Below are positions 1-64,000 of a stretch of 64,000 nucleotides of DNA, piece after piece. A program made the translations under genes and the position numbers. Location of the stretch: positions 1 through 64,000 of the forward strand of contig NSJJ01000017.1 in the NCBI GenBank assembly GCA_002632355.1. The letters are read 5' to 3'. The stretch comes from Sulfuricella denitrificans. Its GTDB lineage: Bacteria > Pseudomonadota > Gammaproteobacteria > Burkholderiales > Sulfuricellaceae. Numbering within the stretch: position 1 is the stretch's first letter; each line of letters begins with the position of its first letter. The notes below the pieces were generated by a model. That model was not told where the DNA came from. It saw only the letters and a list, made by a program, of their open reading frames with translations, and did not search any database.

Positions 1-53
1 ACGCAGAAATCACCGGCGGCTGAAAGCCGTCCGCGTGGATTGACGGGTTATGC
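1..53 (+). repeat. attC recombination site, 5' part cut by window edge
   Basis: The right arm of an attC ends in the core GTTATGC at 47-53, preceded by TGACGG as in the sites ending at 3251 and 3599. An inner GGCGGCTGAAAGCCGTCC hairpin is visible. The R'' half lies left of the window. It closes an upstream cassette and so shows that the array continues leftward. Confidence 0.8.
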
Positions 54-82
54 CACTGGTTGAAAATATTTTGAAAAAGGTA

Positions 83-111
83 TTGACTTTAATCTGATTG
101 CGGTATATACT
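83..111 (+). promoter_or_regulatory. sigma70-type promoter inside cassette A
   Basis: TTGACT (83-88) and TATACT (106-111) are separated by exactly 17 bases, a near-consensus sigma70 promoter. It lies 48 bases upstream of the first ORF of the cassette. The -10 overlaps the short palindrome GTATATAC, which could be an operator. Most integron cassettes lack their own promoter, so this one may be expressed independently of position in the array. Confidence 0.65.
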
Positions 112-158
112 TTAATCATGGTGAGGGAACGGCCCGAACCGCAAACCGGAGAAACAAA

Positions 159-308
159 ATGAACAAATTTGCCAGCCAACAAGATTACGCAAACATCGAA
201 GCGGTGAAAGAAGAATACCCCAGTGCAGCCGAGATCGTAGAAGTGGACGGCGGCTGGATGGTGTTTGACACCGTGACCGACGCAGAAACGTGGCGCAACC
301 AAGAGTGA
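159..308 (+). CDS. Small conserved-type cassette protein, 49 aa
   Basis: This ORF is too short for the supplied track. It starts at ATG 159 with GGAG seven bases upstream and encodes 49 mostly acidic residues including VEVDGGWMVFDTVTD and a WRNQE end. No function is recognised. It is the first gene of cassette A, directly behind a good promoter, and its stop overlaps the GTG start of the next ORF, so the two are probably translationally coupled. The pairing with a ribbon-helix-helix-like protein and the private promoter recall toxin-antitoxin cassettes, but neither protein shows a known toxin motif, so that reading is speculation. Confidence 0.6.
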   Translation: MNKFASQQDYANIEAVKEEYPSAAEIVEVDGGWMVFDTVTDAETWRNQE

Positions 309-484
309 TAGGCGGAAAGCGAGAAGGGGCAGGGCGAAAGCCCTCCCCGCCAGAACTGCTAAAGGTTCCGGTTTCGATTAAGTTACCGCGATGGCTGATT
401 GAGTGGATGGATTCACAGCCGGAAAGCCGCGCAGTGCTGATTGAAAACGCAATACGGAAGCAGCACAAATTGAAACCGCCCTAA
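305..484 (+). CDS. Ribbon-helix-helix-like small DNA-binding protein, 59 aa
   Basis: The ORF track starts this frame at GTG 290, but GTG 305 overlaps the upstream stop as GTGA and fits coupling better. After a basic, Pro-rich head (GKREGAGRKPSPP) comes VPVSIKLPRWLIEWMD and then SRAVLIENAIR. This is the strand-helix-helix pattern of MetJ/Arc-type antitoxins and regulators. The stop lies three bases before the R'' core of the attC at 488, as expected for a cassette gene. It probably binds DNA, possibly the palindromic -10 of its own promoter. The partner protein is of unknown function. Confidence 0.6.
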   Translation: MIGGKREGAGRKPSPPELLKVPVSIKLPRWLIEWMDSQPESRAVLIENAIRKQHKLKPP

Positions 485-487
485 GGG

Positions 488-571
488 GCATAACGATGAG
501 GTCAGCAGCGGCGTGACCATCCTCGAAAAAAGCGCCTGAGTAACACCGTCTGCTGCACCGTAGGGTTGGGC
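488..571 (+). repeat. attC site closing cassette A
   Basis: R'' GCATAAC (488-494) and R' GTTGGGC (565-571) flank an imperfect palindrome with CAGCAG/CTGCTG arms and a loop of about 20 bases. It is 84 bases long, the longest attC here. The recombination point is expected after G565. Confidence 0.75.
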
Positions 572-598
572 GGCAACTTAACTACAAGGAGAATGACC

Positions 599-889
599 AT
601 GAGCAATTGCGAACTCTGTGGCGAACCGATGCCTGAAGGTGAAGAAATGTTCAAGTACCACGGATACAGCGGAGACTGCCCAAAGCCGCCATTACCGAAA
701 CCAAAGCAGAAGATACCCGGATTGATTGCCGCTGCCGCATACGCGGACAACAAGAAGGTATCAATGCTTTTTTATACAGCGGAACAGGCACATGCTTTCG
801 TTGCTGGCATAGATGCTGATGAGCCGCCTAACAACGAGGTAAGGGGTGGCGCTTCAGCGCCGTCCAGCGACAAACGGGAGCGGCCTTGA
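599..889 (+). CDS. Cassette B hypothetical protein, 96 aa, with CxxC pair
   Basis: The track begins at TTG 566, but AAGGAG at 586-591 places the start at ATG 599 (ATG 593 is too close to it). The protein opens with SNCELCGEPMPEGEE and has a later cysteine in YSGDCPKPP, suggesting a small zinc-knuckle-like head. A Pro/Lys linker and a helical stretch (LFYTAEQAHAFVAGID) follow. The last about 20 residues are read from the attC site itself, common in cassette genes. No family is recognised; cassette context only. Confidence 0.55.
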   Translation: MSNCELCGEPMPEGEEMFKYHGYSGDCPKPPLPKPKQKIPGLIAAAAYADNKKVSMLFYTAEQAHAFVAGIDADEPPNNEVRGGASAPSSDKRERP

Positions 890-903
890 CCGCTTTGTTA
901 GAT
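826..903 (+). repeat. attC site closing cassette B
   Basis: R'' GCCTAAC (826-832) and R' GTTAGAT (897-903) bound a 78-base palindromic site with an inner GGCGCTTCAGCGCC hairpin. The GTTAGATGC end is the classical form seen in many resistance cassettes and fixes the array orientation as left to right. Confidence 0.85.
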
Positions 904-921
904 GCCGGAACCGGAGGCACG

Positions 922-2040
922 ATGATTGCTGCACTGTATGTTGAAACCGATGGCGCTTACTTTGGCATTGACGGTGTGGAACCGTGGGACGAAGCTAAGG
1001 ATGCTAGGCGCTACAGTGGAACGCTGCCAGTGGTGGCGCACCCGCCATGCCAGCGATGGGGGAAGTTTTGGGCGGGACAACCGCTATGGATTGCAAGAAC
1101 CGGAGAGCGGAAGAAAAAAGGCGATGACGGAGGATGTTTTGCTGCGGCGCTGGAAAGTGTGCGGAAGGTTGGCGGGGTGCTTGAGCACCCTTGGGGCAGC
1201 CACGCATGGCCGCATTTTGGGCTTGCCGTGCCGCCACGATCTGGCGGATGGATAAAGGCTGACGATTGCGGCGGCTGGACATGTTGCGTGGAGCAGGGGC
1301 GATACGGCCACTATGCCCGCAAGCCGACACTGCTTTATGCGGTTGGGGTGGAATTGCCTGAGCTTCGGTGGGGCAAGAGCAACCCGGTTTTTCCGCAGTG
1401 GGCGATTGATAAATACGGGGTTGAGAAGTGCAAGCGGGCTGGTGAACTGGCATTCAAGGGCGGCGGCACCAACAGCACGCCGAGAATCCACACGCCGCCC
1501 GAGTTTCGGGATTTGCTGCTGGCTATTGCCAGGAGCACGAACAAGGCATCTAACGTAGAAGTGAGCGGCCTGCGCGGCTTTTCGCGCAGGTCCGCTCGAC
1601 TGCCGGGTTGGGGGGCGGGGCAAGAACACTCATTGGCTTTTCACCTCATCTCGGTCGGGAAGGCGCGGAAGGCGGTTGTAGTGCCGCAGGAGCAGCGCGA
1701 TTGCGATAACCGCCACAAGACCAAAGAAGCAGAAAAACGCAAACGCAACGCCCGACCAAACGGAGGCGCGCTCAGCGGACCAAGATCCAGCGGCGTTAAG
1801 CCAAGCGTAGGAATAGGCAGACAACAAGCCGTAGCCAGCAGCAAGCGGCGCAAGAAGCGCGCTTACCCAAAGGAGCCGCAATCGCGCGCGCGGGGAGAGG
1901 AAGAATGTTGCTCTTGGGCGCCGTGTTTGGCGCCATGCTTCCCAGCGGGCATTTGCTTCGGCAACAGCAGACCACTGCGCTGTACCAATGAGACCGGCGA
2001 CCAGAACGCCCAGAACGGTGCCGTTCGGAACGTACCATGA
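922..2040 (+). CDS. Cassette C protein with PPCQ motif; ORF reads through attC into cassette D
   Basis: ATG 922 has GGAGG at 913-917. The first about 210 residues look like a real protein: a PVVAHPPCQRWG segment, VGGVLEHPWGSHAW, and a later PPEFRDLLLAIA. The PPCQ and LEHP pieces loosely recall the PCQ and ENP motifs of cytosine-5 methyltransferases, but the rest does not match and I do not assign activity. No in-frame stop occurs before the attC (1548-1613), so the frame runs on through the site and about 430 bases antisense to the gene of cassette D. That tail is low-complexity and basic and is probably not native. If the next cassette began with TTAG, as cassette C itself does, the stop would form at the junction. 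Confidence 0.5.
   Translation: MIAALYVETDGAYFGIDGVEPWDEAKDARRYSGTLPVVAHPPCQRWGKFWAGQPLWIARTGERKKKGDDGGCFAAALESVRKVGGVLEHPWGSHAWPHFGLAVPPRSGGWIKADDCGGWTCCVEQGRYGHYARKPTLLYAVGVELPELRWGKSNPVFPQWAIDKYGVEKCKRAGELAFKGGGTNSTPRIHTPPEFRDLLLAIARSTNKASNVEVSGLRGFSRRSARLPGWGAGQEHSLAFHLISVGKARKAVVVPQEQRDCDNRHKTKEAEKRKRNARPNGGALSGPRSSGVKPSVGIGRQQAVASSKRRKKRAYPKEPQSRARGEEECCSWAPCLAPCFPAGICFGNSRPLRCTNETGDQNAQNGAVRNVP
1548..1613 (+). repeat. attC site closing cassette C
   Basis: A perfect R'' ATCTAAC (1548-1554) and R' GTTGGGG (1607-1613) bound a 66-base site. The stem GAGCGGCCTGCGCG pairs with CGCGCAGGTCCGCTC around GCTTTT. Its flanks (AACGTAGAAGTGAG, CTCGACTGCCGGGTT) are shared with the solitary attC at 48885. 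Confidence 0.85.
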
Positions 2041-2199
2041 GAGAAGAGAGAGCGGGAGCCCCGTGATCGTAAGGCAGAGATGGGTAGAGACACCGTACTC
2101 GCCGTGACCACTGAAGAAGTTGCCGAGAGCCGCGATTGCGAGCAACGCAACAGCCCAAGCTCCATACCACTTTGCAATCTTCTTCGCGGCGCGATGCAC
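1630..2199 (-). CDS. Cassette D membrane protein, 189 aa, opposite to array direction
   Basis: The start is GTG 2199, with a G-rich stretch upstream inside the attC R'' region. Hydrophobic segments follow: AWAVALLAIAALGNFF, a SLLSWYVPNGTVLGVLVAGLIG region, LLWVSALLAPLAAGYGLL and VAFAFFCFFGLVAVIAIALLL. This gives about four or five membrane spans with charged loops. The hydrophobic periodicity makes this strand the credible coding strand of the cassette. No family is recognised. It points against the array, so it would need its own promoter rather than readthrough from an attI-side promoter. Confidence 0.6.
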   Translation of the reverse strand: MHRAAKKIAKWYGAWAVALLAIAALGNFFSGHGEYGVSTHLCLTITGLPLSLLSWYVPNGTVLGVLVAGLIGTAQWSAVAEANARWEAWRQTRRPRATFFLSPRARLRLLWVSALLAPLAAGYGLLSAYSYAWLNAAGSWSAERASVWSGVAFAFFCFFGLVAVIAIALLLRHYNRLPRLPDRDEVKSQ

Positions 2200-2206
2200 T
2201 CAAGCC

Positions 2207-2271
2207 CCCCAACGTGTAGCTAAGGGGCCGCGCGGCTTTTCGCGCGGTCCCGCTTGAGCGATGGGTTGTGC
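2207..2271 (+). repeat. attC site closing cassette D
   Basis: R'' CCCCAAC (2207-2213, first base off consensus) and R' GTTGTGC (2265-2271) bound a 65-base site with the hairpin GGGGCCGCGCG/CGCGCGGTCCC. It is followed at once by CCCAACGGGTTGG, a small extra core-like inverted pair that may be a trace of an earlier recombination. Confidence 0.75.
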
Positions 2272-2291
2272 CCAACGGGTTGGAGAGTGAG

Positions 2292-2825
2292 ATGGGATTG
2301 AGTGCGCACCAGAAGAATGGCGGACACGACGAATGGCTGACGCCACCCGAGATCCTGCGGGCGCTCGGAGCGTTTGACCTCGACCCGTGCGCCCCGGTTG
2401 TGCGACCGTGGGAAACAGCGGCCAAGCATTACACGGTGCAGGACGACGGCCTGGCGCAACCGTGGCCGGCCGGGGCGCGGGTGTGGTGCAACCCGCCCTT
2501 CGGACGCGAGGCGGTGAAGTGGCTGCGGAAGATGCGCGACCACGGAAACGGGGTTGCTTTGATTCCGGCGCGGACGGAAACCGCGATGTTCTACGAAACG
2601 GTATGGGGAGCGGCAGACGGCGTGCTGTTCATCAAGGGGCGCCCGCACTTTCACTACGTGGACGGACGGCGGGCGGATTTCAACAGCGGCGCACCAATTG
2701 CCTTGGTGGCCTACGGACGCCAGAACCTGGACGCACTCAGGCAAAGCGGCCTCGGCTTCGTGGTAGTGGGGCACAACGACACAGGTAACGGGCCGAGCGG
2801 CGATAGCCGCGAAGGTCCGCGTTGA
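2292..2825 (+). CDS. Phage-type DNA N6-adenine methyltransferase (Dam-like), cassette E
   Basis: The track starts at TTG 2268; ATG 2292 with GGAG at 2282-2285 is preferred, giving 177 aa. DEWLTPPEIL near the N-terminus, FDLDPCA at about residues 28-34 and WCNPPFG at about 65-71 are the hallmarks of the phage N6-adenine methyltransferase family. The NPPF is the catalytic motif, with target flipping and SAM binding expected from family knowledge. No restriction partner is in the cassette, so it would be an orphan methylase modifying island or host DNA. The last about 15 codons and the stop (TGA in the conserved TTGACCGC) come from the attC. Confidence 0.85.
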   Translation: MGLSAHQKNGGHDEWLTPPEILRALGAFDLDPCAPVVRPWETAAKHYTVQDDGLAQPWPAGARVWCNPPFGREAVKWLRKMRDHGNGVALIPARTETAMFYETVWGAADGVLFIKGRPHFHYVDGRRADFNSGAPIALVAYGRQNLDALRQSGLGFVVVGHNDTGNGPSGDSREGPR

Positions 2826-2839
2826 CCGCCTTGTTGGGC
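2771..2839 (+). repeat. attC site closing cassette E
   Basis: R'' GCACAAC (2771-2777) and R' GTTGGGC (2833-2839) bound a 69-base site. The distal arm TTGACCGCCTTGTTGGGC closely resembles the arm of the site ending at 903. It overlaps the 3' end of the methyltransferase gene. Confidence 0.8.
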
Positions 2840-2861
2840 GGCATTTTGAATGGAGATTGAG

Positions 2862-3278
2862 ATGACAGAGAGAAGCCACAGGCCGACCGCTGAATACCGC
2901 TACTGGCTGTATGACCCGGAAGGCGACGGGATGACCTATTACCGTACCGCCGAAGCACGCGACAGCGAAGCGCAGAAAGCGATTGACTGCTATCTGGAGG
3001 ACGGCTGGGCGCCAGAAGTTGAATTTGTCTCTGCGGGCGAAGTGACGCACTGCGCACAAGTGCTGGACAAGACCATGCGCCCCGCCGGTGAAGACCTTGA
3101 CGACGAAGGATGCGACGGCGACGGCATGTATTGGCCGGAAGGTATGGCGTGGCGCGGAAACTATGCGCTGGAGCCATTGCCGCCCAACGCAGAAGTGAGG
3201 GGCGATGCGCCGCTTTATGGCGCAGCGTCCCTCTCGACTGACGGGTTATGCGGATCAGTTGAAACGAAGAAAGGATAG
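2862..3278 (+). CDS. Cassette F hypothetical protein, 138 aa, reading across the cassette junction
   Basis: ATG 2862 has GGAG six bases upstream (ATG 2850 is also in frame). The protein is acidic, with EYRYWLYDPEGDGMTYY, an EDGWAPEVEFVSAGE segment and a DLDDEGCDGDGMYWPEG patch; no catalytic motif is recognised. It resembles the small accessory proteins common in phages, by feel rather than by a named family. Reading continues through the whole attC and over the junction into cassette G, stopping three bases before that cassette's ATG. Its last about 30 residues therefore depend on the cassette arrangement, and the two genes could be translationally coupled. Confidence 0.6.
   Translation: MTERSHRPTAEYRYWLYDPEGDGMTYYRTAEARDSEAQKAIDCYLEDGWAPEVEFVSAGEVTHCAQVLDKTMRPAGEDLDDEGCDGDGMYWPEGMAWRGNYALEPLPPNAEVRGDAPLYGAASLSTDGLCGSVETKKG
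3182..3251 (+). repeat. attC site closing cassette F
   Basis: R'' GCCCAAC (3182-3188) and R' GTTATGC (3245-3251) bound a 70-base site with stem GAGGGGCGATGCGCC against GGCGCAGCGTCCCTC. The AACGCAGAAGTGAGGGGC flank is shared with the site at 1548 and the solitary one at 48885. Confidence 0.85.
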
Positions 3279-3281
3279 GGC

Positions 3282-3548
3282 ATGGAAACGAAACTATGGG
3301 CGTTGTTGATTCCGGGGCCGGATGACGTGTGGGCGATGCCGAGCAAAGAAGCGGCCGAGGAAGCGGCGGCAAAGCACAACAAGGCGATTGAAACCGGCTT
3401 GCTGGCTGAACGCTTCTGTGTGCCAAAAGAGGCCGTGCAAGCGCGGGTGATCGAGTGGCCGTACAGCGCGGAGGAACATGCCGAGGCGATGGAAAGCGGA
3501 GAGCCAGACGTGTTTGATGGCTACGACACCGAGACGCATAACGCTTGA
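3282..3548 (+). CDS. Cassette G hypothetical protein, 88 aa
   Basis: ATG 3282 has AGGA six bases upstream. The 88-aa product starts METKLWALLIPGPDDVWAM and has an Ala/Glu-rich helix (KEAAEEAAAKHNKAIE), then a VIEWPYSAEEHAEAM segment. It looks like a small soluble alpha/beta protein; no family is recognised. The stop lies four bases past the R'' core of the attC at 3536. The upstream cassette ORF ends three bases before this start, so reinitiation is possible. Confidence 0.6.
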   Translation: METKLWALLIPGPDDVWAMPSKEAAEEAAAKHNKAIETGLLAERFCVPKEAVQARVIEWPYSAEEHAEAMESGEPDVFDGYDTETHNA

Positions 3549-3599
3549 ATTCACAGGCGGGCGGCTTTATCGCCCGTCCGGTGGAATGACGGGTTATGC
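3536..3599 (+). repeat. attC site closing cassette G
   Basis: R'' GCATAAC (3536-3542) and R' GTTATGC (3593-3599) are exact reverse complements, bounding a 64-base site with GGGCGG/CCGTCC arms around CTTTATCG. The right arm GGATTGACGGG-like sequence is close to the partial site at the window start. Confidence 0.85.
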
Positions 3600-3623
3600 C
3601 ACGGTGACAACTTGGAGAGAACG

Positions 3624-3827
3624 ATGGACGCAAAAACGAAGCGCAAGCACCTGAACGATTACTCACACGCCCACCGCGACATTGAACTGACACAGATCGC
3701 AATCGACCTCATGGAGCGTGTTGGCAACTCGGAGACTATCGTGAAGGCACTGAAGAAAAAGCGGCATGCGCACCTTCGCAGGATGGACGCGGCGGCAGCA
3801 AAACTAGGCGCACCGTATGGGGCATAA
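3624..3827 (+). CDS. Cassette H hypothetical protein, 67 aa, helical and basic
   Basis: The track starts at TTG 3612; ATG 3624 with GGAG at 3614-3617 is preferred. The product is Lys/His/Arg-rich and probably all-helical (DIELTQIAIDLMERVGNSETIVKAL, then KKKRHAHLRRMDAAAAKL). It might bind nucleic acid, but this is only a charge argument. The TAA stop is part of the GCATAAC core at 3822-3828. This is the last cassette before intI. Confidence 0.55.
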   Translation: MDAKTKRKHLNDYSHAHRDIELTQIAIDLMERVGNSETIVKALKKKRHAHLRRMDAAAAKLGAPYGA

Positions 3828-3861
3828 CTTAAATTTAACGACACCCACTGACGCCTAATTC
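3822..3861 (+). other. Half attC / array-intI junction
   Basis: An R''-type GCATAAC core (3822-3828) is present, but no GTTRRRY partner or palindromic body follows. Instead 33 AT-rich then mixed bases lead straight into the intI reading frame. I see no attI-like pair of integrase sites, no LexA-type operator and no ribosome binding site for intI here. It looks like a rearrangement scar where the last attC and the original intI leader were lost. Confidence 0.5.
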
Positions 3862-4941
3862 TTGACCACTGAACGGAGGGCCGCGAAAATACTAGTCATC
3901 GACCAAACAAACGCGACACAAGCAGCCGCGTTACACGACACGACACGTCAGCAGCCTAAGCTGCTCGACCGCATGCGCGCGGCCATCCGCACCAGGCACT
4001 ACAGCCTGCGCACCGAGCAAAACTATATTCACTGGGCGAAGCGCTTCATCTACTGGCACGACAAGCGCCACCCGGCAGACATGGGCGCACCTGAGGTCGA
4101 AGCCTTCCTATCTGCCCTGGCCACCGAGCGCAACGTCAGCGCCAGCACACAGAACCAGGCCATGCACGCCATCCTGTTTCTCTACAAGGACGTGCTCGGT
4201 GTGGATCTGCCATGGCTGGATGGAATCACCCGTGCGAAAGTATCCAAGCGCCTGCCGGTCGTTCTCACCCAGCGCGAAATCCAGTCCCTGCTACGCCACG
4301 TCAGCGGCACGAATGGCCTGGTCATCAAACTGCTGTACGGAACCGGCATGCGCCTGCTGGAATGCCTGCGGATGCGCATCAAGGATCTCGACATCGAGCG
4401 CGGCCAGATCACCATCCGCGAAGGAAAAGGCAACAAGGATCGCGTCACCATGCTTCCTGCCAGTCTGGCGGATGAACTGCGCGACCATCTGATCGCACGC
4501 AGGCGCCTGCGCGACCATCTGATCGCACGCAGGCGCCTGCACGACATCGATCTGGCCACCGGCCACGCGGATGTCGAACTACCTGACGCAATCGAGCGCA
4601 AATACCCGCGCGCGGCATCGGAATGGGCCTGGCAATACCTGTTCTGCGCGCCCGGCTACAGCACCGACCCACGAACCGGCGCCTATCGCCGCCACCACTG
4701 GAACGAACGAAACATCCAGCGCGCTGTGAGAGCGGCTGCAGAGTCCGCTGGCATCGGAAAACAGGTCCACCCGCACGCGTTGCGCCACTCATTCGCCACG
4801 CACCTGCTGGAAAGCGGATACGACATCCGCACGGTGCAGGAGTTGCTGGGACATTCTGATGTGTCAACGACGATGATTTACACCCATGTGCTGAACCGTG
4901 GCGGGCATGGCGTGATGAGTCCGCTGGATAGAATCATCTAA
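3862..4941 (+). CDS. intI: Integron integrase (tyrosine recombinase)
   Basis: This enzyme recombines attI and attC sites. It matches IntI proteins along its length: [13 protein letters not shown] and [18 protein letters not shown] in the N-terminal core-binding domain, [11 protein letters not shown] (catalytic Arg), GKGNKDR (Lys), [12 protein letters not shown] (His-x-x-Arg), [14 protein letters not shown] (His and nucleophilic Tyr). The IntI-specific insert [19 protein letters not shown] is present and separates it from XerC/D. All catalytic residues are intact. Its length (359 aa) exceeds the usual 320-340 partly through a 10-residue duplication. The TTG 3862 start is uncertain: no Shine-Dalgarno precedes it, and ATG 3973 would cut conserved residues. 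It points the same way as the cassettes, unlike normal integrons, where intI diverges. It is probably cotranscribed with the alpA-like gene 10 bases downstream. Confidence 0.93.
4477..4540 (+). repeat. 30-bp tandem duplication inside intI
   Basis: Bases 4481-4510 and 4511-4540 are identical, and the 30-base period extends back to 4477. It duplicates [10 protein letters not shown] in frame. Removing one copy restores the alignment with IntI1 between LPASLADEL and the [12 protein letters not shown] insert. The lack of any difference between copies suggests a recent slippage event or selection for identity. Confidence 0.95.
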
Positions 4942-4951
4942 GGAGAGAATC

Positions 4952-5227
4952 TTGAACACCGAAACCGCCATCATCGAGCGCCTGGACGCACTCATTTCCG
5001 CCATGAAGATGAACAGCATCCCATCTGACCGGCGCCTGTGGGACGCGGACTCCATTGCAGCCTACCTGTCTGTGTCCGTGCCGACCGTCCTGAACCGCTA
5101 CGCCTGCCGACCGGATTTCCCTGCCGCCATCCGGCTGCCGACCGCAGGCTCACGTGGAACACCGCGCTGGAACGCCAGCGAGATCATGGAATGGGCCGCC
5201 AGATACCAGGTGAAGAAACGTGCTTAA
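4952..5227 (+). CDS. AlpA-family helix-turn-helix regulator/excisionase, 91 aa
   Basis: TTG 4952 follows a strong AGGAG at 4942-4946, ten bases after the intI stop. The body RLWDADSIAAYLSVSVPTVLNR and a TPRWNASEIMEWAAR end match the AlpA/MerR-like winged helix used by prophages and islands as integrase activator or excision factor. The stop overlaps the stop of the convergent integrase gene by a few bases. From context it probably controls directionality of the tRNA-Leu integrase, and its likely cotranscription with intI would tie the two recombination systems together. Confidence 0.8.
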   Translation: MNTETAIIERLDALISAMKMNSIPSDRRLWDADSIAAYLSVSVPTVLNRYACRPDFPAAIRLPTAGSRGTPRWNASEIMEWAARYQVKKRA

Positions 5228-6219
5228 TCCAGCATCCCGGCCACATCGCTCATGTTCGGCGCGTAATACGTCGCCAGCAGAATGCGCAGATCGCGGTGTC
5301 CGCTGATCTTGGCAAGCGTCATCACATCCACCTTCGCCGCCATGCGCGTCAGTGCCTCGCGCCTGGAGTCATGAAAATGCAGCCCTTCAATCAGCGCCCG
5401 GTCGCGCGCCTTCCTGAATAGCGTGTCCAGGCTCTCCGCCTTCAGCGCAAAAACCGACTCCGCATCGATTCCCTGCAGCTGCAGCAGAATCCGGATCGCC
5501 TCTTTCGACATCGGCACATCCCGCGAATAGCCGTTTTTCGTCTTCGGCAGATGCACCACGCGCCGATCCAGATCCACGTCAGACCACTTCATTCCGCAAA
5601 TCTCGCCCGCCCGCATTGCCGTCTCGATAGCGAACAGCAGCGCAGCACCCGCGCGCGACTGCGCAGTGATCGGGATCACATCATAATCATAGCCGGACGC
5701 GAACAGAATCCGCTCGACCTCATCGTCTGAAATCCGCCGCGCACGAGGCTTGTGCGGCTCCGGCTTAGTCACGCCTTGCATCGGGTGGACATATAGCCAG
5801 CGCCATTCCTTGATCGCCACCTGGCATGCGTGGCCAAGCGTGGACCACTCGCGCAGCACAGACGCCGCAGAGACGGAAGCCAGACGGCGATCCCGCCAGG
5901 AAGCGAAATGCTCCGCATCGATATCATCCAGGCGAACGGACACCAGCGGGTCGGCGCCATCGATCATCCGCTGCAGCCGCAAACGCTCCGGACGCTCACC
6001 GCGCTTGGTCGGCAGCACCTCGCGGATATAGCGCGCCAGTAGATCCCCGAAAGTTTTATCTGGTATCATCCCCGCACGACGCGCAGAAATCTCGTGCTCA
6101 TGCCGAGCAGCCCAGGCTTCCGCCTCGGCCTTGGTCCGGAAAACCGCCGACGCACTCACCCCGCCCTTACGAACGCGAGCGCGCCAGCCCCCAGATTCCT
6201 GCTTCTTGATCGACGCCAT
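5224..6219 (-). CDS. Phage/island-type tyrosine integrase
   Basis: This is a site-specific recombinase expected to integrate the island at tRNA-Leu. ATG 6219 gives 331 aa; the track's longer TTG start at 6240 is less likely. The N-terminus has the arm-binding fold (GGWRARVRKGGVSASAVFRTKAEAEAWAARHE). A SAM-like core-binding domain follows, then the catalytic domain with AMRAGEICGMKW (Arg), KTKNGYSRDVP (Lys), HFHDSRREALTRMA (His-x-x-Arg) and GHRDLRILLATYY (His, Tyr). All catalytic positions are present, so it looks functional. It starts about 160 bases from the tRNA 3' end and runs away from it, the standard island layout. Confidence 0.93.
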   Translation of the reverse strand: MASIKKQESGGWRARVRKGGVSASAVFRTKAEAEAWAARHEHEISARRAGMIPDKTFGDLLARYIREVLPTKRGERPERLRLQRMIDGADPLVSVRLDDIDAEHFASWRDRRLASVSAASVLREWSTLGHACQVAIKEWRWLYVHPMQGVTKPEPHKPRARRISDDEVERILFASGYDYDVIPITAQSRAGAALLFAIETAMRAGEICGMKWSDVDLDRRVVHLPKTKNGYSRDVPMSKEAIRILLQLQGIDAESVFALKAESLDTLFRKARDRALIEGLHFHDSRREALTRMAAKVDVMTLAKISGHRDLRILLATYYAPNMSDVAGMLD

Positions 6220-6375
6220 TTCTGTCCAATCGCTGTCCAAATCCTGTCCACTAGCATGCTATAAGTTGCAGTTTTTTGCTAGACGTTGATGTTTTCTGGT
6301 GGACCAGAAAACGGCCAGAGATTGGCCATTTATAAGGCTTTGAGGTGATTTTTGGTTATTTAATAAAATAGGTGG

Positions 6376-6461
6376 TGGTGCGAAAGGAGAGACTCGAACT
6401 CTCACGGGGGTTGCCCGCTGGAACCTAAATCCAGTGCGTCTACCAATTCCGCCACTTTCGC
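6376..6461 (-). tRNA. tRNA-Leu(UAG)
   Basis: The reverse strand reads GCGAAAG...CTTTCGC acceptor arms, a long variable arm (GCGGGCAACCCCCGT), TTCGAGTC in the T loop and an encoded CCA at 6376-6378. The anticodon loop TTTAGGT gives anticodon UAG. It is the apparent insertion site of the island; the 3' end remains complete. Confidence 0.95.
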
Positions 6462-6508
6462 GAGATGCGTAGTGTAAACTATCCCGCCTCTGGCTGCCAG
6501 TTTGCTTA

Positions 6509-7321
6509 ATGACTACCCAACATTACGAAAATTTCCCTGTCGCATCGATCCTGCTTCCGCGCCGCCTGCGTCATCCCGTCGGCATTATTTACACCTTTGC
6601 GCGCCAGGCGGACGATTTTGCCGATGAAGGGGATCTTGACGATGCCACCCGTCTGGCCCTGCTGGATGGATTTCGTACCGAATTGCAGCGCATCTCTGCC
6701 GGATCGGAACCTGAAACCGACTTATTCGGGCAGGTTTCAGAAATCATTTCGCAATATCAACTGCCGGTGCAATTGTTCCATGACCTGCTCGATGCTTTTT
6801 CACAGGATGTCATCAAGAAACGCTACGCCCATTTCGGCGAAGTCATGGATTACTGCCGCCGTTCCGCCAACCCGGTCGGCCGTCTGCTGCTGCATCTGTA
6901 TGGCGCCACGGACAGCAGGAATCTGGCCTATTCCGACGCCATCTGTTCGAGCCTGCAACTGATCAATTTTCTGCAGGATGTGGCGATTGACTACCGCAAG
7001 GACCGCATTTACCTGCCCCGGGACGAAATGGAAAAACACCGCATCAGCGAAGAGCAGATCGCCCGTGGCGACAGCGGGGGCGCCTGGGGCATGTTCATGC
7101 TGTTCCAGATCGAACGTGCGCGCAAGATGCTCAATGCCGGCGCGCCGCTGGGGAAAATCCTGCCGGGCCGGATCGGGCTGGAAATGCGCATGATCATCAT
7201 GGGAGGAGAATCCATTTTGCGCAAACTGCATAAATCCCGTGGCGATGTGTTTAATCAGCGCCCCGTGCTCAAGCCGGGCGACTGGGCCTACATGCTCTAC
7301 CGCTCGATTCTGGCGAGATAA
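6509..7321 (+). CDS. hpnC: Squalene synthase HpnC (hydroxysqualene synthase)
   Basis: First gene of the three-gene bacterial squalene route that replaces eukaryotic squalene synthase; HpnC converts presqualene diphosphate to hydroxysqualene. The 270-aa protein has the trans-isoprenyl diphosphate synthase fold with two Asp-rich motifs, QADDFADEGD near residue 33 and LQDVAIDYRKDRIYLP near 158. It starts FPVASILLPRRLRHPV, typical of HpnC and different from HpnD. ATG 6509 lies 47 bases from the tRNA 5' end, so both may share a promoter region on opposite strands. The operon continues with hpnD two bases after the stop. Confidence 0.92.
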   Translation: MTTQHYENFPVASILLPRRLRHPVGIIYTFARQADDFADEGDLDDATRLALLDGFRTELQRISAGSEPETDLFGQVSEIISQYQLPVQLFHDLLDAFSQDVIKKRYAHFGEVMDYCRRSANPVGRLLLHLYGATDSRNLAYSDAICSSLQLINFLQDVAIDYRKDRIYLPRDEMEKHRISEEQIARGDSGGAWGMFMLFQIERARKMLNAGAPLGKILPGRIGLEMRMIIMGGESILRKLHKSRGDVFNQRPVLKPGDWAYMLYRSILAR

Positions 7322-7323
7322 GC

Positions 7324-8157
7324 ATGACGCCTGACCAGTATTGCCAGGACAAGGCCAGCCGCAGCGGTTCCAGCTTTTACAACAGCTTCCGCTTCCTGCC
7401 GCCACAGAAACGCCAGGCCATCACCGCGCTGTATGCCTTTTGCCGCGAAGTGGACGATGTCGTCGACGAATGCCATGAAGCGCAGGTTGCCCGCGCCAAG
7501 CTCGCCTGGTGGCGCGAGGAGCTTGCCAGCACCTTTGCCGGCAAGCCGCATCACCCGGTGGGTCAGGCGTTGTTTCCTGCCATCCGCGCCTACGATCTGC
7601 CGATGGAGCAGTTTACCGAGATCATCGACGGCATGGAAATGGACCTGAACAATAACCGCTATGCCGATTTCAAGGCGCTGCAGCTTTATTGCTACCGCGT
7701 GGCAAGCGTGGTGGGCCTGCTGGCTGCAGCAATTTTCGGCTACTGCAACCGCCAGACCACGAAGTACGCACATGACCTCGGCCTCGCCTTCCAACTCACC
7801 AATATCATCCGCGACGTGGGCGAAGATGCGCGCCGCAACCGCATTTACCTGCCGCTCGACGAGTTGCAGCAATTCGGCGTAAGCGAAGCCGACATCCTCC
7901 AGTCGCGGGAAACGGAAGCCTTCGGCAGGCTGATGACGTTCCAGATCGAACGCGCCCGGCATTATTACCGCCAGGCCATGGCTGCCCTGCCCGGCGAGGA
8001 TCGCAAGTCGCAGATGCCGGGCCTGATCATGGCCGCCATCTACCAGACCCTGCTGGATGAAATCGAGGCGGAGGGCTGCCATGTGCTGAAGCAGAAAACC
8101 TCCCTGCCGCCGCTGCGCAAACTGTGGATAGCCTGGCGCACATGGCTGAAAGGCTAA
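7324..8157 (+). CDS. hpnD: Presqualene diphosphate synthase HpnD
   Basis: Joins two farnesyl diphosphates into presqualene diphosphate. The 277-aa protein has SSFYNSFRFLPPQKRQAITALYAF, REVDDVVDE (first Asp-rich motif, near 39-47) and IRDVGEDARRNRIYLPLDEL (second motif). Its FYxSFRFLP start is diagnostic of the HpnD/phytoene synthase group. It begins two bases after hpnC and overlaps the start of hpnE by 16 bases, so the three are one translation-coupled operon. Confidence 0.93.
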   Translation: MTPDQYCQDKASRSGSSFYNSFRFLPPQKRQAITALYAFCREVDDVVDECHEAQVARAKLAWWREELASTFAGKPHHPVGQALFPAIRAYDLPMEQFTEIIDGMEMDLNNNRYADFKALQLYCYRVASVVGLLAAAIFGYCNRQTTKYAHDLGLAFQLTNIIRDVGEDARRNRIYLPLDELQQFGVSEADILQSRETEAFGRLMTFQIERARHYYRQAMAALPGEDRKSQMPGLIMAAIYQTLLDEIEAEGCHVLKQKTSLPPLRKLWIAWRTWLKG

Positions 8158-9443
8158 AGCGCGTCGGCATCATTGGTGCTGGCTATGCCGGCATTGCTGC
8201 CGCGGTCAGGCTTGCTGATGGCGGCATTCCGGTCACGCTGTTCGAAGCCGGCCGAGTGTTGGGCGGTCGCGCGCGCGGCGTGGATCATCAGGGCATCAGG
8301 CTGGACAACGGGCAGCACATGCTGCTTGGCGCCTACCGCGATACCCTGGAGATGATGGACCGCGTCGGCGTGCGGGATGCCATGCTGCGGCTGCCGCTGT
8401 CGCTTTCCATCCCCGGGCGGTTTGCGCTCAAAACCCCTGCCCTGCCCGCGCCCTTCCACCTCCTGCTGGGCTTGCTGAATGCGCAGGGGTTGCCGTTCGG
8501 CGAACGGCTTTCCGCCATCCGCTTCGCGCTCAGGCTCCGGCTCATGAACTTTCGCCTGCCACAGGATATCAGCGTGGCCTGCCTGCTGGCCCGACACCGT
8601 CAGGGTGGAAATATCAGCCGTCTGCTGTGGGAGCCGCTATGCCTGGCTGCGCTCAATACGCCCATAGACCAGGCATCGGCACAGGTGTTTCTCAACGTGC
8701 TGCGCGACAGCTTCAGCCACGCGCGCAGCGACAGCGACATGCTGCTGCCGCGCTCCGACTTGTCTGCCTTGCTGCCTGATGCCGCTGCCAAACTGATTCG
8801 TGGCCGGAACGGGGAAATTCGAACTGGCTGCCGGGTTCACCGCATCGAGTCGACCGAATCCGGCTTCGATCTGCACTGGCCGGGCGGCTCGGAAAATTTC
8901 AGCCATGTCATTTGCGCCACGGCGCCGCAACACGCCCTTCCGCTCCTTGCCGGACTTCCTGCGCTGGCACCTGCACGAGAATCCATCAGCAGCATGAGCT
9001 ATCAGCCCATTGCCACGATTTACCTGCAATACCCGGAACAGGTACGACTGCCGCAAGCCATGCTGGGCATGAGCGAAGGCTGGGCGCAATGGGTTTTCGA
9101 TCGTGGCTGGACGCACGGTACCGCAGGGCTGCTCGCCGTGGTCATCAGCGCGGAGGGGCGCCATCAGGATGTTGCGCCGGAGCAGATGGCTGAGCGGGTT
9201 GCTGAAGAATTAACGCTGGCTTTCGGCTTGCCGCAAGCGCTCTGGCACAAGGTGATCATGGAAAAACGCGCCACCTTCGCCTGCACGGCGGGTGTGGCGC
9301 GCCCGGACCAGAAAACCGGGCTGAAAAATTTCTATCTGGCCGGGGACTATACAGCCGGAGACTATCCTGCCACGATCGAGGGCGCGGTCCGCAGCGGGGT
9401 AAAATGCGCCGGGCTGGTTTCAGGAAGCCTGTCGCCCGCCTGA
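8142..9443 (+). CDS. hpnE: Hydroxysqualene dehydroxylase HpnE
   Basis: FAD-dependent amine-oxidase-fold enzyme that reduces hydroxysqualene to squalene, the hopanoid precursor. ATG 8142 is chosen over GTG 8124 because the dinucleotide-binding segment RVGIIGAGYAGIAAAVRLA follows within a few residues. The FAD signature FYLAGDYTAGDYPATIEGAV sits at the C-terminus as usual. At 433 aa it is the normal size. It closes the hpnCDE operon. No squalene-hopene cyclase gene is in the window, so the end product cannot be read here. Confidence 0.92.
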   Translation: MAERLKRVGIIGAGYAGIAAAVRLADGGIPVTLFEAGRVLGGRARGVDHQGIRLDNGQHMLLGAYRDTLEMMDRVGVRDAMLRLPLSLSIPGRFALKTPALPAPFHLLLGLLNAQGLPFGERLSAIRFALRLRLMNFRLPQDISVACLLARHRQGGNISRLLWEPLCLAALNTPIDQASAQVFLNVLRDSFSHARSDSDMLLPRSDLSALLPDAAAKLIRGRNGEIRTGCRVHRIESTESGFDLHWPGGSENFSHVICATAPQHALPLLAGLPALAPARESISSMSYQPIATIYLQYPEQVRLPQAMLGMSEGWAQWVFDRGWTHGTAGLLAVVISAEGRHQDVAPEQMAERVAEELTLAFGLPQALWHKVIMEKRATFACTAGVARPDQKTGLKNFYLAGDYTAGDYPATIEGAVRSGVKCAGLVSGSLSPA

Positions 9444-9457
9444 AACCCGGTTTATGT

Positions 9458-10861
9458 TTACCCGGAGTGCGCCACGATAAAGCGTTTCACCTCATCGACA
9501 CTTGAATCCATGACTTCGTAGCGCTGTGGCCGTTTTTCAAGATCTGCCAGGTCGACTGGGCGCTCGGCATGACGGCCCAGGGCTTCGTGTATGGTCTCGT
9601 CGAACTTGGCTGCCAGAGCGGTTTCCAGACATACCAGCGGGATGCCTGCTTCAAGGTGTTCCAGCCCGACCTTGACGCCATCGGCTGTATGGGTGTCGAT
9701 CATCACGCCGTATTTCTGGTAGACGTGACGAATGGTTTCGAGGCGGTCGGCATGGCTGCTTTCGCCCGAGGTGAAACCGAATTCCTTCACTTTGGCGAAG
9801 TGCGGTGTCGTCGACAGGTCGAAGCTGCCGCCGCCATCCACCTTCTGCCACAGTGCCTTGACCACAGCCGGGTCGCGCCCAACCAGGTCGTAAATAAAGC
9901 GCTCGAAGTTGGATGCCTTGGAAATATCCATGGAGGGGCTGCTGGTGTGCTGGGTTTCCGGGCGCGGGCGGTAAGCCCCGGTGCGGAAGAACTCATCCAG
10001 CACATCGTTTTCATTGGTGGCAACGATCAGCCTGGAGATGGGCAGGCCCATCTGCCTGGCGATATGGCCCGCGCAGACATTGCCGAAATTGCCGGACGGC
10101 ACCGAGAACGACACTTTCTCGTCGTTGCTGCCGGTGACCGCGAAATAGGCCTTGAAGTAGTACACTACCTGGGCCGTCACGCGCGCCCAGTTGATCGAGT
10201 TGACCGCGCCGATCTTGTGCTGCGCCTTGAACTCCAGATCGTTGGAAACGGCCTTGACGATGTCCTGGCAGTCATCGAATACGCCCTTGACGGCGATGTT
10301 GAAAATATTCGGCTCCTGCAACGAAAACATCTGCGCCGTCTGGAACGGGCTCATCTTGCCCCGCGGCGAAAGCATGAAGACTTTCACCCGTTTCTTGCCC
10401 AGCATGGCGTATTCCGCCGCGCTGCCGGTGTCGCCCGATGTCGCGCCGAGAATGTTGATCTCGGCATTTTCCTTTTCCAGCACATACTCGAACAGGTTGC
10501 CGAGCAGCTGCATCGCCACGTCCTTGAATGCCAGCGTCGGGCCGTAAGACAAACCGAGGATATGCAGGCCCGGCTCAAGCGTTTTGACCGGCGTGATATC
10601 GTCGCTGCGGAAAATCTCAGCGGTGTAAGTCTTGTCGACAATCGCCCTGAGATCCGCAGCCGGAATGTCGTCGGCAAAACGGCGGATCACCTCGAAGGCC
10701 AGGTCGCGGTAATTCATGCCGCGCATGGCCGCGAGTTCATCCTTGCTCAATTTTGGATAGGCATCGGGTATGGTCAGGCCGCCATCCGTGGCGAGCCCGC
10801 CGAGCAGAATTTCGGTAAAGGTCTTGGGCGGCATGCCGCCGCGGGTGGATAAGTATTTCAT
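9458..10861 (-). CDS. thrC: Threonine synthase
   Basis: PLP enzyme converting O-phosphohomoserine to threonine. The 467-aa long-form protein has YLSTRGGMPPKTFTEILLGG at the N-terminus, the PLP lysine in PTLAFKDVAMQ and GATSGDTGSAAEYA, the phosphate-binding loop. VPSGNFGNVCAG follows. Its start overlaps the stop of the homoserine dehydrogenase gene by four bases, so hom and thrC are cotranscribed. Its end lies only 14 bases from the convergent hpnE stop, with no clear terminator between. Confidence 0.95.
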   Translation of the reverse strand: MKYLSTRGGMPPKTFTEILLGGLATDGGLTIPDAYPKLSKDELAAMRGMNYRDLAFEVIRRFADDIPAADLRAIVDKTYTAEIFRSDDITPVKTLEPGLHILGLSYGPTLAFKDVAMQLLGNLFEYVLEKENAEINILGATSGDTGSAAEYAMLGKKRVKVFMLSPRGKMSPFQTAQMFSLQEPNIFNIAVKGVFDDCQDIVKAVSNDLEFKAQHKIGAVNSINWARVTAQVVYYFKAYFAVTGSNDEKVSFSVPSGNFGNVCAGHIARQMGLPISRLIVATNENDVLDEFFRTGAYRPRPETQHTSSPSMDISKASNFERFIYDLVGRDPAVVKALWQKVDGGGSFDLSTTPHFAKVKEFGFTSGESSHADRLETIRHVYQKYGVMIDTHTADGVKVGLEHLEAGIPLVCLETALAAKFDETIHEALGRHAERPVDLADLEKRPQRYEVMDSSVDEVKRFIVAHSG

Positions 10862-12171
10862 GCGTTGAGTTCTTCCAGACGGATGCGCGTGACCTTGTCG
10901 GCAATAGTCGGCAGTGCCTCGATTTTGACAATCGCCTGGTTGATGGCTTTTTCAATGGTCAGATGGGTGAGCAGGATCACATCGACCCGCTCTTCCCCTT
11001 CCGCCGGTTCCTTCTGGATCATGGCGTCGATGGAAATGCCCAGGTCGGCCAGGATGCGGGTCACATCGGCCAGCACGCCCGGCTTGTCAAACGCCTTGAG
11101 GCGCAGATAATAGGAGGTGTGCACCTCTTCGATCGGCAGGATCGGCGTGCTGGAGAGCGCGTCGGGCTGGAAGGCCAGGTGCGGCACGCGGTTTTCCGGA
11201 TCTGAGGTCAGCATCCGGGTTACGTCCACCAGATCGGCCACCACCGCACTGGCAGTCGGTTCTGCACCGGCGCCGCGACCGTAATACATGGTCGCGCCCA
11301 CGGCGTCGCCTTTCACCAGCACCGCATTCATCACGCCCTCGACATTGGCGATCAGGCGGTTGGCCGGGATCAGGCAGGGATGAACGCGCAGCTCGATCCC
11401 CTTGTCGGTGCGCCGGGTGATACCCAGCAGCTTGATGCGATAGCCCAGTTGCTCGGCATAGGAAATGTCTTCCTTGGTCAGCTTGCTGATGCCCTCGGTG
11501 TAAGCCTTGTCGAACTGCATCGGAATACCGAAACCGATGGCGGACATGATCATCAGCTTGTGGGCGGCGTCCACGCCTTCGATATCGAAAGTCGGGTCGG
11601 CCTCAGCGTAGCCCAGTTCCTGCGCCTGTTTGAGCACGGTATCGAACGCCAGACCCTTGTCGCGCATTTCGGAAAGGATGAAGTTGGTGGTGCCGTTGAT
11701 GATGCCGGCGATCCACTCGATGCGGTTGGCAGAAAGCCCCTCACGCAGTGCCTTGATGACCGGGATGCCGCCTGCGACAGCCGCTTCGAACGCCACCATC
11801 ACGCCCTTGTCCTGGGCCGCCTTGAAAATTTCGTTGCCGTGCACTGCCAGCAAGGCCTTGTTGGCGGTCACCACGTGCTTGCCGTTGGCAATGGCCTTCA
11901 TCACCAGGTCTTTGGCCAGGGTATAGCCACCGATCAGTTCCACCACGATATCGATCTCGGGATTGTCCACCACGTCCATCGGATTGGTGGTGATGGCCAG
12001 TTCGTTGCCGGCAAATTTGCGCGCTTTCTCCAGATCGCGCACCGCCGCCATGGTGACGCGAATCTCGCGCCCGGCGCGGCGGGTGATTTCTCCGGCATTG
12101 CGGCGCAATACGGTGAGCGTGCCGCCGCCGACGGTGCCGAGTCCTAACAGTCCTACATTGATGGGTTTCAT
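10858..12171 (-). CDS. hom: Homoserine dehydrogenase
   Basis: NAD(P)-dependent reduction of aspartate semialdehyde to homoserine, the branch to threonine and methionine. The 437-aa monofunctional form has the Rossmann start VGLLGLGTVGGGTL, the family signature region AGIINGTTNFILSEM with ELGYAEADPTFDIEGVDAAHK, and a C-terminal ACT domain (YYLRLKAFDKPGVLADVTRI) for threonine feedback. No fused aspartokinase is present. It sits between alaA and thrC, an order common in betaproteobacteria. Confidence 0.95.
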   Translation of the reverse strand: MKPINVGLLGLGTVGGGTLTVLRRNAGEITRRAGREIRVTMAAVRDLEKARKFAGNELAITTNPMDVVDNPEIDIVVELIGGYTLAKDLVMKAIANGKHVVTANKALLAVHGNEIFKAAQDKGVMVAFEAAVAGGIPVIKALREGLSANRIEWIAGIINGTTNFILSEMRDKGLAFDTVLKQAQELGYAEADPTFDIEGVDAAHKLMIMSAIGFGIPMQFDKAYTEGISKLTKEDISYAEQLGYRIKLLGITRRTDKGIELRVHPCLIPANRLIANVEGVMNAVLVKGDAVGATMYYGRGAGAEPTASAVVADLVDVTRMLTSDPENRVPHLAFQPDALSSTPILPIEEVHTSYYLRLKAFDKPGVLADVTRILADLGISIDAMIQKEPAEGEERVDVILLTHLTIEKAINQAIVKIEALPTIADKVTRIRLEELNA

Positions 12172-12204
12172 GTTCGCTTACTTCCAGTTCAAGATTTGAT
12201 TATT

Positions 12205-13431
12205 TCAGGAGCCATGCTGCTTGCGGTAATGCTCGAGGAAACGCGCAATACGCCCGATGGCTTCCTGCAGGTCGTCGAGGTTGGGCAGGAACACCACGCG
12301 GAAATGGTCCGGCGTCGGCCAGTTGAAGCCGCTGCCCTGCACCAGCAGGACTTTTTCTTCCAGCAATAGCTCAAGGATGAATTCCTGATCGTTGTCGATC
12401 GGGTACATTTTCGGATCAAGGCGCGGGAACAGGTACATTGCCCCCTGCGGCTTGACGCAGGTCACACCGGGAATCGAGGTCAGCATTTCCCAGGCCAGGT
12501 CGCGCTGGCGGCACAGACGGCCGCTCGGCGCCACCAGATCATCGATACTCTGGTAGCCGCCAAGCGCCGTCTGAATGGCATACTGCGCCGGTGCATTGGA
12601 GCACAGCCGCATCGAGGCCAGCATGGTGAGGCCCTCGATGTAATCCCTGGCATGACGCTTTTCGCCCGACACCACCAGCCAGCCGGCGCGATAGCCCGCT
12701 GCACGGTAATTTTTCGACAGGCCGTTGAAGGTGATGAACAGCACATCGTCCGCAAGGGAAGCGATGGAAGTATGCTGCGCCCCATCGTACAGCACCTTGT
12801 CGTAAATTTCGTCGGAATAAACGATGAGCTGATGCTGGCGCGCGAGCTCCACCACCTCCTGCAGCAATTCCACCGGATACAGTGCGCCGGTCGGATTATT
12901 GGGATTGATCAGCACGATGGCACGGGTCTTGGGCGTGATCTTGCCGCGGATATCGTCCAGATCGGGCAGCCAGCCGGCCGCCTCATCGCACACGTAATGG
13001 CGCGGGGTGCCGCCTGCGAGGGTGACTGCGGCCGTCCAGAGGGGGTAATCCGGCATTGGCAGTAAAACTTCTTCGCCGTTGTTGAGCAGGGCCTGCATCG
13101 CCATCACGATCAGTTCTGAAACACCGTTGCCGATATAGATATCCTCGATCTGCACATCGCGGATGTTCTTCTGCTGGGTGTAGTGCATCACCGCCTTGCG
13201 CGCGGCGAACAGACCCTTGGAGTCGGTATAGCCGGAGGCGTTGGGCAGATTTATGATGACGTCGTGGACGATCTCTTCCGGCGTTTCGAAGCCGAACTGC
13301 GCGGGGTTGCCGATATTCAGCTTGATCACGCGATGGCCGTCTTCTTCCATCTGCCGCGCGCGCGCCAGTACCGGGCCACGGATGTCGTAGCAGACATTAT
13401 TGAGCTTGGTGGATTTGAGTACGGGCTGCAC
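12205..13431 (-). CDS. alaA: Alanine aminotransferase AlaA-type
   Basis: PLP class I aminotransferase making alanine from pyruvate and glutamate. It is very close to E. coli AlaA in recalled sequence: KLNNVCYDIRGPVL, KLNIGNPAQFGFETP, DIYIGNGVSELIVMAMQALL, VLINPNNPTGALYP, VYSDEIYDKVLYD and the PLP lysine in TFNGLSKNYRAAGYRAGW. At 408 aa it is full length. It lies 33 bases upstream of hom with the same direction, so pyruvate-family and aspartate-family synthesis are probably linked in one transcript. Confidence 0.9.
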   Translation of the reverse strand: MQPVLKSTKLNNVCYDIRGPVLARARQMEEDGHRVIKLNIGNPAQFGFETPEEIVHDVIINLPNASGYTDSKGLFAARKAVMHYTQQKNIRDVQIEDIYIGNGVSELIVMAMQALLNNGEEVLLPMPDYPLWTAAVTLAGGTPRHYVCDEAAGWLPDLDDIRGKITPKTRAIVLINPNNPTGALYPVELLQEVVELARQHQLIVYSDEIYDKVLYDGAQHTSIASLADDVLFITFNGLSKNYRAAGYRAGWLVVSGEKRHARDYIEGLTMLASMRLCSNAPAQYAIQTALGGYQSIDDLVAPSGRLCRQRDLAWEMLTSIPGVTCVKPQGAMYLFPRLDPKMYPIDNDQEFILELLLEEKVLLVQGSGFNWPTPDHFRVVFLPNLDDLQEAIGRIARFLEHYRKQHGS

Positions 13432-13526
13432 GATTTACGGGTCCTTGTCGCACTGAGTCGGCTATTCAGCCAAAAAGGTTATAATCTTACAAGACCGCGC
13501 CACTCCCCGCAATTGGAACGACCGCA

Positions 13527-13895
13527 ATGAAACTGCATCTCCAGACTGACAGCAGCACCAACCTGTTCACCGCTTACGATGCCGGTTACGTCGCAGTGAA
13601 CGGCATACGCCACGACCACAGCCTGATCGTGCTGCCCGGGCAAGTCATCACCGAATGGCAGCCGGCCGCACCGGACATCATGACCGCAGAGCATTTCAAC
13701 GTACTTGCGGATATCGAACTGGAAATCCTGCTGCTCGGCACCGGCCCGAAGCTGCGCTTCCCATCGCCTCGCCTGATCCATGCCCTGGCACAACGGGGCA
13801 TCGGACTGGAAGCCATGGACACCTTCGCCGCCTGCCGTACCTACAACATTCTTGCAGGGGATGGCCGGAAAGTGGCGGCGGCCTTGATTCTGTAG
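13527..13895 (+). CDS. Mth938-domain (DUF498) protein
   Basis: A 122-aa protein of the Mth938-like fold, related to mitochondrial complex I assembly factor NDUFAF3. Family marks are NLFTAYDAGYVAVNGIRHDHSLIV, LPGQVITEW, LLGTGPKLRFPSPRL and a C-terminal GLEAMDTFAACRTYNILAGDGR. The biochemical role in bacteria is unknown. It is divergent from alaA with 95 bases between, a pairing frequent in betaproteobacteria. Confidence 0.85.
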   Translation: MKLHLQTDSSTNLFTAYDAGYVAVNGIRHDHSLIVLPGQVITEWQPAAPDIMTAEHFNVLADIELEILLLGTGPKLRFPSPRLIHALAQRGIGLEAMDTFAACRTYNILAGDGRKVAAALIL

Positions 13896-13909
13896 ATTGA
13901 GTTGAGTGC

Positions 13910-14560
13910 TCAGGGAAGAATATCCCGGAAATCCCTGATTGCAGCAAACTCGCCTACTTCCTTGTCCGGCAGGCGCGTATCCGGGCGATAAACAGCCAGC
14001 AGATGCGCAATGCCATAATCCTGTGCCGAACGCAGCACTGGCAAGCTGTCATCCACCAGCAAGGTTGCTGCGGGCCTGAAAGCTTCCACGGCCTGCAATT
14101 TATCCCAGAACTCCGGATGCTCCTTGGGAATGCCCAGATCATGAGCGCAGACTACCGCATCAAAATGGGAAGCGAGGCGGGTCCGCTGCATTTTCAGCGC
14201 CAGGCTTTTGTGATGCGCATTGGTCACCAGCACCACTCTTTTGTTTGCATGCCGCAGGGCTTGCAGGAAACCCTCTACATGCGGGTGCACAGCGATAAGG
14301 TGAGCGACTTCTTCCTTGAGGCGAGCGATATCCAGTTGCAATTCCCGGCTCCAGTAATCGACGCAATACCAGTTCATCGTCCCCGATACGCCCTGGTAGC
14401 GCGGCATTAGCGCATCCCGTCCCGCCTCATGGCTCAGGCCATGCTTTTCGGCGTAGCGCAAAGGAACATGCGACAGCCAGAAATGGTTGTCAAAATGCAG
14501 GTCCAGCAGGGTCCCGTCCATATCCAGAAACACACTGTCGATCCGGTTCCAGTCAATCAT
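13910..14560 (-). CDS. yrfG: HAD-family GMP/IMP nucleotidase, YrfG-like
   Basis: Haloacid dehalogenase phosphatase, probably a 5'-nucleotidase for GMP/IMP as in YrfG. Motif I is FLDMDGTLLDLHFD (nucleophile Asp and second Asp), motif II is VLVTNAH, motif III Lys is in GIPKEHPEFW, motif IV is LLVDDSLPVL. The helical cap carries YQGVSGTMNWYCVDYW, which matches YrfG-like sequences. At 216 aa it is full length. It converges on the Mth938 gene with 14 bases between stops. Confidence 0.82.
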   Translation of the reverse strand: MIDWNRIDSVFLDMDGTLLDLHFDNHFWLSHVPLRYAEKHGLSHEAGRDALMPRYQGVSGTMNWYCVDYWSRELQLDIARLKEEVAHLIAVHPHVEGFLQALRHANKRVVLVTNAHHKSLALKMQRTRLASHFDAVVCAHDLGIPKEHPEFWDKLQAVEAFRPAATLLVDDSLPVLRSAQDYGIAHLLAVYRPDTRLPDKEVGEFAAIRDFRDILP

Positions 14561-14674
14561 GAATCAGAAAGTCCTCCTATTGTCACTGGCGTCAGTTTCC
14601 TTCATATTCGGTAACAGTCTTAACTATAATTTGACATTGTCAACCTGAATAATCCATGAAGTGGCCAGAATCCC

Positions 14675-15514
14675 ATGGTAAACAATGACCGTGAGTTCCA
14701 TTTTACCGACAGGGATTTCGAGTCGGTATGCAAGTTGATCTACAGCCATGCAGGCATAGCGCTCAACGCCAGCAAGAAGGACATGGTCTACAGCCGTCTG
14801 GCAAGACGTCTGCGCGCCACCGGCCTGAAAACTTTCCGTGACTACCTCCTCCTGCTGGAAAGTCATAACCATGCCGAATGGCAGGCATTCACCAATGCGC
14901 TGACCACAAACCTCACCTCGTTCTTCCGCGAGAGCCATCACTTTCCCATCCTCGCCGAGCATGTACGCAAGCACAAGGGGAATCTCCCCATCAATCTGTG
15001 GTGTGCGGCAGCTTCGACCGGCGAAGAGGCCTACTCCATAGCCATGACCATGGTTGACCTGTTCAACTCCTACACGCCGCCCGTGCATATCGTCGCCACC
15101 GATCTCGACACCCATGTGCTGGCGAAGGCCGAAGCCGGGATCTATCCCTTGGAGCGGCTGGAAAAATTGCCGGCCGATACGGTGAAACGCTTCTTTCTCA
15201 AGGGGGCCGGCAAGTCAGAAGACCATGCCGAGATTCGCCCCGAGTTGCGTGACATGATCACCTTCCGGCAAATCAACCTGCTCCATGACCACTGGCCACT
15301 GCGTCCGCCGTTTGATGCGATTTTCTGCCGCAACGTGATGATTTATTTCGACAAGCCGACACAACTCCGGATTCTGCAAAAATTCGTCCCGCTGCTAAGA
15401 CCGGATGGCCTCCTGTTTGCCGGCCATTCGGAAAGCTTTCACCACGCCACGGCGTATTTCAAGCTTATCGGCAATACGGTATATGAAGTCGCCGACAAAT
15501 CCAGAGCGCAGTAA
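14675..15514 (+). CDS. cheR: Chemotaxis protein methyltransferase CheR
   Basis: SAM-dependent methylation of glutamates in chemoreceptors. The 279-aa protein has the N-terminal helical domain (FESVCKLIYSHAGIALNASKKDMV), NLTSFFRESHHFPIL, the SAM loop CAAASTGEEAYSIAMTM, IVATDLDTHVLAKAEAG and FCRNVMIYFD. A cheB-like gene follows 30 bases downstream, so the pair would set receptor methylation. No cheA, cheW or cheY is in the window; the nearest receptor is at 21260. Confidence 0.93.
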   Translation: MVNNDREFHFTDRDFESVCKLIYSHAGIALNASKKDMVYSRLARRLRATGLKTFRDYLLLLESHNHAEWQAFTNALTTNLTSFFRESHHFPILAEHVRKHKGNLPINLWCAAASTGEEAYSIAMTMVDLFNSYTPPVHIVATDLDTHVLAKAEAGIYPLERLEKLPADTVKRFFLKGAGKSEDHAEIRPELRDMITFRQINLLHDHWPLRPPFDAIFCRNVMIYFDKPTQLRILQKFVPLLRPDGLLFAGHSESFHHATAYFKLIGNTVYEVADKSRAQ

Positions 15515-15527
15515 GGCTGAGTACTAA

Positions 15528-16199
<672 letters not shown>

Positions 16200-16515
16200 G
16201 CACTCTTTTATTTGATAACACTCTTGACCATGACATACTAGATCATTCGGCGATAATCGGGTTTCCGTGCCAATTATTTTTGCCAGAAAAACGAAAGCGA
16301 TTATAATAAATCACATCAATATATTCCGGTTTCACTTTGATTAAATACAGTATTTTTTACCCATTATATTTTCAAGAAACAATTGATCCAGATGCGACCG
16401 GGCGTAGTCCGGGAGCAACTGTCAGAAAATGTGATCCTTCACCAATGGCTGCATGCTCACGACTTGCAGCCGCAATCACCTTCTTCGTTCCCCTCCTGGA
16501 AACTGGGGGAGATGC
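16200..16515. other. Intergenic region, no gene seen (316 bp)
   Basis: The stretch between cheB and the sensor kinase is AT-rich in its first 180 bases and GC-rich afterwards. The frame of the kinase is open upstream but lacks family similarity before GTG 16516. It probably holds the promoter of the two-component operon. I could not define promoter elements or a known riboswitch. Confidence 0.4.
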
Positions 16516-18276
16516 GTGAAAAACTGGGGCATCAAGGGGCGCGTTCTCTTTCTTGCACTGGTGCCTGCACTGATCATTGCGGTAGGCCTGACCATCTACG
16601 ACATCACAACCCGCCTGCACGATATCGAACAGGCGTTGCATGAGCGCGGGCTCGCCATTGCTCGTCAGCTTTCGCCAGCCAGCGAATTCGGTGTCTTTTC
16701 GGGTAATTACGACATTCTTACCCGACTGGCCCAAAGCACATTACTGGAAACCGATGTCACTGCAGTGGCCATCACCAATACAGACTGGCGCATTCTGGCC
16801 ACAAGCGGGCATTATCTTGCCCCGCCGTCCACAGGCGGAGGCACCCTCGATAGTCTCGGAGTCGTTCAGCGAGATGATGCACTGATATTTTCAGCGCCCA
16901 TTTTCCAGAGCCAGACAATAATGGAGACTTACCTCGATTCAAACCCGCAGGAATCCGCAGTTAAAGATGAAGCCAAAGTACTGGGCTATGTCATTGTGGA
17001 AATATCACGTTTATCCAGCATTGCAAGAAAGAATCAGCTCATTTTCAACAGCCTGCTGATTACCCTGACAGGGCTTGCCGTAGCCGCCCTGCTGGCATTG
17101 CGCATGGCAAGACAAGTCACAGAACCGATCATGGCATTGGCTGGGGCCGTTGCCAGAATCGGCAAGGGCGATTTGGCCACCCGTATCCAGACAGAAGCGA
17201 CTGGAGAACTGGCAACGCTCGAACGCGGCGTCAACAACATGGCTGTTGCGCTCAAGTCTGTGCAGGATGCCCAGGAAGAAAGACGCTCCATTCTCTCAAC
17301 GGTGCTGGACAGCCTGGATGCCCTTGTCTATGTCGCAGATATGGAAACCCATGAACTGCTGTTCCTCAACAAGTATGCCCAGAACACCTTTGGCAACGTA
17401 ACCGGAAAAATTTGCTGGCAAGCGCTGCAATTAAATCAGAGCGGCCCCTGCGCCTTTTGTACCAACGCAAGGCTGACCAGGTCTGACGGCACCCCTGGTG
17501 AACCTGTGATCAGTGAATATATGAACTCATTCAATCAGCGCTGGTATCTGATCCAGGATAGCGCGATCAAATGGGTGGATGGCCGGATCGTACGTCTCGA
17601 AATCGCAACAGACATTACCGATAGCAAGCAGGCGGAAAGTCGCTTACGCTACCTGGAAAAGAAAATCATGGAAATCAGCGAGCGCGAACGTGAGCAGATC
17701 GGCCATGAGCTTCATGATGGCCTCGGCCAGCAACTGACGGGCATCGCTTTCATGAGCAAGGCGCTTTCAAAAAAACTTGCTTCACAAAACCTGAAGGAAG
17801 CGGCCGACGCTACCCAGATTGTTACCCTGATCAACCAGGCTATCTCAGAAACCCGTCAACTGGCTCGGGGCCTGCAACCCGTCGAGGTCGAGGAACATGG
17901 ACTGATGTCCGCACTGGAAGAACTTGCCAGAAATATCGAAAAAATATATTCCATCGACTGCAAACTCGTTGCCAATACGCCCGTCGCATTACAGGATAAC
18001 GCCATCGCAAACCATCTCTATCGTATTGCGCAGGAAGCCTCCAACAATGCGGTCAGGCATGGTCACGCCACGAATATTTCAATTGAGCTGTCGGCACAGC
18101 AAGGTAGAATACAGATTGCCATTCGTGACAATGGCACCGGATTCGAGTCTGACAGGATCGCAGCAAGCGATGGCATGGGTTTTCAGATCATGCACTACCG
18201 GGCCAGCATGATAGGCGCAAAACTGGAAATTGAAAGCACGCCTGATAGCGGCACGCTAATCAGGGCTTCACTCTAA
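16516..18276 (+). CDS. NarX-family sensor histidine kinase with HAMP and PAS
   Basis: Membrane sensor of a two-component system, 586 aa from GTG 16516 (GGGGGA upstream; the track's 16453 start adds unrelated residues). Order: membrane segment VLFLALVPALIIAVGLTIYD, extracytoplasmic domain of about 150 residues, second membrane segment LLITLTGLAVAALLAL, HAMP, and PAS with GPCAFCTN. The HisKA_3 dimerisation helix EREREQIGHELHDGLGQQL carries the phospho-His, and HATPase has AQEASNNAVRHGHA and DNGTGF. The CxxC-type PAS insert may bind metal or sense redox, an inference only. The regulator gene follows 11 bases downstream. The stimulus is unknown. Confidence 0.9.
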   Translation: MKNWGIKGRVLFLALVPALIIAVGLTIYDITTRLHDIEQALHERGLAIARQLSPASEFGVFSGNYDILTRLAQSTLLETDVTAVAITNTDWRILATSGHYLAPPSTGGGTLDSLGVVQRDDALIFSAPIFQSQTIMETYLDSNPQESAVKDEAKVLGYVIVEISRLSSIARKNQLIFNSLLITLTGLAVAALLALRMARQVTEPIMALAGAVARIGKGDLATRIQTEATGELATLERGVNNMAVALKSVQDAQEERRSILSTVLDSLDALVYVADMETHELLFLNKYAQNTFGNVTGKICWQALQLNQSGPCAFCTNARLTRSDGTPGEPVISEYMNSFNQRWYLIQDSAIKWVDGRIVRLEIATDITDSKQAESRLRYLEKKIMEISEREREQIGHELHDGLGQQLTGIAFMSKALSKKLASQNLKEAADATQIVTLINQAISETRQLARGLQPVEVEEHGLMSALEELARNIEKIYSIDCKLVANTPVALQDNAIANHLYRIAQEASNNAVRHGHATNISIELSAQQGRIQIAIRDNGTGFESDRIAASDGMGFQIMHYRASMIGAKLEIESTPDSGTLIRASL

Positions 18277-18287
18277 AAGGAACAAGC

Positions 18288-18962
18288 ATGCTGCAGACAA
18301 CGCCTGGGAAACGCAGGGTATCCATCATTGATGACCATCCGATCGTGCGCCAGGGAATTTCCCAGCTCATCGACCAGGAAGAGGATCTGGTCACCTGCTG
18401 TCAGGCTGGAAGCGCACAGGAGGCCCTGGAAATGATGGCTTCCTGCGACCCTGATGTCATGCTGATCGATATTTCCCTGGACGGCATCTCTGGCATCGAA
18501 CTGATCAAACTGCTGAGACAACGCCATATCAAGGCGCCGGTATTGATTATTTCCATGCATGACGAATCGCTTTACGCCGAACGCGCGCTGCGTTCCGGCG
18601 CAAGGGGCTATGTCATGAAACAGGAAGCCACCGAAAAGGTCCTGACGGCAATCCGGCAGGTTCTGCGCGGTGAAATCTATCTCAGTGAGCGTATGCAAAA
18701 CAAAATTCTGCAACGGATCATCAATGGCGAGGAAGGCGGGCTTTCTGCAATTGATCTGTTGAGCGATCGCGAACTTGAAGTTTTCCGCCTTATTGGTCAT
18801 GGCTACTCAACCAGCGATATCGGCCGCGAACTGAAGCGCAGTGTTAAAACTGTCGAAACCCACCGCGCCCATCTCAAGGACAAACTGGGCCTTAAAAACG
18901 CCGCCGAATTGACCCACTTTGCCGTGCAATGGATTGAGCAGGAAAAATCGAACCAGCTTTGA
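18288..18962 (+). CDS. NarL/FixJ-family response regulator
   Basis: DNA-binding partner of the upstream kinase, 224 aa. The receiver has IIDDHPIVRQGI (acidic pair), VMLIDISLDGISG (phospho-Asp), ISMHD and VMKQEAT (Lys). The C-terminal LuxR-type helix-turn-helix is LLSDRELEVFRLIGHGYSTS followed by SVKTVETHRAHLKDKLGL. All phosphorylation residues are present. Target genes cannot be told from sequence; the neighbouring diguanylate cyclase and receptor genes are candidates. Confidence 0.92.
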   Translation: MLQTTPGKRRVSIIDDHPIVRQGISQLIDQEEDLVTCCQAGSAQEALEMMASCDPDVMLIDISLDGISGIELIKLLRQRHIKAPVLIISMHDESLYAERALRSGARGYVMKQEATEKVLTAIRQVLRGEIYLSERMQNKILQRIINGEEGGLSAIDLLSDRELEVFRLIGHGYSTSDIGRELKRSVKTVETHRAHLKDKLGLKNAAELTHFAVQWIEQEKSNQL

Positions 18963-19275
18963 TTTTGGCATTTTAAAATGCTCAGCTTTCATATTGATTT
19001 AAATGCTCCTTCTGCATTTTCCCTGACGGCTGGATGGTGACTGGATATTTTCTCATCGCATGGAAGCCAAGAACTTCATAACATATGATTTTTGCGGATT
19101 TTTTGGAGAAAAAATTGAGTTTTCTCATGTTTTGAAAAGCCTTCTTCATTTTTCCGGTTTTTTTTCATATACTGAATCGGGCAAGTCACATACTCAACAA
19201 TAAGTGTTGCTGATTCGGATGTGCTTCCATACTTGTTCCGGAAAATGAAAAAACAAAAATAATGATTACCGTATC
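18963..19275. other. AT-rich intergenic region (313 bp)
   Basis: No coding frame is convincing. A perfect palindrome GCATTTTAAAATGC (18968-18981) lies six bases after the regulator stop; it is too AT-rich for a classic terminator. Long A and T runs follow up to the start of the diguanylate cyclase. Confidence 0.4.
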
Positions 19276-20481
19276 GTGCAGACAGCACTGAATCTCATCC
19301 AGGAATTGATAACCTGGTTAAAAATCGGCCGACTTTCCGAGCTGGCCTCAAGCCGTCACCACACCCCTTATTTAACACGCCATCGGCTAGCAGCCATTGT
19401 CACCCGTATCCGACTCGCCGCAGCTGCTTTTTCTGTTCTTACCTTAATTTGGATCATGCTGGACGCGGCTACGCTGGAGCGAACCCAGTGGGTCACCCTG
19501 GCTATATTCCGGGTCGGAGCGGTCATGCTCTTTATCATGCTGGCAATGGCACCGGACAAGGACAGGAACCGCAGAACAGTTCTTTCCCTGCTGGGATCCA
19601 TGCTGGCTGCGCCCATGATCATTTACGGAGTATTCCAGCTTGAGGCCGGGGGCAGCACATTAGCTGGACTGACAGCCATAAATGCACGCCTTTATGATGC
19701 ACTGCCGTTTATCGTACTGGCCGGTTTAAGCATCTTCCCCTTGGTGGCAAGCGAAGGGCTTATGTTTGCCTTACCAATCGCTGCGACTGTGGCAGCAGTC
19801 CAGATGACGCGGACAAGCCCGGACATCGTTAATCTGTTTTCCACCCTGTGGGTATTGATGCTATCCCTGGGCGTTTATCTTCTTGCCTGTTCAATTCAGC
19901 TTCACTACATGATGGCCTTGCTCCGACGGGCCAGTCTCGATCCATTAACCGGCGCCCTGACCAGGAGTAGCGGAATTGAAGTGCTGGATTTTCATTTTCG
20001 CCTGGCTTGCGATCAGGAAACACCTCTGGCTATTGTCTTTCTCGACCTTGACAACTTCAAATTGATAAATGACGGTTTCGGACATGAAGCCGGCGACCAG
20101 GCATTGCGTGACGTTGCCATCGCGCTGAACAAACTGATGCGGCAGGCAGACGTTGTCATTCGCTGGGGAGGCGAAGAATTTGTACTTATTCTCATAAATA
20201 CCCCCATTGAAGGTGTTCGAATTGTCATGACCCGCATACTCGAAGAATGGCTAGGAAAACGTCCGGACGGCGCACCGCTTACTGCAAGCATCGGTGTGGC
20301 CGAACGTCAGATGGACGCTGTCACGGACTGGTCGAGTCTTATTTACCTCGCGGACGAACGAATGTATCAGGCAAAAACGCATGGAAAGGCATGCTGCGTA
20401 CTGGGAGACGGCAACATCATGAGATCAGCGGAATCCCTTAATACAGCCTTACTAAATGACAAAAACAATGGTTTGATTTAA
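19276..20481 (+). CDS. Membrane-bound diguanylate cyclase (GGDEF)
   Basis: Makes c-di-GMP from two GTP. The 401-aa protein has about six membrane helices in residues 45-215 (e.g. VLTLIWIML, GAVMLFIMLAMAP, VLMLSLGVYLLAC), then a GGDEF domain with DPLTGALTR, FLDLDNFKLIND and the active site RWGGEEFVLIL. RQAD five residues before GGEEF is an intact RxxD inhibitory site, so product feedback is expected. GTG 19276 is used; no ATG fits. The membrane domain is not a named sensor I recognise. Confidence 0.88.
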   Translation: MQTALNLIQELITWLKIGRLSELASSRHHTPYLTRHRLAAIVTRIRLAAAAFSVLTLIWIMLDAATLERTQWVTLAIFRVGAVMLFIMLAMAPDKDRNRRTVLSLLGSMLAAPMIIYGVFQLEAGGSTLAGLTAINARLYDALPFIVLAGLSIFPLVASEGLMFALPIAATVAAVQMTRTSPDIVNLFSTLWVLMLSLGVYLLACSIQLHYMMALLRRASLDPLTGALTRSSGIEVLDFHFRLACDQETPLAIVFLDLDNFKLINDGFGHEAGDQALRDVAIALNKLMRQADVVIRWGGEEFVLILINTPIEGVRIVMTRILEEWLGKRPDGAPLTASIGVAERQMDAVTDWSSLIYLADERMYQAKTHGKACCVLGDGNIMRSAESLNTALLNDKNNGLI

Positions 20482-20766
20482 TAGCCAATGCAGGGTTTAC
20501 AGTGTGGCCATGCGCAAAAACAATCCATGTGTCGAGGGCAAACAGATTTAGCCATCGTTACAGGAATTTGGTAACCAAGCGTGCTAATTTCCACCGCACG
20601 GTAGAAGCAGGAACAAATGGAATATCCGGGACCGAGTCAATGTTGACCGGCGCATTAGTCATAAAAATCGGAATATCGGCGACAGCCATAATGTCTATAA
20701 AAAGCCAAATATTGCAGAATTTCTGCACAGGCGAGAAGTAAAATTAATTAACAGGATGAGGACAGC
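20482..20766. other. Intergenic region (285 bp), nothing recognised
   Basis: Separates the diguanylate cyclase from the PAS-receptor pair. No credible ORF or RNA structure was seen. A GATGAGG-type ribosome site for the next gene lies at its right end. Confidence 0.35.
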
Positions 20767-21285
20767 ATGAATAATAAAGTCACGCCAACCCATAAGGAAA
20801 GGTCATTACACGATGACGATTTTATTGTCTCAAAAACCGATCTGAAGGGCCGCATTTTGTATGGCAACCGCATATTTATTGAATTGTCCGGTTATAGCGA
20901 GCACGAATTGCTGAATTCACAGCACAACGTCGTGCGCCACCCTGATATTCCACGCGGAATTTTTCAGCTGATGTGGAATATGCTAAGCAAAAAAAAGGAA
21001 ATGTTCGCCTATCTCAAAAACATGAGCAAGGACGGCGGATTCTATTGGACGTTTGGCCATGTCACCCCTTCCTATGATGATCGTGGCAACGTGACCGGCT
21101 ATTACTCCGTACGGCGCAAGCCGAAAGCGGAGGCCATCTCGGTGATCACCGACCTGTACCGGGCAATGCTTGAGCAGGAGCGCAAAGCCGGAGCACAGGA
21201 TGCTCCCAACGCATCCCTGAATTATTTAAACCAATTTCTGGAACAACGGGGGGAGAGCTATGAAGAATTTATCCTTAGCCTTTAA
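20767..21285 (+). CDS. PAS-domain protein, Aer-like sensor module
   Basis: A 172-aa soluble protein with one PAS domain close to that of aerotaxis receptors: [45 protein letters not shown] split over two blocks, [14 protein letters not shown] and [10 protein letters not shown]. In Aer this fold binds FAD. A helical tail of 40 residues follows. It has no membrane or signalling domain of its own. It overlaps the following chemoreceptor by 26 bases, so the two are coupled and probably work as a split Aer-type receptor. Confidence 0.85.
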
Positions 21286-22717
21286 AATACGGGCGACTGC
21301 CCACATCTACAATTTTCTGCTTGCCAGCGTGGTTCTGCTGGTATTCATCCGCTACGGCTTCGACCCTTTCTTCCTCACCTTTCTGGTAATCGGGGTGGGC
21401 TACGCGATATTCGTCCAGATCGGGACCACAAGCCTGCTCGCGCCACTCCAAAAAATATCAAAAATTGTCAAGGAAGTCAGCGAGGGCCATTTTGAACACC
21501 GTGTCACCAATATCCGAACGATGGACGAACTGGGAACGCTTTCATGGCAAATCAACGATGCTCTCGACCAGATCGAAGCCTATTTCAGCGAAGTGGAGAC
21601 GGCTTTCAAATATGCCAGTGAAGGAAAATTTTACCGCAAAGCCCAGCCACAGGGCCTGCATGGCATGTTTGCTGTCGCAATGAAACACGTTAATAGCTCG
21701 CTGGATTCGATGGCGCAAAATACAAAACACATGGCCAAGAACGAGTTGTATTCTGAGGTTCAGCACCTGAATACCAGCCAGTTGATCAAAAACCTCAAAC
21801 TCATCCAGGCCGATTTAGTCAACATCTCTGGAGAAATGGAAAGTGTCAAGACGATCTCGGGAGAAACAGTCACCGAAGCAAACAGCAGCAAGGAATCCGT
21901 CCATAACATTGTTTCATCCCTGAATCAGATCAACGAGATGATCAATAACGCCAATCGATCCGTCACCGAACTCAATAATAGCAGTGCCGAAATCGCCAAG
22001 GTCGTCAGCATCATTACTACCATCGCAGACCAAACCAACCTGCTCGCCCTTAACGCCGCCATTGAAGCCGCGCGCGCTGGCGAACAGGGACGCGGCTTTG
22101 CGGTAGTGGCGGATGAAGTCAGGAAACTGGCTGAAAACACCAAACTTGCTACCGGCGATATTGCGGGAAGACTGGACACGTTTTACCAGAATGTGAACAG
22201 TATGCAGCAGGATTCCGAAACCATGAAGAAAGTCGCCAATTCGTCGAAGAGTGTAGTCGCCGACTTCGAGGACAAATTCCAGCGCATGGAAACTTCGGCT
22301 CAAACCTCGCTGCTAAAAATCAGTCACGCCCATGACCTGAGTTTCGCCTCGCTGATCAAGGTTGATCACCTCATTTTCAAGCAAAATGGCTACATGGCCC
22401 TCGCAAATGGAAGCGAATCGCCTGAAGGCAAAGCGGTGCAGGTGGACCATCACAATTGCCGGCTTGGCAAATGGTACGACAGCGGGGCAGGCTTCACGCT
22501 GTTCAGCCATGTGCCTTCGTTCAAGAACATGCCCACTCCACACTCTCTTGTACACGCCAAGGTGCAGGAAGCGTTAAGTCATTGTGCCAACAGCGACTGG
22601 GAGCGCAACCGTGATACCCATGCAAAAATGATCGCCGCTTTCAGCGCAGCAGAAACAGCAAGTGACAACGTTTTGAAAACCATTGATGAAATCGTGCGGG
22701 AAAAACATATGAACTGA
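21260..22717 (+). CDS. Methyl-accepting chemotaxis protein with C-terminal CZB domain
   Basis: Chemoreceptor, 485 aa. Two close membrane helices ([35 protein letters not shown]) with almost no periplasmic loop are followed by HAMP-like sequence, then the signalling tip with [21 protein letters not shown] and [16 protein letters not shown]. The C-terminus is a chemoreceptor zinc-binding domain: [31 protein letters not shown] and DTHAKMI supply the His/Cys set. With no outer sensing domain the input is probably the overlapping PAS protein or zinc/oxidants at the CZB. Confidence 0.92.
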
Positions 22718-22927
22718 CTGTACGCGGTTGGGGGATCTCTGCCATGTTTCATAGTTGAAACGGATTACATCTAATCATTGTTGGCTGACTTTAAATTGAA
22801 TCTCCAGCCTCAAAACCGAATAATCCCTTCTTTGATATCAGGGAAAACCCTAGCATAAAACGGGCTTCGCCCTGATTCTTGTGGCGCAAACATTCCCATA
22901 CCATTGGTAGTCTTCAATTGGTTACCT

Positions 22928-24325
22928 ATGATATACAGGAAAATTGCACAATTTCTGGGATTTTATTCGCCAAGCGATATCCCCTTCCAGGCGAGTTTAT
23001 CCTCTGGTGGCGAGATGGCATCCGGACTGGAAAGCGATATATTGACGCTTCCCACTGCATACAAGACATTTCCATACCTTCTTTCACAAGACACTTCCGA
23101 AAATATCTGCAAGCATCCTGAACTTGTCCGGCTTGAACCTATCCACAAGCGAGATAGACAGGAAATTATTGGCCATGAACTGTTCCTGAACAACTCCAGC
23201 GAGCTTCTGGGTGACGACCCCAGCCCCTTGCAGTGCAAAATGCATGACGAACTTCTGCTAAGAAGCATTCTTGAATTCGATATCACGCGAATATTCGAAA
23301 AAAAGCCTATTTTCATTAGAATTGATTCCGCCACACTTGATCATTCCCTGCTACTGCAATTTTCGGGTGATAATGTAGTGCTTGCCTTCTGCCCAGACGT
23401 AAAGAATGCAGACAGCCAAGTGAAACTCTGCCGCGAGCTTAAATCATATGGTTTCCGCTTTTCACTGGATGATTTCATTTATTCGCCAGGCCTTTATCCA
23501 CTGCTGGGGCTGGTTGATTATCTTCGCTTTGACATCGGCAGCAGCAACATACCGAATGTAAACCAGCAACTTGAGATCATTCCTCGCCTAAGCGAAAAAA
23601 CCCTGATTGCAAAAAACGTGAACGCATCTGAATTCCATACCGATATTTTTCTTCATCCGTTTCGTTATTATCAGAGTAACAGCCATGATTGCTCAGATAG
23701 CCCGAGCAGCCGCAATCGGGCAAAAATCATCATCCTTATGAATATGTTAAATAATTGTGCCGAAACGGGTGATCTCGAACATGCGTTGAAGCAGTATGGT
23801 GCTATCGCTTTTCGTATCCTGCGTTATTTCAACGCGCCTGCCAATGGCTTGCGGCAAGAAGCGCATTCCATAGCCGAAGTAATGTCCAAGTATGGGCCTG
23901 GCAGCCTTTATCGCTGGCTGTGCCTGTTACTATTCAGCCAGGAAACGGAACAAAGCTATCATGACCGCACTTTGCTGGAAAATGCTTTGCTGCGTGGTCG
24001 CCTGGTGGAACTCTTCGGACAGTTCAAGCTGCCTCCGGAGGTGAAAGCCGATTTGTTTGTTACCGGTATGCTTTCCTTTCTCAGCCATCTTTTCAAAATG
24101 CCGCTGGAGAAGGCGCTTAGCTACTTTGCCCTGGGTTCCTCTATTACTGAAGCACTTCTGAATCAGAACGGCCCCTACTCCTCCTTTCTCAAGCTGGCTC
24201 TCGCCTGCGAAAACCATGATCAGGCGGGGATAGAATGCCAGGCAAAAATAGCCGGGATCAGCGTTGAACAAGCCAATACTGCATATATCAAGGCGGTGGT
24301 ATGGGTGAACGAAATCGAGAATTAG
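22928..24325 (+). CDS. Degenerate EAL plus HDOD signalling protein
   Basis: 465 aa from ATG 22928. An EAL-like barrel of about residues 65-250 is followed by a HDOD domain. The catalytic glutamate motif is GHELFLNN rather than EALxR, and the DDFGTG-type loop is DDFIYSPG, so c-di-GMP hydrolysis is not expected. HDOD marks include YGAIAFRILRYFNAPANGLRQE and VTGMLSFLSHLF. Such proteins (YuxH type) act as binding or scaffold proteins. The next gene, six bases on, is a paralogue, and a third lies at 54527. Confidence 0.82.
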   Translation: MIYRKIAQFLGFYSPSDIPFQASLSSGGEMASGLESDILTLPTAYKTFPYLLSQDTSENICKHPELVRLEPIHKRDRQEIIGHELFLNNSSELLGDDPSPLQCKMHDELLLRSILEFDITRIFEKKPIFIRIDSATLDHSLLLQFSGDNVVLAFCPDVKNADSQVKLCRELKSYGFRFSLDDFIYSPGLYPLLGLVDYLRFDIGSSNIPNVNQQLEIIPRLSEKTLIAKNVNASEFHTDIFLHPFRYYQSNSHDCSDSPSSRNRAKIIILMNMLNNCAETGDLEHALKQYGAIAFRILRYFNAPANGLRQEAHSIAEVMSKYGPGSLYRWLCLLLFSQETEQSYHDRTLLENALLRGRLVELFGQFKLPPEVKADLFVTGMLSFLSHLFKMPLEKALSYFALGSSITEALLNQNGPYSSFLKLALACENHDQAGIECQAKIAGISVEQANTAYIKAVVWVNEIEN

Positions 24326-24331
24326 ATCCAG

Positions 24332-25642
24332 ATGAACTCACTGCCAACCAATTCAGACCTCAAAACCCAAACTGCCTTGACTAGCCATACTCCGTTCGTG
24401 ATGGACACGTGCGAAACACAGGAGATTTTCCTGGCCCACCAACCCATCATGGACACGAATCAGAATACCGTCGCGTATGAATTACTGTTTCGTTCCGGCA
24501 ATTTTGGCGTAAGCGGCGTAACCGATGACATGGCCGCCAGTGCTGCAGTCATCCTCAATACTTTCAGCCATTTCGGCGCAGAGAAGGTTATTGGCCAGCA
24601 CCTCGGCTTCATCAATATCAATACCGAACTGCTGATGAGCGACATGCTTGAACTGCTGCCGCACGATCAGATTGTGCTTGAACTGCTGGAAAGTGTTGCG
24701 CCCAGTTCGGACGTCATCCAGCGATGCTACGAACTCAGAGACATGGGTTTCAGGCTGGCACTGGACGATTTTGTCTATTCCCCGGCTTTCGAGCCGCTCC
24801 TGGATCTGGTGGACTACGTCAAGATCGACCTGCTCGCGACCTCATTGGAACGCCTGCCCGCCGTCATCGACCGGCTTAGGCACAGGCCACTGAAATTGAT
24901 TGCGGAAAAACTGGAAAGCGTCGAACAGTTCAAACTGTGCAGCAGCCTTGGCTTCACGCTTTTCCAGGGTTATTACTTTGCCCGCCCGGCGATAATCAGC
25001 GGCAAAAAGGCAGATCCAGCCAGAATGGTACTGCTGCGACTGCTTGGACAGATTCTGGGCGACGACGAAAATCACGAAATCGAGAAAACTTTCAAGCTGC
25101 AACCCGGCTTGAGTTTCAATTTGCTGCGACTGGTCAATTCCGTAGCAATGGGTCTGAGGAACCCGGTCAGCAGTCTCAATCAGGCACTGGTTGTGCTGGG
25201 CCGGCGCCAGTTGCAGCGCTGGATACAACTTTTGATTTACACCGTGGGCAATGCAAGCAGTCAAAACAGCCCACTGCTAAAGCTTGCCGCCAAACGAGGC
25301 AAACTGATGGAACTGCTCGCAATTGAGCAGCGACCCGGCCGCAGTGATTACCATGAACGCGCATTCATGGTTGGCATGCTTTCCCTGCTGGACGTCCTGT
25401 TCGAAATCCCCATGCAGGATATCCTGTCCCAATTAAGTCTTAACGACGAGGTTCGGGAGGCACTACTGGATAACATTGGACCGCTGGGACAATTACTCAG
25501 CCTGTCAAAAGCGCTGGAACTGGCTGATTTTGAAGTCGCTACAATCATTATGGTTCAGGCCGGCATTCCTCCGGCCAGGCTGACCGAGGCCAATTTGCAA
25601 GCGTTCTGCTGGGTAGGCGACCTTGAAAGAGAAAACGACTAG
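24332..25642 (+). CDS. EAL plus HDOD signalling protein (YuxH type)
   Basis: 436 aa. The barrel begins EIFLAHQPIMDTNQNTVAYE and keeps YELLFRSG, FININTELL and VLELLE. The DDF loop is ALDDFVYSPAFEPLLDLVDY, characteristic of the YuxH/EAL-HDOD family rather than active phosphodiesterases. The HDOD part has LQPGLSFNLLRLVNSVAMGL, LVVLGRRQLQRWIQLL and FMVGMLSLLDVLFEIPM. Loss of several metal ligands makes a c-di-GMP effector role more likely than catalysis. It is tandem with the preceding paralogue and probably cotranscribed. Confidence 0.85.
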   Translation: MNSLPTNSDLKTQTALTSHTPFVMDTCETQEIFLAHQPIMDTNQNTVAYELLFRSGNFGVSGVTDDMAASAAVILNTFSHFGAEKVIGQHLGFININTELLMSDMLELLPHDQIVLELLESVAPSSDVIQRCYELRDMGFRLALDDFVYSPAFEPLLDLVDYVKIDLLATSLERLPAVIDRLRHRPLKLIAEKLESVEQFKLCSSLGFTLFQGYYFARPAIISGKKADPARMVLLRLLGQILGDDENHEIEKTFKLQPGLSFNLLRLVNSVAMGLRNPVSSLNQALVVLGRRQLQRWIQLLIYTVGNASSQNSPLLKLAAKRGKLMELLAIEQRPGRSDYHERAFMVGMLSLLDVLFEIPMQDILSQLSLNDEVREALLDNIGPLGQLLSLSKALELADFEVATIIMVQAGIPPARLTEANLQAFCWVGDLEREND

Positions 25643-25645
25643 TGC

Positions 25646-26602
25646 CTAGCCGCTTCCTTCCGGTAAATATTTCTGCGGGTCCACCGGTTTGCCCATGCGC
25701 CGGATCTCGAAATGCAGTTTCACCTGATCCGCATCGCTGTCTCCCATCTCGGCGATACGCTGCCCTTTAGTCACGGTCTGCCCTTCCCTCACCAGAATCT
25801 GGCTGTTATGGGCATAGGCGCTGAGAAAAGTCTTGTTGTGCTTGATAATCACCAGCTTGCCGTAACCTCTTAACCCACTGCCACTGTATACCACCTTGCC
25901 GGGTGCTGAGGCCATGACGGGCTGTCCGGCCTTGCCCGATATATCCAGTCCCTTGAGGCTGGCACCTTCATTGAAAGAAGCAATAATCTTGCCTTTTGTC
26001 GGCCAGGACCAGGCCAGATCCTCATCATCAGTGCTGGCTGGCTGGACAGGCTTATTCCCTTCGTTTCCCGGCGGTATCGATTTGGCTTTTTCTTCGGGCA
26101 CGGGCTGTTTGGCAGTCGCGGCCTCTGGCTTGGGCGCCACAGGAATCACGGGAGCGGGAGCGGTTTCAGCTTCAGCCGAGTAGGCGATTTTCACTGCCTT
26201 GGGCTGCGTCTTGAGTATTCCTTCCCTTGCTTCAGCCTGTGTGCTCTGCGGTTTCAAGACAGAGGTCACCACCCCGCTCTCCTGTGGCGCCAGCGCTTGT
26301 GTCTGTTGCGTCTGAGTCTGGGGATTCACGCGCAACTGCTGTCCAATGCGGATGACATACGGAGCTGAAATCCCATTCAGTTCCGCCAGTTCCTTGTAGT
26401 CATAGCCATATTCCAGGGCGATCGCATAAAGCGTATCCCCTTTCTGAACCGTGTGTGTTTGTGGACGCCAGTCGCCATCTCGTGATTTGGCTACGCTCTT
26501 TCCAGCCTGTGCGCGCTCCTGAATCGGTGCATAGTGCGGCGCAGAGCCACAACCGTTCAGCCACAAGGCCAGAAGCGGCAACAACAAGACCAGCTGATAC
26601 AT
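25646..26602 (-). CDS. nlpD: NlpD-like lipoprotein, LysM plus LytM
   Basis: Outer-membrane lipoprotein that activates cell-wall amidases at division. The lipobox is LWLNGC, followed by one LysM repeat (HTVQKGDTLYAIALEYGYDY to GQQLRV) and a Pro/Ala/Gln-rich linker. A C-terminal M23 domain has GQPVMASAPGKVVYSGSGLR and LHFEIRRMGKPVDPQKYLP. The first zinc His of M23 is replaced (LKGLDISG in place of HKGID), so it is a degenerate, non-hydrolytic activator as in NlpD/EnvC. It is followed by no rpoS in the window. It lies next to pcm, overlapping by one base. Confidence 0.88.
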   Translation of the reverse strand: MYQLVLLLPLLALWLNGCGSAPHYAPIQERAQAGKSVAKSRDGDWRPQTHTVQKGDTLYAIALEYGYDYKELAELNGISAPYVIRIGQQLRVNPQTQTQQTQALAPQESGVVTSVLKPQSTQAEAREGILKTQPKAVKIAYSAEAETAPAPVIPVAPKPEAATAKQPVPEEKAKSIPPGNEGNKPVQPASTDDEDLAWSWPTKGKIIASFNEGASLKGLDISGKAGQPVMASAPGKVVYSGSGLRGYGKLVIIKHNKTFLSAYAHNSQILVREGQTVTKGQRIAEMGDSDADQVKLHFEIRRMGKPVDPQKYLPEGSG

Positions 26603-27261
26603 CAGATGACCCCAGCCAGAAGCGGCACGAATTTCACCGCTTCGAGTACAGTTTCAACATATTCTTTCTGGGTACGTTCGATCAGGTGCAGTCGCTGCTG
26701 ATCACCGGAGCCAATCGGCATCACCAGCCGACCTCCGACATCCAGTTGCTTTAACAACGCAGAAGGGATATGCGTGGATGCAGCCGTCATGATGATGGCG
26801 TCAAAAGGTGCGGCTTCCGCGATGCCGATGCCGCCATCGGCATGACGTGCGCGCACATTGTTGCAGTGCGCTTCACGCAGGTTTTTGCGTGCCTTGGTCA
26901 GCAATGGCGCAATTCGCTCCACGGTAAAAACTTCACGCGCCAGCTTGGCCAGTACGGCCGACTGATAGCCGCAACCGGTTCCAATCTCCAGCACCTTGCC
27001 AAGGTCCTGACCATTTCTCAGGATTTCGGTCATGCGCGCCACGGTGTAAGGGTTGGAAATTGTCTGGCCGAAACCGATAGGCAGGGCAGTATCTTCATAT
27101 GCCCGGCTGGAAAGTGCATCCTCGATGAAAATGTGGCGCGGAATGGAGCCCATCACCGACAGCACGACTTCGTCCTTGATTCCCAGGCTACGCAGACGAT
27201 CCACCATGCGCATGCGCGTGCGCTGCGAGGTCATGCCGATACCGCTGATCCGGACATTCAT
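26602..27261 (-). CDS. pcm: Protein-L-isoaspartate O-methyltransferase
   Basis: Repairs isoaspartyl residues in aged proteins using SAM. The 219-aa protein has [48 protein letters not shown] and the SAM loop [16 protein letters not shown]. It lies in the conserved surE-pcm-nlpD order, overlapping surE by four bases and nlpD by one, so the three form one operon. Confidence 0.94.
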
Positions 27262-28001
27262 GATGACAGCCAGCCTTTCAGGCTAGTCAATTGATTGTAA
27301 TGCGTCAGATCAATCTGCAGCGGCGTGACCGAAACCACATGACGTGTCACGGCCTCGAAATCCGTTCCCGGCCCGGCATCCTGTGCCAGACCGGCAGCAC
27401 CCACCCAATAAACGGTCTGGCCGCGCGGGTTTTCCGCCTTTACCACCGGCTCGGCCTTGTGGCGCTTGCCCAGACGGGTGACTTCGATGCCCTGCAGCGC
27501 CTCGTAGGGCACATCCGGAACGTTGACGTTGAGCAGTGTCGGCTGCGCCAGAGGCTCGCGCTGATAGCGTTCGACCATATCCTTCACCACACGGGCTGCG
27601 CTGGCAAAGTGGGCATGATGACTGCTCACCAGTGAAACCGCAATTGACGGAACTCCGAGCAGAAATCCTTCCGTTGCTGCAGCAACGGTGCCTGAATAGA
27701 TCGTGTCGTCACCCATGTTGGCGCCATGATTGATGCCGGAAATCACCATATCCGGCAGATGATCCAACATTCCGGTCACCGCCAGATGGACGCAATCGGT
27801 TGGCGTGCCGTTGACGTAATAGAACCCACTGCTGGCCTGACGCAGCATCAGGGGCCGATCCAGGGTCAACGAATTGCTCGCGCCACTGCGGTCGCGCTCG
27901 GGCGCCACCACAGTGATCTGCGCCACGGAAGAGAGCATCTCGGCCAGAACAGCCAGGCCGGGTGCAAAATAACCGTCGTCGTTGCTAAGCAGAATTCGCA
28001 T
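27258..28001 (-). CDS. surE: 5'/3'-nucleotidase SurE
   Basis: Metal-dependent survival phosphatase acting on nucleoside monophosphates. The metal site is [13 protein letters not shown] at the N-terminus and [19 protein letters not shown] in the middle; [12 protein letters not shown] is also characteristic. At 247 aa it is full length. It is the first gene of the surE-pcm-nlpD operon and lies 41 bases downstream of gltX on the same strand. Confidence 0.95.
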
Positions 28002-28042
28002 TAATTGATTTCAGTCCTGATCATGACGGCACCAGGCCGATT

Positions 28043-29467
28043 TTATGAGCTTTCACCCGGCGTCGCAATGAAGCCGCCTGCCACACGCGCCAGTTGTTTC
28101 TTAAGGCGCGCAACCACCTCGTCCTTGCCGATCAAAGCCAGCACCGCATCGACAGAAGGCGTCTGCGCTTCGCCCGTCACCAGCACGCGCAGTGGCATCG
28201 CAATTTTGGGCAACTTGAGGCCATGCGCGGCAACCGTGGATTTCATCAGGTCGTGAATGGCTTCGCGAGTCCACTCGATGGCAGCAAATTTTTCCGCCAT
28301 CTCCGCCATGACCGGCAGGATGTCCTGAGGAACATGCTGCTCCAGCAAGGCAGGCTCGGCATCCAGGGCACGGTAGAAATACACGGCAGCATCGGCCAGC
28401 TCTTCCACCGTGCCGACCCGCTCCTTGAGCAGATCCGCCACGACTGCAAGGTCAGGCCCGCCTGCGGACGGGTCGCAGCAATCACGTTGAATAAAGGGTT
28501 TGGCCAGTTCGGCCAGGCGTTGTCCATCCACTTGCTTGAGGTATTGCTGGTTCAGCCACAGCAGTTTTTCGGGGTTGAATTTGGCTGCCGATTTCGAAAT
28601 GCTGCCGAGATCGAACCATTCAACGAACTGTGCCATGCTGAACACTTCCTCATCGCCCCTGGCCCAGCCCAGGCGCGCAAGATAATTCAGCAACGCTTCC
28701 GGGAGATAGCCGTCTTCCTGATACTGCATTACCGATACCGCGCCATGGCGCTTGGAAAGTCGCTCGCCGTCAGCACCCAGAATCATCGGCACATGAGCAT
28801 ACTGCGGCAGTGGCGCGCCCAGCGCCTTGAGGATATTGATCTGGCGCGGCGTGTTATTGAGATGGTCGTCACCCCGGATGACATGGGTGATCTGCATGTC
28901 CCAGTCGTCCACCACCACGCAGAAATTGTAGGTCGGCGTGCCGTCCGAACGGGCAATGATGAGGTCGTCAAGCTCGCTGTTGCCGACCACCACGCGACCC
29001 TTGACCAGGTCATCGATGACGACGGCCCCTTCGAGCGGGGTCTTGAAGCGCACCACGGGAGAAACGCCAGCCGGCGGGGTGGCATTCGAATCGCGCCAGC
29101 GCCGGTCATAGCGCGGTTTTTCCCCGCGCTTTTCCTGTTCTTCGCGCATGGCATCCAGCTCATCCTTGCTGGCGTAGCAGTAGTAGGCGTTGCCTTCATC
29201 CAGCAACTGCTGGATCACCTGCTTATAGCGATCCATGCGCTGCATCTGGTAGAACGGGCCTTCGTCGTAGTCCAGTCCCAGCCAGTCCATGCCATCCAGA
29301 ATGGCCTGGACCGATTCCGGCGTGGAACGTTCGAGGTCGGTGTCCTCGACACGCAGCACGAAAGTGCCTTTATGCAGGCGGGCATAAGCCCAGGAAAACA
29401 ATGCGGTGCGAGCGCCGCCGATATGAAGATAGCCAGTAGGGCTGGGAGCAAAACGGGTACGAACCAT
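28043..29467 (-). CDS. gltX: Glutamyl-tRNA synthetase
   Basis: Charges tRNA-Glu. The 474-aa class I synthetase has the HIGH-type motif in [20 protein letters not shown] and KMSKS-type motif in [33 protein letters not shown] and LIGDDHLNN-like [11 protein letters not shown] support GluRS over GlnRS. The C-terminal anticodon domain is complete. It is followed by surE, and its promoter must lie in the 145 bases before the iron cluster's last gene. Confidence 0.96.
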
Positions 29468-29612
29468 GATTACACAAAGCCGAAGAAAAGATTGGGCGGG
29501 CAGACCCCAAGCGCGGACACCCGCAAAAGCGCGTATTTTACGCGAAAAATCGTTTCTTTCGGATTAAACCATGAACTCGACCAGCCCTCCTCTCCCGATG
29601 AATGGCAAATAC

Positions 29613-31016
29613 TTACCAGATATAGAACAGAAATGCCCACGGAGTAATCACACCCGCAATCGCCATGGCGACCCCGGCCCCCGCCAGCCAGCGCAGTGAA
29701 TCCGAAGGTGCATGACGCAGCATGCCAAATGCCAGCGCCCAGCTCCACAAGGCGGCCAACCCGAGCAGCGCCGCCCGCATCTGTCCAAGCCAGGGGATGT
29801 GGATACCTTCGGCGGCAAGATGGGAAACCGTCATCGCCGAGAGCCCCAGGAATACGCCGACTCCGCCCAGGGGGATGAGGCTGTAAGCAAGACGGCGCGC
29901 ATTATTGACGGCATCGCCCGGCAGGATGGTACCGGCCACCCTGAGCCAGCCCCAGACCCACCCTCCGACGAGTAAAGCCGTGGCGCCGATATAGGAGAGG
30001 ATGCCCAATCCGTCCAGCCAGGTAAAAACGTCGTTGGTCTGGGGGTAATGGGTAAGCAGCCACCACGGCGCGTTGTCCTGCAGCAAGGCAAAGGAATCCC
30101 GATCGACCAGCCATTCGGCGGCCCAGGTTTTTGCCGCCACGAACCACGGCGAGGCCGACCACTGAAAAGCCCCCACCGCCACGCCAATGATGCCAAATAT
30201 CAGCAACCGCACTTCCCACGGGCGGACATCCTGTGGCGACAGGCGAACCACTTCCTGCCCTGGCATCCGCGCAGACAGGCTTACCGCACCACGATGGCCG
30301 CTGCATCGCCCGCACATGTGGCACTCCGATGCGCCCTTCATGCGACGGATATCCACCAGGGGGGCGCACTCGACAGGCACAGGATGGATTTTGATCATGC
30401 CCGGCTGAATCCTGTCATTCCAGCGTTCCCTGTCGACGCTGAAGTGCAGCGGGGCCAGCCGCGCCAGAAGTCCGAACACGCCCGTTACCGGGCAAAGATG
30501 ACGACACCACACCCGTTTGCCTTTTCCGTATACCAGACCGATGGCGATGGCAGCCACAGTGGATCCCCCCAGAACCAGCAGGGCGGCCTTGGGATATTCG
30601 TACACGCTGACCAGTTGACCGTACACGGTAGTCAGGATGAATGCCACAAACGGCCATCCTCCCCATTTCATCCAGCGCGGCACGGAACGGCCAAGGCCAT
30701 AACGGCTGACGAACTCGGTCAATGCACCTTCGGGGCAGAACACTCCGCACCAGACCCGCCCCATCAGCATCACGGAGAGAATCACGAACGGCCACCAGAC
30801 ACCCCAGAACAGAAACTGTGCGAACAGGGTGAAATGCTCGAGCATGCGCGCTTCCGGAGAAGGCAGGGAAAGAAATGCGGGAACCGTCACCAGCACCAGG
30901 TAGAACACCACCACCGCCCACTGCACCCCGATGATGAGGCAGCGCTTGCGACGCATGGTTTCCCCGATGCGGGACAATAATGGCGGTTGAAGCAGCAGGG
31001 AGGATTCAATTTTCAT
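29613..31016 (-). CDS. ftrD: Membrane polyferredoxin of Ftr-type iron uptake (FtrD-like)
   Basis: Integral membrane 4Fe-4S protein, 467 aa, with about nine helices. Cytoplasmic clusters are suggested by WCGVFCPEGALTEF and WCRHLCPVTGVFG (NapH/NosR-type CxxxCP) and CHMCGRCSGH. The last lacks the usual fourth CP, so one cluster may be incomplete. In Bordetella and Brucella FtrABCD such a protein supplies or accepts electrons for ferrous iron taken up through FtrC. It is the last gene of the cluster here, 11 bases after the preceding gene. The symbol is by synteny with Ftr systems. Confidence 0.8.
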   Translation of the reverse strand: MKIESSLLLQPPLLSRIGETMRRKRCLIIGVQWAVVVFYLVLVTVPAFLSLPSPEARMLEHFTLFAQFLFWGVWWPFVILSVMLMGRVWCGVFCPEGALTEFVSRYGLGRSVPRWMKWGGWPFVAFILTTVYGQLVSVYEYPKAALLVLGGSTVAAIAIGLVYGKGKRVWCRHLCPVTGVFGLLARLAPLHFSVDRERWNDRIQPGMIKIHPVPVECAPLVDIRRMKGASECHMCGRCSGHRGAVSLSARMPGQEVVRLSPQDVRPWEVRLLIFGIIGVAVGAFQWSASPWFVAAKTWAAEWLVDRDSFALLQDNAPWWLLTHYPQTNDVFTWLDGLGILSYIGATALLVGGWVWGWLRVAGTILPGDAVNNARRLAYSLIPLGGVGVFLGLSAMTVSHLAAEGIHIPWLGQMRAALLGLAALWSWALAFGMLRHAPSDSLRWLAGAGVAMAIAGVITPWAFLFYIW

Positions 31017-31027
31017 TACTATTATCT

Positions 31028-31558
31028 TTAACGTTCGGTTTCAAAACGGAATGGCGCGAGCATCTGGCGTGCACCGCTTTCCAGCAATACGGTGGCCTGC
31101 CACGTCATGCGCCCGCTGGTGCAGATCGGGAGGCTGGTTTGCGCGCTGTAAATACCCTTCCCGGAGGGTGTCAGGAAGGCACGATTGAACGCCATGGGAA
31201 AACTCACCCCGGAAAAATCCACTTCCAGCGGGCGTGCACTGCTCCCCGAGATGTGGACTTCCAGTTTGAGTGGGGACAACAGCGGCACCGGTCTGGGGCC
31301 CAGAACAAACTCGATGCGACCGCCATCAGGCAGTGTCAGAGCGCATGTTTCTCGGCTCAGGCTGCAAGACGCATCCATTGACAGCACAGTCGGGCCATGC
31401 GGCACGAAAAAAAGGGCTTTTGCAAGCACCGCCAGTGCCAGTACGGCCGCCAGCACCCCCACCAGTCCACACAGCAGACAAAGACCGGATTCGGGTGAAT
31501 TTGTCTCAGACTCGATGACTCCGGTGTATGCCTGCGGCTGCCGGATCGCCAACATCAT
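31028..31558 (-). CDS. Membrane-anchored protein of iron uptake cluster, FixH-like
   Basis: 176 aa with one N-terminal membrane helix (LVGVLAAVLALAVLAKALFFV) and a periplasmic beta-rich domain. Cysteines occur in GLCLLCGL before or within the helix and in CSLSRETCALTL and LPICTSGRMTWQA. The C-terminal layout (LPxCxxGxMxWQA) faintly recalls FixH/CcoH proteins, but I do not claim membership. Its ATG overlaps the FTR1 stop by four bases, so it is made with the permease. It is not part of the described FtrABCD set and may be an additional redox or assembly factor. Confidence 0.6.
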   Translation of the reverse strand: MMLAIRQPQAYTGVIESETNSPESGLCLLCGLVGVLAAVLALAVLAKALFFVPHGPTVLSMDASCSLSRETCALTLPDGGRIEFVLGPRPVPLLSPLKLEVHISGSSARPLEVDFSGVSFPMAFNRAFLTPSGKGIYSAQTSLPICTSGRMTWQATVLLESGARQMLAPFRFETER

Positions 31559-32370
31559 TTATGCTGCTTCCGCAAGCGAGGCCAAAGCACCACCAGCGCC
31601 CAGTACGTGCCATACACCAGAACCAGCATCAATGCGGGATGGGCGCGATAACCGGTGAGCGCGGCTACCAGACTGCCACTGGTGGTGACATCGTCGAGCA
31701 GGAAGGATGAATCCCAGACCGGATCGGCCAGTGCGGGTAGCCAGCCGTATCCGATCATTCTTTCGGCGCCGCCCACCAGCATGCCAGCGGCAAGCAACAG
31801 AAGTGCCGTCTCGCTGACGCGGAAAAATACCTTCCAGGATAAAAATCGCCCTCCCCGCACCAGAATCCAGAAAGTGGCGAGCGCCAGTGCAAAACCCGAT
31901 GCCGCCGCCATGAGGAATTGCGCAAAGGCCATGCCGTGCTGTTCAGCTCCGTTGCCATAGAGAAAGATCACGGTTTCCGCACTTTCGCGACCGACTGCAA
32001 GCGCGGCGATGACCGCCACGCCCATCCAGTTGGCCGTGTCTGCGGCCTGAGTCAGGCCTGATTCAAGATCGCTTTTCAGGGAACGTCCATGTTTGCGCAT
32101 CCAGAACACCATTTGCGTAATCAGCCCGGCTGCGATAAACATCATGGCAAGCTGGAAATAATCCAGCATTTCGCCATCGAGGGTGGCATACACGCCCATC
32201 ATGGCCAGCGCAAGCAGCCCGGCCAGCGCCAGTCCGGCGGCTACACCCCCCCACAGATAGCGCATGCCGCGAGTACCTTCCGGGTGAGCCTTGAGCCAGG
32301 CATAGAGAATGCCCACCACCAGGATGCCTTCAACGCTTTCGCGCCAGACGATAAACAAGGTATTCCCCAC
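31555..32370 (-). CDS. ftrC: FTR1-family iron permease (FtrC-like)
   Basis: Inner-membrane iron channel, 271 aa with about seven helices. It has both iron-binding REXXE motifs: VWRESVEGILVV at the N-terminus and VGRESAETVIFLYG in the middle. Family knowledge: FTR1/EfeU permeases move Fe(III) produced by a coupled oxidase, here presumably the cupredoxin-like protein encoded 9 bases upstream. Context with P19 and polyferredoxin genes indicates the Ftr subtype rather than EfeUOB. Confidence 0.9.
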   Translation of the reverse strand: MGNTLFIVWRESVEGILVVGILYAWLKAHPEGTRGMRYLWGGVAAGLALAGLLALAMMGVYATLDGEMLDYFQLAMMFIAAGLITQMVFWMRKHGRSLKSDLESGLTQAADTANWMGVAVIAALAVGRESAETVIFLYGNGAEQHGMAFAQFLMAAASGFALALATFWILVRGGRFLSWKVFFRVSETALLLLAAGMLVGGAERMIGYGWLPALADPVWDSSFLLDDVTTSGSLVAALTGYRAHPALMLVLVYGTYWALVVLWPRLRKQHK

Positions 32371-32379
32371 GACATTCTC

Positions 32380-32712
32380 CTATTTGACGACAATCTGGCC
32401 CTTGGCCGTGTCCGGATGAAATTCACCGATGAATCGGTACACGCCGGGTTTGAGCGGCGCGAAGACAAGCGAGCGCGTCACGCCCGGGCCAAGTACCGTT
32501 TCCTTGCGCAATTCGAGGCTCTCGAATTCTTCAGGACCAGGCCCTTTGTTGGTCATCACAATCTTGAAGCGCTGGCCAGCCGGAACTTCAATAGTTTCCG
32601 GCTGGAAGCGCCCGTTCGCGGCGGTCAAAGCGTAACTCGGCATTTCCTGTGCATAGGACGGATTAAGCATCAAGGCCAAAGCGATCAATAAAAAAGTCCG
32701 TTTCATTTCCAT
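32380..32712 (-). CDS. ftrB: Periplasmic cupredoxin-like protein (FtrB-like)
   Basis: 110 aa with signal peptide FLLIALALMLNPSYAQ and a cupredoxin fold: IEVPAGQRFKIVMTNKGPGPEEFES, then GVYRFIGEFHPDTAKGQIVV. The His of GEFHPDTAKG is present, but the Cys/Met ligands of blue copper proteins are not obvious, so copper content is uncertain. In Ftr systems FtrB is proposed to oxidise or pass ferrous iron to the permease. Start is ATG 32712 or ATG 32706 (MKRTF); the second has better-looking signal peptide geometry. Confidence 0.8.
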   Translation of the reverse strand: MEMKRTFLLIALALMLNPSYAQEMPSYALTAANGRFQPETIEVPAGQRFKIVMTNKGPGPEEFESLELRKETVLGPGVTRSLVFAPLKPGVYRFIGEFHPDTAKGQIVVK

Positions 32713-32715
32713 CTC

Positions 32716-34233
32716 CTAGAACATCAACTGTGCGCGAGCGCCAAGAATCTTCACATCCGGGGCATCGCCATTGCCTGCCGGATGCAGGATGTACTGGAAA
32801 TCAGGTGTGACTTCGAATTGCTTGTTAAGACGATGGCGATAGTAAATTTCCATCACTTTCTCCGATCCACTGGCATGAAACCCGAAATCCGGTTTCCCAT
32901 CGCCATCGGCATCCACGCTTGAAGAATCTCGGCTGAAACCTGCACTGACCTTGTTCATCCCGAAAGCCATTCCGAGTGCATCTCCCCCACGGCTCCAGTA
33001 ACTGCCACCGAACTCCGCACCCATGCTTACGGTCTGATCGAATGGCTGCCCTTCTCCCCAGCCCTTGCCATACCGGCCAAACAAGGTGACGTAATCATCC
33101 AGGCGCTGATCAAAATTGAATCCGATCCCGCGATGGACAACGGTCTCTCTGTTATAAGTGGGTGCCTGGCCGTTATGCCAGGCATAAACGCGGTAATTGC
33201 CAGCCAGCCCTGAGAACAGCACTTGTCTGGTTTCCGCCTGAGCAATGATGAACGGCGAGGTGAAAGCCTGGCTGAAATTGGCGCCATGACCTGAGCCAAA
33301 CACCCCAAGTGACAGGCGATAATTTTCCGGCTTGCTCTTCTCGTTGAGATAGGACAGGCGCACACCGGGCGTAAAACCATAAGCATCTGCCCCCACGTTG
33401 GCAGCCATGGGATTGTCCAGCAGCGCGTTATGCACAAAAATACTGGAGAGAAATTGGCGTCCTTCATCGTTGGCAGCAGCGTTCTGATCGAAAAATCCGA
33501 ACGGATCCATCTTGCCGAAGTTTATGGTCAGCGTTTCCCGCGACCGCGGCTTGAAGCCGCCGATAGGCAAAGGAATATCGGCCTGGTACCAGGCCTGGGC
33601 CAGCATCACGGCAGTCGTGTCGGCGAGGTCGGCGGTACCGAGCTGAAAAGCGGTGGCGTTCGGGCCGGAAAAGGCGGTCAGGGCATCGCTTGCGCCTTTT
33701 CCCTGACCGATACGGAAATGGCCGAACAACATCCCGGTGGCATCCCCCATGGTGCCTGCCGGCGTGCTCACCGTAATATCTGTGCGATAGTTGAGGTGGA
33801 TGTCCTTGTTGTCGGTGCCGCTGGTTTTTTGCGCGACTGTGGTGAAACTGGCGCCCGCATGGATGCCATCCAGAGACTCGATCACTTTGGATGATTTCTG
33901 CATTTCCAGCCCCTGATATTCAGCTGCTTTCAGACGGGCGGTCAATTCCGGTTCGTTCTCGCTGACGTTCTCGCTCGCCAGACTTTTCTCGATACGGATG
34001 TTGTAATCCTCCAGTGCCTGCACTCGCGGTGCCAGTGGCTCATTCCGGACTTGCAGTTTTTTTTCAAGGTCCGCGTTGTTCTTTTCCAGTTTTTCCAGAC
34101 GCGCCGAAAGACGTTTCATCTCCTTAAGCAGCTCCTCCTGGGAAGCTTCTCCACCGTGGGCAGGCAGGGTCGCACACATGACTGCAGCCGCCATGGCAAT
34201 GGTTTTTATTTTAAATTGGGCATTCCTCGCCAT
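32716..34233 (-). CDS. Outer-membrane porin with N-terminal coiled coil, iron cluster
   Basis: 505 aa: signal peptide ending LPAHGGEA, a coiled coil of about 75 residues (EELLKEMKRLSARLEKLEKN onward), then a beta-barrel related to OprB-type porins (LNYRTDITVSTPAGTM, LTINFGKMDPFGFFD, a YYRHRLNKQFEVTPDFQYIL end, terminal ILGARAQLMF with C-terminal Phe). The coiled-coil plus OprB-like barrel is like the 'iron uptake porins' of cyanobacteria. It is placed between the P19 and cupredoxin genes with gaps of 2 and 3 bases, so it is probably the dedicated outer-membrane pore of this iron system. Confidence 0.82.
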   Translation of the reverse strand: MARNAQFKIKTIAMAAAVMCATLPAHGGEASQEELLKEMKRLSARLEKLEKNNADLEKKLQVRNEPLAPRVQALEDYNIRIEKSLASENVSENEPELTARLKAAEYQGLEMQKSSKVIESLDGIHAGASFTTVAQKTSGTDNKDIHLNYRTDITVSTPAGTMGDATGMLFGHFRIGQGKGASDALTAFSGPNATAFQLGTADLADTTAVMLAQAWYQADIPLPIGGFKPRSRETLTINFGKMDPFGFFDQNAAANDEGRQFLSSIFVHNALLDNPMAANVGADAYGFTPGVRLSYLNEKSKPENYRLSLGVFGSGHGANFSQAFTSPFIIAQAETRQVLFSGLAGNYRVYAWHNGQAPTYNRETVVHRGIGFNFDQRLDDYVTLFGRYGKGWGEGQPFDQTVSMGAEFGGSYWSRGGDALGMAFGMNKVSAGFSRDSSSVDADGDGKPDFGFHASGSEKVMEIYYRHRLNKQFEVTPDFQYILHPAGNGDAPDVKILGARAQLMF

Positions 34234-34235
34234 CT

Positions 34236-34787
34236 TTAGTAACCCCCTTTCTTGCCGATCCCGACGTAGGTGAATTCATATTCCACGTCGAACGGTTTGA
34301 ACCAGGGGCGAACGCCTGTCAAACGGTCTGTATGGCGGCCAAAATGAGCACGGGGATTGGCCGACGGCGGCATAATGGTATATTTAACGCGGTACTTTCC
34401 CGGACCCATAAGTTTGAGGTTGTCGCCATAGTGAGGCCCGTCGTTTGCGACCATAGGCATCATTTCGCCAGTGATTTTTTCCTGCCCGCCAACCTTGTTC
34501 AGTTCATACTTGATCATCAGATAAGGCACCCAGGCCCCCTCCTCGAAACCATTTGGATTGTTGGCCAGTGCATGAATATCCGCTTCGATGTGGACATCCG
34601 ATTCCTCGGCTTTTTTCATTACCCCTTCCGGTTCCATGGCGACCGGTTGCAGATAAACTGCGGCGATTTCCATCCCGCCACGCTGCTGCGGCGTGCCGAT
34701 GGGGTATTCGACAGCGTTTGCGGTAACGGAACTAATTGCTAAAAGGCTTGCGCCTGCAAATGAACAAAGCTGTTTTGAAATTTTCAT
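34236..34787 (-). CDS. ftrA: P19/Tp34-family periplasmic iron-binding protein (FtrA-like)
   Basis: 183 aa with signal peptide ending VTANA. The mature part has EYPIGTPQQRGGMEIAAVYL, ESDVHIEADIHALANNPNGF, DGPHYGDNLKLMGPGKYRVK and a HFGRHTD block. Met, Glu and His residues of these blocks form the iron/copper site in Campylobacter P19 and Bordetella FtrA. It begins the main transcript of the iron cluster, with a Fur-box-like sequence 17-35 bases before its ATG. Confidence 0.92.
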   Translation of the reverse strand: MKISKQLCSFAGASLLAISSVTANAVEYPIGTPQQRGGMEIAAVYLQPVAMEPEGVMKKAEESDVHIEADIHALANNPNGFEEGAWVPYLMIKYELNKVGGQEKITGEMMPMVANDGPHYGDNLKLMGPGKYRVKYTIMPPSANPRAHFGRHTDRLTGVRPWFKPFDVEYEFTYVGIGKKGGY

Positions 34788-34803
34788 TTTTTCCTCAAAA
34801 ATA

Positions 34804-34822
34804 GTTAATAAGAATCGTTACT
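34804..34822. promoter_or_regulatory. Fur-box-like operator upstream of ftrA
   Basis: GTTAATAAGAATCGTTACT matches 13 of 19 positions of the classic Fur consensus (GATAATGATAATCATTATC). It lies just upstream of the P19 gene and predicts repression by iron. Confidence 0.6.
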
Positions 34823-34839
34823 GTTTATTTGCAAATTTT

Positions 34840-35031
34840 TTAACCCGGAGCGGTTTGCCGCAGCATGGACCACACACCATCAGTGAGGTCATCCAGTTCA
34901 AGAAGGCCTTGCTCGAACATATTTCTCAGGTTTGTACCACGCCACTCGACCAGCACTTCCCTTCTGTCACAGTTCCACACACGCAAAATGGGCTCACATC
35001 TTTCGAGCCATGCATCGATAAGAATGGTCAT
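34840..35031 (-). CDS. 63-aa protein heading the iron cluster
   Basis: The track begins this frame far upstream, but AAGGAGA lies just before ATG 35031, which gives MTILIDAWLERCEPIL and 63 residues. It is soluble and acidic to neutral, with DRREVLVEWRGTNLRNMFEQ in the middle; no signal peptide or known metal motif apart from two cysteines (ERCEP, NCDRRE). No family is recognised. It is the first gene after the strongest Fur box in the window and reads in the direction of the iron operon, so it is probably iron-regulated and may be a small regulator or chaperone. Confidence 0.6.
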   Translation of the reverse strand: MTILIDAWLERCEPILRVWNCDRREVLVEWRGTNLRNMFEQGLLELDDLTDGVWSMLRQTAPG

Positions 35032-35081
35032 ACCTGTCTCCTTAACATTCATGAAAAAATCTATTGTGGCCAACTTTAATT

Positions 35082-35100
35082 GATAATGAGAATCGTTGTC
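35082..35100. promoter_or_regulatory. Fur box between the 63-aa gene and ppdK
   Basis: GATAATGAGAATCGTTGTC matches 16 of 19 positions of the Fur consensus. It sits 51 bases before the 63-aa gene (minus strand) and about 90 before ppdK (plus strand), so it could act on one or both. Confidence 0.75.
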
Positions 35101-35191
35101 AACAACAGATTCGCATTTTAAGTGCAAGCATGCTTGTCACGAAGCAGGATTTGGTCGCAGAATTCATCTACGACTTTCCTTGGAAAATGCC

Positions 35192-37987
35192 ATGACCGAC
35201 AGCAAAAAGTTTATTTACGCCTTCGAAGAGGGTGACGGTAAAAACAAGATGCTGCTGGGTGGCAAAGGCGCCAATCTGTGCGAAATGACGCAGATCGGGC
35301 TGAACGTGCCACCGGGCTTTGTCATCAGCACCGATGCCTGTCTTGCCTATCTGGAAAAGAACCAGCTGCCGGAGGGCCTGATGGATGGCATCAGGGCCCG
35401 CATGGCAGCGCTGGAACAGAAAACCGGCAAAAGGTTTGGCAGCAGCGACAATCCCCTGCTGGTGTCGGTACGCTCCGGCTCGGCCATGTCCATGCCAGGC
35501 ATGATGGACACCATCCTCAATCTCGGCCTGAATGAAACTTCACTGCAGGGGTTGATCAGGCAGACCGGCAACGAACGCTTTGCTTGGGATGCCTACCGCC
35601 GATTCATCCAGCTCTTCGGCAAGATCGCGCTGGGCATCGGCGACGAACATTTCGACCAGACCATGGCAGCCATCAAGCGCAAATATGGCGCACCGCTGGA
35701 TGTCGATCTCGGCGCGGAGCATCTGAAGGAGCTTGCAACCGAATTTCTCGCCATTGTCGAGCGCCACAGCGGCAAGCCCTTTCCGCAGGATCCGCTGGAA
35801 CAACTGGAAATCTCCGTGGGTGCGGTATTCCGTTCCTGGATGGGAAAACGCGCAGTGGATTACCGCAAGCAGTTCAGGATCACCAAGGAGCAGGCCAACG
35901 GAACCGCAGTCAACATCTGCACCATGGTGTTCGGCAACATGGGCAACGATTCCGCCACCGGTGTGGGCTTCACCCGCAACCCCGGCACCGGCGAGAACGT
36001 GATCTATGGCGAATACCTCACCAATGCCCAGGGCGAGGACGTGGTGGCCGGCATCCGCACCCCCAGGGCCATTGCCGAGATGGAACAGGAGATGCCTGAG
36101 ATTTATCGCCAGTTGCTGGAGTTGCACAACCGGCTGGAGTCGCATTACAAGGAAGTGCAGGATTTCGAATTTACCATCGAGAAAAGCGTGCTCTACTGCC
36201 TGCAGACCCGCAACGGCAAGATGAACGCCCGCGCCATGGTGCGCACCTCGGTGGAAATGTTCGAGGAAGGCCTGATCAGCAAGGAGCACGCCCTGCTGCG
36301 CGTCGAGCCCGCCGTGCTGGAGCAGTTGCTGGTGCCGCAACTGTCACCCAGCTTCAAGGGAAAATCCCTGGCTCAGGGTCTGCCCGCCTCCCCCGGCGCG
36401 GCTTCAGGCAAGATCGTGTTCGATGCCGATACGGCTGAAATCCGCGGCCGGGCCGGCGAGAAAATCATCCTGGTGCGCGAGGAAACCAAGCCGGAAGACA
36501 TTCACGGTTTCTTCCAGGCCCAGGGCATCCTCACCAGCCGCGGCGGCAAGACCTCGCACGCTGCCGTGGTGGCGCGCGGCATGGGCAAGCCCTGCGTTTC
36601 CGGTTGCGAGCAGATCGTGATCAACGACCAGTTGCGCAGCGCAGTCATCGGCGACACCACCCTGCACGAGGGCGATGTCATCACCATCAACGGCGGCACC
36701 GGCCACGTCTATGCGGGCGAAATTCCCACCGTGGAAGCCGAGTTCTCGCCAGAAATGGGTGTACTGCTGGGCTGGGCGGATGAAGTGGCGCGGCTGAAAG
36801 TCATGGCCAATGCCGACACGCCGGAATCCGCCGCCAGGGCGCGTGAATTCGGCGCCAAGGGCATCGGCCTGTGCCGCACCGAACGCATGTTCAACGGCAC
36901 CGACCGCCTGCCCATCGTGCAGGAAATGATCCTGGCCGAAACGCCGGAGCAGCGCCAGTCTGCACTCGACCGCCTGCTGCCGATCCAGCGCTCCGACTTC
37001 ACCGGCATTTTCAAGGCCATGAAGGGGCTGCCAGTCACCATCCGCCTGCTCGACCCGCCGATGCACGAGTTCCTGCCCACTGCCGCGCAGCTCGAACTGG
37101 AAATCGCCCACCTGCACCAGCTGAGCGACACCATCAACGGGCTGGAAGACCTTCCTGGCACGCTGAAATTACTTAATCCCAAACTCTACCAGCAATATGC
37201 CGACGGCCTCACCAAACTGATGGGCGGCCTGACCACGTTCAAGGCTTCGCATCTGGAAGATGACGTGATCAGCAAGAAGGAAACCATCCTGAAAAAAGTC
37301 CGCTCCCTGGCGGAAGTCAATCCCATGCTGGGCCACCGCGGCGTGCGCCTTGGGATCACTTACCCCGAAATCTACTCCATGCAGATCCAGGCGATTCTCG
37401 AAGCGGCGGCCCTGTGCGCGCGGGAAGGCATCGAGATCTATCCCGAAATCATGGTGCCGCAGGTCGCCACGGTGGAGGAGCTGACGCGCATCCACAGCTA
37501 TGTCGAGCGCATCCACAAGCTGGTGGAGCTGACCCACGGCATCAACGTGAAATTCAAGTTTGGCTCGATGATGGAAGTGGTGCGCGGCTGCCTGCGCGCA
37601 GGGCGCATGGCGGAGACCGCCGAATTCTTCTCCTTCGGCACCAACGACCTGACCCAGGCCACCTTCTCCTTTAGTCGCGAGGATGCGGAAAACAAATTTT
37701 TACCCGCCTACAACGAAACCGGGATCCTGCAGGATAACCCGTTCGAGGTGCTGGACATCAAGGGCGTGGGGCAACTGATGAAAATGGCGGTGGACAACGG
37801 GCGCAAAACCCGCCCCGAGCTGAAGGTCGGCATTTGTGGCGAGCATGGCGGCCACCCCGGCTCAATCCATTTCTGTCACCACATTGGACTGAGCTATGTG
37901 TCCTGCTCCGGCCCGCGTGTGCCAATCGCTCGACTGGCTGCAGCACAGGCCAAACTTCAGGAAGCGCAATATAAGATTCCAGAGTGA
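35192..37987 (+). CDS. ppdK: Pyruvate, phosphate dikinase
   Basis: Interconverts pyruvate + ATP + Pi and PEP + AMP + PPi. ATG 35192 gives 931 aa; the track's upstream start adds unrelated sequence. N-terminal ATP-grasp: GGKGANLCEMTQIGLNVPPG. Central phosphohistidine: GGKTSHAAVVARGMGKPCVSG region (His active). C-terminal PEP domain: KFGSMMEVVRGC, FSFGTNDLTQATFSFSR and GICGEHGGHPGS. The length is a little above the usual 870-900. In a non-fermenting betaproteobacterium it probably serves gluconeogenesis or PPi-linked glycolysis. It is monocistronic by spacing. Confidence 0.96.
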   Translation: MTDSKKFIYAFEEGDGKNKMLLGGKGANLCEMTQIGLNVPPGFVISTDACLAYLEKNQLPEGLMDGIRARMAALEQKTGKRFGSSDNPLLVSVRSGSAMSMPGMMDTILNLGLNETSLQGLIRQTGNERFAWDAYRRFIQLFGKIALGIGDEHFDQTMAAIKRKYGAPLDVDLGAEHLKELATEFLAIVERHSGKPFPQDPLEQLEISVGAVFRSWMGKRAVDYRKQFRITKEQANGTAVNICTMVFGNMGNDSATGVGFTRNPGTGENVIYGEYLTNAQGEDVVAGIRTPRAIAEMEQEMPEIYRQLLELHNRLESHYKEVQDFEFTIEKSVLYCLQTRNGKMNARAMVRTSVEMFEEGLISKEHALLRVEPAVLEQLLVPQLSPSFKGKSLAQGLPASPGAASGKIVFDADTAEIRGRAGEKIILVREETKPEDIHGFFQAQGILTSRGGKTSHAAVVARGMGKPCVSGCEQIVINDQLRSAVIGDTTLHEGDVITINGGTGHVYAGEIPTVEAEFSPEMGVLLGWADEVARLKVMANADTPESAARAREFGAKGIGLCRTERMFNGTDRLPIVQEMILAETPEQRQSALDRLLPIQRSDFTGIFKAMKGLPVTIRLLDPPMHEFLPTAAQLELEIAHLHQLSDTINGLEDLPGTLKLLNPKLYQQYADGLTKLMGGLTTFKASHLEDDVISKKETILKKVRSLAEVNPMLGHRGVRLGITYPEIYSMQIQAILEAAALCAREGIEIYPEIMVPQVATVEELTRIHSYVERIHKLVELTHGINVKFKFGSMMEVVRGCLRAGRMAETAEFFSFGTNDLTQATFSFSREDAENKFLPAYNETGILQDNPFEVLDIKGVGQLMKMAVDNGRKTRPELKVGICGEHGGHPGSIHFCHHIGLSYVSCSGPRVPIARLAAAQAKLQEAQYKIPE

Positions 37988-38149
37988 TTTACGCACGGAT
38001 TGCTTACGCATGGGCAATCCGGGCAGCTCTTCAAATAGATGGCAACCTCAGCAGGTGCTTATCTGTCATAAACGGGGCACAAATACTGGCTAAAGAAAAG
38101 CTCCCGCGCAGATGGCCAGGAAAGTGGGAACACTATCAGCAGTTCCTAC

Positions 38150-39397
38150 CTACCGGTAAACAGAAAATTTCCGGGTCAAGGCTAGAACCTTGGTGCGAAC
38201 CTCCGCGATCAGGTCTTCATCACCGGGATGATCCAGCACATCCGCGATCAGATTACCGACCAGGCGGGATTCTTCTTCCTTGAAGCCCCGCGTGGTCATG
38301 GCGGGCGTACCGAGACGGATGCCGGAGGTAACGAAGGGCTTTTCCGGATCGCTGGGGATGGCATTTTTATTGACCGTGATGTGCGCCAGCCCCAGCAGTC
38401 GTTCAGCTTCCTTGCCCGTGAGGCGCTTGGCACGCAGGTCCACCAGCATGACGTGGCTCTCGGTGCGACCGGAGACAATACGTAGGCCACGCTCGATCAA
38501 GGTCTGGGCCAGCACAGTGGCGTTCTTCACCACCTGCTGCTGGTAAACCTTGAATTCGGGCGTCATGGCTTCCTTGAAGGCGACCGCCTTGCCGGCGATC
38601 ACGTGCATCAAGGGGCCGCCCTGGATGCCGGGAAATATCGCGGAGTTGATGGCTTTCTCATGTTCGGCACGCATCAGGATGACGCCGCCACGCGGGCCGC
38701 GCAGACTCTTGTGAGTCGTGGTGGTGACGAAATCGGCATGCGGCACGGGGTTGGAATAGACGCCGGCGGCAATTAGCCCGGCGTAGTGCGCCATGTCCAC
38801 CATGAAATACGCGCCGACCTCTTTCGCCACGCGCGCGATGCGCTCGAAGTCGATACGCAACGCGAAAGCCGAAGCACCGGCAATGATGAGCTTGGGCTTG
38901 CTCTCGCGGGCCTTGCTTTCGAGGGCTGCGTAGTCGATGTCTTCCTGTGCGTTGAGACCGTAGCTCACCACATTGAACCACTTGCCGCTCATGTTTAACG
39001 CCATGCCGTGAGTCAGGTGACCACCTTCGGCGAGGCTCATGCCCATAATGGTGTCGCCAGGCTTGAGCACGGCGAAGAATACGCCCTGGTTGGCCTGTGA
39101 ACCGGAATTGGGTTGCACGTTGGCGGCTTCCGCACCATAGAGTTGCTTGATGCGGTCGATGGCGAGCTGCTCGACAATATCGACGTATTCGCAGCCGCCG
39201 TAGTAGCGCTTGCCGGGATAACCTTCTGCGTACTTGTTGGTAAGCTGCGAACCTTGCACGGCCATCACGGCCGGCGAGGTGTAGTTTTCGGAGGCGATCA
39301 GCTCGATGTGGTCTTCCTGCCTCCGGTTTTCCTTTTCGATGGCGGCGAAGATTTCGGGGTCGATCTGGTCAACGGCGTAGCTGGCGCGTTCAAACAT
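38150..39397 (-). CDS. glyA: Serine hydroxymethyltransferase
   Basis: PLP enzyme making glycine and methylene-THF from serine. ATG 39397 ([10 protein letters not shown]) is preferred to the track's 39430. Marks: [39 protein letters not shown], the PLP lysine in [15 protein letters not shown] and [15 protein letters not shown]. At 415 aa it is full length. It follows metE by 66 bases in the same direction. Together they supply and use one-carbon units for methionine, so joint transcription is plausible. Confidence 0.96.
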
Positions 39398-39463
39398 ATG
39401 GAGTCCTTGAATTGAAAAGTCCCGGCGCATGGCCGGAACTGTTGATGCCGGAAGTGAAGCAGA

Positions 39464-41758
39464 TCAGCCTGCCGAGGCACGCAGGGTATTCGCCGCTGCG
39501 ACCATGTTTTTCAGCGCGGGAATCACTTCGCCCCATTGACGCGTTTTCAAGCCGCAGTCCGGATTAACCCACAGACGCTCGGCGGGAATGCGTTCGGCCG
39601 CCTTCTTCATCAGGTCAACCATGTGCTGCTCGGTCGGGATGTTGGGCGAATGGATGTCGTACACACCCGGTCCGATTTCGTTCGGGTATTTGAAGTGATC
39701 GAAGACATCCAGCAATTCCATATCCGAGCGCGAAGTTTCTATAGTAATCACGTCGGCGTCCATGTCGGCGATGGCCGCGATAATGTCGTTGAACTCCGAG
39801 TAGCACATATGGGTGTGGATTTGCGTCTCGTCCGCCACGCCGTTGGCGGTAATGCGGAATGATTCCACCGCCCAGCCCAAGTACTCCTTCCATTGCGCCT
39901 TGCGCAGCGGAAGGCCTTCGCGCAGCGCCGCCTCGTCGATCTGGATCACGCGCACGCCTGCATTCTCCAGGGCCAGCACTTCTTCCCTGATCGCCATGGC
40001 GAGCTGCTTGCACGACACCGAGCGTGGCTGGTCGTCGCGCACGAAGGACCAGTTGAGGATAGTGACCGGGCCGGTCAGCATCCCCTTCATGGGCTTGGTC
40101 GTCAGGGATTGCGCATACTTGATCCATTCGACGGTCATGGCCTTCGGGCGGCTGATGTCGCCGAACAGGATGGGTGGCTTGACGCAACGCGAACCGTAGG
40201 ACTGCACCCAGCCGAACTGGCTGAAAACGTAGCCGTCGAGCTGTTCGCCGAAGTATTCCACCATGTCGTTGCGCTCGGCTTCGCCATGGACAAACACGTC
40301 CAGACCCAGGGCTTCCTGCTCACCCACGCTACGGGCAATTTCGGCCTGCATGGCGGCATTATAGGAGGCATCGTCGATTTCGCCGGCCTTGAACTGGCTG
40401 CGTGCCTGTCGAATTTCCTCGGTCTGCGGGAAGGAACCGATGGTGGTAGTGGGGAATTTTGGCAGTTTGAGCAGCGCGGCCTGCTTGGCGGCGCGCTGGG
40501 CATAGAAGCTCCTGCGTTGCCCCAGCTGCGGCGTGATCTTGGCCAGTGCTGCCTTGACCGCCGGGTTGTTGACGCGCGGCGAGTTTCGGCGGGCTTCGAT
40601 GGCGGCGCGATTGGCCTCCAGCTCGGCCTTGACGGCATCACGCCCTTGGTTCAGCGCCACGGCCAGCACGCGCAGCTCTACCAGCTTCTGCTTGGCGAAG
40701 GCCAGCCAAGACTTGATCTCGCAGTCGAGCTTCTGTTCGCTATCCAGATCTACAGGCACGTGCAGCAGCGAGCAGGACGGCGCGATCCACAGGCGCTCGC
40801 CCAAGCGCTCGTGCAGCGGTTGCAGCCATTCGAGTACGGCGTTGAGGTCGGTCTTCCAGATGTTGCGGCCGTTGATGACGCCCAGCGAGAGCACCTTGTG
40901 TATAGGCAACAGGTTGAGTAGCGGCTGGACGTCGTCGCGCCCGTTGATGGCGTCCACATGCAAGCCGGCCACCGGCAAGTTAGCGGCGAGATAGGTGTTC
41001 TCCAGCAGCTGCCCGAAATAGGTGGCGAGCAGCAGCTTGACACGGCAGCTCTTGAGCTGATGGTAGGCGTTGTTGAAGGCGTGCTGCCAGTCGGCATTTA
41101 GCTCGGTCACGAGGATGGGCTCGTCGATCTGCACCCATTCGACACCCTGGGCGGCCAACGTCTCCAGCAGTTCGGCATAGACTTGTAGCAGGGGCGGCAG
41201 CAGCGCGAGCTTGTCGGAATCGTCCTTGGCCTTGCCGATGGAGAGGTAGGTTACCGGGCCGACGATCACCGGCTTGGCCTTGATGCCCTGCTCTTTCGCT
41301 TCGGCCAGTTGCTCCAGCAGGCGCGAGGCATCTAGCTTGAATTCAGTAGCGGCGGTGAATTCGGGGACAATGTAGTGGTAGTTGGTATCGAACCACTTGG
41401 TCATCTCACCGGCGGCCACATCACCGCAGCACTGTGCATTCTCTTCGGCGGACTGGGTCGAGCGGCCGCGGGCGACACGAAAATAGTTGTCCAGCGCATC
41501 CCCATGGAAACCCTGCACACGCTCTGGGAGGTTACCCAAGGTGAAGCTCATGTCCAGCACCTGGTCGTAGAAGGCGAAGTCACCGACGGGCGTCAAGCCT
41601 AAATCCGACTGGTCCTGCCAGTGGCGCTGGCGCAGTTCCTTGCCGAGCACCTTAAGTTCTTCACGGGACGATCGACCTTTCCAGTAGGATTCGAGAGCGA
41701 ACTTAAGCTCGCGTTTAGCGCCGATGCGCGGAAAGCCGAGGTTGTGGGTGAATGCCAT
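39464..41758 (-). CDS. metE: Cobalamin-independent methionine synthase
   Basis: Transfers methyl from 5-methyl-THF polyglutamate to homocysteine. The 764-aa protein has the N-terminal barrel ([22 protein letters not shown]) and the zinc-binding catalytic C-domain with [12 protein letters not shown] (His, Cys), ITIETSRSD and [11 protein letters not shown] (Cys). All zinc ligands are present. It is divergent from metR, with a palindromic regulatory region between, as in enterobacteria. Confidence 0.97.
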
Positions 41759-41810
41759 GATGGAATGCCTTTGAACGATGAAAGTGGCACCATGTTACCC
41801 AACTCAAAAC

Positions 41811-41856
41811 ATGAATAAAAATGATATAATTTCATAAATCGATTATCTTTATTCAT
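41811..41856. promoter_or_regulatory. Inverted repeat in the metE-metR intergenic region
   Basis: ATGAATAAA (41811-41819) and TTTATTCAT (41848-41856) form a perfect 9-base inverted repeat, with TGAA/TTCA half-sites like those bound by MetR. A further TTTCATAAAT lies inside. The spacing is longer than the classical TGAANNNNNTTCA, so more than one dimer may bind. Confidence 0.55.
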
Positions 41857-41871
41857 GAGTTTACTGGTCCC

Positions 41872-42765
41872 ATGGCCATCCTGGAACGCGCCCACTTGGA
41901 AATCGTCCGCGCCGTCGCGCAACACGGTTCTTTGACCGCCGCAGCAAAAAAACTGCACCTGACCCAATCCGCCCTGAGCCATACGATAAAGAAACTGGAG
42001 CAAGCGCTGGGTACCGACGTCTGGCTGCGAGAAGGGCGCAGTCTGCGCCTCACCCAGGCCGGTCAGTATTTGCTGGGGGTTGCCAATCGTCTTTTGCCGC
42101 AACTGGATCAAGCGGAGGATCGCCTGCGTCAGTATGCTCAGGGCGAGCGCGGCACATTGCGCATCGGTATGGAGTGCCACCCCTGTTATCAGTGGCTACT
42201 CAAAATCGTTGCACCATATCTGGCTCAGTGGCCGGACGTGGATGTGGATGTCAAACAGAAATTCCAGTTTGGCGGCATCGGCGCACTGTTCGGTTACGAA
42301 ATCGACCTGCTGGTGACGCCGGACCCCTTGTATAAACCGGGTCTGATCTTCGAACCGGTGTTCGATTATGAACAGGTGCTGGTGGTGAGCAAGCATCACC
42401 CCTTGGCCACATCAAAATATATCAATCCGGAACAATTGAGTGGCGAGGTGCTGATCACCTACCCTGTAAAAACCGACCGGCTGGACATTTATAACCAGTT
42501 CCTCATGCCGGCAGGAATCAGTCCCAAACGCCACAAAGTTATCGAGACGACCGACATCATGCTCCAGATGGTCGCCAGCGGGCGGGGTGTAACTGCTTTG
42601 CCACGATGGTTAGTGGAGGAATATACAAGCGAGATGGGGCTTGTACCTGTACGGTTGGGTCAACAGGGAATTGCCAAGCAGATTTTTATCGGGGCGCGCG
42701 AAACAGACGCCAATATTGATTATTTGAAAGCCTTTGTCGAGCTGGCGCGCCAACCGGTGTCCTGA
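41872..42765 (+). CDS. metR: LysR-family regulator MetR
   Basis: Homocysteine-responsive activator of metE. The 297-aa protein has an N-terminal winged helix-turn-helix (HLEIVRAVAQHGSLTAAAKKLHLTQSALS) and MetR-type effector domain (LRIGMECHPCYQWL, FGYEIDLLVTPDP, VLITYPVKTDRLDIYNQFL). Those blocks distinguish MetR from general LysR proteins. Divergent placement from metE with shared palindrome supports the role and suggests autoregulation. Confidence 0.93.
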   Translation: MAILERAHLEIVRAVAQHGSLTAAAKKLHLTQSALSHTIKKLEQALGTDVWLREGRSLRLTQAGQYLLGVANRLLPQLDQAEDRLRQYAQGERGTLRIGMECHPCYQWLLKIVAPYLAQWPDVDVDVKQKFQFGGIGALFGYEIDLLVTPDPLYKPGLIFEPVFDYEQVLVVSKHHPLATSKYINPEQLSGEVLITYPVKTDRLDIYNQFLMPAGISPKRHKVIETTDIMLQMVASGRGVTALPRWLVEEYTSEMGLVPVRLGQQGIAKQIFIGARETDANIDYLKAFVELARQPVS

Positions 42766-42837
42766 AGCGGGCGTTACATCCGTTCGTCTTATGAGACTTG
42801 AGCTTGCGGCTTACCGTGCTTAATTTTCCGTTTTCTG

Positions 42838-43236
42838 AGACGACGACACCTTGAAGAACGCCGGCTGGCTGCCATCATGACCCCGACCGCCGATGTCGCC
42901 TATCTGGGGATCTGCTTGCCCCCCAGCGAACGCAATCTCAGGCTACTGCGGGAAGCGCCTCATTCGCAACTGCCGGTATGCAAAGGCGACCTGCAGCAGA
43001 TTATCGGCATCGCCGAAAGCCACGACATTCTGCAGGCAGCCATTGAGGGAGACGTCGATTTCGCCGAGACTGTAACCAGGTCGATCAGGTGCTTGCCATT
43101 CGCAGTAACAAGCATTTCTGAAGGCTTGCCGGATTTTCCTTTCAGCGAATCGATTTATTCGTCAATTGTCGCTGCATTCGGGAACATCACGTCGGTAAAA
43201 CCGAACTGGCTCATGTCGGTCATGCGCATGGGGTAG
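42838..43236 (+). pseudogene. Remnant of a CorC/hemolysin-type CBS-domain gene
   Basis: The open frame encodes RRHLEERRLAAIMTPTADV, then HSQLPVCKGDLQQIIGIAESHDILQAAIEGDVDF. This is the first CBS repeat of CorC/CNNM-type transporters (family pattern IMTPRTD... HSRFPV.G.LDDVLGVV...DLL). Both the upstream membrane domain and the second CBS repeat are missing. After about residue 65 the similarity stops and the frame runs into sequence antisense to def. No start signal is seen. It is a decayed fragment rather than a working gene. Confidence 0.6.
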
Positions 43237-43688
43237 AGAACCCCCACCAGATGATCGCACTCGTGCTGCACCACCCTCGCATGAAAGCCTGAGACTGTAC
43301 GATCGATGGGCTTTCCTGTCAGATCATAACCGCGGTAACGTAAATGCTTGTGGCGCGAAACCTTGCCCCGCATACCGGGCAGAGACAGACACCCCTCCCA
43401 GCCATCCTCCATCTCATCGCCAATAGATTGCAGCTCTGGATTCAGTAACACCGTATCCGGCACTGCTTCCGCATCCGGATAACGTGGATTTTCCGCCACA
43501 CCAAAAATCACCACCTGCAGCCCGACTCCAATCTGTGGTGCCGCAAGACCTGCGCCATTAAGCGCGGCCATGGTTTCGCGCATATCCAGGACAAGCGCGC
43601 GCAATTCAGGCGTATCGAATGCCGCCACCGGCCGGGCGGCTTCCAGCAGGCGCGCATCACCCATTCTGAGTACGGTTCTAACTGTCAC
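43155..43688 (-). CDS. def: Peptide deformylase
   Basis: Removes the N-formyl group from nascent proteins. The 177-aa protein has all three motifs: [19 protein letters not shown] (Cys metal ligand) and [10 protein letters not shown] (two His). The usual fmt partner is absent, and [16 protein letters not shown] with GLQVVIFGV suggests the second, type-3-like deformylase paralogue often found in betaproteobacteria. It overlaps the preceding phosphorylase gene by 11 bases. Confidence 0.93.
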
Positions 43689-44436
43689 GAAGTTCGACGA
43701 CCTGATTGAGAACTTTCAGCACCCGCTGCATAGCCTGCTTGAGGATCGTATCCACTTCATCGTAAGCAATCTTGTGCGAGCTTGAACCACGCCCGGCAGC
43801 ATAGTTGGCCGACACCGTCAGCGCTGCGTAGCACAAGCCGAGTTCTCTCGCCAACGCAGCCTCCGGCATGCCGGTCATGCCTACCATGGTGGCGCCATCC
43901 CGTTCCAGGCGGTTGATTTCCGCAGCCGTTTCCAGGCGCGGCCCCTGCACAGCGGCATAAACGCCACCGTCAATGAACGACTCTCCCGCCTGTCGGCAAG
44001 CCTGCATGCACAACTGCCGCATCTCGTCGCAATATGGCCAGGTGAAGTCGATATGCACGACCGATTTTCCTCCGCATTTTTCCTGGCAGTCGTGAAAGGT
44101 GCCTTTTCGTCCCCAGGTGTAATCGATGATCTGATCGGGAATGGCGATGGCGCCAGGCTTCATGTCGGCATGAATGCCGCCGACGGTGGCGATGGAAATC
44201 ACGTCTTTTGCACCCTCGGCATGCATCGCCCACATATTGGCCCGGTAATTGACTTCATGCGGCGGGATGGTGTGTCCATGACCGTGACGCGCCAGAAAAA
44301 CGACTTCCCTGCCATTGATCTTGCCGAAGATCAGTGCGCCGGAAGGTTCGCCATAGGGCGTTCTCACCACCTTGCGCCGCACTTCCTCCAGACCGGATAT
44401 TTGCGTCAGACCGCTTCCCCCGATGATTCCAAGCAT
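43678..44436 (-). CDS. S-methyl-5'-thioinosine phosphorylase-like protein (MTAP family)
   Basis: Purine nucleoside phosphorylase fold, 252 aa from ATG 44436 (the track's 44481 start adds residues ahead of [10 protein letters not shown]). Marks: GIIGGSGL phosphate loop, [35 protein letters not shown] and [16 protein letters not shown]. The base-binding stretch is SANYAAGRG, without the Asp pair of adenine-specific MTAP, pointing to a 6-oxopurine such as methylthioinosine. It lies two bases after a hypoxanthine phosphoribosyltransferase-like gene, whose substrate it would release. Confidence 0.85.
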
Positions 44437-44438
44437 TA

Positions 44439-44993
44439 TCAATCCTCTTTCAAAGCATAAATTGCGGGCAGATTGCGCCACGCACCATGTACATCCATTC
44501 CATAACCGAACACATAGCGGTCAGGCACTTCCAGTCCGACAAAATCGGCCTGAATGGGTTTGGCCCTGCCAGTCTGCTTGTTCACGAACACCGCGCTATA
44601 ACACTCGCTCGCACCCAGTTCCATCACGCAGCGGTGGATTTCCGCCAGCGTGATTCCCTCGTCCAGAATATCATCCAGCACCAGCACCACACGCCCTTTG
44701 ACATTCGCGGGAGGCGGCACTTTCCACATGATCTGCCCCCCCCGGATGGCCTCACCGTAACGCGATGCCTGCACGTAATCAAAATCCAGAGGGAAAGCCA
44801 GTCTGGGCAGCAACTGTCCGGCAAAAACCACTGCCCCGCCCATCACGCACAGTACCAGCGGATAACGGTCTGCCAGTTGGCGGGAAATCTCCAGCGCCAT
44901 GCGCTCCAGTCCGATAGCCACCTCGGATGCAGAGAAAACCACTTCGGCCTGTTCAAGTATTTGCGTCACTTCTTCCGTAGGCAACATAATCAT
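44439..44993 (-). CDS. hpt: Hypoxanthine-guanine phosphoribosyltransferase-like protein
   Basis: Salvages hypoxanthine or guanine to IMP/GMP with PRPP. The 184-aa protein has the PRPP motif VLVLDDILDEGITL, YPLVLCVMGGAVVFAGQLL and the flexible-loop ASRYGEAIRGG. DFVGLEVPDRYVFGYGMD is the C-terminal purine-binding signature. The downstream gene is an MTI-phosphorylase-like enzyme, so the two would recycle the purine of methylthioadenosine after its deamination. Confidence 0.9.
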   Translation of the reverse strand: MIMLPTEEVTQILEQAEVVFSASEVAIGLERMALEISRQLADRYPLVLCVMGGAVVFAGQLLPRLAFPLDFDYVQASRYGEAIRGGQIMWKVPPPANVKGRVVLVLDDILDEGITLAEIHRCVMELGASECYSAVFVNKQTGRAKPIQADFVGLEVPDRYVFGYGMDVHGAWRNLPAIYALKED

Positions 44994-45026
44994 TTCCTAT
45001 TGTTTCAACGAATTACTGTGCTTATA

Positions 45027-45950
45027 TCACAATCCACTCAAGGTTTTTATATGCGTCATTGCGCTGCGTCCCAGAGCGTGCAATTCGTATCCCCCTTCAA
45101 GTACAGACACGATGCGCCCCCTGGCGTGGCGCTCCGCAAGCTTCTTCAATTCTTCGGTCACCCAGACGTAATCCGCCTCGGTCAGTCGCAGCATGGCCAT
45201 ATCGTCATCCCGGTGTGCGTCGAAGCCCGCGGAGATTAGCAGAAATTCGGGCTGAAAGCGCTCCAGTGCGGGCAACCAATGTTCTGTCACAGCAGCGCGA
45301 AATCCAGCCCCATCCGTGCCTGCGGCCAGTGGCACATTGATGATGTGTTCATTGCCGCTTTCTGCACCGCAATTGGGGTAGAAAGGGTGCTGAAAAGTGG
45401 AGCACAGCATCACCTGTGGATCGTCATGAAAAATATTCTCCGTGCCATTGCCATGGTGCACATCGAAATCGGCAATGGCCACCCGCTGCAGGCCGTGGTG
45501 CCGCAGGGCATGGGCCGCGCCTACGGCAACATTGTTGAACAGGCAGAACCCCATGGCGCGCGCCCGCTCGGCATGATGTCCGGGAGGGCGAACATTGCAG
45601 AAAGCATTCTCCACCTGCCCCGCCATCACCAGATCCACCCCCATCGTCACCGCCCCTGCAGCATGCAAAGCCGCTTCATAGGTAAAGGGGTTCATGCAGG
45701 TATCGCCATCCAGTTCGACTAGCCCCTCCACTGGGGAAGCCGCTTCAATCAGGTCCAGATAGGTTGCCGCATGCACGCGCAGCAGTTGTTCACGTGTCGC
45801 AGCAATCGCGTCATGATGTCGTAGAAACTGCAGCAGGCCGGAGGCAATCAGCTGATCCTCGATGGCCTGGAGACGGGCCGCACACTCGGGGTGGTGTGGA
45901 CCATTATCGTGCCGCAGGCAACTGGGGTGTGTGATATAGGCGGTCAGCAT
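45027..45950 (-). CDS. Histone-deacetylase-family protein (AcuC/HdaH-like)
   Basis: Zinc-dependent amidohydrolase, 307 aa. Family residues: HHPECAARLQAI, RPPGHHAERARAMGFCLFNN (tandem His), IADFDVHHGNGTENIF (Asp, His zinc ligands), SAGFDAHRDDDMA (Asp) and EGGYEL. All catalytic residues are kept. Bacterial members deacetylate lysine or polyamines; AcuC reactivates acetyl-CoA synthetase. Its start is only 106 bases from the divergent acetyltransferase gene, which suggests an acetylation/deacetylation pair. Confidence 0.9.
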   Translation of the reverse strand: MLTAYITHPSCLRHDNGPHHPECAARLQAIEDQLIASGLLQFLRHHDAIAATREQLLRVHAATYLDLIEAASPVEGLVELDGDTCMNPFTYEAALHAAGAVTMGVDLVMAGQVENAFCNVRPPGHHAERARAMGFCLFNNVAVGAAHALRHHGLQRVAIADFDVHHGNGTENIFHDDPQVMLCSTFQHPFYPNCGAESGNEHIINVPLAAGTDGAGFRAAVTEHWLPALERFQPEFLLISAGFDAHRDDDMAMLRLTEADYVWVTEELKKLAERHARGRIVSVLEGGYELHALGRSAMTHIKTLSGL

Positions 45951-45966
45951 AAAAATTCACCATCTG

Positions 45967-45980
45967 GTCTTATATAAGAC
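45967..45980. promoter_or_regulatory. Palindromic operator candidate between hdac and patZ genes
   Basis: GTCTTATATAAGAC is a perfect 14-base palindrome in the 106-base divergent region. It has the form of a GntR-family or similar dimer operator. The regulator is not identified. Confidence 0.5.
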
Positions 45981-46056
45981 TATCGGGCCAATTATGTGGC
46001 ACAATCGTCATATAGCAATTGTATATTACTGCTTCTCTCATCAGGACCACAAAATC

Positions 46057-48735
46057 ATGGGCCAACATTACCTCAATCCCCTTTTCGCGCCAAAATCTGT
46101 CGCGGTATTCGGCGCCAGCGAGCGTGTCGATTCCATCGGCCAGATCGTATTCCAGAACATGATCGAAAGCGGCTATCAGGGCGGCCTTTACCCCATCAAC
46201 CCGAAGAGCCCGGAAATTCAGGGGCACAAGGCCTATGCCTCGATCGCCGATATCGGACAGCCGGTGGAACTGGCGGTCATCGCCACTCCGCCCCAGACCG
46301 TGCCCGATATCATCGAAGATTGCGGCAAGCATGGCGTCAAGGCAGCGGTGATCATCACTGCCGGATTCGGCGAGACCGGCCCACAGGGCCAGGCGCTGGA
46401 AAAGGCCGTGCTGGACAACGCCCATCTTTACGGCATCCGCCTGATCGGCCCCAACTGCCTTGGCGTAATGCGCCCTTCGATCGGGCTTAACGCCACCTTC
46501 AACAAGGGCGGCGCCAACACCGGCAATCTCGCCTTTATCTCCCAGTCCGGCGCGCTTTGCACCGCCATTCTCGACTGGGCTCAGAGCAACGATGTCGGCT
46601 TTTCCAGCGTGGTGTCGATGGGGTCTTCCGCCGATGTGGATTTTGGCGAAATCCTGGATTATCTGGTTTCCGATGTAAAAACCCAGAGCATCCTGCTGTA
46701 CATCGAAGGCATCCGCAATGCGCGCAGCTTCATGAGCGCGATCCGCGCCGCCGCCCGCATCAAGCCGGTGATCCTGGTCAAGGTCGGGCGCCACGCTGCC
46801 GGATCGAAGGCCGCCATGTCGCACACCGCCTCGCTGGTGGGCTCGGACGATGTGTTCGATGCCGCAGTCAGCCGCGCCGGCGTGGTGCGGGTACAGACCA
46901 TCACCCAGCTCTTTGCTGCCGCCAAGGCACTGTCATCCGGCTTCCGCCCGGTCGGCAACCGCCTCGCCATCGTCACCAACGGCGGCGGGCCTGGCGTGAT
47001 GGCGACTGACCGTGCCTCGGACCTGGGGCTGGCCATTGCCACGCTGTCCGACGCTACCATCGAACAGCTCAATCAGGTGCTGCCGCCCAACTGGCCGCAC
47101 GCCAATCCGGTCGACATCATCGGTGATGCACAGGCCGACCGTTATCACCATGCCGTCAAGGCCTGCCTGGAAGACACCAATGTCGATGGCGTGCTTGCTA
47201 TCCTGACACCACAAGCCATGACCAAACCGCTGGAAGCCGCCAACGTAGTGATTGAGCTTGCCAGCCAGTACAGCAAGCCCCTGCTGGCCTGCTGGATGGG
47301 CGATTCCCAGGTGGCGGAAGCGCGCGCGGCCTTTGCCAAAGCCAGAAAACCCAGCTTCCGCACTCCGGAACCGGCGGTTGAGGTGTTCTCTTACCTCTCG
47401 GATTACTACCGCAACCAGAAACTCCTGCTGCAAATGCCGGGGCCGCTTTCCCATCACCTCGAACCGGATGTCGAAGGCGCGCGCATGGTCATCGACGGCG
47501 CCCTGCTGGAGCGGCGCAAGGTGCTCAACGAAATGGAATCCAAGGCGCTGCTTTCGGCCTTCCATATCCCGGTGGCAAAAACCATGGTCGCGCGCAGCCC
47601 CAACGAGGCGCTGCTGATCGCAGAGCAGCTTGGTTTCCCGGTAGCGATGAAAGTCAACTCGCGTGACATCACCCACAAGACCGATGCCGGCGGCGTGCTG
47701 CTCAACCTCGGCAACGCCCAGGCAGTGCGCGCCGCTTACCATGAAATCATGGAGAACGTGCAGCACAACCGCCCCAATGCGCACATGGACGGCATCTCGA
47801 TCGAACCCATGATCGTCAAGCCGAACGGCCGCGAGCTCATGGTCGGCGTCACCAACGACCCGGTATTCGGCCCGGTGATCACCTTCGGCGCTGGCGGCAC
47901 CACGGTGGAGATCATGGGGGACCGCGCCGTCACCCTGCCGCCGCTCAACACCTTCCTGGTCAAGGACCTCATCCAGGGCACACACGTCGCCAAGATGCTG
48001 GGCGCCTTCCGCCACATGCCCCCGGCCAACATGGAAGCGCTGGAAAGCGTGCTGCTGCGCGTCTCGGAAATGGTGTGCGAACTGCCGCTGCTGATGGAAA
48101 TGGACATCAACCCGCTGATCGTGGACGAACACGGCGCGCTGGCCGCCGACGCGCGTGTGGTGGTGGAATACCGACAGCCCAGCGCCGACCGCTACGCCCA
48201 CATGGCAATCTACCCCTACCCCACCCACCTGGTCAGCCACTGGCAACTGGCGGACGGTACCGACATCACCATCCGCCCCATCCGTCCGGAAGATGCCGAA
48301 CTGGAACAGAAATTCGTCCACGACCTGTCCGAGGAATCGCGCTATTTCCGCTTCATGCGCAGCGTACAGGAACTGTCGCCGGACATGCTGGCGCGCTTCA
48401 CCCAGATCGACTACAGCCGCGAAATGGCCCTCATCGCCGTCACCAGCGAACATGGCAGGGAAACCGAGCTCGGGGTGACGCGCTTCGCTATCAACCCCGA
48501 CGGAGATAGCTGCGAATTCGCCCTGGTGGTCGCCGACAGCATGCGCGGAAAGGGGCTGGGCCAGAAACTCATGACCGCACTGATGGATGCCGCCCGCTCC
48601 AAGGGCCTGAAAATCATGGAAGGCGAAGTGCTCGGCAACAACCGCAATATGCTCAAACTCATGACAAGGCTAGGTTTCAGCATCGAAACCAGCCCGGAAG
48701 ACGATGGCATCAAGAACGTCAGGAAGGTGTTGTAA
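46057..48735 (+). CDS. patZ: PatZ-like protein lysine acetyltransferase (NDP-forming acyl-CoA synthetase plus GNAT)
   Basis: 892 aa from ATG 46057 (the track start is 21 codons upstream). Order: CoA-binding domain (KSVAVFGASERVDSIGQIVF), ligase-CoA domain with NLAFISQSGALCTAILDW and the SHTASLVGSDDVFDAA region, ATP-grasp (IPVAKTMVARSPNEALLIAE, MKVNSRDITHKTDAGGV), and C-terminal GNAT acetyltransferase (DSMRGKGLGQKLM). This is the Pat/PatZ architecture that acetylates and inactivates acetyl-CoA synthetase. The conserved His of SHTA is retained. It is divergent from a deacetylase-family gene. Confidence 0.9.
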   Translation: MGQHYLNPLFAPKSVAVFGASERVDSIGQIVFQNMIESGYQGGLYPINPKSPEIQGHKAYASIADIGQPVELAVIATPPQTVPDIIEDCGKHGVKAAVIITAGFGETGPQGQALEKAVLDNAHLYGIRLIGPNCLGVMRPSIGLNATFNKGGANTGNLAFISQSGALCTAILDWAQSNDVGFSSVVSMGSSADVDFGEILDYLVSDVKTQSILLYIEGIRNARSFMSAIRAAARIKPVILVKVGRHAAGSKAAMSHTASLVGSDDVFDAAVSRAGVVRVQTITQLFAAAKALSSGFRPVGNRLAIVTNGGGPGVMATDRASDLGLAIATLSDATIEQLNQVLPPNWPHANPVDIIGDAQADRYHHAVKACLEDTNVDGVLAILTPQAMTKPLEAANVVIELASQYSKPLLACWMGDSQVAEARAAFAKARKPSFRTPEPAVEVFSYLSDYYRNQKLLLQMPGPLSHHLEPDVEGARMVIDGALLERRKVLNEMESKALLSAFHIPVAKTMVARSPNEALLIAEQLGFPVAMKVNSRDITHKTDAGGVLLNLGNAQAVRAAYHEIMENVQHNRPNAHMDGISIEPMIVKPNGRELMVGVTNDPVFGPVITFGAGGTTVEIMGDRAVTLPPLNTFLVKDLIQGTHVAKMLGAFRHMPPANMEALESVLLRVSEMVCELPLLMEMDINPLIVDEHGALAADARVVVEYRQPSADRYAHMAIYPYPTHLVSHWQLADGTDITIRPIRPEDAELEQKFVHDLSEESRYFRFMRSVQELSPDMLARFTQIDYSREMALIAVTSEHGRETELGVTRFAINPDGDSCEFALVVADSMRGKGLGQKLMTALMDAARSKGLKIMEGEVLGNNRNMLKLMTRLGFSIETSPEDDGIKNVRKVL

Positions 48736-49237
48736 GCTGGAAGGTCAAGGGCCCTGAAAATCAACGGATGGCTATCGCTGATCACAACTGGACTTGTTGA
48801 AGCAGTTTACATTTGTCCATTTTCGACACGTTGCTGCCGGTCGCGACCTTCTGCATCAACGTCTGCAATGCGTTACAAAGCTGTCAAGAACGTGGAAGTG
48901 AGGGGCAGCCGAAGCGTAGCGGAGGGAACCAAAACGCAGCTTTTGGCTGTCCCGCTCGACTGCCGGGTTAGCGTAGTAATCGGCCCTATGCCGCAAATCG
49001 CGCCGATGAAACACATGCCGTTGCGGCTGTGGCAAAGTGGAATGCGGCGCTGCGGAAGACCGATGTAGCAATGGTGCAAATTGCCCGCGGGTTAGCGTGG
49101 TCCTGGGTGACGTCATCGACATTGGTGAATCGGCTCGGCGGTTCGCAGCCGCTGGGCCGATATCCCGTTTGAGAGAGTGAGCTAGACGACGTACCCGATG
49201 TGGCGCCCCATTCCAAACTGAATGCTTGGAGCAAGCC
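48736..49237. other. Accessory stretch without a credible gene (contains solitary attC)
   Basis: Between patZ and the IS110 remnant no ORF convinces; the short frames in the track cross the attC or run antisense. It holds one attC (48885-48973) and a second GTTAGCG core-like sequence at 49091-49097 without a visible palindromic partner. Confidence 0.5.
48885..48973 (+). repeat. Solitary attC-like site outside the array
   Basis: GAACGTGGAAGTGAGGGGC on the left and GTCCCGCTCGACTGCCGGG on the right, ending in GTTAGCG (48967-48973), match the arms of the island attCs at 1548 and 3182 closely. Between them GGCAGCC pairs with GGCTGTC. The left core is CAAGAAC, off the RYYYAAC consensus, so the site may be partly decayed. 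No intI or attI is near. Confidence 0.75.
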
Positions 49238-49774
49238 ATGGCACAACGCAATCGTAGTTTCCCCCTCAAGCCGGGCAAGTCCCGGGCCGCCCTGACGATC
49301 ACCCACCCCAACGCAGCCGGCATCGACATCGGCAGCGCCTCCCACTATGTCGCCGTACCGCCTGACCGGGATGACGAACCAGTGCGGGAGTTTCCCAGCT
49401 TCACGGTTGACCTCCATGCCCTGGCCGACTGGCTCAAGGCCTGCGGCGTGGATACCGTCGCGATGGAATCCACCGGGGTGTACTGGATTCCCTTTTTCGA
49501 ATTGCTGGAGTCTCGCGGCTTCACCGTACTGCTGGTCAACGCGCGTCATGTGAAGAACGTCTCGGGCCGCAAATCCGACGTACTGGACTGTCAGTGGCTG
49601 CAACAACTCATGACCTACGGCTTGCTCAGCGGGGCGTTTCGGCCTGGCGACGAAGTGTGCGCGTTGTGCTCGCTGTGGCGTCAGCACTACCGCGAACGGG
49701 TACTGCGGCAATTGGCCCAGCGTGCCGAAAAAATGGGCTTGAAACTCGTTGCCGCTGAAGAGCCCGCATGTTGA
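49238..49774 (+). pseudogene. IS110-family transposase with internal deletion
   Basis: ATG 49238 with GGAG upstream. The first about 148 residues are the DEDD RuvC-like domain of IS110 transposases: AGIDIGSASHYVAV, VAMESTGVYWIPFFELLESRG and NARHVKNVSGRKSDVLDCQW. After CALCSLWRQ the sequence jumps to YRERVLRQLAQRAEKMGLKL, which is the usual extreme C-terminus. The middle and the catalytic Ser domain (about 150-200 residues) are missing, so it is a 178-aa in-frame relic that should not transpose. Confidence 0.85.
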
Positions 49775-50207
49775 GGTGATTTGCAATCAGTTACTTGGGT
49801 GGTGTTTCTTGAGAGGCTTCTGTGGTGTCCCAGAGGCATTAATCATCATTCAGCGCTCCACAGATTACACATCGGGCTCCGTTCCAGGCGGCAGCAGTTC
49901 CGCAACTTGGACAGTCAAAACTACTGTTGGCATGTCACCCGCTATCAACATCGTGGAGCTTATCCGCAACGGCGCAGAGCTTGTCCTGTATTTCGAGCCA
50001 CGCAGTTTGAGGGACTTATTCGCGGAGCGCGGGTAGATTGTGTCGAGCGGCATCCAGCCCCATGGCAGCCGAACGCAAACGAGTTGTTTCTGGTTGCCGC
50101 TGTTTCAACGATTGGGATTTTTGCCACAAATTTGCCACACTGAAGTGTGGCAGCGTGGTAGTTTTGAGTTGCTTGCGTTAATTTGCAATTGCCGCAAGTT
50201 ATTGATT
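49775..50207. other. Relic region next to tRNA-Ser, no gene seen (433 bp)
   Basis: Two ORFs in the track have no plausible protein content; one ends in the spurious RRGRDSNPR read from the tRNA. TTTGCCACA occurs twice (50120-50128, 50131-50139). GCCACACT/AGTGTGGC forms a perfect hairpin at 50134-50151. Such repeats resemble integrase arm-type sites next to tRNA-inserted elements. Confidence 0.45.
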
Positions 50208-50298
50208 TGGCGGAGAGGGCGGGATTCGAACCCGCGTTAGGATATTATCCTAAACACGCTTTCCAGGCGTGCGACTTAAACCGCTCATCCACCTCTCC
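50208..50298 (-). tRNA. tRNA-Ser(GGA)
   Basis: Reverse-strand acceptor GGAGAGG pairs with CCTCTCC, there is a long variable arm typical of serine tRNAs, TTCGAATC in the T loop, and encoded CCA at 50208-50210. The anticodon loop CTGGAAA gives GGA. Confidence 0.95.
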
Positions 50299-50314
50299 TG
50301 ATGGAAGGCGGCAA

Positions 50315-50584
50315 TTATAGGGGCGAACCGGGGTTTCGTCCAGCCTTACCTTCCAGGTCCGGATCCCAAGGCTGCAATTCATAACGCGGCGGCTGTCCTA
50401 TATAGAAAAGCACCACGCCGCAACTCGCGAGGAAAATGATGATGGCGAGCAGGCTGGCAACGATCGGGTCGGCGGCACCTCGCGCAGAATAAGCAAAGGC
50501 AAATATCGCCACCGACACAATAGAGCTTATAAAAGAAAATATGGAAAAACCGAATGCTATTTTTTTACCCAAGCTTCTTTTCAC
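50315..50584 (-). CDS. Small two-helix membrane protein, 89 aa
   Basis: It starts with a basic KRSLGKKIAFG and has two hydrophobic segments (FSIFSFISSIVSVAIFAFAY and VASLLAIIIFLASCGVVLFYI) and a polar Pro-rich tail. No family is recognised. It lies between tRNA-Ser and the ABC exporter on the same strand as both, with a gap of 177 bases to the ATPase gene. Composition resembles the core genome rather than the relic region. Confidence 0.6.
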   Translation of the reverse strand: MKRSLGKKIAFGFSIFSFISSIVSVAIFAFAYSARGAADPIVASLLAIIIFLASCGVVLFYIGQPPRYELQPWDPDLEGKAGRNPGSPL

Positions 50585-50761
50585 TGTTACACCTCAATGG
50601 GTTTGCCGATCGGCATGAAATTGCCCTGCCCTTTTCAGAGCATAGACGCGGCCGAATAGAATAGCGCGATTCGTCAATGAACACCGCAGAAATGTTCCTT
50701 GAAGATTATGGAATTCCCGGTGACAACGATAGTGACCGTTCTAGCGCACATGAACAGAAGC

Positions 50762-51481
50762 TCATTTAAAATTCCGTCCCTCTCCCACCTCTTCATGCGT
50801 CTGACCATCACGAATATGGTAAATGCGCCGAAATGTCGGAATAATCTTTTCGTCGTGGGTGACGACGATGATGGCGGTCTGGTACTGCTGTGCCATCCGG
50901 TTGAGGATGCGGATCACAGCCAGCGCCCGTTCGCTGTCGAGCGGCGCGGTGGGTTCATCGGCAAGAATGACTGGAGGCCGGTTGACCAGGGCACGGGCGA
51001 TGGCGACGCGCTGCTGCTCGCCTCCGGAGAGCTGCGATGGCATGGCCTTGGCGCGATGGGCCACATCCAGCGCTTCGAGCAGTTCGAGTGCACGCTGGCG
51101 CGATTCGGCATTGGGCCGCCCCGCCAGCATGGGCAGCAGGGCGACATTGTCGGTCACGTCGAGAAACGGAATCAGATAAGGCGCCTGAAACACGAAGCCG
51201 ATCTTGTCGCGGCGCAGGGCGCGCAGGTCGCCGATCTTCCAGCCATCATGGTAAATCACTTCGCTGCCGAGCGTCATGCGCCCGCCGGTGGGCTCGATCA
51301 CTGCACCAAGGCATTTGAGCAGCGTCGTCTTGCCCGAGCCGGAAGGCCCCACCAATCCGACCACCTCGCCGGGCGCAACCTGCATATCTACGCCCCTGAG
51401 CGCATCGACAGCGGTATCGCCAGCCCCGTAACGCTTCTTCAAGCCTTCGATATGGATGCCGTAGCCTTGCGGGTCAGCCAC
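50762..51481 (-). CDS. ABC exporter ATPase (MacB/DevA-type)
   Basis: 239 aa from GTG 51481; the track's start 12 codons upstream encodes only an Arg-rich stretch. Walker [14 protein letters not shown]-loop [11 protein letters not shown], signature [15 protein letters not shown], Walker [12 protein letters not shown] and H-loop VVTHDE are all present. It overlaps the permease stop by 8 bases. With the permease and HlyD-type adaptor it forms a DevBCA-like tripartite exporter; the substrate is unknown. Confidence 0.9.
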
Positions 51482-52667
51482 CGATCGCCTCCGCCGGATC
51501 GACCTTGAGCGCCGCACGAATCGCCAGCACGCTGGCCAGCGCGCAGATCACCAGCACCGCGGCAAACCCGCGCGCCGCATCGCCGGGTTCGAGCAACACA
51601 TATTTGGGAAACAGCGGCGCCCAGAAAGTGGCCGCCGTCTTGCCCACCACGAAACCGATCATGCCGAGGCCCAGCGCCTGTTGCAGGATCATGCCGGCAA
51701 TGGTGCGGTTGCGCGTGCCGATCAGTTTCAGCACCGCGATTTCTCGAATCTTGCCGAGGGTCAGGGTATAAATGATGAAGGCCACGATGGCCGCGCTGAC
51801 GATGGCGAGAATGACCAGGAACATGCCGATCTGTTTGGCTGAAGTGGCAATCAGCTTGGCCACCAGAATTTCTTCCATCTGTGCGCGGGTATAGACCTGC
51901 AGGCGCTTCCAGCGGCGGATGGGCTCAGCCACTTCTTCAGCTGCGTAGCCGGGTTTGATCTGCACCAGCACCGCGTTGACAAAAGCGTTGCTGCTTTGCG
52001 AGGCGATCACCGCGTCCAGCAGGCCGGGCACGCCGGGACGGTTGAATGCCGGGTTGGCTGTGGTACGGCGGCGCTGCTGGACGATGGCATCGTTATCTTT
52101 AAGAAACTGGGCTTCCTGGGCATCCTTGAGCGGGATAAACACCATCGGATCGCCGCTCGACGACACCATGCGCCGCGTCAGGCCCACTACGGTGTAATGA
52201 TTGCGACGAATCCGAATGCGCTCGCCAAGGCTGAAACCTGTCGCTTTGTCGGCCACGGCCTCGTAGTGACCGCGGGTGATCTGACGCCCGGCGATCAGAT
52301 AAGCCGGTTCTCCTGGCCCGTCAGGAACGATACCTACGGCCATGGCCCGGACATCGCGCTCGCCATGACGCACCTGCATGGTGAGATAGGTCACATTGGC
52401 GGCGCGTTCAACGCCGGGCATGCCAAGCATGCCACGATAGACGTCGTCGTAAAGGCTGGACGACTCGGCATAGGGGCCGAGAGTATCTTTCTGCACCACC
52501 CACAGGTCAGCACCACTATTGCCGAGCAACACCTTGGCATCGTCCACCATGCCGCGATACACCCCGGCCATGGTGAGGGTCACACCAATCAGCAGACCCA
52601 GGCCGACCCCGGTAAAAACGAACTTGCCCCAGGCGTGAAGAATATCGCGCCCTGCCAGGCTGATCAT
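51474..52667 (-). CDS. ABC exporter permease (FtsX/DevC-type)
   Basis: 397 aa. A first helix (FVFTGVGLGLLIGVTLTMAGVY) is followed by a periplasmic MacB-type core domain of about 220 residues. Three C-terminal helices follow (FLVILAIVSAAIVAFIIYTL, GMIGFVVGKTAATF, AAVLVICALASVLAI). VDPAEAIGG at the end is typical of FtsX-domain exporters. It overlaps the adaptor gene by four bases. Confidence 0.9.
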   Translation of the reverse strand: MISLAGRDILHAWGKFVFTGVGLGLLIGVTLTMAGVYRGMVDDAKVLLGNSGADLWVVQKDTLGPYAESSSLYDDVYRGMLGMPGVERAANVTYLTMQVRHGERDVRAMAVGIVPDGPGEPAYLIAGRQITRGHYEAVADKATGFSLGERIRIRRNHYTVVGLTRRMVSSSGDPMVFIPLKDAQEAQFLKDNDAIVQQRRRTTANPAFNRPGVPGLLDAVIASQSSNAFVNAVLVQIKPGYAAEEVAEPIRRWKRLQVYTRAQMEEILVAKLIATSAKQIGMFLVILAIVSAAIVAFIIYTLTLGKIREIAVLKLIGTRNRTIAGMILQQALGLGMIGFVVGKTAATFWAPLFPKYVLLEPGDAARGFAAVLVICALASVLAIRAALKVDPAEAIGG

Positions 52668-53857
52668 GGCTTACTGTCCACCAGATGATCGACGATCTTG
52701 ATACGGCTGTTCTCATTGATTTCGCGCTGGCTGTATACCACCACACGATCACCCGCCTTGAGTCCCTGCAGAACCTGCACCCGGCCATCGAGATCAGAGG
52801 CGCCCGTCCTGACCGGAGTAAAATTGAGTTTATCATTCTCGACCCGCCACACGCCGGTTTTACCATTCTGGCGTTTGAGGGCAGCGTTCGGCACCACCGG
52901 CGCAGCAGGCAGTTCGGGCTGGACCACCGTGACCTCAGCCAGCTCGCCGACAGACGGCAAGGTTTCAGGCACGCGCTCGAACACGACTTTGGCCAGCGCT
53001 TCCTCGGTAACGGCATCCGCGCGCGGCTCCACGCGCTCCACCCGGCCGGCCAGTTTCTGCTGGCCTTGCGAACGCAGCATGATGCTGGCAGGCAATCTGG
53101 CGCTCAGCCCGGATGCGCGCAACTGATCGAACCGCACATTGACCCACAGGCTGGCCGGATCAATCACTTCCACCACGGCCTGCCCCGCCACAACAGTCGT
53201 GCCGGATTCAGCATTGCGCGCCACCACCAGGCCATTCACCGGCGCAAGCAGGCGCAGGCTGGCACGCTGCTGGGCCAGGCCATCGCGGTCGGCCCGGATG
53301 CGCGCCACGTCCTGCCGGGCCGCATCACGGTTGGCGCTGGCCGAGGCGAAAGCAGCTTCGGTCACTTGACGTTCCTGACGTTTGGCATCGACCGCCTCAG
53401 CGCTGACAAAATGCTTCTGCAACAAGTCTTCATAGCGTCGCACCTGCGCCTCGGCATACGCCTTGCGCGCAGCCGTATCGCGCATCTGGGCTTCTGCCGC
53501 CAGCACGGCAGCCTGGGCGCGGCTAATCGCAGCCTGCTGTGAACTGACACGATCATCCAGATCTACGGGGTCCATTTCAGCCACCACCTGACCGGCCTGG
53601 ACCCGGTCGCCCACCTGAACACCGACCTGCCTGACCCGTCCGGCAAAAGTCGGGCCGATCAAATAAGCGTAACGGGCCTCGACCGTACCGATGCCGAACA
53701 GGGCGGGCGTAACGGATTCCTGCTTCACGCTCAGCACCGTGACGGGAACCGGCGCCAAGGGCCCGGAACGCAGGGCGACAAAGCCGAATAAACCCAGCAG
53801 AAAAACCAGAAACAAGATCAGGAATAGCTTGCGTCGGTTGGCAATTAAACTTTTCAT
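52664..53857 (-). CDS. HlyD-family periplasmic adaptor of the ABC exporter
   Basis: 397 aa with one N-terminal membrane anchor (LFLILFLVFLLGLFGFVAL). Biotinyl-lipoyl half motifs (GRVRQVGVQVGDRVQAGQVVAEMD and LRLLAPVNGLVVARNAESG) surround a helical hairpin of about 100 residues (Ala/Gln-rich), followed by beta-barrel and membrane-proximal domains. It would bridge the permease to an outer-membrane TolC-type channel not encoded here. It overlaps tetR by four bases. Confidence 0.9.
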   Translation of the reverse strand: MKSLIANRRKLFLILFLVFLLGLFGFVALRSGPLAPVPVTVLSVKQESVTPALFGIGTVEARYAYLIGPTFAGRVRQVGVQVGDRVQAGQVVAEMDPVDLDDRVSSQQAAISRAQAAVLAAEAQMRDTAARKAYAEAQVRRYEDLLQKHFVSAEAVDAKRQERQVTEAAFASASANRDAARQDVARIRADRDGLAQQRASLRLLAPVNGLVVARNAESGTTVVAGQAVVEVIDPASLWVNVRFDQLRASGLSARLPASIMLRSQGQQKLAGRVERVEPRADAVTEEALAKVVFERVPETLPSVGELAEVTVVQPELPAAPVVPNAALKRQNGKTGVWRVENDKLNFTPVRTGASDLDGRVQVLQGLKAGDRVVVYSQREINENSRIKIVDHLVDSKP

Positions 53858-54465
53858 CGAGCCACCTCAATACCCCGGCGATAGATTTCAAATACATTCG
53901 GCGCTTCTACCTGCATATGCCGGGTGTTACCTGCCAGCATCGATTGCATGACCAGACCCTGGATCATGCCGATAAACAGAGTAGAGGCAGCACCTGCATT
54001 CACCCTCGCATCCAGTTCGCCACATGTCTTGCCGGCTTCGATCAGCCCTGACAACCGCTCCGCATATCGACGGATGAGCGTGCGCGCCACGCGCTTGGGC
54101 AAGGAATCCGCAGGACGCTGCAATTCGCCGAACAGCATGCGCGGCACGCCGGGATGCGCTGACACGAATTCGATATGCGCCATGAACACGGCCTCCAGCG
54201 CCGCCAAAGGGCTTGCGGCCGTATCTGCCGCCTGATCCACGCGCGCCATCAGGCGTTCCGCTACCCACTCCATTACGGCCTGCCAGATCGCATCCTTGCT
54301 GGGAAAATGCCGGAACAGCGCGCCCTGGGTCAGATTCATTTTTCTGGCGATTGCTGCGGTGGTGATGTCGCTGGGATTCTGCTCTGCAGCCAGTTCCACA
54401 ACCGTCTCGACAGTAACGGTCCGGCGTTCATCGGCGGGCAGGTGCTTCGAGTTGACTTGCATCAA
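53854..54465 (-). CDS. TetR-family regulator of the exporter operon
   Basis: 203 aa. The N-terminal helix-turn-helix is ITTAAIARKMNLTQGALFRHF with SKDAIWQAV following; the rest is a helical ligand domain. It is the first gene of a four-gene transcript with overlapping starts and stops, so it probably represses its own operon and responds to the exported compound. AT-rich sequence around 54468-54500 is the likely promoter; ATAGTAATTGATTACTAT is a near-perfect palindrome there and a good operator candidate. Confidence 0.9.
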   Translation of the reverse strand: MMQVNSKHLPADERRTVTVETVVELAAEQNPSDITTAAIARKMNLTQGALFRHFPSKDAIWQAVMEWVAERLMARVDQAADTAASPLAALEAVFMAHIEFVSAHPGVPRMLFGELQRPADSLPKRVARTLIRRYAERLSGLIEAGKTCGELDARVNAGAASTLFIGMIQGLVMQSMLAGNTRHMQVEAPNVFEIYRRGIEVAR

Positions 54466-54475
54466 ATATCCAAAG

Positions 54476-54493
54476 ATAGTAATTGATTACTAT
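54476..54493. promoter_or_regulatory. Palindromic operator candidate for the TetR regulator
   Basis: ATAGTAATTGATTACTAT (54476-54493) is an inverted repeat (ATAGTAAT/ATTACTAT around TG), placed 11 bases upstream of the tetR start. Position and symmetry fit TetR autorepression. Confidence 0.6.
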
Positions 54494-54526
54494 CTTATTT
54501 AAACGTGAAGCTCACGTCAAACTACT

Positions 54527-55975
54527 TTATCGATCGACTTCTTCCGCCCAAACCAGCGCATCCACATGCGCAGCGTTGACTTTGGCGGCATCCAGGCCGC
54601 AAACGGAGGCAAGCAATTCAATCTGCTCCTGCTCGAATTCTTCGCAAGCCATGGCAAGATCGAGATACGGCGCATAAATCCCCTCGCCTTTCAGCAGCGC
54701 AAGCGACACTTGCTGCGGCAAGTGGAAATTCTCCAGCGCCTGCTCCATCGGAACGTTCAGCAATGCCTCGAGCAGCGAAAGAATGCCCACCAGAAACAAG
54801 CCGTCCTGATCCGCTCCGGTAATCTTTTCCCTGCCCAGCAGTTCCACCATGCGTGCGCGAACCAGCGCATTCTTCAGCAGCACCTGGCTACGCGAGTCGG
54901 CTTTCTCGCTGGCGAACAGCAGCAAGGTCAGCCATCGATAAAGCTGGTCATAGCCCAGCAGCGTCATCGCATGGGCAATGGAGCGAATCTCCTGGCGCAA
55001 GCCATTTACGGGAGAATTGACGTAGCGCAGAATTTTGTAGGTCAGCGCCGCATCATGCTTTACGCTCGCCTCGAGATCCTTGATCTCGGCATGGCTGCGC
55101 ACCATATTGAGCAATTCGATCACTTTGAGCCGGTGGTTATCCAGACGATGTGGGCCAGAAAACTTCGGCCTCGTGAAGTAATAACCGGCGAAGTAATTGA
55201 ACGAGAGCTTGCGGCAGGCTTCCAGATGCTCTTCCGAATTCACTCCAACCGCAATCAGGGGGCGTATCGCCTCCTTCAGGATCGCAACGATTTCCTTGCC
55301 CAGTGCCAGCGCATCGCTGCTCGAAATATCGAAACGCACATAATCGGCAATCTGGCACCAGGGTAAGAATTCCGGGCTGTTACGTGGATTATCCACAGCA
55401 AAACGGAAACCCCGCTCCTTCAATTCGCGGCAACGCAGCAGGATCTGCTCCGCAAATTCTGTCTGCGGCTGTAAAACGAGCACCATGTTGTGGCCGGGCA
55501 GGCGCTCAAGCAAAGGATGGTCGAGTATGACGGGAGAAATATTGATGAATGCCAACTTGCCCTGCAACAGGCGTTCGGCACCGAGATCCAGAATGCTCTT
55601 GATGAGCATCTGGTCATTCATCAGCATCACCGTTTCATCCGGCTTTTTATCCGCCAGCGAATGCCGGTTGCGCAGCGCCAGTTCATAACCGATCAGATGT
55701 TCAGCGCGATCCAGCACCGGTTCGCGCCGCAGAAATCGCAGCCGCAACGCCACAGCATCATTGCGCTGGCCGTAGGTTTCGATATCGAGCAGGCTGGTGA
55801 CCACATCCTGAGCCACGGCCTCGCCGGTATCCACCCGCTTGGCATCATAGGGCGACACATCAGGTTTATCTTCCACAGACAAATCCGGCAAAGGCTCCGG
55901 CAGGACAGGTTTTTCTTCTGTCCTTGCCGGCTCATCCGGCTGCGATTTGAATATGGATTTCAATTTTTCAAACAT
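54527..55975 (-). CDS. Degenerate EAL plus HDOD signalling protein (third paralogue)
   Basis: 482 aa. After a charged Pro-rich leader of about 75 residues, the EAL-like barrel has FLRREPVLDRAEHLIGYELALRN (Glu kept, Arg present), INISPVIL, VLQPQTEF and FAVDNPRNSPEFLPW, where the DDF loop has become DNP. The HDOD part has YKILRYVNSPVNGLRQEIRS, LLGYDQLYRWLTLLLFA and FLVGILSLLEALLNVPM. Loss of the metal-binding Asp predicts no phosphodiesterase activity. It is closest in layout to the gene at 22928. Confidence 0.83.
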   Translation of the reverse strand: MFEKLKSIFKSQPDEPARTEEKPVLPEPLPDLSVEDKPDVSPYDAKRVDTGEAVAQDVVTSLLDIETYGQRNDAVALRLRFLRREPVLDRAEHLIGYELALRNRHSLADKKPDETVMLMNDQMLIKSILDLGAERLLQGKLAFINISPVILDHPLLERLPGHNMVLVLQPQTEFAEQILLRCRELKERGFRFAVDNPRNSPEFLPWCQIADYVRFDISSSDALALGKEIVAILKEAIRPLIAVGVNSEEHLEACRKLSFNYFAGYYFTRPKFSGPHRLDNHRLKVIELLNMVRSHAEIKDLEASVKHDAALTYKILRYVNSPVNGLRQEIRSIAHAMTLLGYDQLYRWLTLLLFASEKADSRSQVLLKNALVRARMVELLGREKITGADQDGLFLVGILSLLEALLNVPMEQALENFHLPQQVSLALLKGEGIYAPYLDLAMACEEFEQEQIELLASVCGLDAAKVNAAHVDALVWAEEVDR

Positions 55976-56165
55976 GATCGCGCTCCCTTTCGCCGCCCTC
56001 CTCCATGCCTCGTTTCATTGTGCCGGACGTATCTTACATGTCAAGCACGCTCAGACGCGATCGGGTTAGAACATGCAACGATCATCTGTTCGCGAATGGA
56101 CCAGTTGCGTTGCGCGCAGGTCGCAAGTATATTGGTTTCAATTCCACCTTGATTCAAGCGGTTTC

Positions 56166-56528
56166 ATGAAAATCTGCCTCACCCGCCTGCTACTCATGTT
56201 CATGCTCGTATGGCTCCCCTTGCAGGGTTATGCAGGCGAGTCCATGTCCTTTTGCGCGCACCAGCATGAGAAAGAAACCGTCCGGATAGATGCTGCCGGG
56301 CATCAGGGATGCCATCATGAGCAGAAAGCAGACAATTCCATCGTCAAAACCAGTGTGGCCTGCGACAACTGTTTTTCCTGCCATCTGATCGTCCAGCCGG
56401 CTTTGATTGTCGCACCTCTTGTGCTTGGGGTGGACAGCAACAGGATGTTTCAACCTCCGTTGAAACTCTCGTTCACCCTGTTTTTTCCTGAACAATTGCA
56501 GCGGCCCCCTCTCGCACTTTTTTCCTGA
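56166..56528 (+). CDS. CzcI-like Cys/His-rich periplasmic protein
   Basis: 120 aa from ATG 56166 (the track's start is 31 codons upstream). Signal peptide KICLTRLLLMFMLVWLPLQGYAG, then SFCAHQHEKET, GHQGCHHEQ and ACDNCFSCHLIV, a set of Cys and His residues suited to soft-metal binding. The end FFPEQLQRPPLALF recalls the conserved tail of CzcI/DUF2946-type proteins. It begins the metal efflux operon and is followed by cusF. Role is probably metal sensing or buffering. Confidence 0.65.
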   Translation: MKICLTRLLLMFMLVWLPLQGYAGESMSFCAHQHEKETVRIDAAGHQGCHHEQKADNSIVKTSVACDNCFSCHLIVQPALIVAPLVLGVDSNRMFQPPLKLSFTLFFPEQLQRPPLALFS

Positions 56529-56612
56529 GCTTTTCCGCTTTACCCCGAATGCCATGCAGTGGACTGCTGAGCCATTTGCGTGGATGACGCATCTCATCAA
56601 GGAAAAAATATC

Positions 56613-56912
56613 ATGAAAAAAGCGCTGAACATTTTCATCGCCGCATTCGCCATGCTGGCGGCCTTCTCCCTCCATGCCGCCGATATTGCCAGCGGCAAGG
56701 GCACAATCAATACAATCAACAACGATGCCGGAACAGTGAATATTTCCCATGAAGCCATTCCGGCCCTCAAGTGGCCCGCCATGACCATGGATATCAAGGT
56801 TGCTGACCGGAAAATGCTTTCTGCCGTCAAATCTGGCCAGACAGTTTCCTTCGGCCTCACCAAGGACCCTACCGCCGGTTATGTGATTTCTCACATCGAA
56901 ACCGTCAAGTAA
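56613..56912 (+). CDS. cusF: CusF-like periplasmic copper/silver chaperone
   Basis: 99 aa from ATG 56613 with a signal peptide ending FSLHA. The mature OB-fold domain has ISHEAIPALKWPAMTMDI: the His, Trp and two Met (WPxMTM) are the Cu(I)/Ag(I) ligands of CusF, including the stacking Trp. It would deliver metal to the CusB adaptor. Presence of this gene indicates the efflux system works on copper or silver rather than zinc or cobalt. Confidence 0.92.
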   Translation: MKKALNIFIAAFAMLAAFSLHAADIASGKGTINTINNDAGTVNISHEAIPALKWPAMTMDIKVADRKMLSAVKSGQTVSFGLTKDPTAGYVISHIETVK

Positions 56913-56970
56913 ACCCGGCAGGCGGGCGACCTCGCGCCGCCCGCTGCCCAGCCCTTGGAGAACCACGGCC

Positions 56971-58248
56971 ATGAAACCCATTAGCCGTTTATACGCACAG
57001 GGAGCGGCGGTTTTTCTCGCCCTGCTGTTTGCGCTGCCTGCAGTTGCCGACCCCCTGCCGGGCTCAAATGTCGAAAGCCTGCTGAAGTTGGCCCGTGACG
57101 CGAATCCAGAGCTCAATGCGATGAGGCATGAAGCACAAGCCGCTACAGAAAGAACGCATACTGCCGGCGCCTTGCCGGACCCGATCCTGCGCACGGAATT
57201 GCAGGATATTACCCGGCAGGGAGCGGCCTCCAGCATCGATCTTCTACCGGGCACGGCCGGCAGCACAAAATACACGCTGATACAGGCCATTCCCTTCTGG
57301 GGAAAACGCGACCTCAGGCGCGATATTGCAGGCGCCGAGGAACGACAGGCCCGGAATCGCGTCAACGCCGGCTGGGAAGATCTGGCTGCACGCATCAAGA
57401 CCGGCTTTGCCCAGTATTATGTTTTTTCCCGCGCCGAAGTCCTGACCCGGGAGTTGCTCGACCTGACACTGCGGCTGGAAAACATTGCCCAGGCGCGTTA
57501 TGCCAGCGGCCTCGTCCCGCAACAGGACGCCATCCGGGCACAGCTTGAGCAGACCGCGATTCGCAGCGATCTGGTGGAACTGGAGAAGTCGGTTCACCAT
57601 TCGAAAATCAGGCTGAATGCCCTGCTCAATCGTCCAGCCACAGCACCGCTGGCCGAACCCGCCATGCTGCGCAATCTGCCCTCAATGGAAAAACCGGACC
57701 AGACGGCTATGCAAAACAATTTGCGCAGCCGGAATCCGCAACTGTCTGCCGAGTCTGAACGCGTCAATGCTGCCGCGAAAAGCCGCGAGCTGGTCTATCG
57801 CAATCGTTACCCCGATTTCAATCTCGGTATTTCCCCGCTGCAAACCGGCAACCGTGTCGACGCATGGGGCGTGATGGTCGAGTTCAACATTCCGCTGCAA
57901 CAATCCAGCCGCCGCTCACAGGAGCGCGAGGCCCAGTCCATGCTGGCGGCAGCCGAATCGCGCAGGGATGCCACCCAGAACCAGTTGCTGGCGGATCTGG
58001 CAGAAAACATTGCCGAGCTGGAAGCCGCACGCCAGATCGAGAAACTCGCACAAAACAGCCAGTTGCCGCAGGCAGATCTAAGCTTCAAGGCTGCGCTGGC
58101 CGGATATGAAAACGGCAAAGTGAATTTTGCAACATTGCTGGATGCCCAGCGCCTGATGCTTAAAGCCAAACTGGATGTACTCAAGGCCCAGGGCGAAGCG
58201 CAAAAGCGCCTGGCCGAAATCGAACGCCTGCTGGGAGAAGACTTATGA
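56971..58248 (+). CDS. cusC: Outer-membrane factor of metal efflux (CusC/TolC family)
   Basis: 425 aa with signal peptide ending LPAVADP. Two OEP repeats of long helices: LLKLARDANPELNAMRHEAQ, GALPDPILRTELQD, YTLIQAIPFWGKRDLRRDIAG, then NRYPDFNLGISPLQ and ANGKVNFATLLDAQ-like GYENGKVNFATLLDAQRLML. It closes the tripartite pump to the outside. Its stop overlaps the start of cusB by four bases. Confidence 0.9.
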   Translation: MKPISRLYAQGAAVFLALLFALPAVADPLPGSNVESLLKLARDANPELNAMRHEAQAATERTHTAGALPDPILRTELQDITRQGAASSIDLLPGTAGSTKYTLIQAIPFWGKRDLRRDIAGAEERQARNRVNAGWEDLAARIKTGFAQYYVFSRAEVLTRELLDLTLRLENIAQARYASGLVPQQDAIRAQLEQTAIRSDLVELEKSVHHSKIRLNALLNRPATAPLAEPAMLRNLPSMEKPDQTAMQNNLRSRNPQLSAESERVNAAAKSRELVYRNRYPDFNLGISPLQTGNRVDAWGVMVEFNIPLQQSSRRSQEREAQSMLAAAESRRDATQNQLLADLAENIAELEAARQIEKLAQNSQLPQADLSFKAALAGYENGKVNFATLLDAQRLMLKAKLDVLKAQGEAQKRLAEIERLLGEDL

Positions 58249-59564
58249 AAACAAGCACAACAATCGCTTTGCTGGCTGTCATGACCAGTATTGCACTGGG
58301 TGGAGGTTTCTGGCTGGGCACGAGACAAGCCGTCTCAAATCCACCCACGCCCACACACACGCCTGACATTGCCAAGAAAGAACGAAAAATTCTCTACTAC
58401 CGCAACCCGATGGGGCAACCGGACACTTCGACTTCCCCCAAGAAAGACGAAATGGGTATGGACTATATTCCGGTCTATGAAGATGAAGAAAGCAGCAACC
58501 CCGACGCAGCCGGACAGGTAAAAATCAGCACCGAAAAAATCCAGAAGCTGGGCGTGCGCACCGAAGCAGCCGCACTGCGCGAATTGTCCCGAACTGTCCA
58601 TGCCGTCGGCCGGGTCGAAGCCAATGAACGCCTGACCTATACCATTGCGCCCAAGTTCGAGGGCTGGATCGAGCACCTGCACGTCAACACCACAGGCGCA
58701 CTGGTTAAGCTCGGCCAGCCCCTGCTTGAAGTCTATAGCCCGGAGCTGGTTTCTGCACAGAAAGAATACGCGATTGCAGCCCAGGGTCAGCAGGCTCTGG
58801 CCAACGCCAGCCCGGAAGCAAGAGCCGGCATGAAACAGTTGGCCGATGCCAGCCTGGCGCGCATGAAAAACTGGGACATCTCGGCCGAGCAGCTCAAGGC
58901 GCTGAGTCAGAACCCTGAAGCGCGGCATACCCTCACCTTCCGCTCCCCGGCCAGCGGCATCGTCATGGAGAAAAAAGCCGTGCAGGGCATGCGCTTCATG
59001 CCGGGCGACGTGCTTTACCAGATTGCGGATCTGTCCTCGGTCTGGGTTCTGGCCGATGTATTCGAACAGGATCTGGCCATGGTCAGATCGGGGCAGACGG
59101 CCAGGGTCCGTTTCAACGCCTATCCCGGCAAGGAATTCGAGGCAAGGCTGACCTACGTCTACCCCACCCTGAATGCCCAGACGCGCACCGTGCCGGTCCG
59201 TCTGGAAATGTCCAACCCCGGCATGCTGCTCAAACCCGCCATGTACGCCGACATCGAACTGAGCGTGCCCAGCAAGGGCAAAGTGCTGACCATTCCCACA
59301 TCCGCCGTGATTTACGGCGGCAAACGCCAGAGTGTGCTGGTGGAACTGGCCGAAGGGCGCTTCGAACCGCGCGACGTCCGGCTTGGCAGCCAGGGCAATG
59401 ACTTTGTCGAAGTGCTGGAAGGACTGGGCGAAGGCGAAAAAGTCGTGGTCTCCGCCAACTTCCTGATCGACTCGGAAAGCAATCTCAAAGCCGCTTTCAG
59501 TAGCCTGGTAAGCAAAGAATCCAAGCCCGAAGCGGCAGCCGATTCTGCTAACAAGGAGCACTGA
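58245..59564 (+). CDS. cusB: Metal efflux adaptor CusB with N-terminal metal-binding domain
   Basis: 439 aa. One N-terminal helix, then a heavy-metal-binding domain (ILYYRNPMGQPDTS, KDEMGMDYIPVYEDE) of the type that relays Cu/Ag. Next comes the adaptor core: RVEANERLTYTIAPKFEGWI (barrel-sandwich), a helical hairpin, VSPASGIVMEKKAVQGM-like FRSPASGIVMEKK and WVLADVFEQDLAMV. Overlaps cusC by four bases and precedes cusA by one base. Confidence 0.92.
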   Translation: MKTSTTIALLAVMTSIALGGGFWLGTRQAVSNPPTPTHTPDIAKKERKILYYRNPMGQPDTSTSPKKDEMGMDYIPVYEDEESSNPDAAGQVKISTEKIQKLGVRTEAAALRELSRTVHAVGRVEANERLTYTIAPKFEGWIEHLHVNTTGALVKLGQPLLEVYSPELVSAQKEYAIAAQGQQALANASPEARAGMKQLADASLARMKNWDISAEQLKALSQNPEARHTLTFRSPASGIVMEKKAVQGMRFMPGDVLYQIADLSSVWVLADVFEQDLAMVRSGQTARVRFNAYPGKEFEARLTYVYPTLNAQTRTVPVRLEMSNPGMLLKPAMYADIELSVPSKGKVLTIPTSAVIYGGKRQSVLVELAEGRFEPRDVRLGSQGNDFVEVLEGLGEGEKVVVSANFLIDSESNLKAAFSSLVSKESKPEAAADSANKEH

Positions 59565-59565
59565 A

Positions 59566-62500
59566 ATGCTCAACCGCCTTATCGAATGGTCGGCGCGCAA
59601 CATTTTCCTGGTGCTGCTGGCCACCGCAGCCATCATCGGCGGCGGGATTTATGCTGTCCTCAAAACGCCGCTGGACGCCCTGCCCGACCTGTCCGACGTG
59701 CAGGTCATCGTGTATACCGAGTACTCAGGCCAGGCGCCCCAGGTGGTGGAGGATCAGGTCACCTACCCGCTCACCACAGCCATGCTCTCGGTTCCCAAGT
59801 CCAAAGTGGTGCGCGGCTTCTCGTTTTTCGGCGCTTCCTTCGTCTACGTCATTTTCGAGGACGGCACCGACATCTACTGGGCGCGCTCGCGGGTGCTGGA
59901 ATATCTCGCCTCGCTTTCCGGCAGCCTGCCGCAAGGCGTTACCCCGCGGCTCGGCCCCGACGCCACAGGCGTGGGCTGGGTATACCAGTATGCCGTGCTG
60001 GCCAAGAACCGCACCCTGGCGGAGCTGCGTACCTTGCAGGACTGGTATCTGCGCTATCAGCTCAGCAAGGCGCCAGGCGTGGCAGAGGTGGCGAGCATCG
60101 GCGGCTTCGTGCAGCAGTATCAGGTGACGGTCGATCCGCGCAAACTGCAGGCCTACGGCGTGCACATCACCGACGTCAGCAAGGTGATCCGCGAATCCAA
60201 CCGTGACGTCGGCGGGCGCGTCATCGAAATGGCCGAAGCGGAATTCATGGTGCGCGGCAAGGGCTATCTGCGCGGCAGGAAGGACATCGAGATGCTGGTC
60301 ATCAAGAGCGACCGCGGCATCCCCGTCCTGCTGCGCGACGTGGCCCGGGTGGAGCTCGGCCCGGACGAACGGCGCGGGCTGTCCGAACTCAACGGCGAGG
60401 GCGAGGTGGTCTCCGGCATTGCCATGGCACGCTATGGGCAGAATGCGCTGGAAGTCATCCACAACATCAAGAGCAAGATCGCCGAAGTCGCCAGCGGCTT
60501 GCCGGAGGGCGTCACAATCGAAACGGTCTACGACCGCTCCGGCCTGATCGAACGCGCCATCGCCAATCTCAAGTCCACGCTGCTGGAAGAAAGCCTGATT
60601 GTCGCGCTGGTGTGCGTGGTGTTCCTGCTGCACGTGCGTAGCGCGCTGGTGGCCATCATCATGCTGCCGGTGGGCGTGCTGATCGCCTTCATCGCCATGC
60701 GCCTGCTCGGCATGAACTCCAACATCATGAGCCTGGGCGGCATCGCCATTGCCATCGGCGCCATGGTGGACGCTGCCATTGTCATGATCGAGAACGCGCA
60801 TAAGCACCTGGAACGGCTGGAGCGAAACCCCTCCCGGCTTCCCCTTGTCAAAGGAGGCGCCACAACCCCCTTCCCTGACAAAGGGAGGGATGGGGAGGGG
60901 TTAGCTTTCGAAGCACGCGCCAATGCCATCATTTCCGCCTGCAAGGAAGTCGGCCCGGCGCTGTTCTTTTCGCTGCTGATCATCACCGTTTCCTTCCTGC
61001 CGGTATTCACGCTGGAAGCGCAGGAGGGCCGCCTGTTCGCCCCGCTCGCCTTCACCAAGACCTTTGCCATGGCTGGAGCCGCGCTGCTATCCGTCACGCT
61101 GGTGCCGGTGCTGATGATGATGTTCGTGCGCGGCAGGATCATGCCAGAGGCAATAAATCCGGTGAACCGCTTCCTGATCTGGCTGTATCGCCCGGTCATC
61201 GCCTGGGTGATGCGCTGGAAGAAACTGACCCTCATGCTGGCTGTTGCCGCATTGGGTGCCAGCCTGTATCCGGCCACGCAACTGGGCAGCGAATTCATGC
61301 CCACGCTCAATGAAGGCACCCTGTTCTACATGCCGACCGGGCTGCCCGGCATGTCGGTGACCAAGGCTGCCGAGACCCTGCAAACCCAGAACAGGATCAT
61401 CAAGGGCTTTCCTGAAGTGGCATCGGTCTACGGCAAGGCCGGGCGCGCCAGCACCGCCACCGATCCGGCCCCGCTGGAGATGTTCGAGACCGTCATCAAC
61501 CTCAAGCCGGAAAGCGAATGGCGGCCCGGCATGACCATCGACAAACTGATCGCGGAACTGGATGCTGCCTTGCAGATTCCCGGCATTTCCAACTCCTGGA
61601 CTATGCCCATCAAGGCCCGTATCGACATGCTTTCGACCGGCATTCGCACCCCGATCGGGATCAAGGTATTCGGCAAGAACCTGGGCGAAATGGAAAAGCT
61701 GGCCAAGGAAATCGAAAGCGTGGTCAAGACCATCCCCGGCACCTCCAGCGCCTACGCCGAGCGCCTGACGGGCGGGCTCTACCTCGACATCGAACCCGAC
61801 CGCACGCAACTGGCCCGCTACGGGCTGGCGGTGGGTGATCTGCAAGGCATCATCTCCAGCGCTCTTGGCGGCGAAACTGTCACCACCACGGTCGAAGGCA
61901 GGGAGCGCTTCGGCGTCAGCGTGCGTTATCCGCGCGAACTGCGCAGCACGCCGCAGCAGATCGCCACGCAGATTTTGGTGCCGGTGAGCACCGGCATGGG
62001 CGGGCAACCCGCCATGATCCCGCTCGGGCAACTGGCCACGGTCAGGATCGAGAAAGGCGCGCCTTCCATCCGCACCGAGAATGCCCTGCTCTCGGCCTAC
62101 ATCTACGTCGATATCCGCAACCGCGACATCGGCAGCTATGTGGCCGAGGCCCAGCAGGCGGTGCGCGACAGGGTCAAGTTCCCGCCCGGCTACTACGCGA
62201 CCTGGAGCGGCCAGTTCGAATACATGCAGCGCGCCAAGGAGAAGATGAAAGTCGTCATTCCGGTCACTCTGGCAATCATCTTCACCCTGCTCTATCTCAA
62301 CTTCCGCCGCCTGACCGAAACCCTGATCGTGATGCTGTCCGTACCATTCGCCCTGGTCGGCGGCGTGTGGCTGATGTGGGCGCTGGGCTACAACGTATCC
62401 GTTGCGGTGGCGGTCGGCTTTATCGCCCTGGCTGGCGTGGCAGCGGAAACGGGTGTGGTGATGCTGATTTATCTCGATCAGGCACTCAACAAATTCAAGA

Positions 62501-62781
62501 CCCGGAGGGAAGCAGAGGGTAGTGAAATGACGCCAGCCGACCTCTACGCTGCCGTGATGGAAGGCGCAGTGGAGCGGGTGCGCCCCAAGATGATGACCGT
62601 GGTGGCCATCATGGCCGGCCTGTTGCCCATCATGTGGAGCAGCGGCACCGGCTCAGAAGTCATGAGCCGCATCGCTGCACCCATGGTCGGCGGCATGATT
62701 TCATCGACCATACTGACGCTGATCGTCATCCCGGCCCTGTATGCCCTGATCAAGGAATGGACATTTTTCGGAAGGAAGTAA
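59566..62781 (+). CDS. cusA: RND metal efflux pump CusA (with repeat insertion)
   Basis: 1071 aa inner-membrane proton-driven pump with twelve helices. LKTPLDALPDLSDVQVIVYTEY at the start, GAMVDAAIVMIENAHKHLER in TM4 (HME-RND, CusA rather than CzcA pattern), LNEGTLFYMPTGLPGMS, ERLTGGLYLDIEPDR and FIALAGVAAETGVVM are conserved. After HLERLER the protein carries an extra NPSRLPLVKGGATTPF stretch coded by a palindromic repeat (60826-60902), in the cytoplasmic loop that is variable in the family. Reading frame is kept. One base separates it from cusB and one from the cytochrome gene. Confidence 0.95.
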   Translation: MLNRLIEWSARNIFLVLLATAAIIGGGIYAVLKTPLDALPDLSDVQVIVYTEYSGQAPQVVEDQVTYPLTTAMLSVPKSKVVRGFSFFGASFVYVIFEDGTDIYWARSRVLEYLASLSGSLPQGVTPRLGPDATGVGWVYQYAVLAKNRTLAELRTLQDWYLRYQLSKAPGVAEVASIGGFVQQYQVTVDPRKLQAYGVHITDVSKVIRESNRDVGGRVIEMAEAEFMVRGKGYLRGRKDIEMLVIKSDRGIPVLLRDVARVELGPDERRGLSELNGEGEVVSGIAMARYGQNALEVIHNIKSKIAEVASGLPEGVTIETVYDRSGLIERAIANLKSTLLEESLIVALVCVVFLLHVRSALVAIIMLPVGVLIAFIAMRLLGMNSNIMSLGGIAIAIGAMVDAAIVMIENAHKHLERLERNPSRLPLVKGGATTPFPDKGRDGEGLAFEARANAIISACKEVGPALFFSLLIITVSFLPVFTLEAQEGRLFAPLAFTKTFAMAGAALLSVTLVPVLMMMFVRGRIMPEAINPVNRFLIWLYRPVIAWVMRWKKLTLMLAVAALGASLYPATQLGSEFMPTLNEGTLFYMPTGLPGMSVTKAAETLQTQNRIIKGFPEVASVYGKAGRASTATDPAPLEMFETVINLKPESEWRPGMTIDKLIAELDAALQIPGISNSWTMPIKARIDMLSTGIRTPIGIKVFGKNLGEMEKLAKEIESVVKTIPGTSSAYAERLTGGLYLDIEPDRTQLARYGLAVGDLQGIISSALGGETVTTTVEGRERFGVSVRYPRELRSTPQQIATQILVPVSTGMGGQPAMIPLGQLATVRIEKGAPSIRTENALLSAYIYVDIRNRDIGSYVAEAQQAVRDRVKFPPGYYATWSGQFEYMQRAKEKMKVVIPVTLAIIFTLLYLNFRRLTETLIVMLSVPFALVGGVWLMWALGYNVSVAVAVGFIALAGVAAETGVVMLIYLDQALNKFKTRREAEGSEMTPADLYAAVMEGAVERVRPKMMTVVAIMAGLLPIMWSSGTGSEVMSRIAAPMVGGMISSTILTLIVIPALYALIKEWTFFGRK
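60826..60902. repeat. Palindromic repeat element inserted in frame in cusA
   Basis: The ends AACCCCTCCC (60826-60835) and GGGAGGGGTT (60893-60902) are perfect inverted repeats; inner CCCTTGTCA and TGACAAAGGG also pair. This is the form of dispersed palindromic mini-elements often seen between genes. It adds about 26 codons to cusA. Confidence 0.8.
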
Positions 62782-62782
62782 C

Positions 62783-63220
62783 ATGAACATCAAATCATTC
62801 GTTCTGCTGAGCGCTCTGCTTCTGGCTGCTTGCGGCGACAAGACCGGAGAACCACAGAAAAAAAATGCGCGCCACTATGATGAAAAAACGCTGAGCATGG
62901 GCGATCGTGTTTTTCATACCCATTGTGCAGAATGTCACGGCTACAATGGCGAGGGTAAACCCGGCTGGGAGCAGCCGGGCCCGGATGGTAAGCTATTACC
63001 CCCGCCTCTGGATAATAATGGCCGCAGCTGGCGACTGAGCGGCATGCAAATTCAGCAGTTCATCCTGCATGGCAGCCCGGACGGACGCGGCAACATGCCA
63101 GCCTGGAAAGGCAAGTTGACCGAACAGGAAATCGCCGCCGTTTCGGCCTGGATCACCTCATTATGGTCGGACCAGGTTTATCTGGACTGGCAGACAAAAG
63201 CCGAGCACAGCACACAATAA
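62783..63220 (+). CDS. Mono-heme cytochrome c lipoprotein
   Basis: 145 aa with lipobox LLLAACGDK, so attached to a membrane on the periplasmic side. One heme site HCAECHGYNGEG, a Met candidate in GNMPAWKGKL (axial ligand) and a C-terminal helix EQEIAAVSAWITSLW typical of class I cytochromes. It begins one base after cusA and is therefore in the metal operon. A role in copper redox or electron delivery to detoxification is an inference from position. Confidence 0.88.
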   Translation: MNIKSFVLLSALLLAACGDKTGEPQKKNARHYDEKTLSMGDRVFHTHCAECHGYNGEGKPGWEQPGPDGKLLPPPLDNNGRSWRLSGMQIQQFILHGSPDGRGNMPAWKGKLTEQEIAAVSAWITSLWSDQVYLDWQTKAEHSTQ

Positions 63221-63261
63221 TTTTGTATTATTAGACTTTACTAATTTACCCGGAGACTCCC

Positions 63262-63651
63262 ATGTACGGATTCAGCACACAAGTTACAGGCACATTCGAC
63301 GACGCCGTAAGCAAAGTGATCGAGGCACTGAAAACCGAAGGCTTCGGCGTTCTCACCGACATCGATGTCAAGGCCACCATGAAAGCCAAACTGAACATCG
63401 ATGGCCGCCCCTACCGCATCCTCGGCGCCTGCAATCCGCCACTGGCGCATCGCGCCATCGAGGCCGATCCGGACATCGGTCTGCTGCTGCCCTGCAACGT
63501 GGTGGTGCGCGAAGAAGAAAATGGCACCATCACTGTGGCATTCATGGACCCGTCCGCCGTGCTGAAACTGGTGGACAAACCCGGAATCGAAGAACTGGCA
63601 GGGGAAGTGCGCGGACGCCTTGAGCGAGTGCGCGATAGCCTGAAAGGCTGA
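63262..63651 (+). CDS. DUF302-domain protein
   Basis: 129 aa: [70 protein letters not shown] and [13 protein letters not shown] are the complete DUF302 pattern. Two conserved Cys (GACNPP, LPCNV) may bind metal or be redox-active. No signal peptide, so cytoplasmic. It follows the cytochrome gene by 41 bases and ends before a strong terminator; function unknown. Confidence 0.9.
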
Positions 63652-63673
63652 TTTATCAACAGGATGAAAGATG

Positions 63674-63706
63674 ACGGGGAGTGATATTCACTCCCCGTTC
63701 TGTTTT
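63674..63706. terminator. Bidirectional rho-independent terminator
   Basis: ACGGGGAGTGA-TAT-TCACTCCCCGT is a perfect 11-base-pair stem (63674-63698) followed by TCTGTTTT. It separates the convergent DUF302 gene and the hydrolase gene. Confidence 0.88.
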
Positions 63707-64000
63707 ACAACGCCAGCGTTTCGCCGACTTTCATTTCCTTCAGCTTGACCTTTGACCCCTGTTTCTTCAGGGCCGCAGCAAACGCTTCCGGCTTGCCGTC
63801 CAGCACCGGGAATGTCCCGAAGTGCATCGGCACCACCATGCCGGGTTTGACCAGCTTCACCGCCTCGGCGGCGCGCTCCGGCCCCATGGTGAAGTGACCG
63901 CCGATGCAGGCCAGCATCACGTCCACCTTGTGAAACTGGCTGATCAGCGCCATGTCGCCGAACACGTCCGTATCCCCAGTATGGTAAATCGCCGGGCCGT
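63705..64000 (-). CDS. Metal-dependent hydrolase, UPF0173/MBL-fold (5' end outside window)
   Basis: The C-terminal 98 residues are visible; the frame stays open to the window edge ([12 protein letters not shown] upstream of the GTG taken as start by the track). [27 protein letters not shown] and [12 protein letters not shown] match UPF0173 metal-dependent hydrolases of the metallo-beta-lactamase fold, supplying late metal ligands (Asp, His). The physiological substrate is unknown. Confidence 0.88.

Follow-up and report, generated by a model that had tools for sequence, protein, structure and literature searches.

An integron of canonical layout with reversed cassette genes in a prophage of Sulfuricella denitrificans

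Introduction

In a textbook integron, Pc, the promoter next to attI, can read every cassette because the choice of attC strand orients it accordingly. Bacterial arrays occasionally contain cassettes whose gene runs against attC polarity, and in the reverse integron of Treponema denticola it is intI that is turned, with the array downstream of it. Integrons are already known from phages as well: Qi et al. 2023 (PMC9892861) described three complete integrons and one cassette-less integrase (In0) in temperate phages, together with 17 clusters, reported gene directions that were typical or divergent in the examples they detailed, and showed that phage attC bottom strands recombine with attI1.

The locus described here resembles those phage integrons in placing integron parts inside a phage genome and in its recurrent DNA methyltransferase cassettes, but it differs in its viral IntI clade, its own attI and its systematically reversed cassettes, a feature of which we found no report in the literature. 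With the sedentary chromosomal integrons of Beta- and Gammaproteobacteria, found in the host itself (contigs C23 and C33) and in its relatives, it has the attC type and the intI-attI-attC geometry in common, although their genes follow attC polarity. As in T. denticola, intI and the cassette genes are read in one direction, but here the genes are inverted inside their cassettes, and the array is upstream of intI. Reversed cassettes are a minority in the bacterial loci scanned here; in the phage loci every cassette with a clear call is reversed.

Results

Layout of the integron

The window, that is, the whole stretch of 64,000 nucleotides analysed, carries at its left end an integron, as a preliminary description had recognised. 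The integrase matches TIGR02249 over the full profile (residues 34-358) and is preceded by an array of eight attC sites, of which seven are complete and the eighth is truncated at the end of the contig. Base 1 of the window is the end of contig C13 and the array runs off this left edge, in agreement with the earlier suggestion that it continues further.

3862/3889-4941, plus: intI, phage-lineage integron integrase (TIGR02249, 454.7 bits, cut-off 265)
1-54, minus: attC truncated at the contig end, most distal site of the visible array (covariance model match 1-48, 31.9 bits)
488-571, minus: attC (covariance model 36.8 bits)
826-903, minus: attC (covariance model 25.5 bits; profile 31.0 vs 11.6)
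1548-1613, minus: attC (covariance model 61.4 bits)
2207-2271, minus: attC (covariance model 58.6 bits)
2771-2839, minus: attC (covariance model 60.2 bits)
3182-3251, minus: attC (covariance model 73.2 bits)
3536-3599, minus: attC (covariance model 57.1 bits)

Which way an attC points can be read from the extrahelical bases of its L arm. The cores (GCCTAAC...GTTAGATGC), from which the preliminary description had read a polarity toward intI, are near-palindromic and give no polarity information. We relied on a position profile, for which 133 attCs from other genomes served as the training set with their orientation taken from their intI only, and on a covariance model built without window sequences, for which the automatic RNAalifold structure gave only 8 pairs and was rebuilt with 16. 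The profile called polarity correctly in 129 of the 133 left-out cases, fitted both phage and host-type chromosomal attCs, and gave the window sites scores of 31-48 on the minus strand, compared with -3 to 13 on the plus. The covariance model detected the eight sites exclusively on the minus strand, so that by both models the array has a single polarity, directed away from intI and attI. Two other measures were dropped: R''/R' complementarity of the cassette ends, which is symmetric and hence directionless, and a strict ten-pair layout score, which performed at chance level on controls (49/40/44) and was replaced by the two models.

An attI, which had been thought missing, adjoins intI.

3822-3888 (from the crossover, 3828-3888), minus: attI, with R box 3822-3828 GCATAAC, crossover between 3827 and 3828, and conserved body CTTAAATTTAACGACACC...

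In the alignment of phage loci at this point, the sequence is variable left of the AA/C crossover and conserved right of it, and about 20 related loci have this attI, crossover included, in conserved form. From the crossover to the position of the intI start codon there are 61 bases, as in relatives, where the distance from crossover to intI start is only 61-85 bases. No enrichment of a LexA box was found upstream of intI in the phage loci.

Because every attC lies on the minus strand and faces away from intI, and attI is at the expected place, the layout is canonical: intI, attI adjoining it, and attCs pointing away from attI. The integrase is thus not at the wrong end of its array, and an inversion or deletion is not needed to account for it; the two observations that the preliminary description had named beforehand as contradicting it, opposite attC orientation by a covariance model and an attI within 3700-3990, were both made. 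An inversion or deletion that brought the end of an ordinary bacterial array next to an intI of other origin, with attCs toward intI, would fit genes that read toward intI and a cassette 1 that ends at the R box adjoining it, but its probability is negligible given attCs that point away, a junction that is itself the attI conserved in about 20 phages, and the same layout in 30 loci.

Cassettes and their genes

In all but one cassette the ORFs run rightward, in the direction of intI, as had been noted before; the exception is 1630-2199 on the minus strand. Thus the locus has IntI, an attI beside intI and the uniform attC polarity of a complete integron, but its genes do not follow the attC direction in which Pc could read them, since seven of the eight cassettes have ORFs against attC polarity.

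1-493: cassette 8, incomplete; small ORFs 159-308 and 290-484, both plus (from sequence)
494-831: cassette 7, gene reversed; ORF 599-831 plus, with a 79% relative in phage array L171 and 62% in L287/L288, likewise reversed
832-1553: cassette 6, gene reversed, phage early gene; ORF 922-1553 plus (phrog_12600, E=4e-69; 62.6% to Pseudomonas phage Persinger)
1554-2212: cassette 5, the sole normally directed gene, membrane-protein-like; ORF 1630-2199 minus (ORF list)
2213-2776: cassette 4, gene reversed, phage-type DNA adenine methyltransferase; 2292-2776 plus (PF05869, E=1.1e-12; phrog_111, E=4e-43)
2777-3187: cassette 3, gene reversed; ORF 2862-3187 plus (43% to Pseudomonas phage USP_25; 86% in L169 and 69% in L171, adjoining attCs)
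3188-3541: cassette 2, gene reversed; ORF 3282-3548 plus (codon score and ribosome-binding site on plus)
3542-3827: cassette 1, adjoining attI, gene reversed; ORF 3624-3827 plus (GGAG site before ATG 3624; stop codon within the R box)

Codon scores called only 3-4 of the 6 scored window cassettes reversed, the rest being weak, and the remaining directions come from homology or start sites. A test by the longest ORF, which made most window cassettes look normal, had clipped ORFs entering attC and was misled by antisense frames; codon scores, the start-site test and homology superseded it.

The methyltransferase of cassette 4 has a 93% match in IMG/VR phage contigs, and the cassette is common to six phage arrays, while cassette 5 has no relative in any fetched locus. 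Cassette 8 contains a sigma70-like box (TTGACT-17-TATACT, at about 84-112), and relatives of its ORF 290-481 are encoded in phage arrays L266, L256 and L254, there too on the gene strand. The last 127 bases of this cassette recur on contig C31, and two junctions of it are seen, each exactly at the crossover: one with cassette 7, the other with a second attI on C31. In the fetched stretches of known phages with gene relatives (Persinger, USP_25, PARCL1pr, 8P and Bcep176), the profile detected no attC.

Transcription of intI and cassette genes in one direction matches the definition of a reverse integron (PMC7691350), whose intI faces the other way with respect to attI and the array. Such an assignment is nevertheless extremely improbable here: the first cassette of a reverse integron lies directly 3' of intI, while this array stands upstream of the intI 5' end, beside attI, and the turned parts are the genes inside the cassettes and not intI. 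The preliminary description was right that an arrangement with co-directional genes and intI is unusual, though it has parallels elsewhere.

Prophage context and integrase lineage

Window 1-6376 is the integrase end of a temperate prophage in tRNA-Leu.

4952-5227, plus: AlpA/excisionase-like small HTH protein (phrog_4996, E=1e-14; phrog_66 excisionase, E=6e-7)
5224-6240, minus: phage-type tyrosine integrase (int) of the prophage (PF00589, E=1e-25; 43-48% to integrases of phage/prophage loci L212 and L319)
6376-6398: prophage attachment core, 3' end of tRNA-Leu (6376-6461 minus), with the identical 23 bases at C31:16876-16898

The other prophage end is on C31, with late genes (portal, head, tail and endolysin) and the other attachment site, and the core that the window has in common with C31 locates the integron within a prophage, as expected of a phage-borne integron. 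On the related contigs L254 and L256, intI is accompanied by int, endolysin and tail genes. Searches of the genome itself for terminase and portal with phrog_2 and PF04860 were negative; the portal on C31 was found by PHROGs despite the PF04860 result, and the middle of the prophage, terminase included, is absent from the assembly. A second intI/attI had been anticipated elsewhere, and a second attI is indeed present in the same prophage, in front of the portal gene on C31, but without intI. Locus L319 likewise has a second attI without intI, between an excisionase-like gene and int.

IntI is up to 89-92% identical to IMG/VR phage integrases (89% to that of L254), compared with 59-61% to the host's own two integron integrases and at most 65% to those of related genomes. 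Two tree methods nest it in a phage clade (viral-clade support 96-99); it is thus not of the host's own lineage, as the intI of a sedentary chromosomal integron would be. That the platform is non-viral, an ordinary bacterial integron that captured phage cassettes, seems very unlikely to us: the host does own two ordinary integrons, and phage cassettes could in principle enter a bacterial attI (Qi et al. 2023, PMC9892861), but intI, attI, int and the attachment core all belong to the prophage, and the intI clade is viral.

This copy of intI may be impaired or inactive, because alignment shows ATA at the start codon position (3889) where relatives have ATG, and because of a duplication inside the gene; the IntI of L254 and of L256 is 340 aa long.

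4477-4536, plus: 30-bp perfect tandem duplication inside intI (10 extra residues)

Cassette direction in related phages

Among deduplicated cassettes with a clear call, those of 30 related phage loci were reversed in 68 cases and normal in 0, compared with 17 reversed and 144 normal in bacterial integrons (17 of 161 reversed; Fisher 1.8e-42). The start-site test, which is independent, looked for a ribosome-binding site plus start codon just after attC: 57 phage cassettes had them on the gene strand and 8 on the opposite one, and host cassettes gave 47 against 9 in the normal direction.

Cassette homologues recur across phage arrays in the same reversed setting but in different order. The phage arrays are mobile, since L278 and L279, which are 99-100% identical, differ by whole cassettes, with the breaks at the attC core, which implies that recombination is active in these relatives. 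Among phage contigs found via cassette genes, no IntI above the cut-off was seen in 14 records, which are possibly fragments, as IMG/VR contigs often are.

The reversal could also be a neutral relic, in which the reversed pool of one founder phage spread without selection for operon direction. The pool could be common by descent, and the arrays without visible intI do have cassettes in common. We nevertheless consider this unlikely, since the 30 loci have little cassette sharing and zero clear normal cassettes, and cassette 5 of the window shows that normal cassettes can enter.

Discussion

The co-directionality of intI and the cassettes arises because, in this lineage of phage-borne integrons, the genes run against the attC of their own cassette. 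It is highly probable, in our view, that this is a phage integron of ordinary geometry in which reversed cassettes have accumulated to suit the early operon. The integron would lie at the 3' end of that operon, and transcription, we infer, would run through the array into attI, intI and, in relatives, int. Since the orientation in which a cassette is inserted at attI is set by the polarity of its attC, the operon would read only cassettes whose gene is reversed, and such readable cassettes would have accumulated in the phage lineage. IntI, presumably made from early read-through transcription, would act through the bottom strand, as happens in bacteria, excising and inserting cassettes at attC and attI; incoming cassettes would join at the promoter-distal end, and accessory genes such as the methyltransferase and small early proteins would thereby be reshuffled.

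More tentatively, and with some doubt on our part, these phages could form a dedicated integron class that keeps the accessory early genes in an operon open to rearrangement and draws on a separate pool of reversed cassettes, with its own IntI produced from the early transcript; in some, a second attI without intI might make genes movable between operons during growth.

The reversed cassettes are not simply bacterial cassettes inserted backwards, because attC and gene would then turn together, and where the cassettes come from becomes testable. The locus also cautions that integron direction judged from gene direction or from palindromic cores can mislead. In this phage lineage the recombination geometry is kept, while the expression logic would have been turned to fit a viral operon. 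This points to a cassette pool maintained by the phages themselves, which would provide a direct route for rapid exchange of accessory genes, for example methyltransferases, perhaps aiding the evasion of restriction.

Co-directional genes and intI mark a phage integron lineage

The window contains an integron integrase (TIGR02249, 454.7 bits) together with seven full attC sites and one cut by the contig edge, the array being truncated by the assembly because its contig (C13) ends at window base 1. The preliminary description stated that the genes of the array read left to right into intI, which runs the same way, and our analysis confirmed this for all cassette ORFs except one. Its further claims, that no attI is present and that the integrase stands at the wrong end, did not hold: an attI conserved in phage relatives lies before intI, and the attC array has the usual integron orientation, pointing away from intI. 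The shared direction of the genes and intI is thus real, and it characterizes a lineage of phage integrons whose cassettes are reversed, with genes running against the polarity of their own attCs. The features on which the analysis draws are as follows.

Features of the integron and the host genome
Window 3827/3828: attI crossover, from alignment with phage relatives
Window 4477-4536: perfect 30-bp in-frame duplication inside intI, adding ten residues
C31:1-210 (locus L397, another contig of the assembly): second attI without intI (CTAGAATTAGGCGACAC...), cassette 8 joined at the exact crossover
C23:60697-65850 and C33:256492-260943: ordinary integrons of the same genome, cassettes normal

When the region before intI was aligned with its phage relatives, a sharp border appeared at RYYYAA/C, variable on the left and conserved (CTTAAATTC-CGACACC...) on the right, 61 bases from the intI start codon in the sublineage nearest to the window and 81-85 in other sublineages. 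The start codon position, beginning at 3889, is ATG in the phage relatives and ATA in the window; this and the duplication together suggest from sequence that the window copy of intI may be impaired.

The attC sites point away from intI

The R'' and R' cores give no array orientation because they are near-palindromic and the cassette ends are complementary in either reading direction, and the usable sign of polarity is the extra bases of the L'' arm. By eye, the extrahelical bases of the window attCs lie in the right arm; automatic arm alignment gave the same reading for five of seven, with one tie and one misalignment. In the host's normal C23 integron, the extrahelical bases occupy the left arm. 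A 47-column polarity profile, trained on 133 attC sites from 33 other loci oriented by intI position only, was correct for 129 of the 133 when left out, had zero matches in 255 kb of shuffled sequence, and preferred the minus strand at every window attC by 19 to 46 units. Likewise, a covariance model that rested on 49 phage and host attC sites, with none taken from the window, placed 8/8 on the minus strand (25.5-73.2 bits), with no plus-strand site in the window at E up to 1. Therefore, the array is directed away from intI. Far from any integron, a lone attC-like site was seen at window 48885-48973 (-; 34.7-44.6 bits).

Integrase and cassettes belong with phages

Several window cassette genes are phage early genes, namely a Dam-type methyltransferase, a phrog_12600 member and a protein known from Pseudomonas phages. 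The methyltransferase occurs at up to 93% identity in IMG/VR contigs, several with their own attC arrays. The window IntI is 89, 85 and 83% identical to integrases of IMG/VR contigs, compared with 59-61% for the two integrases of the host itself and no more than 65% for those of 150 related genomes. In the tree it groups with three viral rows (support 97-98) in an enclosing clade with 28 of 32 rows viral (support 96), and in an IQ-TREE run it fell inside a 36-row clade, 32 of them viral (support 96). The viral IntI clade includes three bacterial rows (L315, L316 and L319); the arrays of L316 and L319 are reversed, and both are probably prophages. In L319, a locus of a Rhodocyclaceae MAG, the stretch 10001-12803 also has a second attI motif (at 11627) together with an attC, between an excisionase-like gene and int. 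In loci L254 and L256, intI is directly followed by int, then endolysin and tail genes. Phage contig L176 has two divergent attC groups, 3 plus and 10 minus (3071-5643 and 9594-13142).

In phage contigs with intI, the attCs upstream of intI are directed away from it with a single exception, and the cassette genes run toward it. Codon use of ORFs between neighbouring attCs was scored, with duplicates removed. Phage loci that carry intI gave 43 reversed cassettes and 0 normal ones, and phage arrays found by way of cassette genes gave 25 and 0. Together these make up 30 loci, in which another 31 cassettes were too weak or tied and received no call. Bacterial loci gave 17 reversed and 144 normal (Fisher 1.8e-42). 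An independent sign points the same way, namely a ribosome-binding site and start codon within 90 bases of an attC: of 78 phage cassettes, 57 have it on the strand of the reversed gene and 8 on the opposite strand, and host cassettes favour the normal direction by 47 to 9. In the window, homology shows cassettes 3, 4, 6, 7 and 8 (counting from attI) to be reversed, and start sites or codon score show the same for cassettes 1 and 2; only cassette 5 has its gene in the normal direction.

Probable prophage ends and cassette mobility

Downstream of the window intI lie an excisionase-like ORF, a phage integrase and an adjoining tRNA-Leu, of which 23 bases of the 3' end are repeated at C31:16876-16898; C31:1-16.9 kb carries portal, major head, major tail, tape measure and endolysin genes. 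Because of these shared bases and phage genes, the C13 and C31 ends are most simply two ends of one prophage, whose middle is absent from the assembly; a terminase was searched for there and not found. C31:1-127 is identical to window 368-494, ending exactly at the crossover, and the order on C31 is the cassette 8 piece, the second attI (its motif was absent from 1.9 Mb of shuffled sequence), a small ORF and portal, and other late genes. Cassette 8 is thus present in two settings, reflecting either a second copy or a mixed population.

The methyltransferase cassette is common to the window and six phage arrays, and cassette order is not the same among them. Relatives of cassettes 7 and 3 are adjacent in locus L171 and separated by three others in the window. 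L278 and L279, phages mostly 99-100% identical from different metagenomes, differ by whole cassettes gained or lost at attC cores, also adjoining attI.

Relation to known integrons and proposed working

In phages, Qi et al. 2023 (PMC9892861) reported three complete integrons, an integrase that lacked cassettes and 17 clusters of attC sites; where gene directions were described, they were typical or divergent. In the reverse integrons of Treponema, intI is turned and the cassette genes are not (PMC7691350), whereas in the phage lineage the cassette genes are turned. No account of reversed cassettes in a viral clade of IntI was found in the literature searched, whose coverage of preprints and subscription journals was slight (the former absent, the latter mostly so). 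Elsewhere in the host genome, attC clusters without a noted intI occur at C26:34289-36848 and C23:102027-103616. Locus L329, from a Gallionella MAG, has an integron with three reversed cassettes and an intI outside the phage clade. Among bacterial integrons (L012-L083 and L315-L394), about one tenth of clear cassette calls are reversed and cluster in a handful of arrays, which may reflect the entry of phage cassettes into bacterial integrons.

The most likely working is that intI and attI, in their ordinary geometry, stand at the downstream end of an early operon. Cassette orientation would be set by bottom-strand recombination, which is established for attC sites (reviewed in PMC8946536) and has also been demonstrated with other phage attCs (PMC9892861). 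The interval from the crossover to intI leaves little space for a Pc; phage transcription, presumably from an early promoter, would enter from the far side of the array, and IntI would be expressed through read-through. Reversed cassettes would be kept because only reversed genes would be expressed by this transcription, and selection would thus favour them.

Follow-up and report, generated by a model that had tools for sequence, protein, structure and literature searches.

A mobile phage and integron module with a constant leader, a ribbon-helix-helix-like gene and exchangeable cargo, probably organized like an acr-aca operon

The window (the whole 64,000-nucleotide stretch of Sulfuricella denitrificans DNA analyzed here) begins with a complete integron cassette, cassette A (positions 1..493), that carries two small genes behind their own promoter. 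We consider it probable that this cassette belongs to a mobile phage module whose mode of operation resembles that of an acr-aca operon, and we infer an anti-defense role for its cargo. In this module, which occurs in phages and integrons and appears to be previously undescribed, the promoter and a gene for a small, putative DNA-binding protein stay constant, and the intervening gene is replaced from unit to unit.

Both genes of cassette A are on the + strand. The first, ORF1 (159..308), is the variable cargo gene and encodes a 49-aa acidic protein (pI 4.1); the second, ORF2 (305..484), encodes a 59-aa ribbon-helix-helix (RHH)-like protein that is the conserved member of the unit and its likely autoregulator. 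We place the start of ORF2 at GTG 305-307 instead of the listed GTG 290 because its homologs begin MxGGKREGAGRKP; with this start, ORF2 overlaps the ORF1 stop codon (TGA 306-308) by 4 nt, confirming the stop-start overlap described in the initial annotation. ORF2 is carried by 23 distinct loci in metagenomic phage contigs, phage-borne integrons, two MAGs (one Methylococcaceae and one Zoogloea), and a Pseudomonas plasmid, and ORF2 has relatives in two Pseudomonas plasmids; more distant matches in Klebsiella plasmids, at 40%, were left out of this set. Among 399 genomes of the host's order, ORF2 is found in the host alone; judged by this distribution, the ORF2 family is mobile and environmental.

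The structural model of ORF2 has an unpaired N-terminal arm followed by helices at 29-36 and 42-54. The model fits the RHH layout, including its helix pair; in RHH proteins the arm is paired as a strand only once the dimer has formed. The profile matches are weak and below cut-offs (RHH_1 at 0.042, CopG also weak, and, for one ORF2 relative, the BrnA antitoxin at E = 0.00066), and no HTH family matches ORF2. Because this profile support is weak, the assignment of ORF2 as an RHH protein with predicted DNA binding is likely, not proven; together, the profiles and the helix-pair model support the RHH-like character that the initial annotation had given the second ORF. The Foldseek matches of ORF2 are insignificant (the best is AcrIE10 at E = 3.9), and we do not count them as evidence.

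A sigma-70 promoter, TTGACT-N17-TATACT (83..111, + strand; -35 at 83-88 and -10 at 106-111), precedes ORF1, as the initial annotation had proposed from the sequence. On its own, a match to the promoter consensus is weak evidence (the promoter scan found two consensus-type sites in 3 kb vs 0.8 expected in shuffles); conservation of the promoter and leader across loci is the decisive test against chance. A leader of ~100 bp recurs upstream of ORF1, composed of an AT-rich element, TTGAC-N17-TATACT/TAGACT, a dyad at the -10, ATTCA, a hairpin, and a Shine-Dalgarno sequence; the AT-rich, UP-element-like sequence in the window, ATATTTTGAAAAAGGTA (66..82, + strand), is kept in the alignment of 20 leaders. 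Using a leader profile that was built from nine loci and then applied to the remaining ORF2 loci, we find the same promoter and 5'-UTR leader at 20 of the 23 distinct loci; the match at L010 is weak (E = 0.003), and at three of the 23, all with ORF2 (L022, L033, and L060), the profile found no clear leader. In three leader-pattern scans that ignored ORF2, the strong matches have ORF2 downstream, except at L092 and at the second of the two leaders in L032. The constant partner of ORF2 is the promoter with its leader and not ORF1. The recurrence of leader and ORF2 also supports the initial description of cassette A as a self-promoted, translationally coupled two-gene cassette, that is, as a real unit.

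In L032 (1411-2464) two leaders are arranged in tandem, and the second precedes a cargo gene that lacks ORF2; this suggests that one regulator could serve both units. In L092 (695-764) a partial leader precedes an ORF of ~50 aa, again with no ORF2, and may be a relative under another regulator.

The cargo differs at almost every locus. In an all-against-all BLAST, the 20 ORF1s fall into 18 unrelated families of 49-307 aa. Their median pI is 4.17, compared with 6.74 for 121 background ORFs from the same contigs, a mechanical set not curated as genes (Mann-Whitney p = 1e-7). A homology search of both proteins, as suggested at the outset, yielded relatives of ORF2 and a named family for neither: ORF1 and ORF2 of the window have no Pfam or NCBIfam name, no significant Foldseek relative, and no relatives among cultured phages, and their sole match in PHROGs is a short one to the GAGRK motif. 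The ORF1 of the window is modeled as a compact beta-alpha-beta-beta-alpha fold (pLDDT 89 for the best model and 56-76 for the others). Two candidate relatives of ORF1 were rejected, L051 as a chance local match and L052 because it shares the motif EIVEVDGG within a longer protein. The unit was also sought in other integrons and plasmids; the leader and ORF2 recur there, and the window ORF1 does not recur as their constant partner.

A second reading, which we consider unlikely, is a moron-type phage module, likewise autoregulated, with mixed cargo (for host takeover, superinfection exclusion, or DNA metabolism) that is not specifically anti-defense. The only clear domain among the ORF1s is RadC, in the cargo of L024 (a RadC/JAB protein); the cargo also includes a 307-aa protein with no assigned function, and searches of family libraries assigned none of the ORF1s to a known family of anti-CRISPR or anti-restriction proteins, all of which would suit such a module. 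The acidity and small size of most of the cargo, the aca-like regulator, and the linked methyltransferase (vide infra) argue, indirectly, for counter-defense instead.

Self-promoted integron cassettes are often toxin-antitoxin (TA) systems (PMC11014356), and the initial annotation had accordingly suggested that cassette A is a TA module that stabilizes the array. In such a module the toxin gene would precede that for an RHH antitoxin (the brnTA or higBA order), and the module would stabilize the array or prophage. Cassette A resembles the type II TA systems with RHH antitoxins (BrnTA, ParDE, and CcdAB) in having two tightly coupled small genes with their own promoter, an RHH-like protein, and a palindromic sequence that is a candidate operator; the BrnA match of one ORF2 relative and a very weak match of the window ORF1 to HigB_toxin (E = 0.09) point in the same direction. 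TA toxins are conserved and bind the matching antitoxin. Because a TA system needs a conserved partner, the variability of ORF1 argues against this reading: in place of a conserved toxin, unrelated and mostly acidic proteins are paired with ORF2. In addition, one leader-ORF1 unit of L032 lacks ORF2, and the same ORF1 family, that of the L021 cargo, follows a leader in L032 and in the plasmid L103, and in other phages it stands alone, without any ORF2. We therefore consider a TA module improbable. The suggestion of array stabilization fares no better, given that many of the units are located in phages and not in arrays that would need stabilizing; the accompanying remark that neither protein has a known toxin motif holds, with no significant toxin-family match for any ORF1.

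Returning to the acr-aca-like reading, two elements of the leader are candidates for the site of regulation. The 5'-UTR hairpin, GGTGAGGG-AACGG-CCCGAACC (120..141, ends approximate; + strand), has the strongest support of any leader structure, as judged from covariation across 18 relatives: its score is 0.358, compared with 0.136 ± 0.029 in shuffles (none of 500 reaches it), although kinship among the leader sequences inflates this value to some extent. Control positions slid along the alignment all score ≤ 0.111, and 77% of the cells in the hairpin alignment are paired. The second element is an inverted repeat inside the core promoter, a dyad over the -10 that is GTATATAC in the window (103..110) and GTCTAGAC in other members. 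Positions 3 and 6 of the dyad are paired in 17 of the 20 leaders and change together (permutation p = 0.0001, a value that is also inflated to some extent by the relatedness of the sequences), so the proposal in the initial annotation that this palindrome is the operator for the RHH protein is plausible, with the dyad as a candidate ORF2 operator. That ORF2 is instead an RNA-binding or structural partner acting via the leader hairpin and no transcriptional repressor, with the dyad mere promoter sequence, is in our judgment very improbable: the strength of the hairpin covariation and the constraint of the right half of the dyad by the -10 hexamer would fit, but changes in the left half track those in the right, and RHH proteins typically bind DNA.

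In acr-aca operons the variable genes are followed by the regulator gene, and the core promoter contains an inverted repeat (PMC9410906). The unit described here shares this layout with the operons of Aca1-10: a variable small gene is first; a conserved gene for a small, predicted DNA-binding regulator, ORF2, is directly downstream and stop-start coupled (23 loci); the promoter is strong and has an inverted repeat in its core; and the cargo is exchanged around a constant regulator. We propose an autoregulated, exchangeable anti-defense module because this layout is that of acr-aca and not that of TA systems. The differences are that the regulator is RHH-like, whereas all of the Acas described in PMC9410906 are HTH proteins; that none of the cargo is a known Acr; that the leader contains a conserved, covarying hairpin; and that the units move as integron cassettes. 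Because the known Acas are HTH proteins and none of the ORF1s can be matched to a known anti-CRISPR, we label the module aca-like, not Aca. Early anti-defense genes share conserved regulatory sequence (PMC11065993), and the early anti-defense genes of archaeal viruses (SIRV2, Aca8) are similar to those described here in that many small genes without mutual relationship are preceded by the same conserved promoter region; in contrast, our module has a bacterial sigma-70 promoter, almost all of its units include the regulator, and a locus usually contains a single unit. Cas1 was not found in the host genome, whereas it is present in four of seven genus relatives; because of its absence from the host, restriction or another system would be as likely a target as CRISPR.

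The context of cassette A is a phage-borne integron. Its own attC is at the left and is cut by the contig start (1..52, - strand; R'' box truncated, GTTATGC box at the right end); the site is supported by its sequence and fold, and it matches the end of the attC at 3574-3602 at 93%. A second attC (488..571, - strand) separates cassette A from the next cassette, and in about 12 other loci the stop codon of ORF2 (TAA) is located inside the attC R'' box. Further along the array are a 219-aa cassette gene (904-1560) that matches the phage family phrog_12600 (E = 1.8e-69; no function assigned) and a cassette encoding a Dam-type DNA N6-adenine methyltransferase (2286..2825, + strand), which is another potential anti-restriction cargo. 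An attI-like junction, GCATAAC|TTAAATTTAACGACACC (3822..3861, - strand), adjoins the integron integrase gene intI (3862..4941, + strand); this is followed by the gene for an excisionase-like small DNA-binding protein (4952..5227, + strand) and by that for a phage tyrosine integrase (5224..6240, - strand), which adjoins tRNA-Leu (6376-6461). Thus, positions 1-6461 of the window contain a complete integron (array, attI-like site, and intI) within the end of a prophage. The viral contig L058 has the same gene order and attI-like junction, an 89% identical intI, and genes for a phage integrase and endolysin; in this contig the attI-proximal position is taken by the leader-ORF1-ORF2 cassette.

In the window, intI has ATA (3889-3893) in place of the ATG start of L058, so its start codon may be lost, and it contains a perfect 30-bp tandem duplication (4477-4536) that produces a 10-aa in-frame repeat; the function of the integrase may therefore be impaired. 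The extra bases of the attC sites are on the 3' arm of the + strand in the window and on the 5' arm in L053, the second integron of the genome; from this asymmetry, the direction of cassette A and its neighbors is the minus strand, away from intI, as is usual for attC sites. Despite this canonical polarity (488-3599), most of the cassette ORFs, including ORF2 and the Dam-type methyltransferase, are on the + strand, antisense to the direction of the cassettes; in the other integron (L053, contig C23), the ORFs run in the usual sense. Phage genomes that contain intI and cassettes flanked by attC, with DNA methyltransferases among the cargo, are also described in the available part of Qi et al. 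2023 (PMC9892861), which does not describe the leader-ORF2 family; in the present case, two elements have a related intI adjoining the phage integrase, and the cassette genes are oriented toward intI.

Contig C31 starts (C31:1) with an identical copy of 368-494, next to phage head genes. Because the copy is 127 bp, a length that suggests an assembly k-mer overlap, a whole second copy of cassette A is likely to exist. At the start of this contig (L004:1-160), an attI/attC-like half site separates the end of cassette A from phage gpW/portal-type genes. This proximity to head genes raised the possibility that ORF2 is a terminase small subunit; we rejected it, since a separate Terminase_2 gene is located further downstream in L024. 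The host genome has no member of the TerL family PF05876.

On the acr-aca-like reading, the conserved strong promoter would fire early, on phage entry or on cassette expression, and would drive a short bicistronic mRNA in which the gene for the exchangeable accessory protein is first; in the window this is the 49-aa acidic protein, which would most likely be an inhibitor of host defense. The conserved RHH protein, translated from the second gene by stop-start coupling, would bind the -10 dyad, and possibly, in the mRNA, the leader hairpin as well, and would turn off the operon once the cargo suffices. Cargo genes would be exchanged in the interval between leader and ORF2, both conserved, and entire units would travel as integron cassettes among phage-borne integrons, phage genomes, and plasmids.

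More tentatively, and with somewhat less than even confidence, we suggest that ORF2 represents a new RHH-type family of aca-like regulators with dual control by a DNA dyad and an RNA hairpin and that a large pool of acidic anti-defense proteins, traded by phages as integron cassettes, can be recognized by the leader and ORF2. If the proposal is true, the combination of hairpin and operator would provide a testable example of self-limitation at both the transcriptional and the translational level, the leader and ORF2 would be a handle for finding anti-defense genes in environmental phages, apart from the known Aca families, and prophage-borne integrons would be banks of counter-immunity cassettes. 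Defense genes have been reported from chromosomal integrons; the trade of counter-defense genes by phage integrons would be the mirror image.
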